Origin: Paenibacillus urinalis
GTDB lineage: Bacteria > Bacillota > Bacilli > Paenibacillales > Paenibacillaceae
Direction of reading: 5' to 3'
Assembly: GCF_028747985.1 (NCBI RefSeq)
Contig: NZ_CP118108.1
Span: 935,501 to 999,500, forward strand
DNA: 64,000 bases
Shown here: one piece after another, positions 1 through 64,000 of the stretch
Layout: each line of letters begins with the position of its first letter
Position numbering within the stretch: the first letter of the stretch is position 1
Program-made: the position numbers and the translations under genes
The notes under the pieces: model-generated
What the model saw: only the letters and a program-made list of their open reading frames with translations
The model's database searches: none
Told to the model about the DNA's origin: nothing

Positions 1-632
1 GTCCGGTTATGCTCAGCACTCTTTCACTTCAGCTTGTGTCCTATTTGCGGGAGAAGCTGCCCTCGGGGAACATGCCCATCGCATTTGGCAGTGAAAGACG
101 TATCACCGTCATGCTTGTCCCATCGGAAGCCCATAGGCCTGGAGAAATTGAAGAGAAGTTTATTACCTCCTTGCCGAAATGGGAGAGCAAAAATAATACA
201 AAGCTGTTCGGGGGCTTAGGTTCAATGCGGTCAGGATTGGATGCAATTAATACGAGCTATCAGGAAGCGGATAAGGCGCTGTCCTATCAGAAGACTCGTG
301 GTGCACAGGGGACGATACGTTACATGGATATCGGAGTAAATCGATTGTTTATCCGGCAGCCTGCTGAGGATCTGAATGATTTTATAGCAGAGGTGTTTGA
401 GCCGCTCAGAACAGCCAAAGGGCAAGCCGGGGGTCTTGAGGAAACGCTGATTACCTATATGGCCTGTGGTGGATCTGCGGCACAAGCTGCGAGCGAGCTT
501 CATATTCATATCAACACACTGTATCAGCGCATCCATAAGATTGAAGAGATATTAGGCATGTCCTTTAATAATCAGGAGCATCTTCTTCACTTGCAGCTGG
601 CTTGTTACCTTCGGCAGTCGACTCGTTTATAG
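1..632 (+). CDS. PucR/CdaR-type transcriptional regulator, C-terminal part (5' truncated by window)
   Basis: The reading frame is open to the left edge, so this is the end of a longer gene. The last ~60 residues hold the helix-turn-helix typical of PucR/CdaR family regulators: a GGSAAQAASELHIHINTLYQR segment (residues ~150-172 counted from the first ATG at 9), followed by KIEEILG. The preceding region, with SMRSGLDAINTSYQEADKAL, matches the degenerate GGDEF-like domain usually found before that HTH. Such proteins are cytoplasmic DNA-binding activators, often of catabolic genes. The target cannot be named because the effector domain and upstream neighbours are outside the window. A 175-bp gap separates it from the heat-shock promoter of htpG. 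Confidence 0.75.
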   Translation, partial: PVMLSTLSLQLVSYLREKLPSGNMPIAFGSERRITVMLVPSEAHRPGEIEEKFITSLPKWESKNNTKLFGGLGSMRSGLDAINTSYQEADKALSYQKTRGAQGTIRYMDIGVNRLFIRQPAEDLNDFIAEVFEPLRTAKGQAGGLEETLITYMACGGSAAQAASELHIHINTLYQRIHKIEEILGMSFNNQEHLLHLQLACYLRQSTRL

Positions 633-767
633 GTCATGAAGTTTCCACCTTCTAAAATATATATGAGGACAAGTTCAATATTGCTCACATGAATTTACCT
701 CCTACATGAAGGATCGAGCCTATTTTAATCGAAGTTATAGCTGATTGGGTTGATTTCAAATCCAAAC

Positions 768-797
768 TTGACATCAATTTTTCCAATATGATATATA
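768..797 (+). promoter_or_regulatory. Putative sigma-A promoter of htpG
   Basis: A perfect TTGACA (768-773) is followed after 18 nt by TATATA (792-797). The expected start falls next to or inside the CIRCE element, as in other HrcA-repressed promoters. Confidence 0.65.
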
Positions 798-807
798 AGT
801 AGAAGAG

Positions 808-834
808 TTAGCACTCTAAGGTTTAGAGTGCTAA
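808..834 (+). promoter_or_regulatory. CIRCE element (HrcA operator) upstream of htpG
   Basis: TTAGCACTC (808-816), a 9-nt spacer, and GAGTGCTAA (826-834) reproduce the CIRCE consensus exactly, including the arm and spacer lengths. CIRCE is the binding site of the heat-shock repressor HrcA. It lies between the promoter and the htpG start, so it should repress htpG at low temperature and can also form a 5' UTR stem-loop. Confidence 0.95.
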
Positions 835-877
835 AAATTTGAGCAAGGACGCTCATAGAATAGAAGGGAGACTAATC

Positions 878-2764
878 ATGGCAACAAAGCAGTTTAAGGC
901 CGAATCCAAGCGCTTGCTGGAGATGATGGTTAATTCTATTTACACGCAAAAAGAGATTTTTCTAAGAGAGCTTATCTCCAACGCCAGTGATGCGATCGAC
1001 AAGATGTACTATAAGGCATTGGTCGAGGATCAGCTGACATTCAATAACGAGGATTACTTCATTAAGATTATCGCAGATAAAGAAAACCGCACGCTTACGA
1101 TTTCTGATACAGGAATCGGGATGACGCAGGAGGAGCTGGAGAATAACCTCGGGATCATCGCGAACAGCGGATCTTTTGCGTTCAAGAGCGAGAATGAACT
1201 GAAGGACGGCCACAACATTATCGGTCAATTCGGGGTCGGCTTCTATTCCGCGTTCATGGTTGCGGATGAGATTACAGTGATTACGAAGGCTTGGGGCAGC
1301 GATCAGGCCTATAAATGGCAGTCTCAGGGCGCAGATGGATACACGATCGATCCTGCTGACAAGGAGAGTGTGGGCACCGATATCATTCTTCACATCAGAG
1401 AGAATACGGAAGAGGATTCTTATGATGAATTCCTGGAGGAGTATCGTCTTAGAACGATCATCAAGAAATATTCCGACTTCATTCGTTATCCGATCAAGAT
1501 GGACGTGAAGACGCAGAAGCCGAAGGAAGATGCGGAGAACGAGTTCGAGGAAGTTACCGAAGAGCAAACCGTAAACAGCATGGTTCCGATCTGGCGGAAG
1601 AACAAGAGTGAGCTGACAGATGAAGACTATGAGAACTTCTATTTCGAGAAACGCTACGGCTTCGACAAGCCGCTGAAGCACGTACATATCAGTGCTGACG
1701 GTGCTGTTGTGTACAACGCCATTCTGTTTATTCCAGAGAAAACGCCGTTCGACTATTACACCAAGGAATATGAGAAAGGCCTTGAGCTCTACTCCAACGG
1801 TGTATTGATCATGGATAAATGCGGAGATTTGCTGCCGGATTACTTCAGCTTTGTCAAAGGGATGGTCGACTCCGAGGATCTGTCCTTGAACATTTCCCGC
1901 GAACTGCTGCAACATGATCGTCAATTAAAGCTGATCGCGAAGAACATCAAGAACAAGATCAAATCTGCGCTGCAATCCATGATGAAGGATGAGCGTGAGA
2001 ATTATGAGAAATTCTACGAATCGTTTGGCAGACAGCTTAAATTTGGTGTATACAACGATTATGGCATGAACAAGGGCGATCTTCAGGATCTCCTGCTGTT
2101 CTATTCATCCAAGGAGCAGAAGCTGGTCAGTCTGGCTGAATACGTCTCCCGTATGCCGGAGGATCAGAAATATATTTACTATGCAACAGGTGAGTCCGTA
2201 CAGCGTATCGAACGTCTGCCGCAAACCGAGCTCGTGGCGGATAAAGGCTATGAAATTCTCTATTTCACCGACGATGTGGATGAGTTCGCCATTAAGATGC
2301 TGATGAACTATCAGGAGAAAGAATTCCGTTCCGTATCAAGCGGCGATCTTGGATTTGAAGCAGATAGCAGCGAAGAGGAAGCAGAAGCGAAGGAATCCGA
2401 GAACAAGGAATTGTTTGAGAAAATGCAGGAGCTCTTGAGCGGTAAAGTGAAGAGTGTCAAGGCTTCCAAGCGTCTCAAATCCCATCCGGTCTGCCTATCC
2501 GCCGACGGTGAAATCACCATCGAGATGGAGAAAGTGCTGAATGCGATGCCGAATGCCGACGGCCAGCAGGTCAGAGCCGACAAAGTGCTGGAGATTAATG
2601 CGAATCATGACGTGTTCAGTGCATTGAAGCAGGCGTTTGAGAATGATCAAGATAAATTCGCGGTGTACACCAGCGTTCTGTACAACCAGGCGCTGCTGAT
2701 TGAAGGTCTTCAGGTAGAAGATCCCGTCGCGTTCACGAATGATATTTGCAAAATCATGGCGTAA
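878..2764 (+). CDS. htpG: HtpG, Hsp90-family ATP-dependent chaperone
   Basis: A 628-residue cytosolic Hsp90 homologue of normal bacterial length. The N-terminal GHKL ATPase shows the expected signatures: [12 protein letters not shown] near residue 30, the SDTGIGM loop, and [15 protein letters not shown]. The middle domain contains SNGVLIMD and [14 protein letters not shown], and the C-terminal dimerisation region closes the protein. The ATG at 878 is chosen because GAAGGGAG lies 7 nt before it; the longer TTG frame from 839 overlaps the CIRCE leader and lacks a site. It is a single-gene unit with its own promoter, a perfect CIRCE and a following terminator. In B. subtilis htpG is not an HrcA target, so CIRCE control here is a real difference. 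Confidence 0.97.
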
Positions 2765-2766
2765 GG

Positions 2767-2795
2767 TTTACTACAGCTTCATGCCACGTTAAAAT
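2767..2795 (+). promoter_or_regulatory. Possible promoter for the tlrB leader transcript
   Basis: TTTACT (2767-2772), 17 nt, TAAAAT (2790-2795). Initiation would fall inside the htpG terminator hairpin, just before the leader peptide. The -35 is imperfect and this is an inference. Confidence 0.35.
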
Positions 2796-2830
2796 AAAAT
2801 GAGAACAGAGGTTTCTGTTCTCATTTTTCT
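2796..2830 (+). terminator. Rho-independent terminator of htpG
   Basis: A 14-bp perfect stem (AAAATGAGAACAGA paired with its complement ending at 2827) with a GGTT loop is followed by a T-rich run. Confidence 0.85.
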
Positions 2831-2849
2831 ATTTTAAGGAGAACGACGT

Positions 2850-2879
2850 ATGCTAATTCAATTCATTCGCTATCGTTAA
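2850..2879 (+). CDS. tlrB leader peptide MLIQFIRYR (macrolide-arrest type)
   Basis: A nine-residue ORF starts 9 nt after a strong AAGGAG (2836-2841) and ends in Arg-Tyr-Arg followed by TAA. Arg-X-Arg is a known macrolide-dependent ribosome arrest motif. In B. subtilis, tlrB (yxjB) is induced by tylosin through ribosome stalling at an RYR motif at the C-terminus of just such a leader peptide. Here the ORF lies 114 nt before the tlrB start, with a terminator-like hairpin between them. Its last codons (2871-2882) are complementary to 2956-2969 just upstream of the tlrB ribosome binding site, so a stalled ribosome could change both readthrough and translation. Confidence 0.75.
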   Translation: MLIQFIRYR

Positions 2880-2899
2880 TGAGAGGTACAGATTATAAG

Positions 2900-2944
2900 T
2901 AAGCCCAGGCGTTTTTAAAAATAACAAGCCAGGGGTTTATTTTT
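2900..2944 (+). terminator. Intrinsic terminator (attenuator) in the tlrB leader
   Basis: TAAGCCC-A-GGC (2900-2910) pairs with GCC-(AG)-GGGTTTA (2928-2939) and is followed by TTTATTTTT. It lies between the leader ORF and tlrB, where premature termination would occur without a stalled ribosome. The stem has one G-T pair and a small internal loop. Confidence 0.6.
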
Positions 2945-2992
2945 CTGTGCCTTTTTCATTCCTACGATAAATGAATGAACGGGGTGTACTAC

Positions 2993-3877
2993 GTGTTGAA
3001 TTCTCATATGATTCATTTGCTTCGTTGTCCCGTGTGTCACGGAGTAATGGATTTAAAGTCTGGAAAAAGCTTGTTTTGTCCACAAGGACATACTTTTGAT
3101 ATATCGAAATTTGGTTACATTAATCTGCTGCTGCGTGCAGTTAAAACCAAATATGATCGCACGTTATTCCGTGCACGCAAGCAGCTGATCTCCGCTGGCA
3201 AGCTTGAACCGCTCATTAAGGCGATCACGGTAGGCATGATAAATCACTTACCGGATCACTTTCTGTACAATAAGGCTTCCGAACCGAATATGCTGCTGGA
3301 TGCCGGATGTGGCGAAGGGTCATTATTAATCCAGCTTCAGCAGCAGCTTGTCTCCCTGACGAGACATGAATGGTGTGGCGTTGGGCTCGATATTTCTAAG
3401 GAAGGAATCTTGCTCGCAGCCAAGGAAGACGCGGATAACCTCTGGTGCGTCGCTGATTTGGCCAGAATGCCGTTTAGGAGCAGCAGCTTTCCTTGTGTTC
3501 TGAATATTCTGTCACCGTCAAACTATGAAGAGTTTCACAGACTGCTTACAGATGATGGCATCATCATTAAGGTTATTCCGGGCAGCGGGTATTTGCAGGA
3601 GCTGAGAAGCCGATTCTATGAGCATACGGCGCAGCAGGCGTACGATAATATACGTACAATCGAGCATTTTTCCTATCATTATCACATGATTCATGAGGAG
3701 AAGGTAAGCTATACGCTTCAGCTTAACACAGAGGAAATGGCTCACTTGGTGCATATGACACCGCTGACCTGGGGAATTGCAGAACATAAGCTGAAGGAAG
3801 CTCTCAAGGAGCAGAGCATTACTTTTGAGTATCATATTTTGTATGGAACAAAGAAGAATAACAACTTAAAGATATAG
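2993..3877 (+). CDS. tlrB: TlrB/RlmA(II)-type 23S rRNA (guanine-N1) methyltransferase
   Basis: About 295 residues. The N-terminus has the zinc-binding pattern of the RlmA family (LRCPVCHG then CPQGHTFDISKFGYINLL). A Rossmann SAM-dependent methyltransferase follows, with motif I LLDAGCGEGSLL near residue 105. RlmA(II) methylates G748 in the peptide exit tunnel and gives resistance to tylosin-type macrolides; RlmA(I) modifies G745. The start is taken at GTG 2993, 6 nt after GGGGTG; TTG 2996 is equally possible, while ATG 2975 precedes the ribosome binding site. The leader peptide and attenuator upstream match the regulatory layout known for B. subtilis tlrB, which favours the (II) subtype. hemY follows after 14 nt and is probably co-transcribed. 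Confidence 0.88.
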   Translation: MLNSHMIHLLRCPVCHGVMDLKSGKSLFCPQGHTFDISKFGYINLLLRAVKTKYDRTLFRARKQLISAGKLEPLIKAITVGMINHLPDHFLYNKASEPNMLLDAGCGEGSLLIQLQQQLVSLTRHEWCGVGLDISKEGILLAAKEDADNLWCVADLARMPFRSSSFPCVLNILSPSNYEEFHRLLTDDGIIIKVIPGSGYLQELRSRFYEHTAQQAYDNIRTIEHFSYHYHMIHEEKVSYTLQLNTEEMAHLVHMTPLTWGIAEHKLKEALKEQSITFEYHILYGTKKNNNLKI

Positions 3878-3891
3878 AAGGTGTGATTCCA

Positions 3892-5283
3892 TTGAAGACG
3901 GTGGCTATCGTCGGCGGAGGCATTACAGGTCTGTCCTGTGCCTATCATTTGCAAAAAGAAATAAGAACAAGCGGTCAAGAGGTGCGGATTGTCTTGTTAG
4001 AGGCAGAATCTGCGCTGGGCGGGAAGATCAGCACCGTGCACGATGGAGAGTTTACGATGGAGACGGGAGCCGATTCCATTGTAACGCGCAAGAAGAATAC
4101 GTTCCAATACGTTGAGCAGCTTGGGCTGACCGATCGAATCGTTTATAACGAGACAGGGACTTCTTTTGTCCACAGTGATGGGGAGCTGAAGCAGATTCCG
4201 GATGACTCCATGTTCGGGATACCGATGAGTATCGAATCTCTGGCCAGCACGACGCTAGTGTCAGCCGAAGGAAAGGTCGAAGCTCTCAAGGATTTTTACA
4301 CGCCGAATGACCGGTTTACGAAAAATGATTCCCTTGGTGAATTTCTTGAAGCTTTTCTCGGCAAGGAATTTGTAGAGAAGCAGATTGCACCTGTTATATC
4401 CGGGGTATATTCGGGCAATATATATGACCTTACGCTGGCTTCGACACTGTCCTATCTCCTGGACTACAAGAACGAATATGGAAGTCTAATTCGTGGATTG
4501 TCCGAGCAGCGAGGCAAGCTGAAGTCCTCTGGAGAGAAGAAGTTTCTCTCCTTTGCCGGAGGAATGTCGGATCTCATTGAGGCGTTTGAGAGGGAGCTCT
4601 CGGAGGTGGATATTCGCACAGCTACATCCGTTACCCGCATTGAGCCTGTGAATGGAAAGTATACGCTGAGTCTGTCGATCGATGATGTATTAGAAGCCGA
4701 TTATGTCGTGCTCAGCGTTCCTCATACCGCAGCGGGAAGCATGCTGGCTAAGCCTGAGCTTACGGAGGATTTTGACCAGCTGAAGAGCAGCTCCTTGATC
4801 AGCGTCTATTTGGGCTTTGATGTGCCGGACAGTGAGCTGCCGGCTAACGGGACGGGGTTCATCACGACGGATGCGAGTGACCTGAAGTGCAATGCTTGTA
4901 CATGGACAAGCCGAAAGTGGAAGCATACCTCGGATCACAGCCGTCTGCTGGTCAGACTTTTTTATAAAAGCACGAAGCCGGTATATGACTCTCTTCTTCC
5001 GTTATCCGAGGAGGAGCTCATCGAAGTTGCGCTGACGGACATTCGCGAGGCAATGGGAATTTCGGCGAAGCCGATCACACATCACGTCCGCAAATGGCAT
5101 GAGCAAATGCCGAATTACCATATGAAGCATCATGAGCTGGTTCAGTCGCTGGAGCATAATATGGCACTTTATTTCCCGGGAATTTGGCTTGCGGGCTGTT
5201 CCTACTATGGAGTAGGGATTCCAGATTGTATGCTGAACGGCGAGAAGACAGCTGCACAAGTCATGGAACAGTTGCTCTCTTAA
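3892..5283 (+). CDS. hemY: Coproporphyrinogen III oxidase (HemY/CgoX)
   Basis: A 463-residue FAD enzyme that oxidises coproporphyrinogen III to coproporphyrin III in the coproporphyrin-dependent haem pathway of Gram-positive bacteria. The N-terminus shows the dinucleotide-binding VAIVGGGITGLSCAYHL. METGADSIVTRKK is typical of the family, and the C-terminus has the conserved GCSYYGVGIPDCMLNGE. The start is taken as TTG 3892, 8 nt after GAAGGTG; GTG 3883 lies inside that site. Length and motifs are normal. It is separated here from hemE and hemH and placed directly behind tlrB, so its transcription may partly depend on the tlrB attenuator unless an internal promoter exists. Confidence 0.93.
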   Translation: MKTVAIVGGGITGLSCAYHLQKEIRTSGQEVRIVLLEAESALGGKISTVHDGEFTMETGADSIVTRKKNTFQYVEQLGLTDRIVYNETGTSFVHSDGELKQIPDDSMFGIPMSIESLASTTLVSAEGKVEALKDFYTPNDRFTKNDSLGEFLEAFLGKEFVEKQIAPVISGVYSGNIYDLTLASTLSYLLDYKNEYGSLIRGLSEQRGKLKSSGEKKFLSFAGGMSDLIEAFERELSEVDIRTATSVTRIEPVNGKYTLSLSIDDVLEADYVVLSVPHTAAGSMLAKPELTEDFDQLKSSSLISVYLGFDVPDSELPANGTGFITTDASDLKCNACTWTSRKWKHTSDHSRLLVRLFYKSTKPVYDSLLPLSEEELIEVALTDIREAMGISAKPITHHVRKWHEQMPNYHMKHHELVQSLEHNMALYFPGIWLAGCSYYGVGIPDCMLNGEKTAAQVMEQLLS

Positions 5284-5337
5284 GCAAGTTACTGATTTAA
5301 TATCGGTGTGTGCCACTATATTTAAGGAGAGATCATT

Positions 5338-5448
5338 ATGCTGGGTATATCCGTTGCAAGAACAGGAGATCAGCTCGTCATTCGCTGGCAATTTACACGG
5401 ATTGCAATTTCTATGGATACTGTACATCGAGCTCTCATTCCTGTATAG
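5338..5448 (+). pseudogene. Truncated SunI/YnzG-like (bacterial PH domain) gene fragment
   Basis: A strong AAGGAGAG (5323-5330) precedes an ATG opening a 36-codon frame that starts MLGISVARTGDQLVIRW and ends in TAG. The opening resembles my recollection of the N-terminus of small SunI/YnzG-type PH-domain proteins (immunity-like, ~90 residues). The characteristic later part (an IGTPYG..DRVVI-like segment) is absent, so it looks like an N-terminal remnant. The resemblance is from memory and could be wrong; a genuine 36-residue peptide is the alternative. Confidence 0.35.
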
Positions 5449-5500
5449 TGTTAGGCTAACCCATAAGTATGGAAATGAATATAAAGTGGTGAAGGACAGC

Positions 5501-5656
5501 ATGGCAAAAGGTAAAGGCGGAACAGGCAGAGGGACAGGCAAGAAAGGCTGGAATCGCTGGCAAGCCAGTGAGCGACGCGCCAAGAGTGCACCCAAGCCTT
5601 ATAAGAGCAAAGGTACTAAGAAATCTTCGGATACAGCTTCCGAAGGTCAGAAATAA
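5501..5656 (+). CDS. Small basic Gly/Lys-rich protein (DUF3934-like)
   Basis: A 51-residue, strongly basic protein. The N-terminus GKGGTGRGTGKKGWNRW is followed by KSAPKPYKSKGTKK. This composition resembles the short DUF3934 family of Bacillales, whose function is unknown; the assignment is from pattern memory. The start is ATG 5501, with GAAGGA four nt upstream. The frame is open further upstream to 5306, but that part is uncharacteristic and overlaps the SunI-like fragment. A terminator follows 40 nt after the stop. Confidence 0.6.
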   Translation: MAKGKGGTGRGTGKKGWNRWQASERRAKSAPKPYKSKGTKKSSDTASEGQK

Positions 5657-5697
5657 AGCAAGCTTAAGAATTACAGGATATAGAGAGATCCAATCAG

Positions 5698-5728
5698 ACC
5701 GTCCGGCAGAAATTCCGGGCGGTTCTTT
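5698..5728 (+). terminator. Rho-independent terminator
   Basis: ACCGTCCGG (5698-5706) pairs with CCGGGCGGT (5715-5723) with one G-T pair, followed by TCTTTGT. The T-tract is modest. Confidence 0.6.
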
Positions 5729-5828
5729 GTGTTGAGCTCAGCTAAGAACGGTTTTTTACGAAAATACGGATCGTGGTTGTAAAATGGCTGATTCCATTAC
5801 CTTTCCATATATAAGGGAGGGATTTACA

Positions 5829-6062
5829 ATGGAGTTAATCAATCTGGAAGAAATCATTTATCTGGTGACGAATATCGGCTTTCCTATGGCGGTTTGTGTC
5901 ATTTTGCTTCGGTATATTCTGAGCACGATTGGGACGCGTTTAGATAAGCTGGACAATTCCATAACCCGGCTGACAAAGACGGTTCGGGATCTGGATGCCG
6001 AAGCCAGAGCAGCGACGGCCAGTCAAGCAATGAAGTCAGATCGGGACAAAGAGGGTGGATAA
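5829..6062 (+). CDS. Small membrane protein, YvrJ/holin-like
   Basis: 77 residues. A single membrane segment (ITNIGFPMAVCVILLRYIL-like, residues ~8-30) is followed by a charged amphipathic tail with RLDKLDNSITRLTKTV. This arrangement (N-terminal GFP-containing helix, then KL..SI..L) resembles the YvrJ family, short membrane proteins of unknown function. A start at ATG 5829 is supported by AAGGGAGGG ending 7 nt upstream; the in-frame ATG at 5784 has no site. No phage lysis genes are nearby, so a holin role is not supported by context. Confidence 0.65.
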   Translation: MELINLEEIIYLVTNIGFPMAVCVILLRYILSTIGTRLDKLDNSITRLTKTVRDLDAEARAATASQAMKSDRDKEGG

Positions 6063-6182
6063 TTTCGCTCAACTATTTTCCTCTTGATACGGGTAGTTAA
6101 GAGCAGTAACTATTGCTGAATCGATATGGAATTCCTTCGCATAACAAACAAATTTCATTCAAGAAATGGAGTATTTACAACT

Positions 6183-6677
6183 ATGAATCGTCTAACTAAA
6201 CTTATGCTGTTTACCGTTTTAGCAGGCTTGCTGACTGCAGGCTGCTCAGAACCAGCCGTAGTCAAAGAAGCTGCACCGAAATTAAACAAAGTCTATTATC
6301 TCTTGGATGACGCAGATTCTTCCATATCTGAAGAGATACCAGAAAGAGATCAGATGCATATGGAATATTCTCACTATAATGATGTGGGACGCGAGGTTCA
6401 GATCACTGCCGAGATTACAAATAAGCCAAGTTATCAAGTTCAGTTTGTCATGTCTAATGAGGCAGATGAGGTCTTCACTGAACCTGAGGTCAGCTTGGCC
6501 AGCAGTAATGAAGAGACAAGCACTTATGAAGTGAGATTCGAAGTGAAAGAAGATTATTTCGCAGCGCATCCTGATGTGGAAGTGGTGTATGATACGGCCT
6601 GGGAACAGTCCAAGGATGATCAGAAATTTATCATTTTAAAATCACAAACTTCGATTTCCTCGGCAGACGTATATTAA
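6183..6677 (+). CDS. Putative lipoprotein of unknown function
   Basis: 164 residues beginning with a type II signal peptide (MNRLTKLMLFTVLAGLLTAGC), with the lipobox cysteine near residue 20. The mature part is acidic and beta-rich in appearance, without a family I recognise. ATG 6183 is preferred over the frame-opening ATG at 6126 because the signal peptide starts there; the upstream GGAG is ~11 nt away, so the site is weak. It is expected to be anchored on the outer face of the membrane. Confidence 0.65.
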   Translation: MNRLTKLMLFTVLAGLLTAGCSEPAVVKEAAPKLNKVYYLLDDADSSISEEIPERDQMHMEYSHYNDVGREVQITAEITNKPSYQVQFVMSNEADEVFTEPEVSLASSNEETSTYEVRFEVKEDYFAAHPDVEVVYDTAWEQSKDDQKFIILKSQTSISSADVY

Positions 6678-6792
6678 CACTGTTTATGATGCAAATCACG
6701 TTAATCGTCAGATATAGCGTTTCGTTTTCCCCGCAGAGGGTAAATTTCAAGCAAGACACGATGAAATTGATCCTATAAGGAGGAAGTTACAC

Positions 6793-6960
6793 ATGTCTAA
6801 AAAAAGAGGAATTATTATGACCGCGATTGGCGCTGGTGTCACTTACTTGATGAGGAATAAAAAAGCGAGAGATAAGCTGTTTACATCCGTCTCCAGTATG
6901 ATGAGAAGCTCGCGATCATCACATGGAGGCAAAAAAGTACCGCGCGTAGACTTGAAATAG
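6793..6960 (+). CDS. Small protein with one hydrophobic segment (DUF3918/YrzQ-like)
   Basis: A 55-codon ORF with an excellent AAGGAGGAAG (6777-6786) just before ATG 6793. It has a short hydrophobic stretch GIIMTAIGAGVTYLM (residues ~6-20), then a basic and serine-rich tail ending VPRVDLK. The layout resembles small Bacillales proteins of the DUF3918/YrzQ type, but I cannot confirm the family. A strong terminator at 7042-7085 lies downstream. Confidence 0.55.
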   Translation: MSKKRGIIMTAIGAGVTYLMRNKKARDKLFTSVSSMMRSSRSSHGGKKVPRVDLK

Positions 6961-7041
6961 TTTAGAGCATACCCAGTCACTTATCAGCAGGGATGCCTGC
7001 TAGACAGCCACTCAGTTTTCATTTGATCGTCACATCACATG

Positions 7042-7085
7042 AAGGGAAAAGTCCAGGCCAGCAGGCCCGGGCTTTTCCTTTTTTG
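7042..7085 (+). terminator. Rho-independent terminator
   Basis: A long GC-rich stem (AGGGAAAAGTCCAGGCC region paired with GGCCCGGGCTTTTCCTT) is followed by a run of T. Confidence 0.85.
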
Positions 7086-7187
7086 TGTCCAGTTTGAATT
7101 AGCTTGAGGTTCAATGCTAGACTGAAAAAAGCAGCATCGCTTTTGCAGCATCATTTTAGCAGATTGTGACATAAGGAAGTGAGAGAA

Positions 7188-7721
7188 TTGATACAAATCG
7201 AAACATTTGATCAGATATATCGCATTATGGAGGATTCTTTTCCGATTATCGAATTCCGCAGTTATGAAGGGCAGAAGAAGCTGCTGTCTAATCCGTATTA
7301 TCGTCTGCTGACACAAGAGGATGAGCAGGGGGAGGCCATTGCTTTTCTCGCCAGCTGGGAATTCGAGAGCTTTCGGTTTGTCGAGCATATCGCGGTTTCT
7401 CCGGTTATTCGAGGAGGAGGCAGAGGCAGACAGTTAATGGAACAGTTCATGAAGGAATCATCTCTGCCCGTCATTCTGGAAGTCGAGCCTCCCGAAGATG
7501 AGCTGAAGCGAAGAAGAATTGGCTTCTATGAACGGCTCGGTTTTCAACTAGGAGATTACAACTATGTACAGCCGCCGCTGCGTGAAGACCAGCCGGAACT
7601 GCCGCTATACATCATGAGCTATCCTCAGCGACTGACAGAAACAGAGTTTCATTCGTATAAGGAACAGCTGTACAAGGAAGTATACGGCGTTACAATAGAT
7701 GAGCCGACTTCATTTAGTTAA
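7188..7721 (+). CDS. GNAT-family N-acetyltransferase
   Basis: 177 residues with the acetyl-CoA binding motif of GNAT enzymes: EHIAVSPVIRGGGRGRQLM (beta4 plus the R/Q-x-x-G-x-G/A loop) near residue 70. A later RIGFYERLGFQ segment is typical of motif B. The substrate cannot be predicted. AAGGA at 7173-7177 sits 10 nt before TTG 7188, while GTG 7179 is too close to it, so TTG is chosen. It is monocistronic, with terminators on both sides. Confidence 0.82.
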   Translation: MIQIETFDQIYRIMEDSFPIIEFRSYEGQKKLLSNPYYRLLTQEDEQGEAIAFLASWEFESFRFVEHIAVSPVIRGGGRGRQLMEQFMKESSLPVILEVEPPEDELKRRRIGFYERLGFQLGDYNYVQPPLREDQPELPLYIMSYPQRLTETEFHSYKEQLYKEVYGVTIDEPTSFS

Positions 7722-7757
7722 CAGAAGCTACAGTTGGTTAATCCGATAAAATACAGT

Positions 7758-7791
7758 GAAAGAAGCAGGTGATGCTGTACCTGCTTCTTTC
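7758..7791. terminator. Bidirectional terminator between convergent genes
   Basis: A 13-bp perfect inverted repeat, GAAAGAAGCAGGT (7758-7770) and its complement (7779-7791). The repeat sequence itself supplies U-rich ends on both strands. Confidence 0.75.
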
Positions 7792-7834
7792 TCTTGAGCT
7801 ATAGAGATACTGTAACTTGCCTATAATCAATGTA

Positions 7835-10231
7835 TTACTCAGGCACACCTTGGGTAACCCCATGGGTGTAAGTGAGCCAAGGCGTATCTAACGCCCCTCC
7901 ACCGGGATTATAGGTGAAGAAGTACTCAACCGTATCACCTTGCTGGAGGTTATTTACGGTGTAGGTGTAATTCCCATTCCCTGTGGAGCTCATAGCGACG
8001 TTCAATTGACCACCGTTGTTCACCTTATAGTGTAAATCCGCAAATGTTGCACCATTCACATAGAACTGCAAATCATCTCCTAGGATTTTCAGCCCCTTAA
8101 CCTCATCTCCAACGACAGAGATCGGTTCGGGTTCAGTAGGGTCTGTTGGGTCCGTAGGGTCCGGATTCGAGCTGCCTTCCTTGTAGACTCGGACATAATC
8201 TACCTGCATGGAGGCAGGAATATCGCCGGGATTCGGTGTCTGTCCACCGTCAAAGCTTCCGCCAACCGCAAGATTCATAATGAGATAGAAAGGCTCATCG
8301 AATGGTGCATTCGGATTGTCCGGTGCAGCAGTGGAGTACCACTGCTCTCTGGTCACTTTGAAGAAGAACTTGCCGTCCACATACCATTTAATGTTGTCTT
8401 CTTCCCATACGACAGAATACACGTGATAATCATTTGCGAAGGTCTGGCCTTCCGGGAAGTGATACTCTCCTGAGAGATGCCGGTTGGCTGGCCATTGTCC
8501 GCCAAAATGCACAGCGCCGCTGGTTGAGCCTGGCAAGCGTCCTCTGGCTTCCATAACATCGATCTCACCGGATGATGCCCATACCCCATAAGGACTGTTC
8601 TCTGGGAGCATCCACAAGGCTGGCCAGATTCCGTTGCCTGTCGGCAGCTTCGCACGGAAATCCACTCTGCCATATTCGAGAGAGAACTTATTCTTTGTAT
8701 TTATCTTACCGGATGAGTATTGTGCATACCGACTTGGGTCTTGTGGGAAGGATTTTGGCTCGTTCAAGGCTTTGATGTTAAGATTTCCATCTTGAACAAA
8801 GACATTCTGTGTACTATTCGTGTAATGCTGCAGCTCGGAGTTACCCCAGCCCCAGGTGTTCGGGTCATCATTAAGATAATATCCTGTTTCATAGCTCCAC
8901 TTGCTGGTATCGAGTGCGGATCCATTAAATTCATCTCGCCAGATGAGATTCATGCCTTGAATGTCGGGATTGCTTGGCGAGCCAATTGCGATATCTTCTT
9001 GATCTGTTACATCTGGACGCGGTGCATCGGGATTGCCAATAAAGGTATAAACCACGTAATTATTGCCGATATTGCCGCCTTTCTGACCGTTCAGCGGGTA
9101 GCCGATTCGAATCTGCATGTCCTCCTGGATGGGCTGAAACCATAGGCCGTAGATGTGATCTGCCCAATAGCCCCACTGATTGGCGTCTGACATGTTGTTA
9201 TATCCGCTCGAAGCGTAAGTAAACCCGCTCTGACTAGATTGATCCAGGTTTATCCATACTCCGCCAACGTTGATCTGGTATACAAAATTACCGAGCTCGG
9301 TTCCTACAGCAGCGCCCCCATCGATTTTGGGAAGAGGAATACCAATGGCGCCGCTCTCATCTGCTGTAAAGGTTGTTCCTTCATAAGGTGTGAGTACATA
9401 TGAGTTTCTTACCGGCTCATTAAAAGTAATCGTGTAAACAACGTTAGCACCCGACGTTTTAGATTCTAGCTTGACGTGGATTGACTCGGTTACATTGAAC
9501 CAGAATCCGCCGCCGCCATCGGTAAATTGACCAAAGTTCTGATCGTAGATCCAGCCGCTGGCTGCATTGTTGTCAATATCAATCCACTCTGTGTCATTGA
9601 CAGGCTTGACGTAGACCTTCAGATCGTCTGCTACGGCTTGATAGGTTACAGCGGGATCATTATTAAAAGTAGGATAGGTAAAGCCTGCACCGCCAGTATA
9701 TCCTGCCGTGATCTGCGGTCCTTGAGTCGGGGTCATTGCAGTGATAGTTGTTTTGTTGATGTTATTGAACACGAGCGTATATTCCAGCGTAGCTCCTGTT
9801 GTCTTGGAGTACAGCTGAAGCTCTGTTGTAGAGGAAAGGGTAAACCAAAAGCCATTGAAGCCGCCATCGCTCCAGTGCCCCCAGTTTTGGTTGTAAGTAA
9901 AGCTGTCGATACTATCAATATCAACCCAGCTGCCATTGACCTTTACCTTAACTCCCAAATCTTGAGCAACTTCATTCCATGTAACAGCGCCTCCGTTAAA
10001 TACCGGCATGACAAAACCATAGCTGGCCTGCCCAACGCCCGAGTTAGTAATGACAGGCCCGTCGGCCGCAGAGAAGTAGGTCATAGAGGTAATTGCAGGA
10101 TCTGCTTCTTCAGCCGCGTGAACATTCGAGGCGGGCAGCAGGGTGAAGGTAGTGATTAGAATTGTGGTTAAGAATAAACTGAATACGGCGTGCAAAATAC
10201 TTTTCTCCGTAGCATGACGACGATGCTTCAT
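7835..10231 (-). CDS. Secreted GH16 endo-beta-1,3-glucanase (laminarinase) with CBM56-like module
   Basis: 798 residues. A signal peptide (residues 1-40, ending SNVHAA) is followed by three related ~110-residue beta-rich repeats (about 45-150, 160-275 and 280-400), each with a W/FxF tail. The GH16 catalytic domain (~425-690) carries the ExDxxE active site in GEIDVMEARG near residue 558, plus GIWPALWMLPEN and WYVDGKFFFKV. A PDPTDPTDPTEPEP linker leads to a C-terminal beta-1,3-glucan binding module resembling CBM56. It should hydrolyse laminarin, curdlan or fungal cell-wall glucan outside the cell. The ATG at 10231 has GGGAGG upstream. A cre-like site lies ~50 nt before the start, suggesting catabolite repression. 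Confidence 0.9.
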   Translation of the reverse strand: MKHRRHATEKSILHAVFSLFLTTILITTFTLLPASNVHAAEEADPAITSMTYFSAADGPVITNSGVGQASYGFVMPVFNGGAVTWNEVAQDLGVKVKVNGSWVDIDSIDSFTYNQNWGHWSDGGFNGFWFTLSSTTELQLYSKTTGATLEYTLVFNNINKTTITAMTPTQGPQITAGYTGGAGFTYPTFNNDPAVTYQAVADDLKVYVKPVNDTEWIDIDNNAASGWIYDQNFGQFTDGGGGFWFNVTESIHVKLESKTSGANVVYTITFNEPVRNSYVLTPYEGTTFTADESGAIGIPLPKIDGGAAVGTELGNFVYQINVGGVWINLDQSSQSGFTYASSGYNNMSDANQWGYWADHIYGLWFQPIQEDMQIRIGYPLNGQKGGNIGNNYVVYTFIGNPDAPRPDVTDQEDIAIGSPSNPDIQGMNLIWRDEFNGSALDTSKWSYETGYYLNDDPNTWGWGNSELQHYTNSTQNVFVQDGNLNIKALNEPKSFPQDPSRYAQYSSGKINTKNKFSLEYGRVDFRAKLPTGNGIWPALWMLPENSPYGVWASSGEIDVMEARGRLPGSTSGAVHFGGQWPANRHLSGEYHFPEGQTFANDYHVYSVVWEEDNIKWYVDGKFFFKVTREQWYSTAAPDNPNAPFDEPFYLIMNLAVGGSFDGGQTPNPGDIPASMQVDYVRVYKEGSSNPDPTDPTDPTEPEPISVVGDEVKGLKILGDDLQFYVNGATFADLHYKVNNGGQLNVAMSSTGNGNYTYTVNNLQQGDTVEYFFTYNPGGGALDTPWLTYTHGVTQGVPE

Positions 10232-10281
10232 AAATAACCTCCCTCAAAAAAGTAGATGCTCCCCAGTGGAAAAACCTGTTT

Positions 10282-10295
10282 GGTAAACGCTTCCA
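10282..10295 (-). promoter_or_regulatory. cre-like (CcpA/LacI-type) operator upstream of the GH16 gene
   Basis: On the minus strand the site reads TGGAAGCGTTTACC, one mismatch from the cre consensus TGNAANCGNWWNCA, flanked by TTT/AAA. It sits ~50 nt upstream of the laminarinase start, downstream of a TAAAAT -10-like box, a roadblock position. A dedicated LacI-type regulator is the alternative. Confidence 0.5.
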
Positions 10296-10391
10296 AATGG
10301 GGGCGACTTTATTTTATCCAATAACATTTGGGGATGAACAGGTCGCATTTTTTGGATTTCGTCACATTATTTCGGTTTTTCAAGTCTATCA

Positions 10392-10893
10392 GTGGAATTT
10401 TTGGAAGACGAACGACTTTTGTGATAGTAACCGGAGAGAGGCAGCCAAAAATGGAACGTGCGCTTTGATGCATCCTCGAGATACCTACAAAACCACCCAA
10501 GTGGAATTTTTGGAAGACGAACGACTTTTGCGATAGCAACCGAGAGAGGCAGCCAAAAATGGAACGTGCGCTTTGAAGCATCTTCGAGATACCTACAAAA
10601 CCACCCAAGTGGAATTTTTGGATGACGAATGACTTTTGCGATAGCAACCGGAGAGAGGCAGCCAAAAATGGAACGTCCGCTTTGATGCATCTCCGAGATA
10701 CCTACAAAACCACCCAAGTGGAATTTTTGGAAGACGAACGACTTTTGCGATAGCAACCGGAGAGAGGCAGCCAAAAATGGAACGTCCGCTTTGATGCATC
10801 TCCGAGATACCTACAAAACCACCCAAGTGGAATTTTTGGATGACGAATGACTTTTGCGATAGCAACCGGAGAGAGGCAGCCAAAAATGGAACG
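10392..10893. repeat. Tandem repeat array 1, ~109-bp unit, 5 copies (last partial)
   Basis: Copies of GTGGAATTTTTGG start at 10392, 10501, 10609, 10718 and 10827, giving periods of 109, 108, 109 and 109 bp. Units are nearly identical and share the array-specific GCGATAGCAACC variant. The unit contains an inverted pair TTTTTGG/CCAAAAA ~45 nt apart and CCAC-CCAA-GTGG at the unit junction. The array ends 11 bp before the promoter of the MerR gene. No unique spacers are present, so it is not CRISPR. Confidence 0.95.
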
Positions 10894-10903
10894 ACTGAAA
10901 CGC

Positions 10904-10934
10904 TTGAACCTAACGCAACGTGATGGATTATGAT
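10904..10934 (+). promoter_or_regulatory. MerR-type promoter with 19-bp spacer
   Basis: TTGAAC (10904-10909), 19 bp, TATGAT (10929-10934). An over-long 19-bp spacer is the hallmark of promoters untwisted by MerR activators. The spacer contains an ACG-CAA-CGT dyad. It drives the adjacent MerR gene, so autoactivation is likely. Confidence 0.6.
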
Positions 10935-10954
10935 CAGTTCAGGGAGGTGAAGAA

Positions 10955-11719
10955 ATGCTGTACAAAGTGAAAGAAGTGGCAAAATTCACGGGAGTCACGA
11001 TAAGAACGCTGCATCACTACGACGAGATTGGACTGGTTAAGCCGGATGAAGTCACCGAGTCCGGTCACCGGCTGTATTCAGACGACAATTTGAAACGTCT
11101 GCAGCAGGTGCTGTTTTTTCGCGAGATCGGGTTCTCGCTGCAGGAGATCGGACCGATTCTGGATAGGCCGGATTTCGACCGAAGGGGAGCGCTTGCCGCG
11201 CATAAAGAGCTGCTCTTGGAACAAAAGAGACGGCTTGAGGAATTGATCGATACCGTCGATCGAACGTTAGAAGAGGAGAATGGGGGAATGACAATGTCAA
11301 AGGAAGAGATGTTTAACGGCTTTGATATGAAACCTATTGAAGAGCACAAGGCGAAGTATTCACAGGAAGCGAAGGAGAAGTACGGAGCTGAGATGGTCAC
11401 GCAGACTGAGCGCAGAACAGATGCCTACACGGAGCAGGACTGGGCGAGAATTCACGCCAGAAATAAAGAGATTAACGACAAGATTGAAGGCGCGATGGAT
11501 CTGGGGCCGGCAAATGCTCAAGTACAGGAGGGGGTTGCTGAGCTTCGTCAGGAGATTACAAACAACTACTACGACTGTACACCCGAGATTTTTCGTGGCC
11601 TGGCCGACCTGTATGTGGAGGATTCAAGATTTACGAAAAATATTGAAAAAGGGAGAACTCCAGGATACGCTGCATTCCTTAGAGAAGCGATGATCATTTA
11701 CTGTGATAGCTTAAAGTAA
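10955..11719 (+). CDS. MerR-family regulator with TipAS-type ligand domain (Mta/TipA-like)
   Basis: 254 residues. The N-terminal MerR winged helix (residues 1-70) shows VKEVAKFTGVTIRTLHHYDE and GLVKPDEVTESGHRLY. A coiled-coil linker (~80-110) is followed by a TipAS-like antibiotic-binding domain (~120-250) with YSQEAKEKYG and CTPEIFRGLADLYVEDSRF. Relatives TipAL and Mta bind drugs and activate multidrug or self-protection genes. The ATG at 10955 follows AGGGAGGTGA. The gene stands alone between two arrays of the same 109-bp repeat, with its own 19-bp-spacer promoter and a terminator. No transporter is adjacent, so its targets are elsewhere or it acts only on itself. Confidence 0.88.
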   Translation: MLYKVKEVAKFTGVTIRTLHHYDEIGLVKPDEVTESGHRLYSDDNLKRLQQVLFFREIGFSLQEIGPILDRPDFDRRGALAAHKELLLEQKRRLEELIDTVDRTLEEENGGMTMSKEEMFNGFDMKPIEEHKAKYSQEAKEKYGAEMVTQTERRTDAYTEQDWARIHARNKEINDKIEGAMDLGPANAQVQEGVAELRQEITNNYYDCTPEIFRGLADLYVEDSRFTKNIEKGRTPGYAAFLREAMIIYCDSLK

Positions 11720-11753
11720 GGGAAGAGAACTAAGAAATTAAAAAAATATGACT

Positions 11754-11799
11754 AAAGAGCTGTTTTGATACTTCTGGTAGGTATCAGAGCAGCTCTTTT
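11754..11799 (+). terminator. Rho-independent terminator of the MerR/TipAS gene
   Basis: AAAGAGCTG (11754-11762) and CAGCTCTTT (11790-11798) flank an inner GATAC/GTATC stem and lead into TTTT. Repeat array 2 begins directly after it. Confidence 0.75.
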
Positions 11800-11800
11800 G

Positions 11801-12551
11801 CATCCTCGAGATACCTACAAAACCACCTAAGTGGAATTTTTGGATGACGAACGACTTTTGCGTGAGCAACCGGAGAGAGGCAGTCAAAAATGAAACGCCC
11901 GCTTTGATGCATCCTCGAGATACCCACAAAACCACCTAAGTGGAATTTTTGGATGACGAACGACTTTTGCGTGAGCAACCGGAGAGAGGCAGTCAAAAAT
12001 GAAACGCCCGCTTTGATGCATCCTCGAGATACCTACCAAACCACCTAAGTGGAATTTTTGGATGACGAACGACTTTTGCGTGAGCAACCGGAGAGAGACA
12101 GCCAAAAATGAAACGCCCGCTTTGATGCATCCTCGAGATACCCACAAAACCATCTAAGTGGAATTTTTGGATGACGAACGACTTTTGCGTGAGCAACCGG
12201 AGAGAGACAGCCAAAAATGGAACGCCCGCTTTGATCCTCCCTCGAGATACCCACAAAACCACCCAAGTGGAATTTTTGGATGACGAACGACTTTTGCGTG
12301 AGCAACCGGAGAGAGGCAGTCAAAAATGAAACGCCCGCTTTGATGCATCCTCGAGATACCCACAAAACCACCCAAGTGGAATTTTTGGATGACGAACGAC
12401 TTTTGCGTGAGCAACCGGAGAGAGACAGCCAAAAATGGAACGCCCGCTTTGATCCTCCCTCGAGATACCCACAAAACCACCCAAGTGGAATTTTTGGATG
12501 ACGAACGACTTTTGCGTGAGCAACCGGAGAGAGACAGCCAAAAATTGAACG
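11801..12551. repeat. Tandem repeat array 2, 109-bp unit, 7 copies
   Basis: GTGGAATTTTTGG starts at 11831, 11940, 12049, 12158, 12267, 12376 and 12485, an exact 109-bp period. The array opens with a partial unit (CATCCTCGAG...) and closes, like array 1, within CCAAAAAT-GAACG. Copies share the GCGTGAGCAACC variant that differs from array 1, and vary between GCAGTC and ACAGCC and between GATGCATCC and GATCCTCCC. Array 2 lies between the MerR terminator and dgk. Confidence 0.95.
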
Positions 12552-12654
12552 TTTAATAGTTCCTGATTTTAGTGCTCTCACGCGGACCTCAACTTGTGAT
12601 ACAATAAACTGTCTATAAATGATTAATCGGCATGATAACTACAGGAGGATTCAC

Positions 12655-13278
12655 ATGAGCACAGGTTCCTTTATCGCTGTTGAGGGCCCGATCGGGGCTG
12701 GTAAAACGACGCTGTCCACAATGCTGTCACAGGAGCTGAATATTCCGCTGCTGAAGGAGATTGTGGAGGAGAATCCGTTTCTCGGCAAGTTCTATGACAA
12801 CATTGAAGAGTGGAGCTTTCAGCTGGAAATGTTCTTCTTATGCAATCGTTATAAGCAGCTGGAAGATACGACAACGAAATATATTCAGCATGGTCAGCAG
12901 GTCATATCCGACTACCATATCTACAAAAATCTGATCTTTGCCCAGCGTACGCTCTCCGGTGTGAAATGGGAAAAGTATCGTCAAATTTATCACATTCTTA
13001 CAGGTGATCTTCCGAAACCGGATTTGATTATATATATTAGGGCTGATCTTCAGACACTCTTGAAGCGTATCCAAATGCGGGGAAGGTCGTTTGAGCAAAA
13101 TATGGATACCGCCTATTTAGAGCAGCTGATTATTGACTATGATCATGCAATGGCATCCCTTGCTGAGAGTGAGCCTGATACCAAAATTATTACGATCGAC
13201 GGGAATCAGATTGATTTTGTAACGCATCGCGAGCAATTTGACCTGATTGTGTCCGAAGTAAAGGAGTATATTAAATGA
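12655..13278 (+). CDS. dgk: Deoxyguanosine kinase
   Basis: 207 residues, a P-loop nucleoside kinase of the dNK family. The Walker A is EGPIGAGKTTLS near residue 10. NPFLGKFYDNIEEWSFQLEMFF and SDYHIYKNLIFAQRTL follow the B. subtilis Dgk pattern, with a lid RGRSFEQ. It phosphorylates deoxyguanosine (and deoxyinosine) for dNTP salvage in the cytosol. ATG 12655 follows ACAGGAGGA; an earlier in-frame ATG at 12619 lacks a site. It overlaps the next gene by ATGA, so the pair is translationally coupled. Confidence 0.93.
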   Translation: MSTGSFIAVEGPIGAGKTTLSTMLSQELNIPLLKEIVEENPFLGKFYDNIEEWSFQLEMFFLCNRYKQLEDTTTKYIQHGQQVISDYHIYKNLIFAQRTLSGVKWEKYRQIYHILTGDLPKPDLIIYIRADLQTLLKRIQMRGRSFEQNMDTAYLEQLIIDYDHAMASLAESEPDTKIITIDGNQIDFVTHREQFDLIVSEVKEYIK

Positions 13279-13931
13279 GTGAAATACAAATTCCGGCTAA
13301 CGCCTTAATTACGGTTGCAGGAACAGTAGGTGTGGGTAAATCGACCCTTACCGCTGCGCTTGCAGAGCGGCTCGGATTCAAGACATCCTTGGAGAAGGTC
13401 GATCACAATCCTTATCTGGAGAAGTTCTATCATGACTTTGAAAGATGGAGCTTCCATCTTCAGATTTATTTTCTGGCTGAACGTTTTAAAGAGCAGAAAA
13501 GTATATTTGAAGCTGGTGGCGGATATGTTCAGGACCGTTCCATATATGAGGACACCGGAATATTTGCACAAATGCATGCAGACAAAGGCACAATGAGCGA
13601 GACAGATTTTGAGACGTATTCCAGCCTGTTTGAGGCAATGGTCATGACACCCTATTTTCCTCATCCGGACATTCTCATCTATCTGGAAGGCAGTCTGCCT
13701 TCGATATTAAATCGAATTAAAGAGCGCGGTCGGGAGATGGAAATTCAGACTGATCCGGCATATTGGGAAGAGATGCATGAGCGCTATGCAAAATGGATTG
13801 GCGGCTTTACCGCCTGCCCTGTGCTTAGGCTGAACATTGATGAGTACGATGTGCATGATCCGGCTTCCTTGGACAGTATTCTGAAAGAAGTAGAGCAGAT
13901 TATTCAAACTTCGAGGAGCGTTCAGCAATAG
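13275..13931 (+). CDS. dck: Deoxyadenosine/deoxycytidine kinase
   Basis: 218 residues. The P-loop GTVGVGKSTLT near residue 15 is followed by the DNK signature HNPYLEKFYHDFERWSFHL. The catalytic QDRSIYEDTGIFA and RGREMEIQ lid match B. subtilis Dck closely. It supplies dAMP and dCMP by salvage and complements Dgk encoded immediately upstream; ATG 13275 overlaps the dgk stop. No separate promoter is visible. The 276-bp gap after it is AT-rich and holds only the promoter region of the symporter gene. Confidence 0.94.
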   Translation: MSEIQIPANALITVAGTVGVGKSTLTAALAERLGFKTSLEKVDHNPYLEKFYHDFERWSFHLQIYFLAERFKEQKSIFEAGGGYVQDRSIYEDTGIFAQMHADKGTMSETDFETYSSLFEAMVMTPYFPHPDILIYLEGSLPSILNRIKERGREMEIQTDPAYWEEMHERYAKWIGGFTACPVLRLNIDEYDVHDPASLDSILKEVEQIIQTSRSVQQ

Positions 13932-14207
13932 ATTGATTAGGATGCTTGAATATAGGTAAGCGAACTTGTGCACTATTAAATATAAATGAATAAAAGGCGT
14001 ATTTAGTCGTATCTTTGTCAGTAAAGCATGGTTTTAACGGATATTTGTGAATTTCACTAGATATTTAAATAGGTCTACGGACTTATAACTTGCTATTACT
14101 AACATTTTTATGTATACGGATGTTCATCTATCTTGTATAATATCAAAAAATTTAGAAAAAAGAGTCTTAATATAGTAAGGCTTTCTTCAAGAGAGATGGA
14201 GGACATC

Positions 14208-15560
14208 ATGGTACCAAAACAGACGAATCAGTTGGATACACCGGGTACAAAAGAGCGATTTTCTTCAACAGGCTTTATTTTGGCCGCAATCGGCAGTGCA
14301 GTAGGACTGGGTAATATGTGGAAGTTTCCTTATATTACAGGTCAGTATGGCGGTGGAGCCTTCTTCCTGCTCTTTATTGCTTGTCTGCTCGTTGTAGGCT
14401 TGCCTGTATTGCTCGCGGAGCTTGCGATTGGACGTGCAGGACGCGGCAGTGCATCTTCTTCCTTTGTCAAAGCTGGCGGAGGAAAAATTTGGGGCGTATT
14501 CGGGCTATTATCCGTAATTGCGCCATTCGTTATTATGACATTCTATTCACTCGTCGCAGGCTGGACGCTTCACTATGCTGTGCTGTCCTTCAGTGGACAA
14601 CTGTTTAACAATAGCGATTTTGGTGGACAGTTCAGTTCCTTCACGGGCGGTTATATGCCGATCGTATGGGGAGCTATCGTGGCTGTAATTACGGGCTTCG
14701 TTGTCGTCAAAGGAATCTCCGGCGGGATCGAGAAATTTAACAAGGTTCTCATTCCAGGTATGCTGGTACTGCTCGTCATCCTTATGATTCGATCCATTAC
14801 GCTGCCGGGCGGTATGGAGGGAGTGTCCTTCTTCCTGTCACCGGATTTCTCGAAGCTGACACCGGAATCAGCGCTCGTCGCGCTTGGGCATGCTTTCTTC
14901 TCCCTGTCACTCGGGATGGGAACAATGATTACCTACGGTGCCTTTGTCAACCGTCAACAGTCGCTCGGATCAGCAACTATGGCTGTCGGGGCAGGGGATA
15001 TGCTGTACGCACTCATTGCCGGTTTGATTATTTTCCCAACGACATTTGCCTTTAATATTCCTGCGGATTCAGGACCAGGTCTTGTCTTTGTTGCTCTACC
15101 CGCGGCATTCTCCGCGATGCCGCTTGGCTGGTTGTTCGGGGGATTGTTCTTCGTCCTTCTCGGAATTGCAGCATTGACTTCTCTCGTATCTCTGCTTCAA
15201 GTGCCCGTTTCATATGCAATGGAGAAATGGAACTTGCGCCGCAGTACAGCGGTATGGATCATGGCTGGTCTAGTATTCCTGTTAAGTATTCCGTCCGCTT
15301 TATCCATGGGCCTTATGCCAGATCTTAAGATAAACAATATGCCAGTGTTTGACTTTGTTGATTTTGTAGCCTCTAACTGGTTCCTGCCGCTGAGTGGACT
15401 TGTTGTAACTCTGTTCGCGGGATACTTCTGGAAGAACGTTGCAGAAGAAGCAGGACTTACGCAGAAATGGTTCCGTATATGGCTGTTCATGCTTCGCTAT
15501 ATCGCACCTATTCTGGTGTTGTTCGTCTTCCTGTACTCAGCACAGATTATTAAATTGTAA
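14208..15560 (+). CDS. Sodium-dependent transporter of the neurotransmitter:sodium symporter family
   Basis: 450 residues, polytopic. The NSS signature GSAVGLGNMWKFPY occurs at the start of TM1, and GGGAFFLLFIACLLVVGLP continues in TM2. About 11-12 hydrophobic segments follow. LeuT-fold proteins of this family take up amino acids with Na+; the substrate cannot be inferred. ATG 14208 follows ATGGAGGA; an in-frame ATG at 14196 lies within that site. It is monocistronic, with a good terminator downstream. Confidence 0.9.
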   Translation: MVPKQTNQLDTPGTKERFSSTGFILAAIGSAVGLGNMWKFPYITGQYGGGAFFLLFIACLLVVGLPVLLAELAIGRAGRGSASSSFVKAGGGKIWGVFGLLSVIAPFVIMTFYSLVAGWTLHYAVLSFSGQLFNNSDFGGQFSSFTGGYMPIVWGAIVAVITGFVVVKGISGGIEKFNKVLIPGMLVLLVILMIRSITLPGGMEGVSFFLSPDFSKLTPESALVALGHAFFSLSLGMGTMITYGAFVNRQQSLGSATMAVGAGDMLYALIAGLIIFPTTFAFNIPADSGPGLVFVALPAAFSAMPLGWLFGGLFFVLLGIAALTSLVSLLQVPVSYAMEKWNLRRSTAVWIMAGLVFLLSIPSALSMGLMPDLKINNMPVFDFVDFVASNWFLPLSGLVVTLFAGYFWKNVAEEAGLTQKWFRIWLFMLRYIAPILVLFVFLYSAQIIKL

Positions 15561-15600
15561 TACGGACGTATCAACATTCTGGAGATCATACTTTACGTAG

Positions 15601-15637
15601 AACCTCTTTCGCTGTAATGGCGAAGGAGGTTTTTTTA
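15601..15637 (+). terminator. Rho-independent terminator of the symporter gene
   Basis: AACCTCTTTCGC (15601-15612) pairs with GCGAAGGAGGTT (15620-15631), followed by a T-run. Confidence 0.85.
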
Positions 15638-15837
15638 TTTTGAATAAGGATACAGGGTTAAACTGTTAAAAATTACAATGTGAATATACAGGAGGATAGA
15701 ACAAATTTCGACAATCATTTGCCTAATCATCTGTTATATTGGTATGAAAGTTAATTTTTGCAGAAATGTGCATCTGTGTGCATTTGTATATATCTATATG
15801 TATCTAGAAGATTCAAAAGAGAGGGGCTCAAACGTTA

Positions 15838-16914
15838 ATGCGTTTGGAGAAAAAAGAAATATGGTTCATCTCCATCATCCTGATGCTGATCATAGCCTTG
15901 ATGATGATACTGATTAATATATGGAGCTCGGAGCAGCAGAATGCTGCTGAAGATCAGAGCCTGCCTGCAGCACAGAATGAAGAAGACTCAGGTATGGTTT
16001 TGGAGCCAGTAGAAGAATTGACGAAGCAAGAGGAAAGTGCTGATGCTTCTGAGAGTGAAGGTAACCTTAAATCCATGAATCCTCATTTTCCTGAAGATCT
16101 GCCTTTTCCTATTGAGAAGACAGAAGGTTATCTCGGGGATCAATTCCCGCTGGACAAGATGTCAGTGAAGAGAATCAGTATTATGGTCAGCTTGGATAAC
16201 GGGGTTAGAGGATACACGGTCTCGCCGCAGAGCTATCGCGTTCTGGTGCAGGGGCTGACTAGCCTCAATTTATCGACAGCGAAGACAGAGATGGATTCCT
16301 CGGCTGTCGCTTCTGACGTGTATATTCGCTTCAATCTCGATAATGAGATGTATTTTATTAAGTACAATCTGGATTCAAATACAGTAGAACTGAATGGTCA
16401 GCATTTCTATGCTTCTCGCAATCTGATGAGCTATCTTCATTTATTTTGCAGACCGGGTACGCTGCTCGGTATGTTCGGTGATATGAGGGGGATGGATGTA
16501 AGTGCAGAGGATGCGCCTGCGCCACGGGAAGATTTGACACGGGTCTACGACCCGGAACGGTTCAAGATCCAAGAGAAAAATTTCGCGGAATGGAGCCGTT
16601 ATATCAGCAGCAACGCCGATTATAAAGAAGCTTACCGGTACTATTCTGTCGGTGATAATCAAATGAAGACCGTTCGTATTCATGAAGAAGATGGTATCCT
16701 GTCAACCCCGTCAACGATTCTTTTTACGAAGAATAACGTCTCGTCCGCAGATGGCATCAGCATAGGGATGAGTGAGAAGGAGGTGCTCAGCATGCTGGGC
16801 AGCCCTCATCTTTCGCAGGGTAACAAGTGGAGTTATACTATAAATGATGATCTTAAGTTTAATTTGTATTTTACTGAAGAGAATCTAAGATATATAACGC
16901 TGACCGGCGAATGA
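15838..16914 (+). CDS. Membrane-anchored protein of unknown function
   Basis: 358 residues. An N-terminal membrane anchor (IWFISIILMLIIALMMILI, ~8-28) precedes an acidic, low-complexity spacer (~30-75, rich in E, S, A) and a globular extracytoplasmic part. The C-terminus has GISIGMSEKEVLSMLGSPH near residue 305, which resembles the turn of SmpA/OmlA (BamE-like) or copper-amine-oxidase-like repeats seen in Firmicute surface proteins. I do not recognise the family. ATG 15838 has AGAGGGG upstream. The next gene starts 15 nt downstream and is likely co-transcribed. Confidence 0.7.
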   Translation: MRLEKKEIWFISIILMLIIALMMILINIWSSEQQNAAEDQSLPAAQNEEDSGMVLEPVEELTKQEESADASESEGNLKSMNPHFPEDLPFPIEKTEGYLGDQFPLDKMSVKRISIMVSLDNGVRGYTVSPQSYRVLVQGLTSLNLSTAKTEMDSSAVASDVYIRFNLDNEMYFIKYNLDSNTVELNGQHFYASRNLMSYLHLFCRPGTLLGMFGDMRGMDVSAEDAPAPREDLTRVYDPERFKIQEKNFAEWSRYISSNADYKEAYRYYSVGDNQMKTVRIHEEDGILSTPSTILFTKNNVSSADGISIGMSEKEVLSMLGSPHLSQGNKWSYTINDDLKFNLYFTEENLRYITLTGE

Positions 16915-16929
16915 AAGGGTAAATAGGAT

Positions 16930-17448
16930 ATGTTCGATCCCACTATATTTGATAATTTAAAAGTAGCGCTCGAGAATGAGCTGTATGATCTGGACAATCT
17001 GGATAAAGCCATTCACATTACGAATCGAATCGATCGGCTGGAGATGTCGACGATGTCGCGTGTGTTCATGCTTCGGTTTGAGCTGACAGGGGAGAAGCGG
17101 GTATCTGCTGAGATTGAGCTTACGGCATCTATGCAGGAGCTGGCTGCTGAAATTTTGGAGTTGTCCGGTGAGAATCCTGGCTGTGTGCTGTGTCTTCGAT
17201 ATATTATGCAGATGAAGGATACGGTCTTGTGCAGTGAGGTAGAACGGATTATGGCAGAGATGTGGCCTGAGCAAAAAACCGTGCAGCAGATCAGCTATGT
17301 ATATGGCTCGGAAGCAATGATGACAAATACCGTCGAAATTAATTTCAACCGTAAAATTAATGAGAATCATATGCGTGATCTTCCGGAATTGGTGCGGTAT
17401 ATGATGGAAGCAGCGAAGAGGCTTGGGGAGGTCATGGAGCTGCAGTAA
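16930..17448 (+). CDS. Conserved-looking hypothetical protein
   Basis: 172 residues, soluble, alpha/beta in appearance, without signal or membrane segment. It has a paired-cysteine stretch NPGCVLCLRY near residue 77. No family is recognised. It follows the preceding membrane protein by 15 nt and shares its terminator, so the two probably act together or are co-regulated. Confidence 0.65.
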   Translation: MFDPTIFDNLKVALENELYDLDNLDKAIHITNRIDRLEMSTMSRVFMLRFELTGEKRVSAEIELTASMQELAAEILELSGENPGCVLCLRYIMQMKDTVLCSEVERIMAEMWPEQKTVQQISYVYGSEAMMTNTVEINFNRKINENHMRDLPELVRYMMEAAKRLGEVMELQ

Positions 17449-17471
17449 AACGAATAGGATCGATTCACATC

Positions 17472-17514
17472 AAGGTGGGAACGTACGTTACGTATGAGTT
17501 CCTGCCTTTTTTTT
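17472..17514 (+). terminator. Rho-independent terminator
   Basis: AGGTGGGAAC (17473-17482) pairs with GTTCCTGCCT (two G-T pairs), followed by eight T. Confidence 0.85.
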
Positions 17515-17643
17515 CACTATTTTACAAGATTGCGCAATATCCCCGCATTTCTCCACACATTTTGCGTTTAGAATGATTCCTGACACTTGATCCATAGCTA
17601 TTCATACATACTACATATTTTAACAAGATAGGAGAGATTGCCA

Positions 17644-18042
17644 ATGAGCAAACGGACAAGGCGTCCACTGCAACGATGGAGCTTAGTACTCGTTATAACG
17701 ATCTTAGCGGGTCTTTGGACTCCATCCATGTCTAGCCGTACGGCGTATGCATCCCCTGAAGGGGATCAGATCGTCATCAGTCAGGTATATGGAGGGGGAG
17801 GGAACTCTGGTGCAACCTACATGCATGACTTTATTGAACTCTATAATCCGACCGAAGAAGCTGTAGATCTTACAGGGTATACCGTAAAGTATGCCGGTGC
17901 AACAGGCGTTTTTGTGACAAGTAATACGACCGAGCTGAATGGAGCTATTCCTCCCAACTCGTATTATCTGATCCAGCAGGCCCAAGGAAGCGGCGGGACG
18001 CTGCTCTTCCAACACCTGATCAGACAGGAAGCATCAACATGA
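17644..18042 (+). CDS. N-terminal fragment of SLH-anchored extracellular nuclease (frameshifted)
   Basis: 132 codons. The signal peptide (residues 1-~38, ending TAYA) is followed by the first part of a lamin-tail-like domain (ISQVYGGGGNSGATYMHDFIELYNPT, read in two parts). The frame ends in TGA after QHLIRQEAST. Reading one frame over from ~18005 gives LPTPDQTGSINMSGTNGKAGLF, the natural continuation, so a single base appears to be missing near 18001-18008 (for instance ACGCTGCT for ACGCCTGCT). ATG 17644 follows AGGAGAG by 7 nt. It forms one gene with 18039-22403. Confidence 0.75.
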   Translation: MSKRTRRPLQRWSLVLVITILAGLWTPSMSSRTAYASPEGDQIVISQVYGGGGNSGATYMHDFIELYNPTEEAVDLTGYTVKYAGATGVFVTSNTTELNGAIPPNSYYLIQQAQGSGGTLLFQHLIRQEAST

Positions 18043-21000
18043 GCGGTACAAATGGCAAGGCAGGTCTGTTTCATGGCGAAGAACTCATAGACCTCATCGG
18101 TTATGGAAGTGCCAATGAATATGAGGGAAGTGCCGCTGCCCCAGGCTTGGGCAATTCAACCGCAGCTGTTCGTCTAACAGCACCTGGAGCAGATTCTAGC
18201 AGCAGGGGACTGGATACGGACAACAATGCGACGGACTTTGCCGCTGTATCCCCAGATCCACGAAACTCCTCCTATGGACAGCCTGAAACGAAGACCGCAG
18301 CGGTGACCCTGAGTCCCGAACAGGGCGCTTATCCACAGGGAACGGAGATTCACTTGAGCTCTCCGACGGCAGGGGCTTCTGTATACGCCGATGTATATGG
18401 TCTGGGTGGAGACAGCGGCGGCTACGAGCTGGTCAATGGTCCGATTGTACTCAATGAACCTCTGACGATCCATACTTACGCAGAGAAGGATGGACTGGAG
18501 CGTAGTGAGACTTCGATTTATACTTACGATCTGCTTCCCCAAATGACCATTGCCGAGGCAAGACTCGCTGCTCAAGGCGAGCAGGTCATGGTATCTGGAA
18601 TGGTTACTCATGTGAATGGCAGCAAGATGTACGTGCAGGATGAGACGGCTGCCATTGTCTTGTATGGCTTTCCTAGCTTTGCACAAGCAGGAGATCGGGT
18701 CCGTGTCAGCGGAGTCATGGATATCTATAACAATCTGCAGGAGATAGCACCTTCAGACGCACTTCCTTATACCTTGGTAGAGTCCAATGCAGGAGTGCCT
18801 TCCCCGGTTCAGGTGACAGGGGCAGATCTCGCTGCAGATTCAGGTGAGCAGCATGAGGCGAAGCTTGTATATTTGGATAACGTGTATATACGCGAGAAGT
18901 CAGGCAGCAGCTGGATTGCTGAACAGGGCGGAAACGAATTCACTATTTATTCGAATCTGCCAGGGATTGCTGCCGGCAAGTCTTTTGATAAGATCATTGG
19001 TGTCATCGAGCAGTACAGAGACGTCTATCAGCTTCTTCCGCTGAATGATGAGTCTTTGATTGAAGAGCTATTGTCGGTGAATGCCAGTCCGTCAGAGGGC
19101 AAGATTGTGATAGGTCAGCAGGTTGCTCTGTCTTCACCTACAGCGGGCGCAGATATATATTACACTCTTGACGGCAGTGATCCGACGACATTAAGCACGC
19201 TCTATGAAGAGCCAATTACGATCTATGTCGATACGGTAATCAAAGCCATGGCTGTATCAGACAGTGACACCAGTGAAGTGTATACCTTCTCCTATGAAGC
19301 TACCGAACAGCCGCGCATTCATGATATCCAGGGAGCAGGGCATATCTCTCCTTATCTTGATCAGCAGGTAAGTCATATTGAGGGCGTTGTCACTCAATTA
19401 GGATACCGATTCAGCGATGGAAGCTATCAAGGGTTCTATATTCAGGACTTGGAGCCGGATGAAGATCCGAATACTTCTGAGAGTATTTATGTTTATAGTA
19501 CTGATCTCGACTTGAAGCCAGAGGTTAACGATATTGTAACGATCAGCGGTACAGTCGCAGAGTACAACGAAGGAAGCAGTAGTAATCTAACAACGACACA
19601 AATTGTACCGACCTCCATTATAAAAATGGGAGAGGCTGAGGAACTACCAGCTCCAATCCTACTCGGCAAGAATGGCCGGATCATACCTTCCGAGGTGATT
19701 GATAATGACGGGTTCACTGTCTTTGATCCAGAAGAGGATGCGATCGACTTCTACGAATCGCTGGAAGGCATGAGGGTTCGCTTAGAGTCCCCGACGGTTA
19801 TCAGCCGAGCGTGGACAAGCAGCCAGATCATGAACATTCCAACTCGTATTGATAATGGAGAAGAGGAAGTGCTTACGCCGGCTGGCGGTCTTGTTCTGAA
19901 GCAGGAGGGTAACCTGAATCCGCAGCGGCTTCTGATTGCTTCAATGGCTGCGAATCAAGATATCCGAACGGGGAGTCAGTTTGCGGGAGATGTAACGGGT
20001 GTGATCGGATATAATGCAGGCAACTTCAAGGTGATTCCTGCGAAGGATGCATTACCTGCGCTCCTGCCATCGACTTATGAGCAAGAGATAACGGATATTG
20101 AACCTGATCAGGAGCAGCTGATCGTAGCCAGTTATAATATTGAGAACTTCTATCCGGGTGTCGGCAGCAGCAAGATTACGAAGCTTGCAGCATCCATCAC
20201 TTCGAACATGAAGCAGCCAGATATTATTGGACTGGTAGAAGTGCAGGATGCTAACGGTCAGACAGACAACGGCATCGTTGAAGCGGACGACAGCTATCGG
20301 GCACTGATTGACGCCATTATCGCAAATGGTGGACCGGAATATGCATTTACCGACATTGCCCCGGTGAACAATGAGGACGGTGGAGCTCCAGGTGGAAATA
20401 TTCGGGTAGGCTTTCTCTATAATCCGGAGCGAGTGACCTTGGCAGAGAGTATAGAAGAGCGCAAGGGAGGCTCCACTGAGGCGGTAACTTATGATGCGAA
20501 TCAGGATCAGCTTAGTGTAAATCCCGGCCGAATCGAGCCTCAGCATGCTGCTTTTCTGGAATCACGGAAGCCGCTTGCGGCCCAGTTTGAATTTCATGGG
20601 GAGAAGGTCATCGTGATTGCTAATCATTTCAATTCTAAATCAGGTGACAACGGTCCTTTCGGTAATGTTCAGCCCCCGGTTCTGACTAGTGAAACACAGC
20701 GGCACGAAATTGCAGCGGTCGTGAACGGTTTTGTGAAGAACATCATACAGGGGAATGAAGTATTAAATAAAGAAGCGAACGTCATTGTGCTAGGGGACTT
20801 AAATGATTTTCAGTTCACGGAGACGGCAGAGATCCTTAGAGGAGATGAGCTGGATAATCTGATCGATACCCTGCCCGCCGGAGAACGTTACACCTACACA
20901 TATGATGGGAATTCACAGGTGCTTGATCATATACTTGTTAGCAAAAATTTAACGGAGCACACACAGACCGATGTGGTTCATTTGAATGCTGATTTTACAG

Positions 21001-22403
21001 AAGCAAGCGGAAGAGTGTCTGATCATGATCCTGTCTTGGCTCAGATTGATATTGTGGGAGCAGGAAGTGAAGAAGCGCCGGAGAATCCAAATCCGAATCC
21101 GGGTACGAATCCAGACACGGATCCAGTGACTCCGCCTAGCACTGGCACGAAACCGCCTGCTGGGAATCCTGAGCCCGTCGATCCGCCTGAGACAGAAACA
21201 GGAACGATAACGGTAGAAGGCGTTCTGAATACGAATAGTGAGATGAACATTGCTGAAAGTGAAGTTACCGGAGAGCAAATTTCAGCAGCACTATCCAGTG
21301 TGCAGGATGGAGTGCTGCGTATCAAGCTCGATATGGATGATATGGACTATGATTCTGCACAAATCTCGTTATTACCGGAAGCCATGGACTTGTTGCTGCA
21401 GCACAAAGCGAAGCTGACGATTCAGATCGGCGTCTCCTTTGGAAGCTATGAGCTTCCGATGGAAGAGACCGATCTGTCACAGATCAGAGCTGAGCTTGGT
21501 GCCGGAGCCGGTGAGTTTGAGCTGAAGTTCGCCTTAACGAAGGATCGGGCTGCAATCCAGCTGGCAAGCTTGAAGGGCTATTCCCCACTGGCTGCTGTCA
21601 ATTATTCGGTAGCTGCATTCTCTGCAGAGGGGCAGGTCTATGAATTGATCGAGTTTGATCGCTATATAAAAAGAACGATAAATCTAACCCCTTATGAGCT
21701 TGATAGATTACAGCATATGGCAGCTGTACGTGCAGAGGACGAAGTCAATGCAGATCGGCTGCAGCCTGTGCCGTTCCAATTGAATGGCAATGAAGTAGAA
21801 ATATTCAGCCGTTCGAATAGTACCTATCTGCTGCTGGAGCATCCGGTGACCTTCGGAGATATGAACGGTCACTGGGCACGTTCGAATGTGGAGGAGCTGG
21901 CCGGCAGGATGATTGTTTCCGGTACAGCGGAAGGCATCTTCGACCCGAATACAGCCATTACTCGAGCAGAATACGCGGCAATGCTGGTTCGGGTACTCGG
22001 GTTAGCTGCTACACCGGAAGCGATGATCTACACGGATGTACCGAACAGTGCATGGTATGCACATAGCATACAGGCAGCAGGGAGTGCAGGGCTTATAACT
22101 GGCTACTCGGATGGCAGCTATCAGCCGAATAAGCACATTACCCCTGAAGAGATCGCCGTAATGACTTATCGTGCAATGCAGCTCGCAGCCTATGAACCGA
22201 CTAGCTCTAATCGTACAATAACCTATTTGGACGACACAAGAATTGGTGACTGGGCCAAGGAAGCCGTTGATGAACTGAGCAGACTCGGTGTATTATACGG
22301 TGATCGAACAGGTCGTTTGGACCCATCCAGATCAGCAACCAGAGCGGAAAGTGCGGCTGTAATTGACCGGATGCTTGATCTTCTGATCTATAATCAAAAT
22401 TAA
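18039..22403 (+). CDS. ExeM/NucH-type extracellular endonuclease with SLH domains (main fragment)
   Basis: 1454 residues. In order: the rest of the lamin-tail domain (1-90); an OB-fold YhcR-like domain (~168-275); a chitobiase-like YYTLDGSDPT domain (~346-420); the ExeM/NucH hallmark IHDIQGAGHISP with a second OB domain (~425-660). An endonuclease/exonuclease/phosphatase domain follows (~693-1005: VASYNIENFYPG, IANHFNSKSGDNGPFG, VLGDLNDFQ, SDHDPVLAQI). Then come a Pro-rich linker (~1012-1055), a beta domain, and three SLH repeats (~1272, 1330, 1394). The layout predicts a wall-attached nuclease digesting external DNA/RNA. The signal peptide is on the upstream fragment, so this piece alone would not be secreted. 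Confidence 0.9.
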   Translation: MSGTNGKAGLFHGEELIDLIGYGSANEYEGSAAAPGLGNSTAAVRLTAPGADSSSRGLDTDNNATDFAAVSPDPRNSSYGQPETKTAAVTLSPEQGAYPQGTEIHLSSPTAGASVYADVYGLGGDSGGYELVNGPIVLNEPLTIHTYAEKDGLERSETSIYTYDLLPQMTIAEARLAAQGEQVMVSGMVTHVNGSKMYVQDETAAIVLYGFPSFAQAGDRVRVSGVMDIYNNLQEIAPSDALPYTLVESNAGVPSPVQVTGADLAADSGEQHEAKLVYLDNVYIREKSGSSWIAEQGGNEFTIYSNLPGIAAGKSFDKIIGVIEQYRDVYQLLPLNDESLIEELLSVNASPSEGKIVIGQQVALSSPTAGADIYYTLDGSDPTTLSTLYEEPITIYVDTVIKAMAVSDSDTSEVYTFSYEATEQPRIHDIQGAGHISPYLDQQVSHIEGVVTQLGYRFSDGSYQGFYIQDLEPDEDPNTSESIYVYSTDLDLKPEVNDIVTISGTVAEYNEGSSSNLTTTQIVPTSIIKMGEAEELPAPILLGKNGRIIPSEVIDNDGFTVFDPEEDAIDFYESLEGMRVRLESPTVISRAWTSSQIMNIPTRIDNGEEEVLTPAGGLVLKQEGNLNPQRLLIASMAANQDIRTGSQFAGDVTGVIGYNAGNFKVIPAKDALPALLPSTYEQEITDIEPDQEQLIVASYNIENFYPGVGSSKITKLAASITSNMKQPDIIGLVEVQDANGQTDNGIVEADDSYRALIDAIIANGGPEYAFTDIAPVNNEDGGAPGGNIRVGFLYNPERVTLAESIEERKGGSTEAVTYDANQDQLSVNPGRIEPQHAAFLESRKPLAAQFEFHGEKVIVIANHFNSKSGDNGPFGNVQPPVLTSETQRHEIAAVVNGFVKNIIQGNEVLNKEANVIVLGDLNDFQFTETAEILRGDELDNLIDTLPAGERYTYTYDGNSQVLDHILVSKNLTEHTQTDVVHLNADFTEASGRVSDHDPVLAQIDIVGAGSEEAPENPNPNPGTNPDTDPVTPPSTGTKPPAGNPEPVDPPETETGTITVEGVLNTNSEMNIAESEVTGEQISAALSSVQDGVLRIKLDMDDMDYDSAQISLLPEAMDLLLQHKAKLTIQIGVSFGSYELPMEETDLSQIRAELGAGAGEFELKFALTKDRAAIQLASLKGYSPLAAVNYSVAAFSAEGQVYELIEFDRYIKRTINLTPYELDRLQHMAAVRAEDEVNADRLQPVPFQLNGNEVEIFSRSNSTYLLLEHPVTFGDMNGHWARSNVEELAGRMIVSGTAEGIFDPNTAITRAEYAAMLVRVLGLAATPEAMIYTDVPNSAWYAHSIQAAGSAGLITGYSDGSYQPNKHITPEEIAVMTYRAMQLAAYEPTSSNRTITYLDDTRIGDWAKEAVDELSRLGVLYGDRTGRLDPSRSATRAESAAVIDRMLDLLIYNQN

Positions 22404-22426
22404 TACCTATCCATATATAATAAATG

Positions 22427-22457
22427 AGAGGACAGCGCGATTCGTGCTGTCCTCTTC
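22427..22457. terminator. Terminator after the nuclease gene
   Basis: AGAGGACAGC (22427-22436) pairs with GCTGTCCTCT (22446-22455). It is a strong 10-bp stem with a short T-containing tail, between convergent genes. Confidence 0.7.
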
Positions 22458-22554
22458 ATCATGGAACGGATTAGAGTATACTGGAAAAATGTGTAGTGTA
22501 TCATTGTTTCAGACGTGTCCTCTCTCCATTCTTGCAGAGAGGCATCCCGCTTGT

Positions 22555-23589
22555 TTATTTTACCCTCCTTAGCAGCTCCATTCCGATGTGGGTTGGATTC
22601 ATTGCGAAGGAGGAGGTGCGCTTGTTAGACAGCACGACAACCCCGATCTCCTGTTCAGGAAGGAAGCCCATAAAGCTCATATAGCCATGAGTACCGCCAT
22701 TATGCCAAATGAGGTTATCTTTAAGCTGGTGAAACCAGCCGAGTCCGACGCCAAACGTGTCATTTTTTTGAAAGTGTAATTGCTGGGTAATAGAATAGAT
22801 GCTGGTCATTTCCTTGTCCGGGTGTACGCCCATATGTACGGATAGAAACGTTAACAGATCGCTGATGCTGGACCGGAACGCACCGGTGCCTGGAAAATCC
22901 TGAAGTACAAGCTCAGCAGCTCTCCGTCGGCCGGTATATCCGGGAACAAGTCTCTCACGTGCTTCGGAGGAGAGATGGATTGCGGTGTCCGGCATTTGCA
23001 GGGGAATTGCAATTCCATCCTGTACGGCCAGCTCATATGTCGTCTGCAGCTCTGTTGCCAGAACATGTCCCAGCAGTCCCATCCCTGCGTTGGAATATTG
23101 ATATTTAATCCCAGCCTCCTTAGCTGAAATTTTGCGCAAATAAAACGCGGCTTCGGATAAGCTGAATGCAGAATAAGGATCACGGCTGCTCCTGGTATCG
23201 AATAAATTTCTGGTTTCCCGCAAAATGCTTCGTGACGGCAGTCCTGAGGTGTGGGTCGCTAGATGCTTAAATGTAACCGGCGAGTCGGGCGGGAGCAGGG
23301 GGACATATTGTCCAAGTGATTCGTCGATCGTCAGGAAGCCGTCATAATGCAACTGGGCCAGTAAAGACACTGTGAAGAGCTTGGTAATCGAGCCGATCTC
23401 GTAGATCAGTCTGCTATATTCGGACGTAGGATAGGGGCTTAAATCACCGATTCCATATACGCGTCTTTCATTACGATAGACAGTGCCGATCACGAGCACG
23501 GCCTCTTTGTGCTTGGCATAGTAGCTTTCCAGACAAGAGTCTATGAAATTCTGAATGGTAAGTGATAGAAAGGGACTCAAGTGGAGCAT
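22555..23589 (-). CDS. Serine hydrolase, beta-lactamase/class C PBP fold
   Basis: 344 residues. The three active-site elements are visible: SxxK in EIGSITKLFT (~residue 68), YxN in YQYSNAGM (~168), and the third box HNGGTHGY (~312) in the place of KTG. THTSGLPSR is also family-typical. No signal peptide or membrane segment is seen, so a cytosolic esterase or peptidase is more likely than a resistance enzyme. ATG 23589 has AAAGGAG only 2 nt upstream; the TTG three codons on is at 11 nt, so the start is uncertain by three residues. Confidence 0.85.
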   Translation of the reverse strand: MLHLSPFLSLTIQNFIDSCLESYYAKHKEAVLVIGTVYRNERRVYGIGDLSPYPTSEYSRLIYEIGSITKLFTVSLLAQLHYDGFLTIDESLGQYVPLLPPDSPVTFKHLATHTSGLPSRSILRETRNLFDTRSSRDPYSAFSLSEAAFYLRKISAKEAGIKYQYSNAGMGLLGHVLATELQTTYELAVQDGIAIPLQMPDTAIHLSSEARERLVPGYTGRRRAAELVLQDFPGTGAFRSSISDLLTFLSVHMGVHPDKEMTSIYSITQQLHFQKNDTFGVGLGWFHQLKDNLIWHNGGTHGYMSFMGFLPEQEIGVVVLSNKRTSSFAMNPTHIGMELLRRVK

Positions 23590-23743
23590 CGCTCCTTTGG
23601 ATATATTAGGAATATTGTTTTATTAAGATTATTTTATTCGATTGTTACCTGGTTGTCATTCAAGTCGAGGCTATTTATTTTAACCTAAATAATAGAAAGA
23701 CGAATCAATTTCATAAACCACATCTTGAAAGAAGTGACACCGT

Positions 23744-24613
23744 TTGAGAAGAGATCGAAGAACAGCACATCGCACCAATCGCAGAGCCCAACGTATAAGA
23801 AAGAGAATTTATCGCAGCTTCATCGCTTCATTCGTCGTGGCCGGCGTGATCTTACTGATATGGAGTTTTGGCAATATGGATACAAGCCTCTTCGGGCAGT
23901 ATGAGGAAGTCCAGACGGAGATAGAACAGCCGAGCCTGCTGGGCGGATTTGCCGTAGTGAAGACGGAGAAGAAGCTGCCCGTCATTTATAAAGGAAATGT
24001 AGAGAAGACAGCCTATATTACATTTGATGATGGGCCGAGTAAATATACGGATGATATTCTCGATGTTCTACAGCAGCACGATGTAAAGGCGACGTTTTTT
24101 ATGATCGGTACTGAAATACATAAATATCCAGATGCGGTGAAACGACTTACGGAGGAAGGACATTATCCGGCAATGCACACGATGAGTCATAATTATCATC
24201 ATTTATATAAGAGCGGCGGTTCTCAAAATTTTCTGAATGAGGTCAATGAAGAGCAAGCGATCATTCAGGAGATTACAGGCTATGCGCCGGAGCTGGTACG
24301 TGCGCCTTTTGGAAGCGCACCACAGATTGGCGAGGAGTTTCGAGAGGATATTGCCGATTCAGGCTACAAGCTGTGGGACTGGACCATTGATTCACTTGAC
24401 TGGGATTTGCCGGGCAAGCCGAAGCAGATTATAAGCAACGTCAAGAAGGACGCGCACCGGAATGTAGAAGTCATCCTGTTTCATGAGAAGGAGCAAACAC
24501 TCGCAGCACTGCCAGCAATTATTCAATATTTGAAGAGAATGGGGTATAAAGTTGAGGCTTACAATCCCGAGCAGCACTTTGTAATGAATTTTCCACACGA
24601 TACAAGGCTATAG
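23744..24613 (+). CDS. Membrane-anchored polysaccharide deacetylase (NodB homology)
   Basis: 289 residues. A very basic N-terminus and one membrane anchor (~28-46) precede a NodB domain with the metal-site motifs AYITFDDGPSKYT (motif 1), MHTMSHNYHHL (HxxxH motif 2) and VRAPFGSAP (motif 3). Such CE4 enzymes remove N-acetyl groups from peptidoglycan or related polymers outside the membrane. The start TTG 23744 follows AAAGAAGTGA by 7 nt. The YkyA-like lipoprotein gene follows after 21 nt, so both are likely one envelope operon. Confidence 0.9.
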   Translation: MRRDRRTAHRTNRRAQRIRKRIYRSFIASFVVAGVILLIWSFGNMDTSLFGQYEEVQTEIEQPSLLGGFAVVKTEKKLPVIYKGNVEKTAYITFDDGPSKYTDDILDVLQQHDVKATFFMIGTEIHKYPDAVKRLTEEGHYPAMHTMSHNYHHLYKSGGSQNFLNEVNEEQAIIQEITGYAPELVRAPFGSAPQIGEEFREDIADSGYKLWDWTIDSLDWDLPGKPKQIISNVKKDAHRNVEVILFHEKEQTLAALPAIIQYLKRMGYKVEAYNPEQHFVMNFPHDTRL

Positions 24614-24634
24614 ATAGAGAGGAAGAAGACCGGT

Positions 24635-25300
24635 ATGGTAAGGGGTAGACTTAGAAAGCTCGCATTATTCTTCATGAGTATCATCATGCTGACCGCCTGC
24701 AGCAAGGGGGAAGCGACGAGTATGGTGCATGCGATCGAGACGACAGTACAAACCGAGAATCAGATGCATTCCAATCTGAATCAGCTTGCAGCGCTTGAAG
24801 AGGAGGATATGGTCCTCTATGAAGCGATTTTGGATCAAGGTAGAGAAGAGAATAAAGAGCAGGCAGAGCTATTGGACCAAGCACAGATTCATGTAAAAGA
24901 GCGCAATGAGCTGCTCCATGCTTCGAAATCCATTATGGATGCTGCCGAAATCCAGAGTGAGCGCTGGGAGGAAGAGCTGTCTGTCTTCAGAAACAGCAAG
25001 GTCAGCGAAGGAATATCCCACCAGGCAGAGGAGCTGTGGGCTGACTATCAAGAGCGGCAGCGTATTTTTGATCAGCTGTATACCCAATATGAATTGGCTC
25101 TTCAGATAGAAACCGAGCTGTACGCTCTGCTGGAAGAGAAGGGCAGCCTTCTCTCGATCACTGAGCTCAAAGCAAAGGTGGCTGAACGTAATCTTATATT
25201 TGCGGAAGTGAATGAGATAAAGAATGAATTTAACGAGGCGACGAAGGCATTCAATAATAAGCACCAGGCTGTTGTAGCAGAGATCAAGGCATTGTTGTAA
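24635..25300 (+). CDS. YkyA-family cell-wall-binding lipoprotein
   Basis: 221 residues. The lipoprotein signal peptide has its lipobox in MLTAC near residue 22. The mature part is almost entirely acidic alpha-helix with heptad-like leucines, as in the YkyA family of putative cell-wall binding lipoproteins. No catalytic residues are visible. It is placed between a CE4 deacetylase and a radical SAM gene with short gaps (21 and 41 nt), which supports an envelope role for the first two. Confidence 0.75.
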   Translation: MVRGRLRKLALFFMSIIMLTACSKGEATSMVHAIETTVQTENQMHSNLNQLAALEEEDMVLYEAILDQGREENKEQAELLDQAQIHVKERNELLHASKSIMDAAEIQSERWEEELSVFRNSKVSEGISHQAEELWADYQERQRIFDQLYTQYELALQIETELYALLEEKGSLLSITELKAKVAERNLIFAEVNEIKNEFNEATKAFNNKHQAVVAEIKALL

Positions 25301-25341
25301 ACTGGTAGAACAGATCTTACAAAGAATGGAGAACGTTCGAG

Positions 25342-26223
25342 TTGAAGACATTCAAGAAGGTATACGTTGAAATTACGAGCATCTGTAATCTTGCCTGCAG
25401 CTTCTGTCCGCAGACCAGCCGTCAGGCTAAATTTATGCAGTTGGATACTTTTGACCATATTCTGGATCAGATCAAACCGCATACGAACCACATCTATTTG
25501 CATGTCAAAGGCGAGCCGCTGCTGCACCCGAAGCTGGATCAGCTGCTGGATGCTGCATATACCAAGGGGTTCAAAGTGAACATGACGACGAACGGAACGC
25601 TGATCGAGAAGGCGAAGCATCGGATTCTTGGTAAGCCTGCAGTAAGACAGATGAATTTCTCGCTGCACAGCTTTGACGGCCATGAGGGTTCGACGAATCG
25701 GAAAGGATATCTTACCAATATTATTTCGTTTGTCCGTGAAGCGGTCAAACAAGATATTATTGTATCCTTCCGATTATGGAATTTGACGCAGGACAACATG
25801 ACCAATCTGGAGAAGCAGCGTAATCGGGAAACGCTTGAAGTGCTGGAGAGAGAATTTCAACTGGACTTCAAGATTGAGGAGAAGGTGACACCCGGCAGCG
25901 GAGTTAAGATCGCGAAGAACATTTACTTGAATCAGGATCATGAGTTTGAATGGCCGTCTCTAGCAGCTCAGGAGGATGATGGCAAAGGCTTCTGTCATGG
26001 GCTTAGAACACAAGCCGGGGTATTGGTGGATGGCACTGTCATTCCGTGCTGTCTGGACGGAGAAGGTGTCATTAATCTGGGGAATATTAATAGTACTCCG
26101 TTCTCCGAGATTGTGGAGGGGGAGCGGGCTAATAACCTGTTCTATGGCTTCTCGCGGCGGGAAGCGGTGGAGGAGCTGTGTCGTAAATGCGGTTATCGCA
26201 AAAGATTTGGTACAGGCGCATAA
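25342..26223 (+). CDS. Radical SAM protein with SPASM-like C-terminus
   Basis: 293 residues. The [4Fe-4S] cluster motif CNLACSFC (C-x3-C-x2-C) lies near residue 13 in VEITSICNLACSFCPQ. KGEPLLHP and MTTNGTL are typical of the partial TIM barrel. The C-terminal cysteines CHGLR, IPCCLDGEG and CRKCGY suggest auxiliary cluster ligands of a SPASM/Twitch region. The product is not predictable: no RiPP precursor or carrier is visible next to it. TTG 25342 follows ATGGAGAA. Confidence 0.85.
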   Translation: MKTFKKVYVEITSICNLACSFCPQTSRQAKFMQLDTFDHILDQIKPHTNHIYLHVKGEPLLHPKLDQLLDAAYTKGFKVNMTTNGTLIEKAKHRILGKPAVRQMNFSLHSFDGHEGSTNRKGYLTNIISFVREAVKQDIIVSFRLWNLTQDNMTNLEKQRNRETLEVLEREFQLDFKIEEKVTPGSGVKIAKNIYLNQDHEFEWPSLAAQEDDGKGFCHGLRTQAGVLVDGTVIPCCLDGEGVINLGNINSTPFSEIVEGERANNLFYGFSRREAVEELCRKCGYRKRFGTGA

Positions 26224-26294
26224 GCACATGATTATATAAGAGTACGTACCCTCAAAGAGTAACTTCATTAATGAGCTAATCTTCTAAATAGGTA

Positions 26295-26325
26295 TTGACT
26301 TGGAGTTAACTCCAGGTGTGATAAT
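26295..26325 (+). promoter_or_regulatory. MerR-regulated promoter with 14-bp palindrome in a 19-bp spacer
   Basis: TTGACT (26295-26300), 19 bp, GATAAT (26320-26325). The spacer opens with the perfect palindrome TGGAGTTAACTCCA (26301-26314), the operator style of AdhR/SoxR-like MerR regulators. It controls the aldo/keto reductase-merR pair. Confidence 0.8.
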
Positions 26326-26376
26326 AACGGGGATCAGCTGAGCTGATAACATTAATGGAACTGAGGTGCTTACAGA

Positions 26377-27369
26377 ATGGAAATGGAATACGTAAAGCTT
26401 GGAAATACGGGTTTGGATGTATCCCGGCTTTGTCTTGGCTGCATGGGCTTTGGAGAAGCAGACCGCTGGATTCACCCCTGGGTACTTAATGAAGAGAACA
26501 GCCGTCCGGTAATTAAAAAAGCGCTTGAGCTGGGTATCAATTTCTTCGATACAGCCAATGTATACTCGGATGGGACAAGCGAGGAAATCGTGGGCAGAGC
26601 GCTAAGGGATTATGCCCATCGTGACGAAATTGTTCTAGCGACGAAGGTGCATTTTCGCATGCATCAGGGTCCCAATGGCGCAGGTCTTTCCCGCAAGGAG
26701 ATTATGAGTGAGATTGATAAAAGCTTAAAAAGGCTGGGGACCGATTATGTGGATCTGTACCAAATTCACCGCTGGGACTATGAAACGCCAATCGAGGAAA
26801 CCATGGAGGCACTGCATGATGTGGTGAAGGCCGGCAAAGCAAGGTACATTGGTGCTTCCGCAATGTATGCATGGCAGTTCTTGAAAGCGCTGAATGTAGC
26901 AGAGCGTAATGGCTGGACTCGCTTTGTGTCCATGCAGAATCATTTGAATCTGATCTATCGGGAAGAGGAGCGTGAGATGCTGCCGCTGTGCCGGGAAGAG
27001 AAGATCGGTGTAATCCCGTACAGTCCGCTTGCCGGTGGCAGATTGACACGAGATTGGGAGGAGACAACCCATCGTTCCGAGACGGATCAAACTGCGAAGT
27101 CCAAATATGATCCGATGGCAGATAAAGATCGCTTGATTGTGGACCAGCTTGCGGCGATCGCAGAGAAACGTGGGGTTCCTCGTGCGCAAATAGCACTTGC
27201 CTGGCTGCTGCAAAAAGAGCCTGTCACCGCACCTATCATTGGTGCAACGAAAATATCTCACCTTGAGAATGCGGCTGCCGCATTGTCGATTAAATTGACT
27301 CCTGAAGAGATTACTGCACTGGAAGAGCCGTATGTTCCACATCCGGTGGTCGGTGCGCTCTCCCGCTAA
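26377..27369 (+). CDS. Aldo/keto reductase
   Basis: 330 residues, (beta/alpha)8 NADPH-dependent reductase. The catalytic tetrad is in place: D in FFDTANVYSDG, Y in the same segment, K in LATKVHF, H in YQIHRWD. IPYSPLAGGRLTRD and the cofactor segment PIIGATKISHL are typical. The likely role is carbonyl or aldehyde detoxification, supported by the electrophile-type MerR operator in its promoter and by the downstream merR gene 38 nt away. ATG 26377 follows GAGGTG. Confidence 0.92.
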   Translation: MEMEYVKLGNTGLDVSRLCLGCMGFGEADRWIHPWVLNEENSRPVIKKALELGINFFDTANVYSDGTSEEIVGRALRDYAHRDEIVLATKVHFRMHQGPNGAGLSRKEIMSEIDKSLKRLGTDYVDLYQIHRWDYETPIEETMEALHDVVKAGKARYIGASAMYAWQFLKALNVAERNGWTRFVSMQNHLNLIYREEEREMLPLCREEKIGVIPYSPLAGGRLTRDWEETTHRSETDQTAKSKYDPMADKDRLIVDQLAAIAEKRGVPRAQIALAWLLQKEPVTAPIIGATKISHLENAAAALSIKLTPEEITALEEPYVPHPVVGALSR

Positions 27370-27407
27370 GGTTAGAGCTTGATTGGCATGAGGGGAGGTG
27401 AGGCTGC

Positions 27408-27797
27408 GTGTTGATCGCAGAGGTGAGTGAGAAGTTTAAATTAACGCCAGATACGCTTCGCTACTATGAAAGAGTCGGGCTTATTCCACCCGTCAACCGT
27501 AACAAGAGCGGAATCAGAGATTATACAGAAGAAGACTGTAAATGGGTGGAGTTTATTAAGTGTATGCGCGGTTCAGGGCTACCGGTAGAAGCACTGATTG
27601 AATATGTAAGTCTGTTCCAGCAGGGAGATGAGACACTGGAATCCAGAAAAGGATTGTTGATGGAACAGCGTATGCAGCTTCATACGAAATTTGAAGAAAT
27701 GAAACGATTGCTGGAACGTTTGGATGTTAAAATATTGAGATATGAGGAAACCATTCTAAAGAAAGAACAAGGGTTGAACCGATCCGGCGGTATTTAA
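27408..27797 (+). CDS. MerR-family regulator (AdhR-like)
   Basis: 129 residues. MerR DNA-binding domain LTPDTLRYYERVGLIPPV with RDYTEEDCKWVEFIK, then a dimerisation coiled coil (~80-118). There is no separate ligand domain, as in AdhR-type thiol/aldehyde sensors; the cysteines lie in EEDCKW and IKCMRG. GTG 27408 follows AGGGGAGGTGAGG. It is co-transcribed with the aldo/keto reductase and very likely binds the palindrome at 26301-26314. Confidence 0.88.
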   Translation: MLIAEVSEKFKLTPDTLRYYERVGLIPPVNRNKSGIRDYTEEDCKWVEFIKCMRGSGLPVEALIEYVSLFQQGDETLESRKGLLMEQRMQLHTKFEEMKRLLERLDVKILRYEETILKKEQGLNRSGGI

Positions 27798-27813
27798 CTT
27801 CATACGAATGTTA

Positions 27814-27850
27814 AAGGAGCAGCTCGCTAAGACGTCTGCTCCTTATTTAT
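27814..27850. terminator. Bidirectional terminator
   Basis: AAGGAGCAG (27814-27822) pairs with CTGCTCCTT (27836-27844), followed by ATTTATT, between convergent genes. Confidence 0.75.
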
Positions 27851-27858
27851 TGAATAAC

Positions 27859-29076
27859 TTATGAGGCTGCGCAGCTGCAAAATTTAAATATAAACCGGCT
27901 TCCGCGCTCGCTCGTTTCTTCAAGCCACACCGATCCGCCCATTAATTCAGCCAGGTGCTTGCAAATGGACAGCCCAAGTCCTGCTCCTCCGAATTTACCT
28001 TGGTTGGTATGGATTTGGGAGAAGGATTTGAAGAGAAGATCGATTCGATCCGCAGGGATACCAACCCCTGTATCTCTTACTTCAAAACAAATATTCGAGG
28101 CATTCTCTGCTCCATCCTCAAATCGGACAGAGATACCGACTTCACCCTGCTCGGTGAACTTGATGGCGTTTCCAAGTAGGTTAATCAAGATTTGACGTGT
28201 CTTCTGACTGTCTCCATGCAGTACTAAATCCTGACTTACATGGTATTCAGCATATAATCGAATTCCCTTTTTCTGTGCTTCGGGAGTGAACAGCTGTATA
28301 ACATGCTCAATGACTTCACTTAGTTGAAAAGGATGATTTTCGATTGAAATGGCGCCGGCTTCCATCTTAGAATACTCCAATATCTGGTCCATCATGTTCA
28401 GCAGATGATTGCCGCTCTCTTCTATAACATTGACGTATAGAGCTTGATCCTCATTCAATTCGGTTGATTTGAGCAAGTCGGCCATACCCAGCACCCCATT
28501 CATCGGTGTACGGATTTCATGACTGAGCACGGCCAGCAGATTTTTTTTATTATCGAGAACCTGCTCGGCAGCTTGCTCGGCGATCTGTAACCGGTCAAGG
28601 GTGGTCTCAAGCTCAAGAAGATCGGTATAGAAGGAAGACAGGGAGAGGAGAAGATCAACATCTCGCTGCTGATAGCGGTAGAATCCAGGATCAAAGGAAC
28701 AGAGGGACCCATAAAATTCCCCCTTCTCATTCCGTATAGGCACCCCGATGAACGAGCAGCCCCCAACGAATTGAGTGGCATCCATATCCTTGGTTAAAGG
28801 ATGGGTCAGATTATTATCAATGATGAGCGGTCCCTGAGCATGCTCGGTAACGAGAGCACAATACGACTCTGCATTATCGACGACCAGCCCTTCTTCAAGA
28901 ATAAGCTTGTCTCGATTAAAGGATTTGAGCACTTTTGTAGATAGGTGATCCAGGTTCGCTATACAAAACGTGTTAGCGGGTATGAGCTTACTGGCTGTAT
29001 TCATCACATTCGCAGCAGAATCATACAGCTTATGTGAGATCACTGAGAGAACATCAATGTACTCTGTTTTTAACAT
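27859..29076 (-). CDS. GAF-domain sensor histidine kinase
   Basis: 405 residues, soluble. An N-terminal GAF domain (~20-155, with SFIGVPIRNEKGEFYGSLC) is followed by a coiled coil and a HisKA dimerisation domain with the phosphorylated His in LSHEIRTPMNGVLGMADLL (~residue 188). HATPase_c carries the N box LINLLGNAIKFTEQGEVG and the G boxes DTGVGIP and GGAGLGLSICKHLAELMGG. No membrane segment or receiver domain is seen, and no response regulator gene is adjacent, so it is an orphan cytosolic kinase. ATG 29076 has AGGAGG 12 nt upstream; the longer frame to 29112 passes through that site. Confidence 0.88.
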   Translation of the reverse strand: MLKTEYIDVLSVISHKLYDSAANVMNTASKLIPANTFCIANLDHLSTKVLKSFNRDKLILEEGLVVDNAESYCALVTEHAQGPLIIDNNLTHPLTKDMDATQFVGGCSFIGVPIRNEKGEFYGSLCSFDPGFYRYQQRDVDLLLSLSSFYTDLLELETTLDRLQIAEQAAEQVLDNKKNLLAVLSHEIRTPMNGVLGMADLLKSTELNEDQALYVNVIEESGNHLLNMMDQILEYSKMEAGAISIENHPFQLSEVIEHVIQLFTPEAQKKGIRLYAEYHVSQDLVLHGDSQKTRQILINLLGNAIKFTEQGEVGISVRFEDGAENASNICFEVRDTGVGIPADRIDLLFKSFSQIHTNQGKFGGAGLGLSICKHLAELMGGSVWLEETSERGSRFIFKFCSCAAS

Positions 29077-29272
29077 GACTGCCTGATTCCTCCTAATCGA
29101 GTACTTTTGCATAGATTCTCTATATTCTATTAAGCCCTAACCTCTATAATAGTTTGAATTCTCTTATAATAAAAGAGGGGTATAAACTGATTAATGGGGG
29201 ATAAGTCTATTTTTTCTAAAATGACTATTTACAAACTTTTCCTGTTCTGATAATCTAACTTTACAGATTGAT

Positions 29273-29290
29273 GATCTAAATAATTAGATC
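29273..29290. promoter_or_regulatory. Palindromic operator upstream of the ArsR-type gene
   Basis: GATCTAA-ATAA-TTAGATC is a perfect 7-bp inverted repeat. It lies between a TTTACA-N17-TAATCT promoter-like pair (29228-29256) and the start codon at 29314, a typical autoregulatory position. Confidence 0.5.
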
Positions 29291-29313
29291 GTTATAAATA
29301 GGAGGTAAACCTA

Positions 29314-29838
29314 ATGAGTGATAACAACATGCTGAATGTTTCTATTGAGCAATCCAAGCTGCTTGGCAATGCGCTTCGGGTGAAGATTATAGGGCAATTG
29401 ACCACGACCCCCAGAACGGCAAAGCAAGTAGCAGACCTGTTGGGTGAGTCGGGTGGGAACGTGCATTATCACATCACTAAGCTGTACGAAGGGGGATTAC
29501 TCGACCTCGTGGAGGAGAAGAAGATCGGCGGTGTTACAGAGAAGTACTACCAATCTAGATCAAAATGGTTTAATTCATCATCTCCAGAGGCCCTCGATCC
29601 AGTAATCAGTGCAGGCTATTCATCCAAAAAATCAACGACGATCAATCTTCGGCTCATGTTGACTAAAGAGCAGGAAGCAGAGCTGACAGAAGAATTCAAG
29701 GTCTTTCTTGAGCAATGGGTTCAGAAGACATCGGGTAAACAAGAGAATGGCGAATATGAAGAGTTCAGTATCGGTGTGATGATCAAATCTGTTGAGTCAC
29801 AGGATGATCAGCCTGTGGAGAAGGAGACAAAGGAATGA
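29314..29838 (+). CDS. ArsR-type winged-helix transcriptional regulator
   Basis: 174 residues. The N-terminal winged helix has LLGNALRVKIIGQLTT and TAKQVADLLGESGGNVHYHITKLYEGGLL, typical of ArsR-like regulators of transporters. The C-terminal part is acidic and unrecognised. ATG 29314 follows AGGAGG. Its stop overlaps the start of the MFS gene (ATGA), so it is a regulator-transporter operon, probably repressed through the palindrome just upstream. Confidence 0.85.
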   Translation: MSDNNMLNVSIEQSKLLGNALRVKIIGQLTTTPRTAKQVADLLGESGGNVHYHITKLYEGGLLDLVEEKKIGGVTEKYYQSRSKWFNSSSPEALDPVISAGYSSKKSTTINLRLMLTKEQEAELTEEFKVFLEQWVQKTSGKQENGEYEEFSIGVMIKSVESQDDQPVEKETKE

Positions 29839-31103
29839 GTCTGTGGACGAATAGGAACTTCTGGTTTATGTTTCTGGGAAGGGTCATCACGAACATCGGT
29901 GACTCTCTGTACGCTGTGGCAGCCATGTGGCTTGTATCGGAGCTCGGAGGATCTACTTTGTATACCGGACTCGCGGGCTTTCTATCTATCTTTCCAAGGT
30001 TTATCCAATTCATCTCCGGACCGATCATTGATCGGATATCGATTCGCAGATTATTAATAGTGACACAGCTCTCACAGGCAGTGATCCTGCTGCTCATTCC
30101 ATTGGCGGATTATATGGGCTTTCTGACCGTAGGCCTTGTCTTGATTATCTTCCCAATTCTATCCTCCCTGAATATGTTCGTATATCCTGCACAAGTATCC
30201 GCACTACCCAAATTTGTTGAATCCAAAGACTTATCCAAAGCCAACTCTTTATTCACCTTTGCCAATCAAGGTATTGATACAGCATGTAACGCCGTTTCTG
30301 GTGTTATCATTGTCGCTTTCGGTGCAGTATCCATCTACTTGCTGGATTCTGTCATGTTCGTCATGGGAACTATTATCTTCTCCATGATTCGCCTGCCGAA
30401 GATTCCTAAGAAGGAATCTGAAGACACTTTCCATCTGCGCACGTTCTTCAGTAATTACAAAGTTGAGCTTGTTGAAGGTGTCAGAATATTGTTAAGTAAA
30501 TCCGTTTCTCGTCTGCTGATGGGCGTGATCGTGATCAATTGTGTCGGCGGAGCCACGTTCGTTGTACTGCCGGAGTTTGGCAGGATGCATGGTGGAGCTG
30601 AGGTTTATGGATTCCTGCTTATGGCGCAGGCTGTCGGCAGTATGCTTGGTGCTCTTCTTGCTCCTTATCTGAAGCTTGAACGATACGGTATGGGCAAAAT
30701 TTATGCTGCTGCATTTGTAACAAGTGGAGTGCTGTGGTCGGTTTCGATGCTGACCTCTAATGTAGGGATAGCCATCACGATTTATGGACTCGCATGGTTT
30801 CCTGGGGGCATAACGAATATTCTAATCAATACGTATCTTCAAAAAGGAATCCCGCAGCATCTGCTTGGTCGTGTGTTCTCTGCCTCTTATAGTCTAAGTG
30901 GAGTAGCCATGCCGCTTGGGTCATTGGCAGGAGGAATTCTGGGCCAATTCATCAGTCCAGCACAAGTGATGATGTTAAGCGGGATTATTGTGCTCTTGGT
31001 CGGGATCTATTGGTTCTATGATAGAACGACCCGGGGGCTGCCCAATTCTAAGAATGTCAACGAGAGCTCACTGATTGCCGAGAATCATTCGTTATCTGTT
31101 TAG
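29835..31103 (+). CDS. MFS transporter
   Basis: 422 residues with about 12 membrane segments. NFWFMFLGRVITNIGDSLY near the N-terminus and SGPIIDRISIRRLL (MFS loop 2-3 motif) place it with the macrolide/multidrug efflux-like MFS branch. The substrate is unknown. It is translationally coupled to the ArsR-type regulator, which suggests inducible efflux, and is followed by a terminator. Confidence 0.9.
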   Translation: MSLWTNRNFWFMFLGRVITNIGDSLYAVAAMWLVSELGGSTLYTGLAGFLSIFPRFIQFISGPIIDRISIRRLLIVTQLSQAVILLLIPLADYMGFLTVGLVLIIFPILSSLNMFVYPAQVSALPKFVESKDLSKANSLFTFANQGIDTACNAVSGVIIVAFGAVSIYLLDSVMFVMGTIIFSMIRLPKIPKKESEDTFHLRTFFSNYKVELVEGVRILLSKSVSRLLMGVIVINCVGGATFVVLPEFGRMHGGAEVYGFLLMAQAVGSMLGALLAPYLKLERYGMGKIYAAAFVTSGVLWSVSMLTSNVGIAITIYGLAWFPGGITNILINTYLQKGIPQHLLGRVFSASYSLSGVAMPLGSLAGGILGQFISPAQVMMLSGIIVLLVGIYWFYDRTTRGLPNSKNVNESSLIAENHSLSV

Positions 31104-31109
31104 TGATAG

Positions 31110-31154
31110 AGGTATTCTGATTGTCGTCTAAGGCGACTTTCCGAATACCTTTTA
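31110..31154 (+). terminator. Rho-independent terminator of the ArsR-MFS operon
   Basis: AGGTATTC (31110-31117) and GAATACCT (31143-31150) enclose an inner GTCG/CGAC stem and are followed by TTTTA. Confidence 0.75.
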
Positions 31155-31263
31155 TATTTCTAAGGGGCTTTGGTTACAAAACCCTTTAGTTAAGTTAACA
31201 ATTCATTACTACAATTTGGTAGAGCGTAAAAATAATATACAACACCCGGGAGAGGAGAAAGAA

Positions 31264-34200
31264 ATGATGATTCGTTGGTATCGCAGATCAGGACAAGCTT
31301 TCCTTGCCTTTCTGCTGGCATTACTCTTCATGCTGCAGCCGCTGGGCAGTGTTTATGCGGCCATGTCAGAAGTACCGGATACGGCATTTGGCCGTGTTTT
31401 GGATGTAAGAAAAACAGAGCTCGCTCCAGGCGCAGATTATACTTGGTATGACATGGAGATCGAGCGGGGGCTCGAAAAAATGCATTTCGTCGAGTTTAAT
31501 CCGGATTCACCTCACTTGGACCTGCGTGCAGGCACAAAAGGCGGATACGTATATGGTATGGAAGGCGTGTCGGAAATGGCGGAGCATACAGATGCTCCAG
31601 GAAACCGCGTAATCGCGGGCATTAACGGTGACTTCTATGACCTGTCAGGCTACGGAACAGGTGTACCGAATGGCCTATTTGTTGATCAGGGCCGCATCTT
31701 GAACAGCGGTTCCAGCCCTTTTGCTTTTGGGCTCATGGAAGACGGGACGTCGGTTTATGGTAAGCCCAAGCTGACGATGTCGGTGACCATTGACGGCACT
31801 CAGACAAATCTGACGAGCATAAATCGTTACAGAGAGAACAATCATCTGACGTTATATACGCCGGACTTTTATGCATCCACGAAGACAAACGCATCCGGCA
31901 CCGAGGTTGTGCTGCAAGTGCTGGAAGGTGATGTGAAAAGCGGAGAAGCAATGAAGCTGAAGGTGCTGGAGGTTCGGGCGAATCAAGGTGACGCACCGCT
32001 TGCCGAAGGCACCGTTGTCTTGTCTGCATCCGGAACGAAGCTGCCGGTTGTCAGCTCCCTGGCAGCAGGGGATGAACTGACGGCCAGCTTCCAGCTGGAT
32101 GGTGAATGGCAGGACGCAAGCATGGTAATCAGTGGACAGGGGCCTCTCGTGAAGGACGGTGTAGTACAGACTGGTGTGGGCCCAGAGGGCGTGCACCCGC
32201 GTACGGCCATTGGGACAAAGGCTGACGGCTCCATCGTGCTGTTTGAGATTGACGGACGTGCACCGGGCTTCAGCGAAGGTGTGACAACAGAGGAGCTTGC
32301 CAAAATTATGGCCGATATCGGCGTTGTGGACGCCATGAATCTGGACGGAGGCGGTTCTTCCACATTCGTAGCCCGGATGCCGGGCACATCGGATGTGCAG
32401 ATGCTGAACCGGGGTTCTGACGGTGGTGAGCGCGCAACGGGCAACGGCCTGCTGCTTGTGAACACGGCGCCGGAGGGGGCTGCATCCAGGCTTGCTGTAA
32501 CACCAGGCGAAGAGCGTATCCTGGCAGGCTCTTCTTATCAATATCATGCAGCAGCGATGGATCAGGCAGGTCATCCTGCTGAACACGAAGGTGCTGTGAC
32601 TTGGTCGGTATCTCCTGACCTGGGAACTATTTCAGAGGATGGGATACTCACCGCCGGACAAAATGCCGCTGCCGGTCAGGTGTCTGCATCTGCAGGAGGT
32701 CTTGAAGGCACGGCGGAAGTTGAGGTTGTGGATCAAATTACGGAGCTTGAGTTCCCGGATGATATTAAGACCTATAATACCGGCATTAATGTGACCCTGA
32801 AGGTGAAGGCATTGCGGGACGGTCAAGTCATTCAATCGAGCAATGATGTATTTGAATGGCGGGTAGAGGGTGATATCGGGACAATTGATGATAATGGTGT
32901 GTTTCATTCGACGAATGAGGGCGGCCAATCGGGTACTATTTTTGTCAGCTACAAAGGCATCGAGACCTCAATGGAGGTTAATGTAGGGGTACCGCCGGTT
33001 GTGCTGGAAGAGTTTGAGAGCATCGATAGCTATAAAGCTAGTGGAGCGGCATACAATTCGGTCAAGGTTGACTTGAATACCGATCCGGATTACGTCCGTT
33101 CGGGGGACGGTTCGATTAAGCTCTCCTATGATTTTGTTGGTATGACAGGTACATCGGGAGCCTATGTATCCGCAAATAGCAAAGCAGAAAATATTCGAAT
33201 TCCTGGGTATCCGCAGAAGATTGGAATGTGGGTATACGGCGACGGACAAAAGCACTGGCTTCGGGCACAAGTACGTGACGGCAACAATGCGGCCTTTGCG
33301 ATCGATTTTACAGGTGCCGATTATGGTGTGGATTGGACAGGCTGGAAGTATGTTGAGGCCAATATACCGGCAGGGAAAACAACACCGCTTACCATGGACT
33401 TGCCGGTTCGTTATATGGAAACCAATAATAACAAAAAGACGGCAGGTGCGATCTATATCGACCAAATCAGGGCCGTCTACGGGCCTCTTGACGAGGATCA
33501 CGAGCCTCCAGTCATTACGGATGTGACGCCTTCTGAAGATACAGGAGTAACGACAGGCACACCTGTCATTCACGCACATGCGGCTGACGCCGGCTGGGAC
33601 GTAGAGGTTCATCCAGGAACGACTCTTATTGATCCTTCCAAGATTCGGATGTATATCGACGGGGAGCAAGTAGCGCATACGCTGTATCCGCCGGAAGGTC
33701 GTATCAGCTACACGCCTGGGCTTCCGCTGGAGGATGGATATCATACGGTGAAGCTTGCGGTACGCGATCTGTCCGGCAATCAGACGATCAAGGAATGGAA
33801 CTTCACTGTAGATACAGGAGCTCCCAAGTTCCGTTATACTACGCCAGAGCATGTATATGCGGGACATACTTATACGGTTGACATTTCAGCTGACCAGGTG
33901 GATTTGCTTACCGGCGGTCATCTAGAGCTGGGATTCGATACAGCCTTCGTTAAAGACATCTCTGTAGTAAAAGGCGATAAGCTGGCGGAATCACAGATTA
34001 CGCGGTCCGTTGACGCTGAGACAGGCATTGCTCGTATGCAGTTCAGCGGTTTGAAGTCGGCGTCTCTTACTGATGAAGATATCATCGCTCAAATTTCGTA
34101 TACAGTGAATGGCATAGCTTCGGGATCGAATGCTATTTCTTTCCGTTCATCGGAGCTTGATATGGTAGGTTCGAATGAACCGAAGTCTTATCGAGGAGCG

Positions 34201-37200
34201 TCCCTGAAGTCTGAGATCAAGCATGAGCTGTTACTTCAGTGGGACGAAAATATCGCTCAAAATTATGTTACCACCTTTACAGTGACCGATGAGAATGGTG
34301 AACCGGTAGAAGGCGCTAAGCTGTTTGCAGATGGAGCTGAAGTTGGCGACGGGACGCTGGTTACGGATGCATCAGGTCAGCTTCGTACAGGTCAGCTCAC
34401 GGAAGCAATGAAGAGCTATGATGTGCAGGCGATAAAAGATCGGCAGCACAGTCTGGTTTCAGAATTTACGACCTCTTCGCTTGCAGGTACGGAAACGCCA
34501 TACAATATTACAGTCGGGATGGGTGAGGATCCGACCATCTCGCGCAGCTTTAACTGGCACACACATCCAAGTGTAAACGAAACGGTAGTGGAAATTGCCG
34601 AAGAGGAGGGTTTTGCAGGATTTAATCAACCGGATGTAATTCGCTTGAGCGGTGATAGCAGTCTGTTCAATACATTGGACATTGGCACCATTCGTGTTCA
34701 TAAAGCAAGCGCGGACGTGCTTAAGCCGGGAACGGCTTACGTATATCGTGTAGGCGATGGTACAGAGCATTACAGCGAGCAAGGCTCCTTTACAACAGCG
34801 CCGGATACAGGCGATTATACAAAGTTCCTTGTATTCGGGGATTCCCAGGCTGCTGATCTTGCAGGCTTTGAGCTGTGGGGACGCACGATGGATGCCGCAA
34901 TTGCGGAGCAACCGGATGCCGAATTTATGGTTCATGTAGGGGATATGGTCGATAATGGCTTCAAGGAGCAGCAATGGAATTGGTGGTTCTCTGAAGTCCA
35001 GGAAGAGCTGATGAATCTGACCGCAGTTACGTTGGTAGGTAATCACGAGGTGGAAGGTACGAAGGAGAACGGGTATTTCCTGGCACATTTCAACCATCCG
35101 CAGAATGGTATCCAGAATCAGAAAGGAACGAACTACTCCTTCGACTATAAAAATATGCATATCTCTGTTCTGAACAGTGAATACGATATTGAAGAGCAGA
35201 AGGCATGGCTTGAGACCGATCTGGAGAATACGGATAAGCAATGGAAGCTGGTCTTCTTCCACCGCGGGCCGTATGCGAGCATTTACGATACAGAGAATGT
35301 GCGTACCGCATGGACTCCGGTGTTTGACGAATATAATGTAGACCTGGTCATGAATGGCCATGATCATATTTACTTGCGTACTTATCCGCTCTATAACCAT
35401 GAGATTGTAGGAGAGCGTGAGGGAACGACATATATTATTCCGGGTTCTACCGGTCCGAAGTTTTATGAGCGAACCGAACGGTATTTCCAAGATGTTGTCG
35501 AAGATGAAGATATACAAATGTACTCCTCCGTCGAAGTGGATGGAGATACGCTGACGGTAACGACCAAAACAGTTGATGGCGAATTAGTGGATGTAGCCGT
35601 ACTTGAGAATCCTACGCATACCGTAGAAGCACCAACAAGCGAAATTCAAGTAGGCGATGAATTACAGCTCAGTGTCAGTGGCATGCTGCCTGAAGATATG
35701 GAATGGTCCGTAACAAAACCATCTGAAGAACAGTCGGAAGAAGGTTTGGAAGGATTAGTCGAGGTCTCCGAAAGCGGCGTAGTAAAAGCAATAAAGAGCG
35801 GGGATGTTGTCGTTCGTGCCACAAGCAAGTCCTCGCCGAACCGATTCGGTGATATTAAACTTCATATTACCGATCCGGAAGCGCCGGTGGCTATCGATCT
35901 TAAAGGGAAACTATGGCTGAAGCCCGGAGAAACAGATACGACGGTAGTGGAAGCTGTCTACGCTTCGGGTGAGCGCATGCCGATAACGGAAGGCGTTCAG
36001 TACGAAAGTGCGGATCCAGCCATTGCGGAGGTGGACGAGCTCGGAGTGGTAACAGCACATGCCGAAGGCAAGGTCAAGATTGCGGCTAAGTATGGCGGGC
36101 TGACTGATGATTATGATCTGCAGGTCATAGAAGAGCATCTGGAGCCTGAGCTTGCCTACATCCAGTTCTCCGGACCGGAACAGCTCCAAGTTGGCGAAGC
36201 TTCGGCGACAGTGACGCAGGCAGTGTATACGGATAACAGCTTGCATCCTCTGACTGAAGGCGTGCAATATACGAGCAGCGAGGAAACGGTGGCAGCCATC
36301 GATTCCGAAGGCACCATTACTGCACTCCGTGAAGGAGTAACCGTTATTTCAGCTGTGTATGGGGAGTTTAGCAATGCATTCACCCTTACGGTGCTTGACG
36401 AGGAACAGCCTGCAGTTGAATTAGAACGAATTGGGCTCACAGGCATTCCATCGAAGCTTGAAGTGAATGACACAGCAAAGGCACTCGTCAATGGTTATTA
36501 CAGTGATGCTACTGTATCGGAGATCACCGAAGGTGTGAGATTCAGCAGCAGCAACGATAATGTGGCTTCTATTGATGCGAATGGTCTGATCCGTACACAT
36601 CGCAAGGGCGAGACTGTGATTACAGCGGTATATGGAGAAGAGTCTGCGTCTCAAGCTTTACGTGTAGAACCGTCTTCCGACAATACAGACCCTGATGAGG
36701 ATAACAGCGAGAGCGGCAATGGAAGCAACGAAGATAACGGAAGCAATAATAGCAATGGTGAAGAAGAAGCAAGTAATACACCGGGTCAGCTGATTGTTTC
36801 AGAGGAAGACCTGAATGCACTTGGCTCAGGGGAACAGATTCAATTCTCGATGGGCAATTCATTCACCGAGCTTGTGATGCCAGGCAAGGCAGCCGAACTT
36901 GCCAAAGGAAAGAGCATTACGGTTCAGGCCAATAATATTAGGCTTGTAATTCCATCGGAAGTATTGCGGAAGTTTGCTGATCTGGCATCAGATGAGCAGC
37001 TGGCAGACAGCACGATTGTACTAAGAGCCAAGGCTGCTGATGAGGCGGAAGTCTCCTCCTGGCTGAGTCAGGCAGAAGACCGGTACGGAGCAAATCTTCA
37101 AATGGGAGGAGCATATGACCTCACGCTGTCTCTAGAGCCAAGTAACGGTAAAGTAATAACACTCAATGAATTTGAAGAACCTATCGTTATTTCACTTCCT

Positions 37201-37893
37201 ATTCCGGAAGGAGCTAATCCCGCTTTAACTGGAATATACTACGGCGAAAGTGATGGCTCTGTAACCTATATGGGCGGAACGGTTCGGAATGGCTGGGTTA
37301 CAGCAGAGCTGAATCATTTTAGCTTCTATGCAGCGATGGAGTATGATAAATCGTTTGCTGACTTGTCTGTGGGTCATTGGGCAGAATCGGCTGTGAAACA
37401 GCTTGCGGCAAGGCAGATTGTTGAAGGCACGACCATGGAACGCTTCGAGCCGAATCGTACCGTTACGAGATCGGAATTCGCGACCATGCTGGCAAGACTG
37501 CTAGAACTTGAAGGAGAAGCACAAGCAGAATTTACAGACATCACCTCAGATCAATGGTTTGCAAACGAAGTGGGCTTAGCAGCAGATGCAGGAATCGTAC
37601 AGGGCTACACAGATGGTTCATTTGCTCCTGCACAGAGAATCACTCGTCAGGAGATGGCTGCTATGATCGTTCGTGCGTATACGTTCAAAACAGGTGAGAA
37701 GCCAGAAGCAGGGGATGCTGGCTATACGGATCTGAAGGATTCCCCTCAATGGGCTGTACAAGCAATCAAGGCGGCCCATAAGTTAGGTGTGGTTAATGGA
37801 TTCTCGGCAGATGAGTTCAGACCATTTGGCGTCGGTACTCGTGCCGAAAGCGCACAAATAATGTTCAACCTGGCCAATGTCTTGAATCCATAA
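31264..37893 (+). CDS. Giant SLH surface protein: phosphodiester glycosidase plus metallophosphoesterase
   Basis: 2209 residues. Signal peptide (1-~32, ending SVYAAM). A NAGPA-type phosphodiester glycosidase domain follows (~60-405; AGINGDFYDL, MNLDGGGSSTF). Next come an Ig-like region, a beta-sandwich CBM-like domain (~579-744), a cohesin-like domain (~857-975), and a purple-acid-phosphatase-like FN3 domain (~1084-1180). The metallophosphoesterase (~1187-1440) shows FGDSQ, HVGDMVD, GNHEVEG and NGHDHIYLRTYPL. Big2-type repeats (~1450-1800), an Asn/Ser/Glu-rich linker (~1803-1842) and a beta domain precede three SLH repeats (~2030, 2089, 2153). It should sit on the cell wall and attack glycan phosphodiesters, then the released phosphate. 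ATG 31264 is 7 nt after GGAG. Confidence 0.9.
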   Translation: MMIRWYRRSGQAFLAFLLALLFMLQPLGSVYAAMSEVPDTAFGRVLDVRKTELAPGADYTWYDMEIERGLEKMHFVEFNPDSPHLDLRAGTKGGYVYGMEGVSEMAEHTDAPGNRVIAGINGDFYDLSGYGTGVPNGLFVDQGRILNSGSSPFAFGLMEDGTSVYGKPKLTMSVTIDGTQTNLTSINRYRENNHLTLYTPDFYASTKTNASGTEVVLQVLEGDVKSGEAMKLKVLEVRANQGDAPLAEGTVVLSASGTKLPVVSSLAAGDELTASFQLDGEWQDASMVISGQGPLVKDGVVQTGVGPEGVHPRTAIGTKADGSIVLFEIDGRAPGFSEGVTTEELAKIMADIGVVDAMNLDGGGSSTFVARMPGTSDVQMLNRGSDGGERATGNGLLLVNTAPEGAASRLAVTPGEERILAGSSYQYHAAAMDQAGHPAEHEGAVTWSVSPDLGTISEDGILTAGQNAAAGQVSASAGGLEGTAEVEVVDQITELEFPDDIKTYNTGINVTLKVKALRDGQVIQSSNDVFEWRVEGDIGTIDDNGVFHSTNEGGQSGTIFVSYKGIETSMEVNVGVPPVVLEEFESIDSYKASGAAYNSVKVDLNTDPDYVRSGDGSIKLSYDFVGMTGTSGAYVSANSKAENIRIPGYPQKIGMWVYGDGQKHWLRAQVRDGNNAAFAIDFTGADYGVDWTGWKYVEANIPAGKTTPLTMDLPVRYMETNNNKKTAGAIYIDQIRAVYGPLDEDHEPPVITDVTPSEDTGVTTGTPVIHAHAADAGWDVEVHPGTTLIDPSKIRMYIDGEQVAHTLYPPEGRISYTPGLPLEDGYHTVKLAVRDLSGNQTIKEWNFTVDTGAPKFRYTTPEHVYAGHTYTVDISADQVDLLTGGHLELGFDTAFVKDISVVKGDKLAESQITRSVDAETGIARMQFSGLKSASLTDEDIIAQISYTVNGIASGSNAISFRSSELDMVGSNEPKSYRGASLKSEIKHELLLQWDENIAQNYVTTFTVTDENGEPVEGAKLFADGAEVGDGTLVTDASGQLRTGQLTEAMKSYDVQAIKDRQHSLVSEFTTSSLAGTETPYNITVGMGEDPTISRSFNWHTHPSVNETVVEIAEEEGFAGFNQPDVIRLSGDSSLFNTLDIGTIRVHKASADVLKPGTAYVYRVGDGTEHYSEQGSFTTAPDTGDYTKFLVFGDSQAADLAGFELWGRTMDAAIAEQPDAEFMVHVGDMVDNGFKEQQWNWWFSEVQEELMNLTAVTLVGNHEVEGTKENGYFLAHFNHPQNGIQNQKGTNYSFDYKNMHISVLNSEYDIEEQKAWLETDLENTDKQWKLVFFHRGPYASIYDTENVRTAWTPVFDEYNVDLVMNGHDHIYLRTYPLYNHEIVGEREGTTYIIPGSTGPKFYERTERYFQDVVEDEDIQMYSSVEVDGDTLTVTTKTVDGELVDVAVLENPTHTVEAPTSEIQVGDELQLSVSGMLPEDMEWSVTKPSEEQSEEGLEGLVEVSESGVVKAIKSGDVVVRATSKSSPNRFGDIKLHITDPEAPVAIDLKGKLWLKPGETDTTVVEAVYASGERMPITEGVQYESADPAIAEVDELGVVTAHAEGKVKIAAKYGGLTDDYDLQVIEEHLEPELAYIQFSGPEQLQVGEASATVTQAVYTDNSLHPLTEGVQYTSSEETVAAIDSEGTITALREGVTVISAVYGEFSNAFTLTVLDEEQPAVELERIGLTGIPSKLEVNDTAKALVNGYYSDATVSEITEGVRFSSSNDNVASIDANGLIRTHRKGETVITAVYGEESASQALRVEPSSDNTDPDEDNSESGNGSNEDNGSNNSNGEEEASNTPGQLIVSEEDLNALGSGEQIQFSMGNSFTELVMPGKAAELAKGKSITVQANNIRLVIPSEVLRKFADLASDEQLADSTIVLRAKAADEAEVSSWLSQAEDRYGANLQMGGAYDLTLSLEPSNGKVITLNEFEEPIVISLPIPEGANPALTGIYYGESDGSVTYMGGTVRNGWVTAELNHFSFYAAMEYDKSFADLSVGHWAESAVKQLAARQIVEGTTMERFEPNRTVTRSEFATMLARLLELEGEAQAEFTDITSDQWFANEVGLAADAGIVQGYTDGSFAPAQRITRQEMAAMIVRAYTFKTGEKPEAGDAGYTDLKDSPQWAVQAIKAAHKLGVVNGFSADEFRPFGVGTRAESAQIMFNLANVLNP

Positions 37894-37924
37894 GTTGTTC
37901 TCAGTGACAAGGAAGTTGTGTTAG

Positions 37925-37963
37925 TCAATCCCCCGGCTGTTAGGATCCCAGCCGGGGGATTGA
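37925..37963 (+). terminator. Rho-independent terminator of the giant SLH gene
   Basis: TCAATCCCCCGGCTG (37925-37939) has its exact 15-bp complement at 37949-37963. The T-tract after it is short and interrupted. Confidence 0.8.
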
Positions 37964-37983
37964 TATTTATTTCAAATATTTGG

Positions 37984-38012
37984 TTGACAAAGAATGCTGT
38001 CTTGCATATAAT
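37984..38012 (+). promoter_or_regulatory. Consensus sigma-A promoter of nrtR
   Basis: TTGACA (37984-37989), 17 nt, TATAAT (38007-38012): a perfect consensus promoter, directly followed by a palindromic operator. Confidence 0.85.
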
Positions 38013-38016
38013 ACAA

Positions 38017-38038
38017 TTAACAAATTGATAATTGTTAA
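38017..38038. promoter_or_regulatory. Putative NrtR operator 1 (nrtR promoter)
   Basis: TTAACAA-N8-TTGTTAA, extended by one flanking A-T pair, begins 5 nt after the -10 box. The same layout recurs in front of pncA (38960-38981), which supports a shared regulator. Confidence 0.7.
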
Positions 38039-38063
38039 TAAGTTACTTGAGGAGATCATGGTA

Positions 38064-38840
38064 ATGTCTAACATAGAAGCAATGGAACATTACGATATCA
38101 AGAAATATAGAACACCGGATGGTTATACCTCAGACATTGCTGTGTTCACTATTGTTCCTGTTCGAAATGAGGAGTTCAGACCTCCCGTGATGGATTTGAG
38201 AATTATGCTGATCCAGAGAAGCATGGTGAATAGTGAAGGTAAGCCAAATATTGAGGCGGGTAAATGGGCGCTTCCTGGTGGGTTTGTAGATCCGAAGGAA
38301 ACAGCATTCCAGAGCGCGGAGCGCGAGCTGCATGAGGAAACAGGGATACAGAATATTCATTTGGAGCACTTTGGCGTTTATGATAAGCCGGGGCGTGATC
38401 CGAGAGGCTGGATTATCACGAATGCCCATTTTGCTATCGTTCCAGAGCATGAGCTATCCGCAAGAGAAGCCAATGACGATGCAGCGGATGTGCAGCTGTT
38501 CTCGGTCAGCGAGGTGCTTGAGCTTGATCTGGCGTTTGACCATGCAGTCATTATCAAGGACGCTATACAGGTCATTAAGCAGAAGCTGCTCGAAACAACC
38601 GTTGCCAAACAATTCCTACCGGCAGAATTTACGTACTCTGAGCTACAGGCCGTTCTGCTTACCGTCACAGATGATTCAGCAATAACGTTAGAGGCTGCCT
38701 TCGCAAGAAAGATCAAGACACTGCCTTTTATTCAGGAAGTAGCGGGGCAGAAGACGACGAGAACGTCAAAAAGGCCGACGCAGCTATACCGATTTGTTGA
38801 TGTGTCCTTGAATAAGTCGATCTATCATGCGAAGCTGTAA
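38064..38840 (+). CDS. nrtR: NrtR, Nudix-related regulator of NAD metabolism
   Basis: 258 residues. An N-terminal Nudix domain with an intact box (GFVDPKETAFQSAERELHEE then TGI; residues ~75-98) is followed by a C-terminal winged helix with FTYSELQAVLLTV and AFARKIKTLPFI. This two-domain form is that of NrtR repressors, which sense NAD-derived metabolites such as ADP-ribose. The intact Nudix box leaves hydrolase activity possible; many NrtRs have lost it. ATG 38064 is 9 nt after GAGGAG. The next genes are a complete NAD salvage set with a matching operator, which fixes its role. Confidence 0.9.
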   Translation: MSNIEAMEHYDIKKYRTPDGYTSDIAVFTIVPVRNEEFRPPVMDLRIMLIQRSMVNSEGKPNIEAGKWALPGGFVDPKETAFQSAERELHEETGIQNIHLEHFGVYDKPGRDPRGWIITNAHFAIVPEHELSAREANDDAADVQLFSVSEVLELDLAFDHAVIIKDAIQVIKQKLLETTVAKQFLPAEFTYSELQAVLLTVTDDSAITLEAAFARKIKTLPFIQEVAGQKTTRTSKRPTQLYRFVDVSLNKSIYHAKL

Positions 38841-38848
38841 CCCTTAAT

Positions 38849-38887
38849 CTGACAGCACTTTGCAATAACATTGTGAAATGCTGTCAG
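38849..38887 (+). terminator. Long hairpin after nrtR, probable terminator
   Basis: CTGACAGCA (38849-38857) pairs with TGCTGTCAG (38879-38887), with an inner GCAAT/ATTGT stem. The downstream tract is A/T rich rather than a clean T-run, so termination may be partial. Confidence 0.5.
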
Positions 38888-38959
38888 AATAAAACTCTAA
38901 TAAGATACCTCAGTGCTCAGCAGGATTCACACAAGTATCATTTTTATTTATCTTATTAA

Positions 38960-38981
38960 TTAACAATTATGTAATAGTTAA
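38960..38981. promoter_or_regulatory. Putative NrtR operator 2 (pncA operon promoter)
   Basis: TTAACAA-N8-TAGTTAA matches operator 1 in 13 of 14 arm positions with the same 8-nt spacer. A weak TTCACA-N17-TATCTT promoter (38926-38954) ends just before it. Confidence 0.7.
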
Positions 38982-39011
38982 ATTAAATATTAAAGGAGCT
39001 GTTATTGGTTA

Positions 39012-39590
39012 ATGATGAACAATAAGAAAGCATTGATCCATATCGACTATACGCAAGACTTTGTAGCTAGTGATGGTGCATTGACCTGTGGTGAACCCGG
39101 ACAGCGAATTGAACGCAGAATTGCAGAGCTAACCGAAGAGTTCATTCAGCGAGGAGAGCCTGTCTTTTTTACAGTAGATGTGCATCAAGCAATTGACCCT
39201 TATCATCCTGAAACAAAGCTCTATCCGCAACACAACATCAAGGGCACAAGCGGTCGTATGCTCTATGGTGAACTGGAGAAGATCTATCAGCATAATAAGA
39301 AGAGCGAGAATGTATTTTGGATCGACAAGACAAGATATAGTGCATTTCAAGGAACAGATCTGGAACTGAGGCTCCGGGAACGCAGAGTAGAGGAGCTGCA
39401 TCTTGTAGGCGTCTGTACCGATATATGCGTTCTGCATACGGCAGTAGATGCTTACAATAAAGGTTATCAAATCGTTGTTCATGAGGATGCAGTTGCCAGC
39501 TTCAACACAGAGGGGCATCACTGGGCCATCGGACATTTTGCAGGAACTCTCGGCGCAGCGATCTATAGAAATGGAGGAACTATACGATGA
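39012..39590 (+). CDS. pncA: Nicotinamidase (isochorismatase-like hydrolase)
   Basis: 192 residues. The cysteine-hydrolase triad is visible: Asp in IHIDYTQDF, Lys in WIDKTRYSAF, and Cys in GVCTDICVLHTAVDA. It deamidates nicotinamide to nicotinate, the first step of NAD salvage. AAAGGAG lies 13 nt before ATG 39012 (ATG 39015 also possible), a long spacing. The stop overlaps the pncB start by ATGA. Confidence 0.9.
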   Translation: MMNNKKALIHIDYTQDFVASDGALTCGEPGQRIERRIAELTEEFIQRGEPVFFTVDVHQAIDPYHPETKLYPQHNIKGTSGRMLYGELEKIYQHNKKSENVFWIDKTRYSAFQGTDLELRLRERRVEELHLVGVCTDICVLHTAVDAYNKGYQIVVHEDAVASFNTEGHHWAIGHFAGTLGAAIYRNGGTIR

Positions 39591-41071
39591 ACAAAATCGA
39601 GCTTACGCAGTTGCAGCATCAGGATGACAGTATGGCACTGCATACGGATAAATATCAGATCAACATGGCAGAGGCTTATTGGCGGGATAACATGCATGAG
39701 CGTAAAGCCGTCTTTGAGGTATATTTTCGCAAGCTGCCTTTTCAGAACGGATATGCTGTTTTTGCCGGCTTAGAACGGGTAATACGTTATTTGAAGGGTT
39801 TTTCCTTTACAGAGAGCGATCTGGCATATCTGCGTGAGGAAGGATACGAAGAGGCATATCTTCAATATTTGCAAGGGCTGAGATTCACGGGGACAGTATA
39901 TTCGATGCAGGAAGGGGAGCTCGTATTTGCTAATGAACCGTTAATGCGCATTGAGGCACCACTGGCAGAAGCGCAGCTCGTGGAGACGGCCATTCTGAAC
40001 ATTGTTAACTTCCAAACCCTGATTGCAACGAAGGCATCTCGCATCAAGCAGGCCGCTGGCACCGATTCATGTGTTGAATTCGGGACACGAAGAGCACAGG
40101 AGATGGATGCAGCCATATGGGGAACCCGGGCCGCGTATCTTGCAGGATTCGATGCCACCTCCAATGTGAGAGCAGGGAAGCTGTTCGGCATTCCTGTCGC
40201 AGGAACACATGCCCATTCGATGGTTCAAGCGTACCGGGACGAATACATGGCCTTCCGAAAATATGGAGAGACTCATCAAGACTGTGTATTTTTGGTTGAT
40301 ACTTATGACACACTGAGGTCAGGTGTGCCTACGGCGATTCAGGTTGCAAAGGAACTGGGTGACCGAATTAACTTCAAGGGAATTCGTTTAGACAGCGGGG
40401 ACCTGGCTTATTTGTCCAAGGAAGCTCGCAGGATGCTGGATGAAGCGGGATATACCGAAGCTCAGATTTACGCATCCAACGATCTGGATGAACAAACGAT
40501 CATGAATCTGAAGTCACAAGGTGCACGAATTGATGTCTGGGGTGTAGGAACCAAGCTTATCACGGCCTACGATCAGCCTGCGCTTGGCGCGGTATATAAG
40601 CTGATTGCGATCGAGGATGAGAACGGGCAGATGGCAGATACGATCAAGATTAGCTCTAATCCGGAAAAAATATCGACCCCTGGCCGGAAAAAGGTGTACC
40701 GCATTATCAATAAAACGAATGGCAAGTCGGAAGGCGACTATATTGCACTCGATCATGAGGAGCCGTCCAAGGAGGAACGTCTCCATATGTTCCATCCAGT
40801 GCATACGTATATAGGTAAATTCGTTACTGAGTTTGAAGCCATAGCGCTTTATCATACGATTTTTGCAGACGGAGAATTGGTGTATAAACTTCCGACACTC
40901 CAAGAAAGTCGAGATTTTCTTAACCGTAATCTTAGTCTATTATGGGATGAATATAAGCGGACACTGAATCCGGCAGAATACCCGGTTAATCTGAGTAAAG
41001 CGTGCTGGGACAATAAAATGAAGCGGATTGATGAAGTGAGGCAGAGAGTGGCCGCAGCCATGAAAGAGTAA
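39587..41071 (+). CDS. pncB: Nicotinate phosphoribosyltransferase
   Basis: 494 residues. The NAPRTase fold is shown by LHTDKYQINMAEAYW at the N-terminus, EFGTRRAQEMDAA (the loop with the catalytic region), GTHAHSMVQAY, and DTYDTLRSG. It joins nicotinate to PRPP to give nicotinate mononucleotide. Length and motifs are normal. It is translationally coupled to pncA and followed by nadD after 13 nt. Confidence 0.95.
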   Translation: MNKIELTQLQHQDDSMALHTDKYQINMAEAYWRDNMHERKAVFEVYFRKLPFQNGYAVFAGLERVIRYLKGFSFTESDLAYLREEGYEEAYLQYLQGLRFTGTVYSMQEGELVFANEPLMRIEAPLAEAQLVETAILNIVNFQTLIATKASRIKQAAGTDSCVEFGTRRAQEMDAAIWGTRAAYLAGFDATSNVRAGKLFGIPVAGTHAHSMVQAYRDEYMAFRKYGETHQDCVFLVDTYDTLRSGVPTAIQVAKELGDRINFKGIRLDSGDLAYLSKEARRMLDEAGYTEAQIYASNDLDEQTIMNLKSQGARIDVWGVGTKLITAYDQPALGAVYKLIAIEDENGQMADTIKISSNPEKISTPGRKKVYRIINKTNGKSEGDYIALDHEEPSKEERLHMFHPVHTYIGKFVTEFEAIALYHTIFADGELVYKLPTLQESRDFLNRNLSLLWDEYKRTLNPAEYPVNLSKACWDNKMKRIDEVRQRVAAAMKE

Positions 41072-41084
41072 GGAGGGAGCGTCG

Positions 41085-41699
41085 GTGGCGAAAATAGGTA
41101 TCTACGGATCGTCCTTCGATCCTATTACGAACGTACATTTATGGACGGCCAGTACAGTGGCTCACCGTGCCAAGCTGGATAAAGTGATCTTCCTGCCTTG
41201 CTCAAGCAAGCGCCAGGACAAAACGATGAATGTCAGCGACGAGCATCGAATGAACATGATTAACATGGCGATTCAGAACAATCCCAAGTTTGAAGCAGAT
41301 CCTTACGAAATGCAGCAGCTTGGCTGGGAAATCGCGACCTACCTCACCCTTAGACATTACAGAGAGAAGTTCCCGGATGATGAAATCTACTTTATCATGG
41401 GTGCCGATCTGCTTGTGGATATCGGAGAGGGCAAATGGAGCCGGGCAGAGGAGCTTATTCGCGAGAATAAATTTATCGTTATGGCTCGAGACGGAATCAA
41501 CATGTTGTCTGCAATCAGCAAATCGCCGATTCTGAGGAACTCGGATGATGGATACACGTTTCACTTGATTGATAAGGGTCTGGCCATGGAGATCAGCTCA
41601 AGCTATATCAGAGATGAGTTGAAGATGGGGGGCGAACCCCGCTATTTAGTCCCTGATCCATGCTATGACTATATTAAAAAACATCAATTATATAAATGA
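41085..41699 (+). CDS. nadD: Nicotinate-nucleotide adenylyltransferase
   Basis: 204 residues. The nucleotidyltransferase N-terminus [14 protein letters not shown] (GxFDPxxxxH class) and the C-terminal [10 protein letters not shown] (ISSTxIR motif) are both present, with [11 protein letters not shown] between. It adenylates nicotinate mononucleotide. GTG 41085 follows AAGGAGGGAG. Most Bacillales carry nadD beside yqeK, so this operon copy may be a second paralogue dedicated to salvage. Confidence 0.92.
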
Positions 41700-41731
41700 T
41701 TTTTACATCAAAAATAGGGAGGAACCAACAA

Positions 41732-42550
41732 ATGAATACTCAAAAACAAATCATAGAAGAACTGAATGTAAAGCCTAGTATTGTCGCAAGTGAAGAGATC
41801 AGCGCAAGAGTGAATTTCCTGAAGGATTATTGCAAAAAGACAGGAGCCAAAGGATACGTGCTCGGCATCAGCGGCGGACAGGATTCCACATTAGCCGGGA
41901 GACTGGCTCAGCTGGCCGTGGAATCGCTGCGTGAGGAAGGATATGAAGCACGCTTTACTGCAATTCGTCTACCTTACGGAACTCAGCTCGATGAGGCGGA
42001 TGCAATGGCAGCTCTTGAGTTCATTCAACCAGACGATACAGTCGTATTTAATATCGAAGACTCGGTAAATGCCTTCACAAGTGAGTATAATTCAGCCGCA
42101 GGGCAAGCATTGGCAGATTATCACAAAGGGAACGTCAAAGCCAGAATGCGTATGATCGTGCAATATGCGGTTGCAGGCGAACGCGGAGCTCTGGTCATTG
42201 GTACAGATCACGCTGCAGAAGCGATTACGGGATTTTTCACCAAGTTTGGAGACGGCGGCGCAGACCTCATTCCCCTCTCGGGACTATCGAAGAGCCAGGG
42301 CCGGGAGCTGTTGAAGGAGCTTGGTGCCTCGGAACGTTTGTATTTGAAGACTCCGACAGCCGATCTATTGGACAATAAGCCTCAGCAAGCAGACGAGACC
42401 GAGCTAGGAATCACATATGAGACACTGGACAGCTATCTTACTGGACATGAGGTTGATTCGACATCTGCGGCGAAGATCGAAGCGCGTTACAAGGCTTCAC
42501 AGCATAAAAGAGAGCTTCCGGTTACTCCGCAGGATGAATGGTGGAAGTAA
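41732..42550 (+). CDS. nadE: NH3-dependent NAD synthetase
   Basis: 272 residues, without a glutaminase domain. The PP-loop [16 protein letters not shown] near residue 50, [20 protein letters not shown] and [15 protein letters not shown] are diagnostic. It amidates nicotinate adenine dinucleotide to NAD and completes the route encoded by the three genes upstream. ATG 41732 follows AGGGAGGA; the frame is open to 41696 but that part lacks a site. A strong terminator ends the operon. Confidence 0.95.
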
Positions 42551-42640
42551 GTCGTAAGGATCAAATTTGACCGTAAACCCTGAAATCTCTAAAGTAGAAA
42601 TTCCCAGATTGACAATCCTTAATTTAGTATCTAAAAAGTA

Positions 42641-42686
42641 AAAGCTCCGAAAACCCACTGCAATCAAGGGTTTTCGGAGCTCTTTT
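42641..42686. terminator. Terminator between nadE and the minus-strand kinase gene
   Basis: AGCTCCGAAAACCC (42643-42656) has a perfect 14-bp complement (42668-42681) with T/A-runs on both sides, so it can serve both strands. Confidence 0.9.
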
Positions 42687-42700
42687 ATTAAGAGTTAATC

Positions 42701-43711
42701 CTATACAGGAATGCTCTTCATTTCATAGATTTTTTGGAGTGTATCGACATGCATGGTCTTCTCTTCATCATCCTCAGTGTGGAGATACCACTCCACGAGC
42801 CTGTACCCGAATGCGAGAAGGATCATCTCGTGTACACAATGCTCGGCGATAGGGGGTACATTCGCATATTCCGAAAATCCTTTGTAATACGCAGGGACAC
42901 ATCGCTGGTAATATTCGACCATATGATGAATATCCGCTTCATCCGCAATCAGGCTTGCGAGATCCTCGCCCAGGTAGCCCCATCCGGATGTATCCCAGTC
43001 GATGAGCGCGATTTTATCCTCGGAATAGATCAGGTTGGTGACCCAGAAGTCCCGGTGGCACAGCACGAGGGGCAATTTCTCGATGCGGGCAAATATCTCA
43101 TCTGAGTGCTCATCGATATCGATAAGCATTTGCCGCGCATGCTGCGGGAAAGCACAGTCCTCCGAGCGTATATAGTCATACACGACCGGCCATGACCGAT
43201 AACGCAGATACGTATTCTTCATGAGATCCGCAGGACTCAGATTGGTCAGACTCTGCAGTACAGCGGGCTGCTCTGCGTACAGCTTGCCTTGATAACGGCC
43301 TAACTCCAGCGCGGCGTGCTCATACATATCACCAGTCAAGTCTAAACCAGATACGCCATCGATATATTCCAGCCATAACTGGAATTCATCTTCTTCGGCA
43401 TTCATCTCCGCGTAATAACATGTCGGCCAGCGTAAGGCATCCGAGAACGTCGCTCCCAGATCAGATGCATAGAGATCATATTCCCGACGCCAAGAACCCG
43501 GATCGCCGTATCGGTCCCATTTCTTCTGGATTTTCAGCACGATATGGTATGGCAATTTGTCGCCATCCATGGTTTCGGCGCTCCCAGTAACGAGGTACAC
43601 ATTTCCTACTGTGCCGCCTTGTAACGATATGGTTTGAAAGTCAGTGGAGATAATATGGGTCTTGAACTGCTGGCTTAAGGCATGGATCAGTGCTTCAATT
43701 TTAATATTCAT
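42701..43711 (-). CDS. APH/choline-kinase-fold phosphotransferase under leader attenuation
   Basis: 336 residues. The APH catalytic loop LCHRDFWVTNLIYSEDKIAL with Brenner-type HxDxxxxN, and the metal Asp in LIDWDTSGWGYLGEDLASL, are intact. The N-lobe has ISLQGGTVGNVYLV and IVLKIQ. The substrate is not predictable from sequence, but the 5' leader encodes a 10-residue peptide followed by mutually exclusive antiterminator and terminator stems, the arrangement of genes induced by ribosome-stalling antibiotics. I infer a role in resistance to a ribosome-targeting drug. AAAGGAG lies 5 nt before ATG 43711. Confidence 0.85.
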   Translation of the reverse strand: MNIKIEALIHALSQQFKTHIISTDFQTISLQGGTVGNVYLVTGSAETMDGDKLPYHIVLKIQKKWDRYGDPGSWRREYDLYASDLGATFSDALRWPTCYYAEMNAEEDEFQLWLEYIDGVSGLDLTGDMYEHAALELGRYQGKLYAEQPAVLQSLTNLSPADLMKNTYLRYRSWPVVYDYIRSEDCAFPQHARQMLIDIDEHSDEIFARIEKLPLVLCHRDFWVTNLIYSEDKIALIDWDTSGWGYLGEDLASLIADEADIHHMVEYYQRCVPAYYKGFSEYANVPPIAEHCVHEMILLAFGYRLVEWYLHTEDDEEKTMHVDTLQKIYEMKSIPV

Positions 43712-43742
43712 TTTTAGCTCCTTTAATATTGTTTGTTAGACG

Positions 43743-43795
43743 CAAAAAAGATACGACCTTCATCGTATCTGCAAACAGCAATATTCACGAAAGGT
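43743..43795 (-). promoter_or_regulatory. Transcription attenuator (terminator/antiterminator) of the APH-type gene
   Basis: On the minus strand AGATACGA-TGAAGG-TCGTATCT is followed by TTTTT (43743-43770), an intrinsic terminator ~30 nt before the gene. An upstream arm ACCTTTCGT (43787-43795) can instead pair with ACGATGAAGGT (43756-43766), which includes the left arm and loop of the terminator. That arm can also be captured by CACGAAGG (43912-43919) at the leader-peptide ribosome binding site. Three exclusive pairings of this kind describe a classical attenuator. Confidence 0.8.
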
Positions 43796-43866
43796 TACTT
43801 TGGATGGCATACCAAATAATACGGGCGTTTTCCCGCTTCTAATTGTGCATGCCTGCTATTCAGTTT

Positions 43867-43899
43867 CTAAGACAGAACCACCATATAAGTCGCAGCCAT
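43867..43899 (-). CDS. Leader peptide MAATYMVVLS of the APH-type gene
   Basis: A 10-codon ORF with AAGGGAG 9 nt before its ATG (43899), ending TAG at 43867. An upstream in-frame ATG at 43908 abuts the site and is unlikely to be used. It is followed by a 7-bp GGCATGC/GTATGCC stem (one G-T pair), the antiterminator arm and the terminator. A ribosome initiating or stalled here would cover CACGAAGG and free the antiterminator arm. Confidence 0.65.
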   Translation of the reverse strand: MAATYMVVLS

Positions 43900-43950
43900 T
43901 AAAAACATCTCCCTTCGTGTCAGGAACTTGCTTATCACTAAGCTATATAT

Positions 43951-43979
43951 AAAATATCCTTTATTGGAAAAATAATCAA
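43951..43979 (-). promoter_or_regulatory. Putative promoter of the attenuated APH-type gene
   Basis: On the minus strand TTGATT (43979-43974), 17 nt, TATTTT (43956-43951). It would give a leader of ~230 nt containing the peptide and attenuator. Confidence 0.45.
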
Positions 43980-44104
43980 TATAAAGTTCAGATGCCTGCT
44001 TGAAACAATGGAGAGAACGAACAGTTATCAACCTAATGAACGGGCAGGTTAATGTAGTGAACTGTCGAATATTTGATTTAGAAGTTCCATTAACGGAGGG
44101 TACC

Positions 44105-45094
44105 ATGAATCTTAATCAATCAATTCACACTTTTGATGAGCTTAATGATCATGTGGAGGAGATCAGGAATCAAATTTCTGCATCCGGATCATCAGTCCTG
44201 GTCATGCAAAATAATCGGATCGTAAATGAATGTTATTCTGGCTACCATGATAAGTCCCCTAACAGTCGATCAATAGATGAAGATTCACAGTTCAATGTAG
44301 CATCCATTCGCAAAACCTATCTTGGTCTGGCAATCAGCCTTGCGCTCTATGAAGGGAAAATAAGAAGTATTGACGATTACATCGTAGACTATTTAGAAGA
44401 TACAAACGTGAAGGTTATACACAATACAACCATACGGCATATCCTGACACATACTCATGGCCTGAAAGGACCAAACGAAAGGCTATTCCCACCAGGGACA
44501 GACTGGAAATACAATAATGCGGGGGTTAATTTGCTTATTAGGATGGTACAGAATGTATTTAACCAATCTCTTGCACAAGTGTTAAGGGATCGAGTGTTTG
44601 CCTCTTATGGATTCATGAACACAGACTGGAAACATAAGAAAAATGACAAATTGGTATGGGTTAATGAAGAATACTCAAGCAATGACGGCAGTGAGGCGAA
44701 TCTATTTGTAAATACACGAGATTTAGCTAAATGGGGAAACTTGTTTCTGAATAAGGGAAAGTATAAGGGGGAACAAATACTGCCTCGTTTAGTCTTCGAA
44801 CAAGCCGTTTCCATCGTTACTCCAAGTCAGCTCGATGAAGCTTTACCTCGAAATGGGTTCTTTTGGTGGGTAAAAGATAGGAACCGGCCAGTATCTGAGC
44901 TAGGGTACGACCTTCCTCGGGGCTCCTATCAATTATTCGGTTTCTTTGGAAATGCGGTTCTAGTTATTCCTGAGTATCACGTCGTGGCCGTCAGAATGTT
45001 AAATCAGCTCGGGCCTAATCCCCCAGGGTATGATTATATCCAAGACATTCGAAAATTCGGGGATCTAGTATTGAAATGTATTGATAAACGATGA
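44105..45094 (+). CDS. Beta-lactamase-fold serine hydrolase
   Basis: 329 residues. SxxK in FNVASIRKTYLGLAIS (~residue 80), YxN in WKYNNAGVNLLIRM, and THTHGL are visible. No signal peptide or membrane anchor is present from ATG 44105, which follows ACGGAGGG, so an intracellular esterase/peptidase role is favoured. It is divergent from the attenuated APH-type gene. It is the second protein of this fold in the window but only distantly similar to the one at 22555-23589. Confidence 0.85.
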   Translation: MNLNQSIHTFDELNDHVEEIRNQISASGSSVLVMQNNRIVNECYSGYHDKSPNSRSIDEDSQFNVASIRKTYLGLAISLALYEGKIRSIDDYIVDYLEDTNVKVIHNTTIRHILTHTHGLKGPNERLFPPGTDWKYNNAGVNLLIRMVQNVFNQSLAQVLRDRVFASYGFMNTDWKHKKNDKLVWVNEEYSSNDGSEANLFVNTRDLAKWGNLFLNKGKYKGEQILPRLVFEQAVSIVTPSQLDEALPRNGFFWWVKDRNRPVSELGYDLPRGSYQLFGFFGNAVLVIPEYHVVAVRMLNQLGPNPPGYDYIQDIRKFGDLVLKCIDKR

Positions 45095-45279
45095 ATTGAA
45101 AATCCTTTACTATCTACAAAAAAAGGCATCGTGTTAGTTAAAAGTTCTTTGTCTAAGCTCTTTAAAGACTGCTTTAGGCTATTCATAAGTGAATACGAAA
45201 CTTCATTATGCTCAATTAGCAGCTGCGTCAATGTGATACGGCTGCTTTTCTATGTTGTCGACGGTTCTAAATACCCAGT

Positions 45280-45622
45280 TTACACGCCTCGATTTTTTAC
45301 TCCCCACTCACATAACTCTTCTAATAAAGGTAAGAGCGTCTCTGCTTTGTCTGTGAGACTGTACTCTACTTTAGGGGGGACTTGGGGATATTCCTTCCGC
45401 ACGACAAGACCATCTGCTTCCAATTCTTTTAGCTGTGAACTCAATATTTTATAAGTAATTGCTCCTATTTGTCTCTTGAGATCATTAAACCTGACAGGTT
45501 GATTTTCTGCTAACAGATAGATGATAACCATCTTCCATTTAGCCGATCACTGACATCGTATAACCAAATGGGGTATCTTGAATATTACGAACTTTGCCTT
45601 TATATTCAGCCATACTCATCAT
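45280..45622 (-). pseudogene. HxlR-family regulator, frameshifted
   Basis: The 3' part (45280-45540) encodes the HxlR winged helix: KWKMVIIYLLAENQPVRF, IGAITYKILSSQLKELE and VPPKVEYSLTDK. The 5' part from ATG 45622/45619, with AAAGGA 7 nt upstream, encodes a start ending in FGYTMSVIG, where VIGGKWK is expected. At 45541 the frame changes: GGC-T-AAA stands where GGC-GGT-AAA would be, equivalent to two missing bases. The divergent ridA-like gene is probably its target. It is either a recent pseudogene or a sequencing error. Confidence 0.75.
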
Positions 45623-45638
45623 TACACTATCCTTTCGG

Positions 45639-45667
45639 GTAGTAGCTATCAAAAATGTGCGTACTAC
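45639..45667. promoter_or_regulatory. Inverted repeat between HxlR and RidA genes
   Basis: GTAGTA-N17-TACTAC lies in the divergent intergenic region. HxlR regulators commonly bind dyads in such positions. Confidence 0.4.
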
Positions 45668-45724
45668 ATTTTTATCATTGCTCATTTTATACTAACCTTA
45701 CTTTGAATTAAAGGAGAGAATAAA

Positions 45725-46117
45725 ATGAAGAATATTAAAACTTACAATCATGGTGTTGCTTGGGAGGAAGCCTTTGGTGTTACCCAAGGATATAGTGTGA
45801 ATGGAACAATCTACATTTCCGGGCAATTCTCCCACGATATGCAGGGTGAGTTCGTTGGTCAAGGGGATATCGAAGTACAGACGCTGCAGACGTTCGAGAA
45901 CCTTGATCGTGTGCTTACAGGGTTTGGTGTCACAAGGTCTAATCTTGCTGAGTTAGAAATTTATATGACCCAACCGGAAGAACATTTTGAGCAGTGCGTC
46001 CAATTGTACAAAGCGTATATAGGAGACCATAGACCGGCCGTCACTTCCGTTGGTGTATCAAGTCTAGCGTTTCCACATCAACTAATTGAGATCCGAGCTG
46101 TGGCCCACACCGATTAA
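45725..46117 (+). CDS. RidA-family (YjgF/YER057c/UK114) protein
   Basis: 130 residues. The fold is recognised by YSVNGTIYISGQFSHD, the QTLQTFENLDRVLTGFG helix, and the C-terminal HQLIEIRAVA with the conserved Arg. RidA enzymes deaminate reactive enamine/imine intermediates; this member is a distant branch, so its substrate may differ. AAAGGAG precedes ATG 45725. It is divergent from an HxlR gene. Confidence 0.87.
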   Translation: MKNIKTYNHGVAWEEAFGVTQGYSVNGTIYISGQFSHDMQGEFVGQGDIEVQTLQTFENLDRVLTGFGVTRSNLAELEIYMTQPEEHFEQCVQLYKAYIGDHRPAVTSVGVSSLAFPHQLIEIRAVAHTD

Positions 46118-46205
46118 CTTGATGCTATAAGTAGATGGGGAAGTTATAGATTTCAATATGAGCCAAACTAAATTGATCTTGTGCGGGATTCAACGTACCG
46201 AGGTA

Positions 46206-46950
46206 TTATTCAATCTCCTTTAGCTCATTGTGTCTATGCACTTCCCGTCCCAACCACTCCAGAACAAAGAGAACCGGCACCTGAGTGGTGATATTCGCTG
46301 ATTCGAAAAACTCTTCACTTACATAATAGGGAATATTGATGTCGGAAATTTTAGCAATCGTCGATTGCCTGTTATTCGTAATACTAATAATTTTGTTCCG
46401 CTCCTGCTTTAACTGTTTGAGATGAGTAATGGTAAACGTGTTCTCACCGGATGTAGACAGCGCAATGGTGATACTATTCTGTCGTACTTTAGCATGGATA
46501 GGGAAATGAGGATCCTTAATATACATAGAAAAAGTCCCAAGATTTGAAAAATATCTAGCACCGTACTCAGCCATAATTCCAGAACTTCCCGTACCAATAA
46601 AAATAACGTAGCTAGCTTCTGCTACAAGTCGGGCGGCCTCCTTGATTTTTTCCTCCCATTCGGGTTTTAGGGATCGATCGTTCAAAAAATTCGAATATAG
46701 CGTGGTGTGAATTTTTTAACGATGTTTTCTTGTGCTGGGCCAGATGCATTTTCAATTTTACTTTAAATTCAGAGAAACCTTCACATTGATTTTTTCGACA
46801 GAAACGCAGGATCGTCGCTGTGGATACATGAGTTTCATCTGCTAATTCTCTGATACGCATATACGCTACTTTTTCCATGTGTTGAGAGATATAGTTATAT
46901 AGTGACAATTCTAAATCGTTAAAAGATAAAATCTGTTCGTTCGAGAACAT
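46206..46950 (-). pseudogene. RpiR-family regulator (HTH plus SIS), frameshifted
   Basis: The N-terminal frame (46950 down to ~46670) encodes the RpiR helix-turn-helix: RIRELADETHVSTATILRF and GFSEFKVKLKMHL. The C-terminal frame (to 46206) encodes the sugar-phosphate isomerase domain: SYVIFIGTGSSGIMAEYGAR and SITIALSTSGENTFT. The frames meet near 46671-46676, where an extra C in ATCCCTAAAACCC would explain the shift (E-R-S-I then L-K-P-E-W). ATG 46950 has AAGGAG 9 nt upstream. It is either a real pseudogene or a homopolymer error. The family controls sugar or amino-sugar genes, none of which is adjacent. Confidence 0.8.
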
Positions 46951-47187
46951 GGGGGAGAACTCCTTCACATTATTAGTTAAGATCATTTATATTTGAGTAT
47001 TTTTATTATACATGATTCCAAAACGCTATGTTTCATATATGTAACAAATATCAATTCACGTCAATAAGAACTAAATCGGGAAACGTGTATATTTTCGCTG
47101 ATTATAAGCGTAATATTCGATTGAAGGAAGCAAGCTTTACCATTTAAATTGGATGTTACAAATCGTTCAGTGAAGGAGATCTGACTT

Positions 47188-47313
47188 ATGAATCGTTGGA
47201 TTAGAGAAGTAGTAATTCAAAGGTTGGTTACATTAATTGTGTGCGAGGAAAACGAAAGATACAGAGCGTTGTACAATTCCTACCTAGATAAACTTATGAA
47301 AGATAGTGACTAA
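47188..47313 (+). CDS. Possible 41-residue protein
   Basis: AAGGAGAT (47173-47180) stands 7-9 nt before ATG 47188. The ORF encodes a charged helical peptide ending LYNSYLDKLMKDSD. The S..LDKL end faintly recalls Spo0E-like phosphatases, but the core motif is incomplete and I do not assign it. The rest of the 46951-47481 interval shows only AT-rich promoter-like sequence. Confidence 0.35.
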   Translation: MNRWIREVVIQRLVTLIVCEENERYRALYNSYLDKLMKDSD

Positions 47314-47481
47314 GTAATGTGCTTGCTTAATTTATTCGAGAAAGTGCAGCATTAAAGATCTGGAAGGCTAGTTTACCTATAATTGAATATTACCAGCACA
47401 GCTCCTTATTATATTGATACGCTGTTAGATAAGAAGAGTCATATTATGCTGACTTAATAAATCTAACGAAGAGGTGTTAAC

Positions 47482-48354
47482 ATGGGAGCAGGAAAGATGC
47501 ACGCCGACGAAATGGAAATTGACGATGCGCTTGTACGCCGTCTCATTCTGGAGCAGTTTCCCCAGTGGGCAGAGCTAACCCTAGAGCGGATCGAGCCGGC
47601 GGGCACAGTAAACGCCATCTTTCGGCTCGGTGACGAGTATTCTGTTCGTCTTGCACGGCGCGAGGGACCTGTGATACCGGAAAGTCGTGAATTGATCTGG
47701 CTGCCCAAGCTCGCACCCTTACTTCCGCTGGAAACCCCTGTTCCTATTGCACAAGGGCAGCCGAATAACGAATATCCGTGGTTCTGGGAAATACATACAT
47801 GGGTTGAGGGGAAGACGGTGCCAATAGAAGAGATGGACGTAATTCAGGCAGCACGTGATCTTGCAGATTTCGTTGGAGCACTGCAACAAATCAATCCATC
47901 GGGGGGACCGCCAGGACGCGGTATTCCCCTGGCTCAGCGGAATGAAGAGTTTCAATACTGGCTGGCACGGTTCGATGGCGATCCTGCCGTGTCCGCAGTG
48001 TGGGAATCTGCGCTTGCTGCTCCTCCCTGGAACGGACCACCCGTTTGGCATCACGGCGACCTCGATGTGCGTAACTGGCTCGTGCGAAACGGACGTATTA
48101 CGGGTGTGATTGATTGGGATACAATGGGGATTGGAGATCCTGCGTGCGACATCATGGTTGCATGGAAGCTGCATTCCGCTGCAGCCTGTGATGCATTCCG
48201 CGAACATCTCCCGACAGATGATGCTACGTGGGCAAGAGCAAGGGGATGGGTCGTATCCCAAGCGGTATCAGCGCTTGCATACTACACGCCGGACAACAAT
48301 CCTGTTCTGTACCATGAGGCTGAGTCCTGGCTTGACCTCATATTATCTGAATGA
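47482..48354 (+). CDS. APH-family phosphotransferase
   Basis: 290 residues. The catalytic loop VWHHGDLDVRNWLV and the metal-binding GVIDWDTMGIGDPACD are intact, and the N-lobe has GTVNAIFRLGDEYSVRL. It resembles the group annotated as aminoglycoside phosphotransferases but its substrate is unknown. The GC content looks higher than in the flanking DNA, which may indicate transfer. GAGGTG is 8 nt before ATG 47482. It is the second APH-fold gene in 6 kb. Confidence 0.88.
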   Translation: MGAGKMHADEMEIDDALVRRLILEQFPQWAELTLERIEPAGTVNAIFRLGDEYSVRLARREGPVIPESRELIWLPKLAPLLPLETPVPIAQGQPNNEYPWFWEIHTWVEGKTVPIEEMDVIQAARDLADFVGALQQINPSGGPPGRGIPLAQRNEEFQYWLARFDGDPAVSAVWESALAAPPWNGPPVWHHGDLDVRNWLVRNGRITGVIDWDTMGIGDPACDIMVAWKLHSAAACDAFREHLPTDDATWARARGWVVSQAVSALAYYTPDNNPVLYHEAESWLDLILSE

Positions 48355-48457
48355 AGGAGAGCCCCCACTCCCCTCGGACACGAAACTTAATTGTGCACAA
48401 ATAGTTCGCGAGTCGTAGCCATAGCATAACTATACTCTTGTTAAGAGGAGGGATCAG

Positions 48458-49345
48458 ATGGATTGGCTTATGAGAATGAACCGGGCATTGGATCACATCG
48501 AATTGAATCTAACCGGCGAGATCGACTTAAAGGAAGTAGCTCAATGCGCTTGTTGTTCATCACATCAGTTCCAGAGAATGTTTTCATTCATTACAAATGT
48601 GCCTTTGGCGGAATATATAAGGAGAAGACGGCTTACTCTCGCTGCTATTGAATTGCAGAATAGCGACATGAGAGTTGTGGATATCGCCATAAAGTATGGT
48701 TATGAATCTCCAGTTTCATTCGCAAGGGCTTTTCAATTATTACACGGTGTGAATCCAGCAATGGCCCGGGAAGAAGGAACTGCCCTCAAAGCCTATCCAC
48801 GGATTTCTTTCCTCATTTCAATCAAAGGGGAAGAGGCTATGAATTACCGTATTGAGACAAAAGAATCCTTTCAGGTATTCGGAATCGAAAAAGTATTTCA
48901 ATTAAACGGAGTGGATACGCCAGCAGACTTATGGAAACAAAGCCATGCTAATGGCGAGGTAGAAAGGCTTGCTGCGAATGCAGGTGACCTGCCTGCCTCT
49001 ATCAATCAGGACTATCATAAAGTACATGCTGTCTGTAGCTACAAGAGAACGGAAGAGGATACCTTCCCCTACATGCTGTGCGCATTTAAGGATGAAACCA
49101 GTAAAACTGATGGGTACACAAGTATAACGATACCCGCACACACGTGGGCGATCTTCTCATCCGATCCTTTTACATGGGATAAATTTAATGAAACGATTGA
49201 AACACTATATAGGCGGTTCTTTTCTGAGTGGCTGCCTACTGCTGGATATGAACAGATCGACGGGATGGAATTTGAGATTACAGGAAGTAAGGATGATGGT
49301 CTTAATTTTGTAGAGCTATGGTTTGCAGTCAGGAAAGTATCCTGA
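48458..49345 (+). CDS. AraC-family regulator with GyrI-like effector domain
   Basis: 295 residues. The N-terminal double HTH (residues ~8-105) has LKEVAQCACCSSHQFQRMF and VVDIAIKYGYESPVSFARAF. The C-terminal half (~125-295), from MNYRIETKESFQVFGIE to LNFVELWFAV, is a GyrI/BmrR-like small-molecule-binding domain. This order (HTH first) is common in Rob-like multidrug-responsive activators. ATG 48458 follows AGAGGAGGGAT. No efflux gene is adjacent. Confidence 0.9.
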   Translation: MDWLMRMNRALDHIELNLTGEIDLKEVAQCACCSSHQFQRMFSFITNVPLAEYIRRRRLTLAAIELQNSDMRVVDIAIKYGYESPVSFARAFQLLHGVNPAMAREEGTALKAYPRISFLISIKGEEAMNYRIETKESFQVFGIEKVFQLNGVDTPADLWKQSHANGEVERLAANAGDLPASINQDYHKVHAVCSYKRTEEDTFPYMLCAFKDETSKTDGYTSITIPAHTWAIFSSDPFTWDKFNETIETLYRRFFSEWLPTAGYEQIDGMEFEITGSKDDGLNFVELWFAVRKVS

Positions 49346-49360
49346 GTGTAGATTTACGAA

Positions 49361-49392
49361 AAGGGCTGAAACTAGAAACTAGTTCAGCCCTT
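49361..49392. terminator. Terminator between convergent genes
   Basis: AAGGGCTGAA (49361-49370) and TTCAGCCCTT (49383-49392) with an inner CTAG/CTAG pair; one A is bulged. Confidence 0.75.
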
Positions 49393-49406
49393 AACTATTC
49401 TATTTA

Positions 49407-52127
49407 TTATTTTGCTGTAACATGGGCAATGACACGATCCTCATTATAAGTGACAGTCACGTCATAACCATCCGCAGTTACACGATCAAATTGACCTTTA
49501 ACTCCAGCGGCAGTAATTAATGTAATATCTTTAGAACCCTCAATGTTATAGTTAGATAGATCCAGATTCAGGCTTCCCCCAGCAAGATACAGCATTTTGC
49601 TGACATGGATCTGACTGTTGTCATTATCCATCACCATTTCTAAGGTTCCGTTGTCCATGGTAAAGTTTCTGTTCAGTTTCAATGCTCCATCGGTGGTAAC
49701 CATGACCGTTCCATTCTCCACATACAGATCACCGGTACCAAATGCGGTCGCAGACTGGGCTTCCAGTGTTCCTCCTTGAAGCAAGGTTCCGCCAGAATAG
49801 GTGTTGTTTCCTGTCAAAGTAAGGGTTCCCGATCCCTTCTTCGTAAGCATGCCAGCGCCACTGATATTATTTCTCCACCAGTCTTGTGCGTTAAAGCGTC
49901 CTTCTGAAGCGTCCATATTCACGGTTACATTGTCCAAGAACGCGCCGTATCCATCCGCAGCGGTAACGAGATCCAGTCTGCCCCAGCCGTTTGATTCGTC
50001 CAGTACAGGATAACCGGAGTCAATGGATGTTGTATACAATACTTCTCTGCGCTGTTCATCGGTTAAATAAGGCTGGCGCGTTTCAAGTAGAGCTTCTGCG
50101 CCTTCTGGCACTTCCGGAGCGAGGCCTTTGATTCCAGTTTGAGGCAGGCCGTAAGTAAGCTTCTCTCTGTAGAAGGCTTTATTGGCATCATGATCTGCCC
50201 ATTTGGTCTCATCATATGCACTCTGGAACGTGTAATCCTCTGTCACGGTATGCGCATAGTCGTACAGGCTCATGTTATTCGCGGCTGCGGCTGCGCCAAA
50301 TACTTCTCCTGCATTGTCATATGCCTTCTCTAACAATTCTTTGTTCTCTTCCTTATTGAATGCATAGGCCGTCATGGCGGTAGCTTGAATTCTTGCACCG
50401 ATGACATCAAGCGGTGAGTGCATTCCGGTTACGATGCGATTCTCACCCATTTGGGCTGCTCTGGTCAAAAATTCAGCGTAACGTTCTGGCGTAGCGTAGG
50501 CAAAAGGTAATACGGATAAGTACGATGCACTTGTATGTCCGCTTGGAAAAGCACCATCTTTCCCTTGTCCGTCCTCAGCTTCTCTTCTTACATAGCTCAA
50601 GGCAGGAATAACCTCAACTTCGGTTTCGTACGATTGGAAATGTCTTTCGCCGGTTGATTTTGTTCCGCCTGAAGGCAAGGGCTCATCTGTAGCTTCACCT
50701 TTACCGATTGTTTCCCAAACAGCCAAACCATTCTGATCGACGACCTCTTTAACCTCTCCGTTTGAGTTCATTCTCCACGGTCTAGGCGAAGAGTAGAAGT
50801 ATTTAGAAGGATTAGATGAGGCCGGGATTTTGAAACGAACTAAATCAACTAGAGCAACCATATCTGCAAGCTCAGTATTGGCCCAATCGCTGCCGATTCC
50901 CTGGCTTTGGTCTTCTGTCGTGGTTTCTGTCAAGACGACATCCATGTCATCGATGCTTCGTTCAACACTAGTCGTTGGCTTGATGATATCTACATAAGTG
51001 TTAGCCAGAGGGCCGAATCCGTCGATCATACTATAGATCTTATCTCTTTGGTCATCATAATAAGCTGCAAGTGCTTCTTCTTTGGTACGATTTTGCGTGA
51101 CATCTTCTACATATTTAATGTTCGCAACCCAAGTTGCCTTATTTCTGATCTCGACATTTGCATAGGTTTTGTTTTCTGCAACGACAGCAGCTGCATCATT
51201 TTTAAAACCGTCAAAATATACGGTCGGCCCGTCACCGTAATTCGCAACCTTGCCGTTGGCCCCAGGGACAGTTAAGGCTGTTCCATTTCTCCAGGCTGGT
51301 TGGTTCAAGGACCATACCGCATCAAAACCGTCCAGAATTTGAATGAATGGATTCGTTGCGGCCGTGTTCTTTAAGGTGTCGTCCGCTGCATTGTCACCAT
51401 GTCGCACTGCAGATAAGGAGGCTTCATCCGCAGGAGGGGCAACATTGAGCTGATTTGTCGTTCCTACCGGTTTAGATGGTTTGGTACCCACTTGAGTATT
51501 CGAATCTACAGCATTAACCAGTATTTCGACGGCTTCGGCACGTGTGATCGAATGAAGAGGTTTAAAGCTGCCATCTTCATAACCGGATATCATTCCCGCC
51601 GCTGCCGCTGCACCTACAGCTCCTTTGCTCCAATCTGCAATGGTGGATGAATCGCTAAAGGCATCCGCGGCTTGCTCATTATCCTCCAAATTCAGAATTC
51701 CGGCGATGATCACTGCTGCTTCTTGCCGGGATAAGGAATTTTGCAGCTTCATCGTTTGATCCGAGTACCCGCTTATATATCCAGCGGCGCTGGCTGCAGC
51801 CACGGCGTCATAGTACCAGGCATCCACAGAAACATCTTTGAAGTTAATCTTGTTTTGTCCTGAATATCCAAAAGCAGCATTGACTAAATTTATAAACTCG
51901 GCTCTAGTGATGGATTTGTTCGGTTTAAAGGTACGGTCCAAATATCCTCGAACCAATCCTTGATCGATCCAAGCTTGAATTTTTGCTTCTGCCCAGTGTC
52001 CCTTAATATCGGAGAGCTGAACCTCCGGGCTTGCTGCGAAACTTTGACCTGCTAACGACGAGCTTGCCATAGATAACATGAGAAGAAATGCGAGTGATTT
52101 TTTTGATTGTTTTTTCATAGCCTGCAA
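49407..52127 (-). CDS. SLH-anchored PAP2-family phosphatase/haloperoxidase-fold protein
   Basis: 906 residues. Signal peptide (1-~32), then three SLH repeats (~38-215; IKGHWAEAKIQAWIDQGLV, VSVDAWYYDAV, SGYEDGSFKP). The PAP2 domain has all three motifs: KYFYSSPRP (~446), FPSGHTSASY (~529) and NRIVTGMHSPLDV (~565). A later GSGTLTLTGNNTYSGGTLLQ (~750) is an autotransporter-associated beta-strand repeat, followed by a beta-helix-like tail. It should be a wall-attached acid phosphatase or phosphodiesterase. TTG 52127 has AGGGG 7 nt upstream; ATG 52118 is the alternative. Confidence 0.9.
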   Translation of the reverse strand: MQAMKKQSKKSLAFLLMLSMASSSLAGQSFAASPEVQLSDIKGHWAEAKIQAWIDQGLVRGYLDRTFKPNKSITRAEFINLVNAAFGYSGQNKINFKDVSVDAWYYDAVAAASAAGYISGYSDQTMKLQNSLSRQEAAVIIAGILNLEDNEQAADAFSDSSTIADWSKGAVGAAAAAGMISGYEDGSFKPLHSITRAEAVEILVNAVDSNTQVGTKPSKPVGTTNQLNVAPPADEASLSAVRHGDNAADDTLKNTAATNPFIQILDGFDAVWSLNQPAWRNGTALTVPGANGKVANYGDGPTVYFDGFKNDAAAVVAENKTYANVEIRNKATWVANIKYVEDVTQNRTKEEALAAYYDDQRDKIYSMIDGFGPLANTYVDIIKPTTSVERSIDDMDVVLTETTTEDQSQGIGSDWANTELADMVALVDLVRFKIPASSNPSKYFYSSPRPWRMNSNGEVKEVVDQNGLAVWETIGKGEATDEPLPSGGTKSTGERHFQSYETEVEVIPALSYVRREAEDGQGKDGAFPSGHTSASYLSVLPFAYATPERYAEFLTRAAQMGENRIVTGMHSPLDVIGARIQATAMTAYAFNKEENKELLEKAYDNAGEVFGAAAAANNMSLYDYAHTVTEDYTFQSAYDETKWADHDANKAFYREKLTYGLPQTGIKGLAPEVPEGAEALLETRQPYLTDEQRREVLYTTSIDSGYPVLDESNGWGRLDLVTAADGYGAFLDNVTVNMDASEGRFNAQDWWRNNISGAGMLTKKGSGTLTLTGNNTYSGGTLLQGGTLEAQSATAFGTGDLYVENGTVMVTTDGALKLNRNFTMDNGTLEMVMDNDNSQIHVSKMLYLAGGSLNLDLSNYNIEGSKDITLITAAGVKGQFDRVTADGYDVTVTYNEDRVIAHVTAK

Positions 52128-52273
52128 CTACACGCCCCTATTCTTGATCGTTGAAATTTTTCTACATGCATCCGCAAATGAGTGAGAAAGTGTCCATTTC
52201 TGATGCCTGTTACGCCGTAACTTTAGCATTTTGGGGACTCAGACAGATATAGAACAATTTCCGCTTTATATCA

Positions 52274-52287
52274 AAATCGTACGATTT
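52274..52287. promoter_or_regulatory. 14-bp perfect palindrome upstream of the SLH-PAP2 gene
   Basis: AAATCGTACGATTT lies ~150 bp before the start of the minus-strand PAP2 gene, next to a TATAAA on that strand. Two further small palindromes occur in the same 440-bp intergenic region: GTTACG-C-CGTAAC (52209-52221) and TTAGAT-AAAC-ATCTAA (52408-52423). Their regulators are unknown, and no gene was found in this interval. Confidence 0.3.
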
Positions 52288-52568
52288 GGATGTTTTATGA
52301 CTCAAAAAATAGAGAAATTCGTACATTTGTAAAATCGACTGTAGTGATGTGTAAACTGAGAGCAAAGAAAGTACTAACATTGGGGATGAAGGATGCAGCA
52401 TGCGTGATTAGATAAACATCTAACTGGATGTATAGCTATTAGATCGAACTGGCGGGAAGGATAGTTAAAAAATGAATAGAATATAGGAAGAGACCAACGA
52501 CAACTGATTAACATATGCAAAATACCACATGAGAAATGGTGATCAATAATTAAGGAGGCCAATATAAT

Positions 52569-52907
52569 ATGGTCAATGACAAATACCTAAGACTTGCTCC
52601 TTCCTTTTTGAAGAAAGATCTAGTTCAGTTCTCATTTCAATTATTGATCCCGGCGATCATCGGAGTTATATACGGATTTATGATAAATGATGAGACTACA
52701 CGTGAATATATTAACCAAGCATTACCGAGTCAAGCTGGACCTGATCTTCATCAATATTTGCCCCTTGTGATCGCTGTGTTCGTATACTCCTACTTTACTC
52801 AAAAAAAGCAAAGAAATCTTCTGAAAAGAACGATATTGATAGGGCTTCATATTTTCATCGCAGTACTAAGCTTTATTTCTTCTCTTGTCTTTTTGCTAAT
52901 GTTGTAA
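52569..52907 (+). CDS. Small three-helix membrane protein, unknown
   Basis: 112 residues with hydrophobic segments at ~20-40 (FQLLIPAIIGVIYGFM), ~63-78 (LPLVIAVFVYSYF) and ~88-112. No known motif. AAGGAGG lies 9 nt before ATG 52569. The next gene follows after 19 nt. Confidence 0.65.
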   Translation: MVNDKYLRLAPSFLKKDLVQFSFQLLIPAIIGVIYGFMINDETTREYINQALPSQAGPDLHQYLPLVIAVFVYSYFTQKKQRNLLKRTILIGLHIFIAVLSFISSLVFLLML

Positions 52908-52926
52908 TCACTAGGAGGAATATCTC

Positions 52927-53319
52927 TTGAAAATTAGAATGCAAGAAGCGGATGAACTGTTACTCGTTTATATCTATTTCTATGAACGCGAAGAATATAT
53001 CGAGCTCAATAATGGAGGAGAGTCAGATAAAGAGTGCTACTTATTGTTTGATGAAGATAACGACTGGATAGGTATATCATTAGAAAGTGAAAATATGATC
53101 AAGGATCACATCGAAATACATAATGGGTTTATAAACTTTGCTGGTAATGAATGGACGGTTCTTTTTGAGCAAGGTCTTCAAATCCACAATAAAGTGAAAT
53201 ATGAATGCATTACAGATTTGCACGATCATTTTTATACAGGAATTGAGTTGATTCTGGTGAAAAGTATTGTTCCAAACATTAGTCATGCAACAAATTTATT
53301 GAGAATGAGTCAGATCTAA
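52927..53319 (+). CDS. Hypothetical protein
   Basis: 130 residues, acidic, soluble, without recognisable motif. TTG 52927 follows AGGAGG. The gap of 19 nt suggests co-transcription with the small membrane protein upstream. Confidence 0.55.
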   Translation: MKIRMQEADELLLVYIYFYEREEYIELNNGGESDKECYLLFDEDNDWIGISLESENMIKDHIEIHNGFINFAGNEWTVLFEQGLQIHNKVKYECITDLHDHFYTGIELILVKSIVPNISHATNLLRMSQI

Positions 53320-53377
53320 ATTCATAGTCAAGTATAAACATAAGCTCAATTATATATCACCTGTGGGAGGGGAACTT

Positions 53378-53878
53378 GTGGAAGTCAGACAAATGGCAAC
53401 AGCATTCTTGATTCATAAAGAGCATGTATTGATGATGAAAAAGGCTAATAGTAAAATTTTTAACTTTGAATTTTGGGGTGGTATCGGAGGGCATCTTGAG
53501 CATGAGGAACTAAACTTTCCGATGAAAGCAAGCTATAGGGAAATTGAAGAGGAAACAGGATATAAAGAGAACGAAATAGAGAATTTCACCCTGAAGTACA
53601 TTTTAATAGAAGAGAGTCATGGTGAACTCAGGCAACAATACGTTTATTTTGGCGAGACAGCCCATAGGAGCTTTATTCCTTCGGTTGAGGGAGAATTGTA
53701 TTGGATTCATAAGAGTGAACTATTAAATTTGAACATCTCAAAAGCCATCAGGTTTACTATTCAGCATTATCTTGAAAATCCTGATCTGACTAATATTTGC
53801 GTTGGAGTAGTTACAGCTGATGAAGCAGAAGTTTCGCTTATTCAATGGTCTACTGTTAAACCTACATCCTCCTTCTGA
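53378..53878 (+). CDS. Nudix hydrolase
   Basis: 166 residues. WGGIGGHLEHEEL followed by KASYREIEEETGY is a Nudix box with two extra residues between the first Glu and the REUXEE core, so metal binding is likely kept. The substrate (a nucleoside diphosphate derivative) is unknown. GTG 53378 is 5 nt after GGGAGGGG; an earlier GTG at 53363 precedes the site. The gene stands alone in an AT-rich stretch. Confidence 0.83.
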   Translation: MEVRQMATAFLIHKEHVLMMKKANSKIFNFEFWGGIGGHLEHEELNFPMKASYREIEEETGYKENEIENFTLKYILIEESHGELRQQYVYFGETAHRSFIPSVEGELYWIHKSELLNLNISKAIRFTIQHYLENPDLTNICVGVVTADEAEVSLIQWSTVKPTSSF

Positions 53879-54031
53879 ATGATTATAACTCTTCGAAAAT
53901 AATCAACTAAAGGGAAAGTTAATCCACAATAGCTTTTTCATTACGTAAGTGCTTTACAACATCTTTTTTTAGATTTAAATTAGATAGATATCAAATTAGA
54001 ATATTATGTAATTATAAAAAGGAGATAACCC

Positions 54032-54811
54032 ATGAATATAGAGGATATTCCTGCTCAGCTTGTAGATCTAATCGGTGAGATTCGCAGCATCTCATATCCA
54101 AAGCAGGGTCATACTTCACTTGTCGTGAAGATCGAAACGCGTGATCACCAGTTCGTGATTAAGAAGACAGAGCATGACTTATTTAACGAATGGTTATCAG
54201 ATGAATATGCAGCGCTGCAATATCTTTCGACTACGGGTCTGCTTGTTCCAAGCACGTATGCTTTCCATGTGGAAGGCGATTCAAGATGGCTGCTCATGGA
54301 TTACATAGATGGAATAAGCTTGAGACATTTCTTGAGCGATCAACCTAACCACAGGGATCGAGAAGAAGTGGTGTCTCAATATGGTGCATGCCTAAGGAGA
54401 ATTCATGAATGTCCATGTCCTGGACCATTACATAAGAATGATCCGCCCTGGATCGATTCGATGCTTATGAAAGCCAGATACAATCTAGCTAATTATAATA
54501 TAGATGGAACAGAAGAACTGCTCAAGCGACTAGATAGGAATAGACCACTACCGATAAAGAATACGCTGATTCATGGTGACTTCCATACGAATAATGTATT
54601 AATTAAAGACAATAAGGTATGCGGCATTATCGATTGGCCCAGAGCAGGCTATGGTGATCCACGATTTGATATGGCACTGGCGATTCGTCCGAAGCAGGGA
54701 GTATTTGATCAAGCGAGGGATAAGGAAGTCTTTTTGGAGTCCTATGGCAGGTTAAGGATAACGGAGGAAGAGTATAGCTATTTTCAGGAAGGTATATATC
54801 GGTTTTTCTAA
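54032..54811 (+). CDS. APH-family phosphotransferase
   Basis: 259 residues, close in length to APH(3')-type kinases. Catalytic loop NTLIHGDFHTNNVLI and metal-binding GIIDWPRAGYGDPRFDMALA are intact; the N-lobe has the Lys in FVIKKTEHD. It is the third APH-fold gene in 12 kb. AAGGAGATAA precedes ATG 54032. The upstream region is short and AT-rich and shows no attenuator like that of the first. Confidence 0.9.
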   Translation: MNIEDIPAQLVDLIGEIRSISYPKQGHTSLVVKIETRDHQFVIKKTEHDLFNEWLSDEYAALQYLSTTGLLVPSTYAFHVEGDSRWLLMDYIDGISLRHFLSDQPNHRDREEVVSQYGACLRRIHECPCPGPLHKNDPPWIDSMLMKARYNLANYNIDGTEELLKRLDRNRPLPIKNTLIHGDFHTNNVLIKDNKVCGIIDWPRAGYGDPRFDMALAIRPKQGVFDQARDKEVFLESYGRLRITEEEYSYFQEGIYRFF

Positions 54812-55018
54812 CAAGAGAGCATTGATAGAGTACAGGCGCTAGTGAGTATAACTATCGAGATTTGCTTTTCCGTCGGTGCAAAATTTCTTTATAATGATAT
54901 ATGGATCTACAAGTTGACTGTACCCTCTGATATGTTTTTGTATAAAATGTATAAGCTTGTACCAAGTTTTCTAGAATGCTCTTGATTCTTAACTCAAGAA
55001 AGGAAAGGTGTATATTCG

Positions 55019-55645
55019 GTGACTACGCCAGCACAGCTTATGAACGTTATTGAATTGATCGCTAGAGCCTTAAATGCGGAAGGTGTCCGATATGTTTTTG
55101 CAGGTTCTCTCAGCTCTTTTATCCAAGGATGTGAAATCATGCCAGGAGATATTGATATTCTTGTATCCAAGCCAGAAGATGTCCATAAAATTGGAAAGAT
55201 TTTTGAAGAGTTTCTTACTAAGGATGAGAGCTTAGATGAATTAAACACATCAATGGAGGACTGGTACTCATCGGCTTCTACTCCTACTAGGACGTTTACC
55301 GATTTTTCTAAAAACCATTGGACCTTTGCCCGCCTTGTCGTGCATGGAATTGAGTTTGAAGCTGCATGCATTCAGCCACCAGAACATATTGAATACATCC
55401 CTGGCTCGGGCTTCTGGGAAAATGGACCGCATGTATGGGAACACATCGTTTCAGTCCCTTATAAGGATATGATGCTGCCCGTCATTCCATTGGAGATCCA
55501 GCTTGAGACCAATATGAACCGGAATCTAGAGGATAGAATCTACAAAATTATTAGTATTTTTCAAACGGAGGGTTATAACGAAGAATTAGTCGGCTATGCT
55601 TTAAATGAGAAGAATAGATTGAGGTTAAAGGAAATTTTGACATAA
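55019..55645 (+). CDS. Nucleotidyltransferase-fold protein
   Basis: 208 residues. VFAGSLSSFIQGCEIMPGD then IDILV reproduces the polymerase-beta-type nucleotidyltransferase motif (GS followed by D-x-D near residue 42). The remainder is alpha-helical. It could be a small-molecule or protein nucleotidyltransferase (LinB-, AbiEii- or MNT-like). No antitoxin partner is adjacent, so a toxin-antitoxin role is not supported. GTG 55019 follows AAGGTG. Confidence 0.75.
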   Translation: MTTPAQLMNVIELIARALNAEGVRYVFAGSLSSFIQGCEIMPGDIDILVSKPEDVHKIGKIFEEFLTKDESLDELNTSMEDWYSSASTPTRTFTDFSKNHWTFARLVVHGIEFEAACIQPPEHIEYIPGSGFWENGPHVWEHIVSVPYKDMMLPVIPLEIQLETNMNRNLEDRIYKIISIFQTEGYNEELVGYALNEKNRLRLKEILT

Positions 55646-55776
55646 AAGAAGTGCATATTATGGTATCTGATTCGAATCTATAGATTTTTTATGTTATTTT
55701 AATGTTTTATTTTTGAAATCCTTTATATTTAATAAAAGGTCATGATATGGAAAGACACGAAGGGAGTTTTAGTTTA

Positions 55777-56961
55777 ATGGATAACAACAAACCATCGCGT
55801 TTCGACAATGAGGAAGAGAAGCAGAATTCTTTGCAAGAAGAGAAAGAAATACAGCAAGGAAGTGAGCCTGCGACGGAATCGGAATCACAGCTGGAATTGC
55901 AATCTGAGGTACAGCCGGTAACAGAGGTGGAAACACAGCCGGAAGCAGCTACAGACCCAGAGATGCAGAAGGATCAGGCAGAGAACGAAGAGCAGCCAGC
56001 AGCCAAAGGAAAGAATAGTGTAGTCTGGATGGTGATATCGGGAGTTCTTGCAGCTGCACTGATTATTGTGCTTATATATCCTCCGTTTGGAGGCGGTAAG
56101 GAAGCTGTTGCATCTGTGAATGGTACAGACATTTCCAAGGACGAGCTGTATAACGAGCTTGTGACACTTGGCGGACAAGCGACGTTGGAGAACATGATTA
56201 CGATGGAGCTTGTCGATCAGGCAGCGACTGATGCTAACGTGACGGTTACAGAAGAGGACGTAAATGCCGAGCTTGAAACGTTGAAGACGCAATATGGCGG
56301 TGAAGAAGCATTTAACTCGGCACTTGCTCAATCTGGAATGACACTTGACGCTCTTAAGAAAAATATGGATCTTCAAGTGAAAATGCGTAAAATTCTAGAG
56401 CCGCAAACCGAAGTAACAGATGAGCAGATCAGCACTTACTATGAGGAGAACAAGGCGTCCTTCGCTACACCAGAGCAAGTGAAAGCTTCTCATATTCTCG
56501 TTGAAACTAAAGAAGAAGCAGATGCGATCAAGAAAGAGCTGGATGGTGGAGCAGACTTTGCAACACTGGCAAAGGAGAAATCTACAGATACGGCTTCCGC
56601 AGCGAATGGCGGCGATCTCGGATTCTTTGGTGAAGCAGATATGGTAGAGCCATTCTCCAAAGCAGCTTTTTCTATGGAAATAAATGAAATCAGCGATCCA
56701 GTGCAGTCGGATTATGGTTACCACATCATCATGAAGACAGATCATAAAGAAGCAACGAATCCAACACTGGAAGACAAAAAAGAAGAGATTCGCACAATAT
56801 TGGTGGATCAACAAATCGGTGAGCTCAGCTCCACTTGGATGACGGATCTGCGTTCCAATGCCGAGATCTCAAATACACTTACGCCAGCAGAGGAAAGTAC
56901 AGATGCGGCTACGGAGTCCACTGATTCCACTGAAGATACAGGGGCCACAACAAACGAATAA
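55777..56961 (+). CDS. prsA: PrsA-like foldase (parvulin peptidyl-prolyl isomerase), membrane anchored
   Basis: 394 residues. A long acidic, Glu/Gln-rich N-terminus (~1-75), probably cytoplasmic, precedes a membrane anchor (SVVWMVISGVLAAALIIVLI, ~82-102). A SurA/PrsA N-domain (~108-215) and a parvulin domain (~222-320; QVKASHILVETKEEADAI, GGDLGFFGEADMV, SDYGYHIIM) follow, with a Thr/Ser/Glu-rich tail. It folds secreted proteins at the outer membrane face. Usual PrsA is a lipoprotein; here no lipobox is present. ATG 55777 has GGGAG 10 nt upstream; ATG 55747 is an alternative. Confidence 0.9.
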   Translation: MDNNKPSRFDNEEEKQNSLQEEKEIQQGSEPATESESQLELQSEVQPVTEVETQPEAATDPEMQKDQAENEEQPAAKGKNSVVWMVISGVLAAALIIVLIYPPFGGGKEAVASVNGTDISKDELYNELVTLGGQATLENMITMELVDQAATDANVTVTEEDVNAELETLKTQYGGEEAFNSALAQSGMTLDALKKNMDLQVKMRKILEPQTEVTDEQISTYYEENKASFATPEQVKASHILVETKEEADAIKKELDGGADFATLAKEKSTDTASAANGGDLGFFGEADMVEPFSKAAFSMEINEISDPVQSDYGYHIIMKTDHKEATNPTLEDKKEEIRTILVDQQIGELSSTWMTDLRSNAEISNTLTPAEESTDAATESTDSTEDTGATTNE

Positions 56962-56990
56962 TCGGTAACGATAGGTTACATGAAAAAATA

Positions 56991-57039
56991 AGCAGCCGAT
57001 GCAATGAACTTCAGTTCAATTGCATCTGGCTGCTTTTTT
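56991..57039 (+). terminator. Rho-independent terminator of prsA
   Basis: AGCAGCC-GATGCAAT-GAAC stem pairs with GTTC-ATTGCATC-GGCTGCT, followed by TTTTTT; a long, strong hairpin with minor bulges. Confidence 0.9.
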
Positions 57040-57176
57040 CTGCTCTAAAAAAGACATGGATACATAATAGGAACTGAAAAATTAAATATAAGTCTATTAC
57101 TTTTTTTGAGGATTATGTATATTATTCATGCGACCGCGGCGCAGTAAATTTACCGAATGGAAGGAAGAGTTCTTAC

Positions 57177-57653
57177 ATGATTACACTCAGAAAAATTACA
57201 CTTGAAAACCGACGTGAAATCTTCAATCTGGAGGTAACAGAGGATCAGCGCCGCTATGTAGCCTCCAACCTGTCTAGTGTGGCTTCGTGTTATGTGCTGG
57301 CTACGAATGGAGGGCATCCATTTCTTTTTGCCATTTATGCGGATGAACTGCCGGTTGGTTTTGTATTAATCACTTATCAGATAACGGGGTACGAGCTCCC
57401 GAGTATTGCAGAAGACAGCTACTGTATCCTGAAATTGATGATGGACACGCGTTACCAGAACCAAGGGTATGGCCGAGAAGCGATGAGACAAATCCTTGAG
57501 TTTATCCGTACCTGCCCGGCAGGACCAGCACGGTATTGCTGGATCTCTTATAAGGCGGAGAACACGGCAGCGAAAAAACTGTACGAAAGAGCAGGCTTCC
57601 GCGATAACGGTGAGGTCGTGGAAGGGGAACAGGTTACCGTATTGGAGCTCTAA
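57177..57653 (+). CDS. GNAT acetyltransferase, spermidine-acetyltransferase-like
   Basis: 158 residues. LKLMMDTRYQNQGYGREAM is the acetyl-CoA loop (Q-x-x-G-x-G), and ENTAAKKLYERAGFR is motif B. The N-terminus (ITLENRREIFNLEV, QRRYVASNLSS) resembles BltD/PaiA-type polyamine acetyltransferases. The substrate is inferred only from this similarity. ATG 57177 follows GGAAGGAAGAG. Confidence 0.83.
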   Translation: MITLRKITLENRREIFNLEVTEDQRRYVASNLSSVASCYVLATNGGHPFLFAIYADELPVGFVLITYQITGYELPSIAEDSYCILKLMMDTRYQNQGYGREAMRQILEFIRTCPAGPARYCWISYKAENTAAKKLYERAGFRDNGEVVEGEQVTVLEL

Positions 57654-57748
57654 CACGCATTATTGTTAAGTATATGGATTAGTGCTACTGCACACACTTT
57701 CTTCTACTTTGTTATAATAAATTTCACCATGCTGTAGGAGGATACGAT

Positions 57749-58147
57749 ATGAAGCCGAAAATAAATATTATCACCTTGGCGGTAAACGATCTGGAACGGT
57801 CGATTGCTTTTTATAAAGAGGGATTGGGCTTGCCGACTGAGGGTCTGGAGGAAGGTGCCGACCACATTATATTTGATATGGAAGATGGGATCTCCTTAGT
57901 CTTATTCCTTCGTTCCGAACTGGAGGAGCTTAATACTTCCAGCTCATTAGATCTTGGCTCCAAAGTCATATTGAGTCACACGGCGGAGAACAAGGAAGAA
58001 GTCGATTTCATACTACAAAGCGCAGTGGAATTTGGTGGAGAACTGCTGCCTCTTCAGCCGAAGGAATACGATTGGGGCTATTCAGGACACTTTAAAGATC
58101 TCGATGGACATATTTGGGAGATCGTAAGCTTTAATTTCTTGGAATGA
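57749..58147 (+). CDS. VOC (glyoxalase/bleomycin-resistance) family protein
   Basis: 132 residues with paired beta-alpha-beta-beta-beta modules: VNDLERSIAFYKEGLGLPT and the terminal DLDGHIWEIVSFNF with the metal-site Glu. Members bind or convert small molecules; the function here is unknown. AGGAGG precedes ATG 57749. It is monocistronic. Confidence 0.88.
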   Translation: MKPKINIITLAVNDLERSIAFYKEGLGLPTEGLEEGADHIIFDMEDGISLVLFLRSELEELNTSSSLDLGSKVILSHTAENKEEVDFILQSAVEFGGELLPLQPKEYDWGYSGHFKDLDGHIWEIVSFNFLE

Positions 58148-58253
58148 AACTGTAAGAGCTGTGCCTCAGTAACTTAAGGATATATTACAATACGGCTATT
58201 CTAGTCCTCTTTTAAATATAGAGGACTAGAATTCGTGCAAAGGGAGGGTTTTA

Positions 58254-58691
58254 ATGATTAAAGTTTTTGGATATTCTGTGGTCTCTATTTTACTTATCAT
58301 GTCATTAATTGGCTGCAATGGGAGAACAACTGATGGGGCGGGCGAGTTGTTACTGACTAATGAAATCGATTCTAACTTGGACAAGGTCAATAGGATTGAA
58401 ATAATATATAGTGATGGAAACGAAATTAAGATAGAGGATCCAAAAGATATTGAAAGAATAGCTAATTTCTTACGCTCTATTAAACTCAATCCTGTAAAAG
58501 AAAGCAATGTAGGTTACCTATATAGATTGAAAATCATTGAAAATGATAATAAAATTGAGTTAAATAACACAGTGAAAATTGACAACAAGTATTACTCTCC
58601 TATTGGAGATGAAATTACGGAGCTTAATCGATTTATAATTAATAAGGGACGCGAAAAGTATCCAGATCTCTTGTCTGGAATAGATATATAG
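58254..58691 (+). CDS. Putative lipoprotein, unknown function
   Basis: 145 residues. A type II signal peptide ends in the lipobox SLIGC near residue 22. The mature domain is charged, rich in Lys/Asn/Ile, and has no recognised motif. AAAGGGAGG is upstream of ATG 58254. Confidence 0.65.
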   Translation: MIKVFGYSVVSILLIMSLIGCNGRTTDGAGELLLTNEIDSNLDKVNRIEIIYSDGNEIKIEDPKDIERIANFLRSIKLNPVKESNVGYLYRLKIIENDNKIELNNTVKIDNKYYSPIGDEITELNRFIINKGREKYPDLLSGIDI

Positions 58692-58736
58692 TTAATTTAA
58701 AATAAAATGAAATACTATCAGCGAGATCCTAGATAG

Positions 58737-58916
58737 CTAGTAATCAATAAAATTCTTTTAAACAGAACGAATGTTTGGGTATATTGCATTAAGACTGGTA
58801 AAGACGGCAAGTGTATTAAGGAAGCATTGTTGTTGCTTGAAGATAAAATCTTTATCAACTGGGAAGACAAATTAATCTTACTTTATTTGATCCTTTTATA
58901 TGCAACGACTGAATAA
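58737..58916 (+). pseudogene. Remnant of an unrecognised gene
   Basis: A 59-codon frame without ATG, GTG or TTG encodes protein-like sequence (KTGKDGKCIKEALLLLEDK then INWEDKLILLY) ending ATTE-stop just before a hairpin. It looks like the 3' end of a gene whose start has been lost. Confidence 0.25.
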
Positions 58917-58921
58917 AAAGT

Positions 58922-58950
58922 AGACCATCATTTATTTGATGGTCTTTTGT
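58922..58950. terminator. Bidirectional terminator between two gene remnants
   Basis: AGACCATCA (58922-58930) pairs with TGATGGTCT (58937-58945), flanked by A- and T-rich runs. Confidence 0.7.
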
Positions 58951-59173
58951 TTTGCAGTGTTCTTTTGGATACAAAACTAGGAAGCTTGGTTATGTAACGA
59001 GCGTAAACATCTTTGCTTTTTACATAATTTAGAGAATGATATCTAGGTAAGTTTCTAAGATCCTCTTCTGTAAATAGGTAAAGTTCACTTTTTAATTCAT
59101 CAAAATTCTTATTGTCTGAACTAGCCAAAATCAAATGAACTATTTGCTGAGCGAATTTCCTCGTGCACGAAAT
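58928..59173 (-). pseudogene. C-terminal remnant of an unrecognised gene
   Basis: The minus-strand frame, opened by a stop at 59174-59176, reads KFAQQIVHLILASSDNK, then TEEDLRNLPRYHSLNYVKSK and ITKLPSFVSK. It has the look of a real protein tail but no ribosome binding site or start. I do not recognise the parent family. Confidence 0.3.
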
Positions 59174-59290
59174 TCAACTACATAAGATAATGCGCGCTGA
59201 AATAGGTTTAATAATGAATTTTGTCATTTGAGACAGTTTTACATGTTAGGAATTTTTATTCCAACTGTATTAATTCCAGTTATACCCCAT

Positions 59291-60373
59291 TTATCGCTTC
59301 TGAACGGTTTCACCGTAAACAAGCTCGGGCTGATAGTACGTGCTGTCCGGCAAGTCTCTTTTGCCTTGTAATTTCCTAATGATCCAGTCGGCGGCGTCGC
59401 GTCCCATCGTTTCCTGAGGGTGAGTCAGCGTCGTTAACTGGATGTTCGCATTCTTGGCAATATAGGAGTTGTCCTGACCGATGATGGATAGCTCCTCCGG
59501 AATTGAGATTCCCAATTGTCTGCACGCATGAACCACTTCAAGACCAACCTCGTCGTTATAGCAGACGATAGCGGTCAGTACTTCTCTATTTACATCCAGG
59601 TATTCCTTCAGGTTGCTCGATAGCGCCTGCTTCGTCTCCGTATCAAAGGAAAAAACGAGCTCCGGGTGAAAGCGTAATTTGGCTTCTCCAAGTGCTTTGA
59701 TATAGCCCTTCATCCGATACTTTCCTTGCAAATCATCCATTTTGGAGATGAGTCCGATCTGAGTGTGTCCGTTCGATATCAATTCTTTGGTCGCCAGATA
59801 GCTCGATTGCACGTCGTCGAGGCACAGAAAAGGGACATCAATCTCTTCGTAATAGGCATTAATCATAATAAAGGGGATGTCCTGTTCCTTAAATGACAGG
59901 TAATATGCAATATTCGGGTTGTACAGATTGCTCTTGGTAGGCTCAATGATCAGTCCGTCCACACCGTAGGAGAGCATCATCTCCAGCGCCTTTTTCTCCT
60001 GTGCCACATCATTGTTGGTGCTGGCCAGCAGGAGTGAATAATTGTCCTCATTCAGTCTGCTCTCAATCCCGCGAATGATAGAGGGGAAGATGTAGTCGGA
60101 GATGTAGGTTGTGATGACACCGATCGTCTTTTTCGTAGAGCCCCCGCCTGTTCTCATCCGATACTGGTTGCTGACATAGGTGCCGGATCCTTTTTCACTC
60201 CGCAAAAAACCCTCGTTGGATAGCTCCAGGATCGCCTTCCGAACCGTTTGTCTGCTGACCTCATACATCGATTGCAGGGAAGATTCCGTAGGAATTTGTT
60301 CTCCTACACCGTAGTCACCGGATAGTATTTTACTCTTTATATCATCAATGATGACTTGATACTTTGGTTTCAT
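59291..60373 (-). CDS. araR: AraR, arabinose repressor (GntR HTH plus LacI-type sensor)
   Basis: 360 residues. The GntR-type winged helix (residues 1-72; PTESSLQSMYEVSRQTVRKA) is fused to a LacI/GalR periplasmic-binding-like domain (~80-355; KTIGVITTYISDYIFPSIIRG, GVDGLIIEP, LSIIGQDNSYIA). This chimera defines AraR, which releases DNA when L-arabinose binds. ATG 60373 follows AAGGAG; the frame is open to 60478 but that part spans the operator. It is divergent from the arabinose catabolic genes, with operators in both promoters. Confidence 0.95.
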   Translation of the reverse strand: MKPKYQVIIDDIKSKILSGDYGVGEQIPTESSLQSMYEVSRQTVRKAILELSNEGFLRSEKGSGTYVSNQYRMRTGGGSTKKTIGVITTYISDYIFPSIIRGIESRLNEDNYSLLLASTNNDVAQEKKALEMMLSYGVDGLIIEPTKSNLYNPNIAYYLSFKEQDIPFIMINAYYEEIDVPFLCLDDVQSSYLATKELISNGHTQIGLISKMDDLQGKYRMKGYIKALGEAKLRFHPELVFSFDTETKQALSSNLKEYLDVNREVLTAIVCYNDEVGLEVVHACRQLGISIPEELSIIGQDNSYIAKNANIQLTTLTHPQETMGRDAADWIIRKLQGKRDLPDSTYYQPELVYGETVQKR

Positions 60374-60423
60374 GTAACTCCTTCTTCCATACTTGTTCGC
60401 TATGTTAATCGTTCTTTTGGTAA

Positions 60424-60439
60424 ATTTGTATGTACAAAT
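60424..60439. promoter_or_regulatory. AraR operator at the araR promoter
   Basis: ATTTGTATGTACAAAT differs by one base from the AraR consensus ATTTGTACGTACAAAT. It overlaps the end of a minus-strand TATAAT (60443-60438), so it should mediate autorepression. Confidence 0.9.
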
Positions 60440-60639
60440 TATAGCATGATTGTGAAATAAATAAAGAGACGGGTCCATTACAGATGATTTTATGCTGTTT
60501 TTATGAAATACAGGAATGTTTTATGTATAATTGTAAACTCATACCAGATGGCTGCTATGCAGAACTAATATGAAGATTTAAGAAATAAGGCACAAAAATA
60601 TATTATGTCCATATTTGTATGCATATATAACTAATAATA

Positions 60640-60668
60640 TTGACAAATGTACGTACAAAAAATATACT
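60640..60668 (+). promoter_or_regulatory. ara operon promoter with AraR operator in the spacer
   Basis: TTGACA (60640-60645), 17 nt, TATACT (60663-60668). The spacer contains AAATGTACGTACAAAA (60645-60660), matching the AraR core TGTACGTACAAA exactly. A weaker half-site ATTTGTATG lies at 60613-60621. Repressor binding would block RNA polymerase directly. Confidence 0.9.
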
Positions 60669-60743
60669 AGACCTGTCAATTTAGAAAGCGCCTTCTTACA
60701 ATGATCTTATTAATGAAGCGCTGCCAGAGAGGTGACCAAGGTA

Positions 60744-62348
60744 ATGTCGAGTCAAGTAAGCATCGAACAAGCGATTGCTAAGGGAGAAACGTCGCTTGGT
60801 ATTGAGTTTGGATCCACACGGATCAAAGCCGTTCTTATTGATGGGCGGTTTCAAACGATCGCTTCTGGAAGCTACGAGTGGGAGAATCAGCTGAAGGATG
60901 GTTTTTGGACGTACAGCCTGGATGACATTATTACAGGTCTGCAAGAGGCTTACCGCGAGATGAAGCAGGAGGTTGAACGGAATTACGGAATCACTCTCCA
61001 AACGGTCGGTTCGATCGGATTCTCTGCGATGATGCACGGATATATGGCTTTTGACGATTCAGATAAACTGCTAGTCCCGTTCCGGACCTGGCGCAATGCA
61101 ACAACAGGTGCGGCGGCGAGAGCATTGACGGAACAATTCCAGTTCAACATTCCTGAACGCTGGAGCATTGCTCACCTCTATCAAGCGATATTAAATGAGG
61201 AAGAGCATGTACCTCAGATTCGATTCGTAACGACATTGGCCGGATATATACACTGGCTGCTCACGGGAAACAAGGCGCTTGGCATCGGTGATGCGTCAGG
61301 CATGTTCCCCATCGATGAATCTACGCAAAATTATAACGAATCCATGATCCAGCAGTTTAATGAGCTGGTTGCAGATAAAGGCTATCCGTGGAAAGTGAGC
61401 GACCTGCTGCCTAAGGTGTATTCTGCAGGCGAAGCAGCAGGTGTGCTGTCCGAAGCGGGTGCCAAGATATTGGACCCATCACTAGATTTACAGCCAGGCA
61501 TAGCTCTATGTCCGCCGGAAGGCGACGCGGGAACAGGGATGGTCGCGACGAACAGTGTAAGAAAGCGCACGGGGAATGTCTCGGTGGGCACATCTGTTTT
61601 TGCCATGATCGTCCTGGAGAAGGATCTGTCCAAGGTTTACCCGGAGATCGATATGGTTACGACGCCAAACGGCAGTCCAGTGGGTATGGTTCATGCGAAC
61701 AACTGCTCAAGTGATCTCAACGCATGGCTCGGATTGTTCCGTGAGTTCTCTGAAGCAGCCGGGCAAAAGGTGGATACAGAGAAGCTGTACAGCGTACTGC
61801 TGAACAAAGCACTGGAAGCGGATCCTGACGGCGGCGGATTGCTGAGCTACGGCTATTATTCCGGTGAAAATATTACAGGTCTTGAAGAGGGTCGCCCGCT
61901 GTTCGTCCGTTCCCCGGAGAGCAAATTTAATCTCGCGAACTTCATGAGAGTTCACCTGTTCACTGCATTTGGCGCTCTAAAAATCGGGATGGACATCTTG
62001 ACGAAGGAAGAGAATGTCGCGATCGACAGCATCCTGGCTCATGGCGGACTGTTCAAGACGCCGGTCGTCGGCCAGAAAATGATGGCAGCCGCACTTAACG
62101 TGCCTGTGTCGGTTACATCGACGGCCGGAGAAGGCGGAGCTTGGGGGATGGCAGTTCTCGCTTCATATCTCCTAAACAAGAACGGCGAAGAGAGCCTGGA
62201 AGATTTCCTTGATAAGAAAGTATTCAGCGATGTGGAAGAAGAAGAGATTCATCCGGATGCAGCGGATGTGAAGGGCTTTGAGGTCTTTATCGAGCGATAC
62301 AAGAAGGGGCTTGTCATTGAGCAGGCCGCTGTGGACAATTTAGTGTGA
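60744..62348 (+). CDS. FGGY-family carbohydrate kinase, probable L-ribulokinase
   Basis: 534 residues. The ASKHA kinase fold is seen in [15 protein letters not shown] (phosphate 1), [37 protein letters not shown] and the C-terminal [15 protein letters not shown] with [12 protein letters not shown]. It is not a typical AraB by pattern; it resembles the xylulokinase-like FGGY branch that serves as ribulokinase (AraK) in some Firmicutes. Position as first gene of an AraR-controlled operon before araD and araA supports L-ribulose as substrate. ATG 60744 is 8 nt after AGAGAGGTGA. Confidence 0.87.
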
Positions 62349-62364
62349 AATAGGAGGGACCAAG

Positions 62365-63060
62365 GTGTTAGAACAACTGAAAGAAGAAGTGTTCCAGGCA
62401 AATCTAGATTTGCCGAAACAAGGACTTATTAAATATACATGGGGTAATGTTAGTGCTATCGATCGGGAGAGCGGATTATTCGTCATCAAACCGAGCGGTG
62501 TCAGCTATGAGACGATGAAGGCCAGCGATATGGTCGTTGTGGATCTGGATGGCAATGTGGTTGAGGGAGAACTGAGACCTTCTTCTGATACACCGACACA
62601 TGCCGTGCTATACAAGCACTATGCAGAGATCGGCGGCATCGTACACACGCATTCCATGTGGGCAACGGTCTGGGCTCAGGCTGGACTTGATGTACCTGTG
62701 ATGGGAACAACGCATGCGGATACATTCTACGGATCCATTCCATGTGCACGTTTCTTGACCCAGGAGGAAGTGGATCGTGGTTACGAGGCGGAGACAGGTC
62801 GTGTCATTATCGAGACCTTCGAGCAGCGTGGTATTGATATCATGTCGATCCCGGGTGTATTGCTCCAGGGACATGGACCTTTTACTTGGGGCAAGGATGC
62901 CAAGTCCGCGGTGATGAACAGTGTCGTGCTGGAGGAAGTATCGAAGATGAATCTATTTGCGAGAGAATTAAACCGCTTCGCTCCAGAGCTGCCACAGCGT
63001 ATTCTTGACAAGCACTATTTGCGCAAGCACGGTAAAGACGCTTATTACGGACAGAAGTAA
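62365..63060 (+). CDS. araD: L-ribulose-5-phosphate 4-epimerase
   Basis: 231 residues, class II aldolase fold. The Zn ligands are in [13 protein letters not shown] and [25 protein letters not shown] and [10 protein letters not shown] form the substrate site, and [13 protein letters not shown] is AraD-typical. It converts L-ribulose 5-phosphate to D-xylulose 5-phosphate. GTG 62365 has AGGAGG 7 nt upstream. It lies 16 nt after the kinase gene and 57 nt before araA in one operon. Confidence 0.96.
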
Positions 63061-63117
63061 AGCAGGGGGCAGAGCCCAATATTATAAAATACAACTTATA
63101 GAAAAGAGGATGAACAT

Positions 63118-64000
63118 ATGTCAGCAGCAGCAAAACAATTTTGGTTTGTCGTAGGTTCACAGCACTTGTATGGAGAAGAAGCTCTATCCGAAGTGAAGGC
63201 ACATGCACAGGAAATGACAGATGCGCTCAATAACAGCGGAGTATTGCCTTATCCGCTTGTACTGCAGGATCTCGCAGTCAGTGCAGACAAAATTACAAGC
63301 ATTATGAAGGAAGTCAACTATCGTGACGAGGTTGCCGGCGTAATTACCTGGATGCATACGTTCTCACCTGCAAAAATGTGGATTCGTGGAACGAAGCTGC
63401 TGCAAAAGCCTTTGCTTCACCTGGCTACACAATATAACGAGAGCATCCCTTGGGCAACTATTGACATGGACTTCATGAACTTAAACCAGGCAGCCCATGG
63501 TGACCGCGAGTATGGATTTATCAATGCACGGCTGAACAAACAAAATAAAATTGTAGTTGGCTACTGGGAGCGTCCTGAAGTGCAGCAGCAAATTGCAGAT
63601 TGGATGGACGTCGCTGTTGCTTATAACGAGAGCTTCAACATCAGAGTAGCCCGCTTTGGCGATAACATGCGTAACGTTGGTGTTACGGAAGGGGATAAGG
63701 TAGAGGCTCAAATCCAATTTGGATGGACAGTGGACTACTTTGGCATCGGCGACCTTGTGCAAGTGGTCAATGAGGTAACTGAAGAAGAAATCAATGATTT
63801 GTTTAGTGAATATGCGGAGCTGTACGAATTTGACTATGGTACTTACAGCAAGGAAGATTGGGAAGCCAGTGTCAAAGTCCAAGCCAGCTATGAGATTGCC
63901 CTTAAGCGTTTCCTCGATCAAGGGGGATACAATGCCTTTACTTCGAACTTCGAGGATCTGCATGGCATGAAGCAGCTTCCAGGTCTTGCAGTACAGCGCC
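63118..64000 (+). CDS. araA: L-arabinose isomerase (3' truncated by window)
   Basis: The first 294 codons are present and open to the window edge. [17 protein letters not shown] at the N-terminus, [38 protein letters not shown] and [20 protein letters not shown] are diagnostic for AraA. It converts L-arabinose to L-ribulose, the first step of the pathway completed by the two upstream genes. ATG 63118 follows AAGAGGA. Full AraA is about 500 residues, so roughly 200 lie beyond the window. Confidence 0.96.

Follow-up and report, generated by a model that had tools for sequence, protein, structure and literature searches.

A leader RNA before an APH-type kinase gene of Paenibacillus urinalis, a probable reduced member of a Firmicutes family of ribosome-dependent attenuators

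Introduction

What controls the APH-type kinase gene that lies on the minus strand of a 64,000-nt stretch of Paenibacillus urinalis DNA (the window, by which the whole stretch is meant), and what would the enzyme be for? A first-pass annotation, made from the letters of the window alone, had noticed a short open reading frame and a terminator directly in front of this gene, and had read them as a classical attenuator through which stalling of ribosomes by a drug would turn on an uncharacterised resistance enzyme. Here, this reading is followed up by comparison with related genomes, RNA folding, and analysis of the genes behind the leader. On balance, we consider it rather likely that a conserved Firmicutes family of transcription attenuators, ribosome-dependent and of the vmlR/hflXr kind, is represented here in shortened form, and that translation inhibitors induce it.

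Results

The leader in the window

When the sequence was re-read, all the parts claimed by the first-pass annotation were found at the positions given for them (Table 1). The terminator, here called T1, consists of the arms AGATACGA/TCGTATCT (43770-43749) followed by six T, and was also picked up by a terminator scan; ACCTTTCGT (43795-43787) and CACGAAGG (43919-43912), to which the alternative pairings had been ascribed, likewise stand where they had been placed. The promoter-like boxes are present in the sequence, but the consensus scan lists no promoter on the minus strand. Folding of the minus-strand leader, which had been proposed as a check, gave -74.8 kcal/mol against a mean of -53.4 kcal/mol for shuffled sequences (z -4.56, 0/200 shuffles).

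Rfam 15 gave no match above the gathering score anywhere in the window. Six relatives compared with Rfam gave only a ZTP riboswitch and tRNA, both apart from the leader element; in the locus of one relative (L142, 118-198) a ZTP riboswitch lies upstream.

Table 1. Parts of the leader and kinase gene in the window, and the basis of each assignment (P1, pairing of the leader Shine-Dalgarno with the core; T1 and T2, terminators; AT1 and AT2, antiterminators)
Feature	Position	Strand	Basis
-35-like box TTGATT	43974..43979	-	sequence; similar box in the printed leaders of relatives (by eye); absent from consensus scan list
-10-like box TATTTT, spacer 17	43951..43956	-	sequence; similar in relatives (by eye)
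small 5' hairpin GCTTA-GTGA-TAAGC	43930..43943	-	sequence; in relatives (by eye); within MFE fold
P1 5' arm CACGAAGGG, overlapping the leader Shine-Dalgarno (SD)	43911..43919	-	partner 43786-43794; RNAalifold in both leader types
leader ORF MAATYMVVLS + stop, 10 codons, SD AAGGGAG	43867..43899	-	frame and peptide conservation
P2 hairpin GGCAU..AUGCC	43806..43853	-	MFE; RNAalifold consensus, both leader types
conserved 23-nt core AACCTTTCGTGAATATTGCTGTT	43774..43796	-	exact pattern in BLAST-found and covariance-model-found leaders
P1 3' arm, also 5' strand of AT1	43786..43794	-	pairing counts, RNAalifold, shuffles
AT2 strand TTGCTGTT	43774..43781	-	pairs with T2 left arm in relatives; orphaned in the window
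terminator T1 with T6 tail	43744..43770	-	sequence, terminator scan, T1/T2 pairing counts
T1 end TTTTTTGCGTC, then directly the pre-SD stretch; site of the missing T2	43738..43743	-	comparison with relatives
kinase SD AAAGGAG	43718..43724	-	same stretch stands before rsgA in relatives
APH/choline-kinase-fold phosphotransferase gene, 336 aa, ATG at 43711	42701..43711	-	Pfam, alignment, AF2 and Foldseek

Distribution and conservation of the leader

BLAST matched the leader DNA in 25 of the 149 relatives searched, in three cases through short pieces of 49-91 nt. The pattern of the 23-nt core was found on 93 genome contigs. Among the matches listed (80 of the 93 core contigs), 54 titles name Paenibacillus; the other genera listed include Brevibacillus, Cohnella, Bacillus, Lysinibacillus, Sporosarcina, Psychrobacillus, Cytobacillus, Lederbergia and Saccharibacillus, and three Clostridiales or Oscillospiraceae bins also appear. 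A covariance model matched 13 of the 398 genomes searched in the class, and 7 of 391 genomes drawn round an Oscillospiraceae bin.

Neither the BLAST nor the covariance-model search required the core pattern, which is exact in 25 genomes found by the former and in 13 found by the latter. The 3' end of the core differs in the more divergent copies, and the conservation of its 5' part seems to exceed what pairing by itself would demand. Of the features that the first-pass annotation had proposed to look for in relatives, leader ORF, SD pairing and T1 do recur, with the 23-nt core, in the 93 contigs. Judged by these comparisons, the conservation of the leader is more than chance. By eye, five leaders (L064, L096, L115, L127, L136) carry a hairpin-like insert of about 40 nt between the core and T1.

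Two further ideas were tried and rejected. Carriage by mobile elements was considered, but searches of plasmid and phage collections gave no kinase match within the E-value limits applied, and the core was absent from the viral contigs searched; relatives of RsgA, whose gene accompanies the kinase gene in many relatives (see below), occur on plasmids at less than 60% identity. Mimicry of rRNA was suggested by a resemblance, by eye, of the core to helix 44 of 16S rRNA, but neither alignment nor duplex scores of the 23-nt core against 16S and 23S rRNA rose above those of shuffles. A longer segment of the type B leader gave a modest result (16/200 shuffles as high for 16S, 7/200 for 23S), and for the type A segment 109/200 (16S) and 81/200 (23S) shuffles scored as high.

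The leader ORF

The start codon of the leader ORF stands 15, 18, 21 or 24 nt from the codons for a VV motif, a multiple of three in 89/89 leaders, these being the leaders where the motif was found; by sequence comparison, ORF length ranges from 9 to 13 codons. Nearly all the leader peptides (87/88) end in V-[VI]-x-x-stop, and position 2 holds A, T or S in 87/88, the best-conserved residues being those adjoining the stop. Eleven divergent copies were taken from the L062, L091 and L103 bins and from genomes sampled around that of L091. Ten of their peptides end in V-[VI]-x-[STP]-stop, and in these the second codon varies. The peptide of L170 ends in AVA-stop; the divergent peptides include MTVNEKVIVS, MTALYEVIVS, MTVSMMVVET and MTVAIVMEKVVVP. 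From the conservation of frame and peptide, the leader ORF looks translated.

As had been remarked for the window, the peptide has no R-x-R motif; this holds for all the parsed peptides (0/91) and, by eye, for the 11 divergent ones. The traits of an attenuator of amino-acid biosynthesis, namely a run of regulating codons and a biosynthetic gene, are absent from the peptides and from the genes behind the switch. One may speculate that ribosomes stall at the end of the ORF while a second one queues on the SD, which would account for conservation at both ends.

A second terminator and its loss in the window lineage

In many relatives the leader match ends after T1 and the pre-SD piece resumes about 50 nt further on, with a second terminator, T2, in between. 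T2 was recognised by pattern in 87 of 90 loci of sufficient length; L074 and L149, which belong to the clade of the window, gave no match, and L062 was not recognised by the pattern used. In the relatives T2 is flanked by two TTTTTGCGTC-like copies, whereas the window has a single one, as would be expected from a deletion between direct repeats. Two-sided changes in T1 and T2 were counted in 29 cells against a shuffled mean of 12.0 (0/500), and in 7 pairs against 3.8. Because little is left of the T tail of T1 in L101, L102, L119 and L140, T2 is probably the working terminator there.

By comparison with the relatives, the lineage of the window is one that has lost both T2 and rsgA. Since only T1 remains, the function of the element in the window is uncertain; it would be a reduced form in which control may be impaired.

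Pairings in the leader RNA

The pairing P1 between the leader SD and the segment CCTTTCRTG of the core, one of those proposed by the first-pass annotation, proved widespread. All nine positions are paired in 79 of 89 correctly parsed leaders, mismatches occurring in the other 10/89, and P1 is part of the RNAalifold consensus in both leader types. In 53 leaders folded with no ribosome placed, its mean probability before completion of T2 was 0.90. One clear two-sided change was seen (L077), and in L107, L116 and L145 a G-to-A change in the core stands without compensation.

The proposed antiterminator AT1, formed by the core and the left arm of T1, fared less well: it is only moderately supported, the shuffle test and folding being weak. 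In 90 leaders, T1 forms at equilibrium under every modelled ribosome position (means 0.96-0.98); up to the completion of T1, AT1 attains no more than 0.20-0.35. At equilibrium AT1 has a low probability (mean 0.22 without a ribosome, 0.36 in the window). Compared with shuffles, AT1 gave values of 0.05 or less in 4/11 divergent leaders and 0.143 or less in 11/11. As the sole antiterminator it was rejected as weak, with 0.021, 0.056, 0.089 and 0.166 in four Bacilli references.

A second antiterminator, AT2, pairs the 3' half of the core with the left arm of T2. It is paired in 97.9% of cells in 48 rows, a figure that cannot show covariation because the core hardly varies in Bacilli. In the divergent leaders, the strands CUGCUGUU:AACAGCAG of Bacilli are replaced by CUGUAAACU:AGUUUGCAG in L176, with four pairs changed on both sides, and by CUGCAAAUU:AGUUUGCAG in L180; similar exchanges are seen in L178, in L179 and, with one mismatch, in L172. 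In L176-L179 the UUU of the T2 left arm, for which T2 itself offers no good partner, pairs in AT2 (all these by eye). When the T2 arm was shuffled for comparison, AT2 gave 0.034 or less in 8/11 divergent leaders (0.116, 0.150 and 0.151 in the other three) and in 4/4 Bacilli leaders. On these comparisons AT2 is the better supported antiterminator of the two. In the window its strand TTGCTGTT is orphaned because T2 is lost.

The exclusive pairings on which the first-pass annotation had based its logic are putative: P1 and AT2 are well supported and AT1, the one exclusive with P1, only moderately so, the partner of AT2 being absent in the window. Ribosome-position folding switched neither T1 nor AT2, the latter hardly varying with position (0.60-0.68). 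Because T1 forms at equilibrium whatever the position of the ribosome, switching would have to be kinetic; and because P1 is compatible with AT2, P1 alone leaves the control of T2 unexplained. With T1 never removed at equilibrium, AT2 nearly independent of position and P1 not excluding AT2, the switch would have to depend on timing and on RNA polymerase pausing. A comparison of changes in left and right arms did not single out the antiterminator partners (T1, 4 vs 8 of 240; T2 inner, 38 vs 43 of 384; T2 outer, 24 vs 40 of 288), and such asymmetry is not specific, because the outer part of T2, which has no antiterminator partner, is also asymmetric.

The element in the window might, then, be a decaying remnant, with T1 a constitutive partial terminator and the kinase made at a fixed low level. 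The lack of a recognised T2 in only L074, L149 and, by pattern, L062 among the 90 loci agrees with this, as does the probability of P1 in the window, 0.04 before T1 is complete. However, leader ORF, P1 arms, core and T1 are all still intact, likewise in G001 and G010 (L031, L032), and the leader folds at the z value given above, so that we regard plain decay as unlikely, though not to be neglected.

The kinase and RsgA proteins

The kinase encoded in the window matches the Pfam APH family (PF01636, 50.7 bits against a cut-off of 23.2). In a 36-row alignment the catalytic residues H219, D221, N226, D238 and D240 are invariant. No NCBIfam cut-off was reached, the resistance model listed being APH(9)-Ib with 22 vs 675 bits. 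The AF2 model has a mean pLDDT of 71.2, and Foldseek showed its resemblance to choline, aminopropanol, homoserine, macrolide, corramycin and amicoumacin kinases at 11-17% identity. The antibiotic kinases AmiN (6sui), corramycin kinase (8agy) and MPH share the fold, the HxDxxxxN motif and the Mg-binding aspartate, but at such identities the likeness is no better than to choline or homoserine kinase. An amicoumacin kinase was considered and rejected, AmiN being just one among many APH-fold matches (13-16% identity), and the paper listings searched contained nothing tying AmiN to this kinase family.

Among the matches listed, the closest named kinases are from Paenibacillus shunpengii (98%) and from Paenibacillus sp. 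TCA20 and FSL H7-0326. Of the 149 relatives, 56 had a match at E <=0.001, distant APH proteins included, and 34 had one above 250 bits. That the kinase is an uncharacterised inducible resistance enzyme, as had been proposed, is plausible, and the protein may be taken as a candidate.

RsgA is a GTPase that acts as a maturation factor of the 30S subunit. The operon-encoded RsgA (L033) scores 159.1 bits with TIGR00157 (cut-off 100); in 18 rows its GTPase motifs and C283, H290 and C296 are invariant and C288 nearly so, these being zinc ligands. In the 16 genomes checked, 8/9 with an operon rsgA had three strong RsgA-family matches (G077 had two), and 6/7 without it had two (G010 had three).

The genes behind the switch

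The common operon in the relatives consists of the leader, a gene for an RsgA-type GTPase and one for an APH-type kinase, and this is the ancestral order. Where at least 2.7 kb of downstream DNA was available (59 loci), full-length rsgA and kinase genes were found in 32 and a full-length kinase without full-length rsgA in 23; the remaining loci had rsgA without the kinase (2), rsgA with a broken kinase match (1), or both genes partial (1). On a quick tree of 68 kinases, the window included, of which 34 have an intact rsgA and 34 were not found to have one, the state of rsgA changes at least 21 times, and the genera are interleaved; 16 of the 65 inner branches of this tree are starred. In L003, L005, L007 and L030 the kinase locus has no leader, and the tail of rsgA, by eye, still stands upstream.

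Other genes may take the place of these two. The bin of L091 holds three copies of the switch. One precedes rsgA, another stands ahead of an rsgA remnant (by eye) and an APH-GNAT fusion protein, and the third leads into an ABC ATPase (drrA-like, though short of that cut-off) together with two ABC-2-like permeases. L103 has an rsgA overlapping a GNAT gene whose similarity to AAC(6') is weak, and in L175 the switch is followed by a protein with two GNAT stretches; L172 and L176-L179 have rsgA behind it. L062 has a nitroreductase, and neither a full-length kinase nor a full-length rsgA was found downstream in L064 (2.7 kb) and L072 (1.7 kb); these three cases do not obviously speak of drug defence. 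In L091, small genes, presumably HEPN- and MNT-like, lie at 408-1108, directly behind a leader-controlled rsgA.

Overall, the element seen by the first-pass annotation was confirmed and its interpretation supported in part. It was right about leader ORF, SD pairing and T1, but missed T2 with its antiterminator, the lost rsgA and the wide spread; the element itself is bigger and older than it had been drawn, and its details differ.

Discussion

Of the systems already described, the nearest are the following. In Listeria monocytogenes, lincomycin and erythromycin induce the rli80-hflXr attenuator, which has a short leader ORF and an anti-antiterminator/antiterminator/terminator arrangement, and precedes a gene for a ribosome-associated GTPase paralogue, as here; it differs in that the GTPase is HflX rather than RsgA and in the RLR motif of its leader, not found in the present one, and the excerpted text describes neither a second terminator nor a kinase partner (PMC6310831). 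In the vmlR leader of Bacillus subtilis, stalling on a uORF blocks the anti-antiterminator, so that the antiterminator beats an intrinsic terminator; by description rather than by sequence, it differs in its 3-codon uORF, single intrinsic terminator, SD-sequestering hairpin and ABC-F gene (PMC9226507, in excerpt). As for RsgA, the excerpted report on Streptomyces coelicolor lists an RsgA/EngC pair among WblC-activated genes and their paralogues (PMC7157823). This is likewise an extra RsgA/EngC copy in a regulon against translation-targeting antibiotics, but under a transcription factor instead of a leader RNA, and with no APH partner named in that text (PMC7157823).

A working model may be framed after the examples of vmlR and hflXr. 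Ribosomes would normally clear the leader, P1, T1 and T2 would form, and transcription would stop. A translation inhibitor would hold a ribosome on the leader, or queued at it, so that the SD is kept from pairing and P1 is blocked; the core would then capture the left arms of T1 and T2 and the operon would be read. Its products, a 30S-associated GTPase and a small-molecule kinase, would relieve the inhibition. In the window, with T2 and rsgA gone, the kinase gene would be guarded by T1 alone. The sensed input is probably blocked ribosomes. The AT1 stem and AT2 in its loop could coexist as a pseudoknot, which would explain how one conserved segment faces two terminators.

The dispensable RsgA paralogue, the kinase that is kept, the exchange with acetyltransferases or an exporter, the patchy spread and the translation-sensing leader together point to defence against a ribosome inhibitor as the function of the rsgA-kinase pair. 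The operon of the relatives looks like an undescribed antibiotic-inducible defence operon, and no description of an rsgA-APH operon or of the present leader was found in the open-licence literature searched. The WblC-activated pair lends this outside support. E. coli without rsgA is, according to excerpted literature, more sensitive to gentamicin, which also supports it, but likewise to cefotaxime; the latter counts against a ribosome-drug reading, since cefotaxime is not a ribosome drug. Only tentatively, and with somewhat more doubt than belief, do we propose the wider view of an undescribed Firmicutes-wide attenuator in which one RNA segment, possibly through a pseudoknot, disables tandem terminators on leader arrest, and which drives a novel kind of defence against antibiotics, made up of a dedicated extra RsgA on the 30S subunit and a drug-phosphorylating kinase, the latter replaceable by an acetyltransferase or exporter.

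It is improbable, in our judgement, that the switch senses the general rate of translation, or how readily the leader is initiated (growth state, ppGpp, 30S shortage), with no drug involved and the kinase serving metabolism. The SD pairing would indeed read initiation directly, the operon RsgA lies above the TIGR00157 cut-off of a 30S-maturation GTPase, and for the kinase model choline, aminopropanol and homoserine kinases are equally close neighbours as resistance kinases are. A housekeeping role, however, sits badly with the patchy spread (the strong kinase matches in 34/149 relatives), with an RsgA that is usually an extra copy, with the repeated absence of rsgA and with the interleaving of kinase genera; the exchange with acetyltransferases, the kinase-acetyltransferase fusion and the exporter fit a defence cassette better. 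Very improbable is a ligand-binding riboswitch, or a protein such as RsgA itself, acting on the conserved core with mere assistance from the leader ORF: the 5' part of the core is conserved beyond its apparent pairing need, but there is no Rfam match, likeness or complementarity of the core to 16S and 23S rRNA does not go beyond shuffles, the leader ORF has the look of a coding frame whose C-terminal motif is conserved, and the core stays while an intact rsgA was not found in 34/68 kinase rows.

If attenuation by blocked ribosomes is the correct reading, the leader would be a regulatory RNA that marks defence against translation inhibitors, and uncharacterised genes behind it would be resistance candidates. 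RsgA would have been recruited into drug defence in Firmicutes, like HflX, and the leader, used as a reporter, would offer a direct route to finding the drug.

Some other features of the window may be recorded. Convergent with the kinase gene lies an NAD salvage cluster on the plus strand (37980-42550), comprising a Nudix-NrtR regulator, an isochorismatase-family (nicotinamidase-like) protein, NAPRTase, a NadD-like protein and NadE, and divergent from the leader promoter is a plus-strand gene for a serine hydrolase of the beta-lactamase family (PF00144, 44000-45094). A second APH-family gene (119 bits) stands on the plus strand at 47482-48354, and the minus strand at 49407-52127 encodes a 906-aa protein with SLH domains, a PAP2 phosphatase domain and a PATR repeat.
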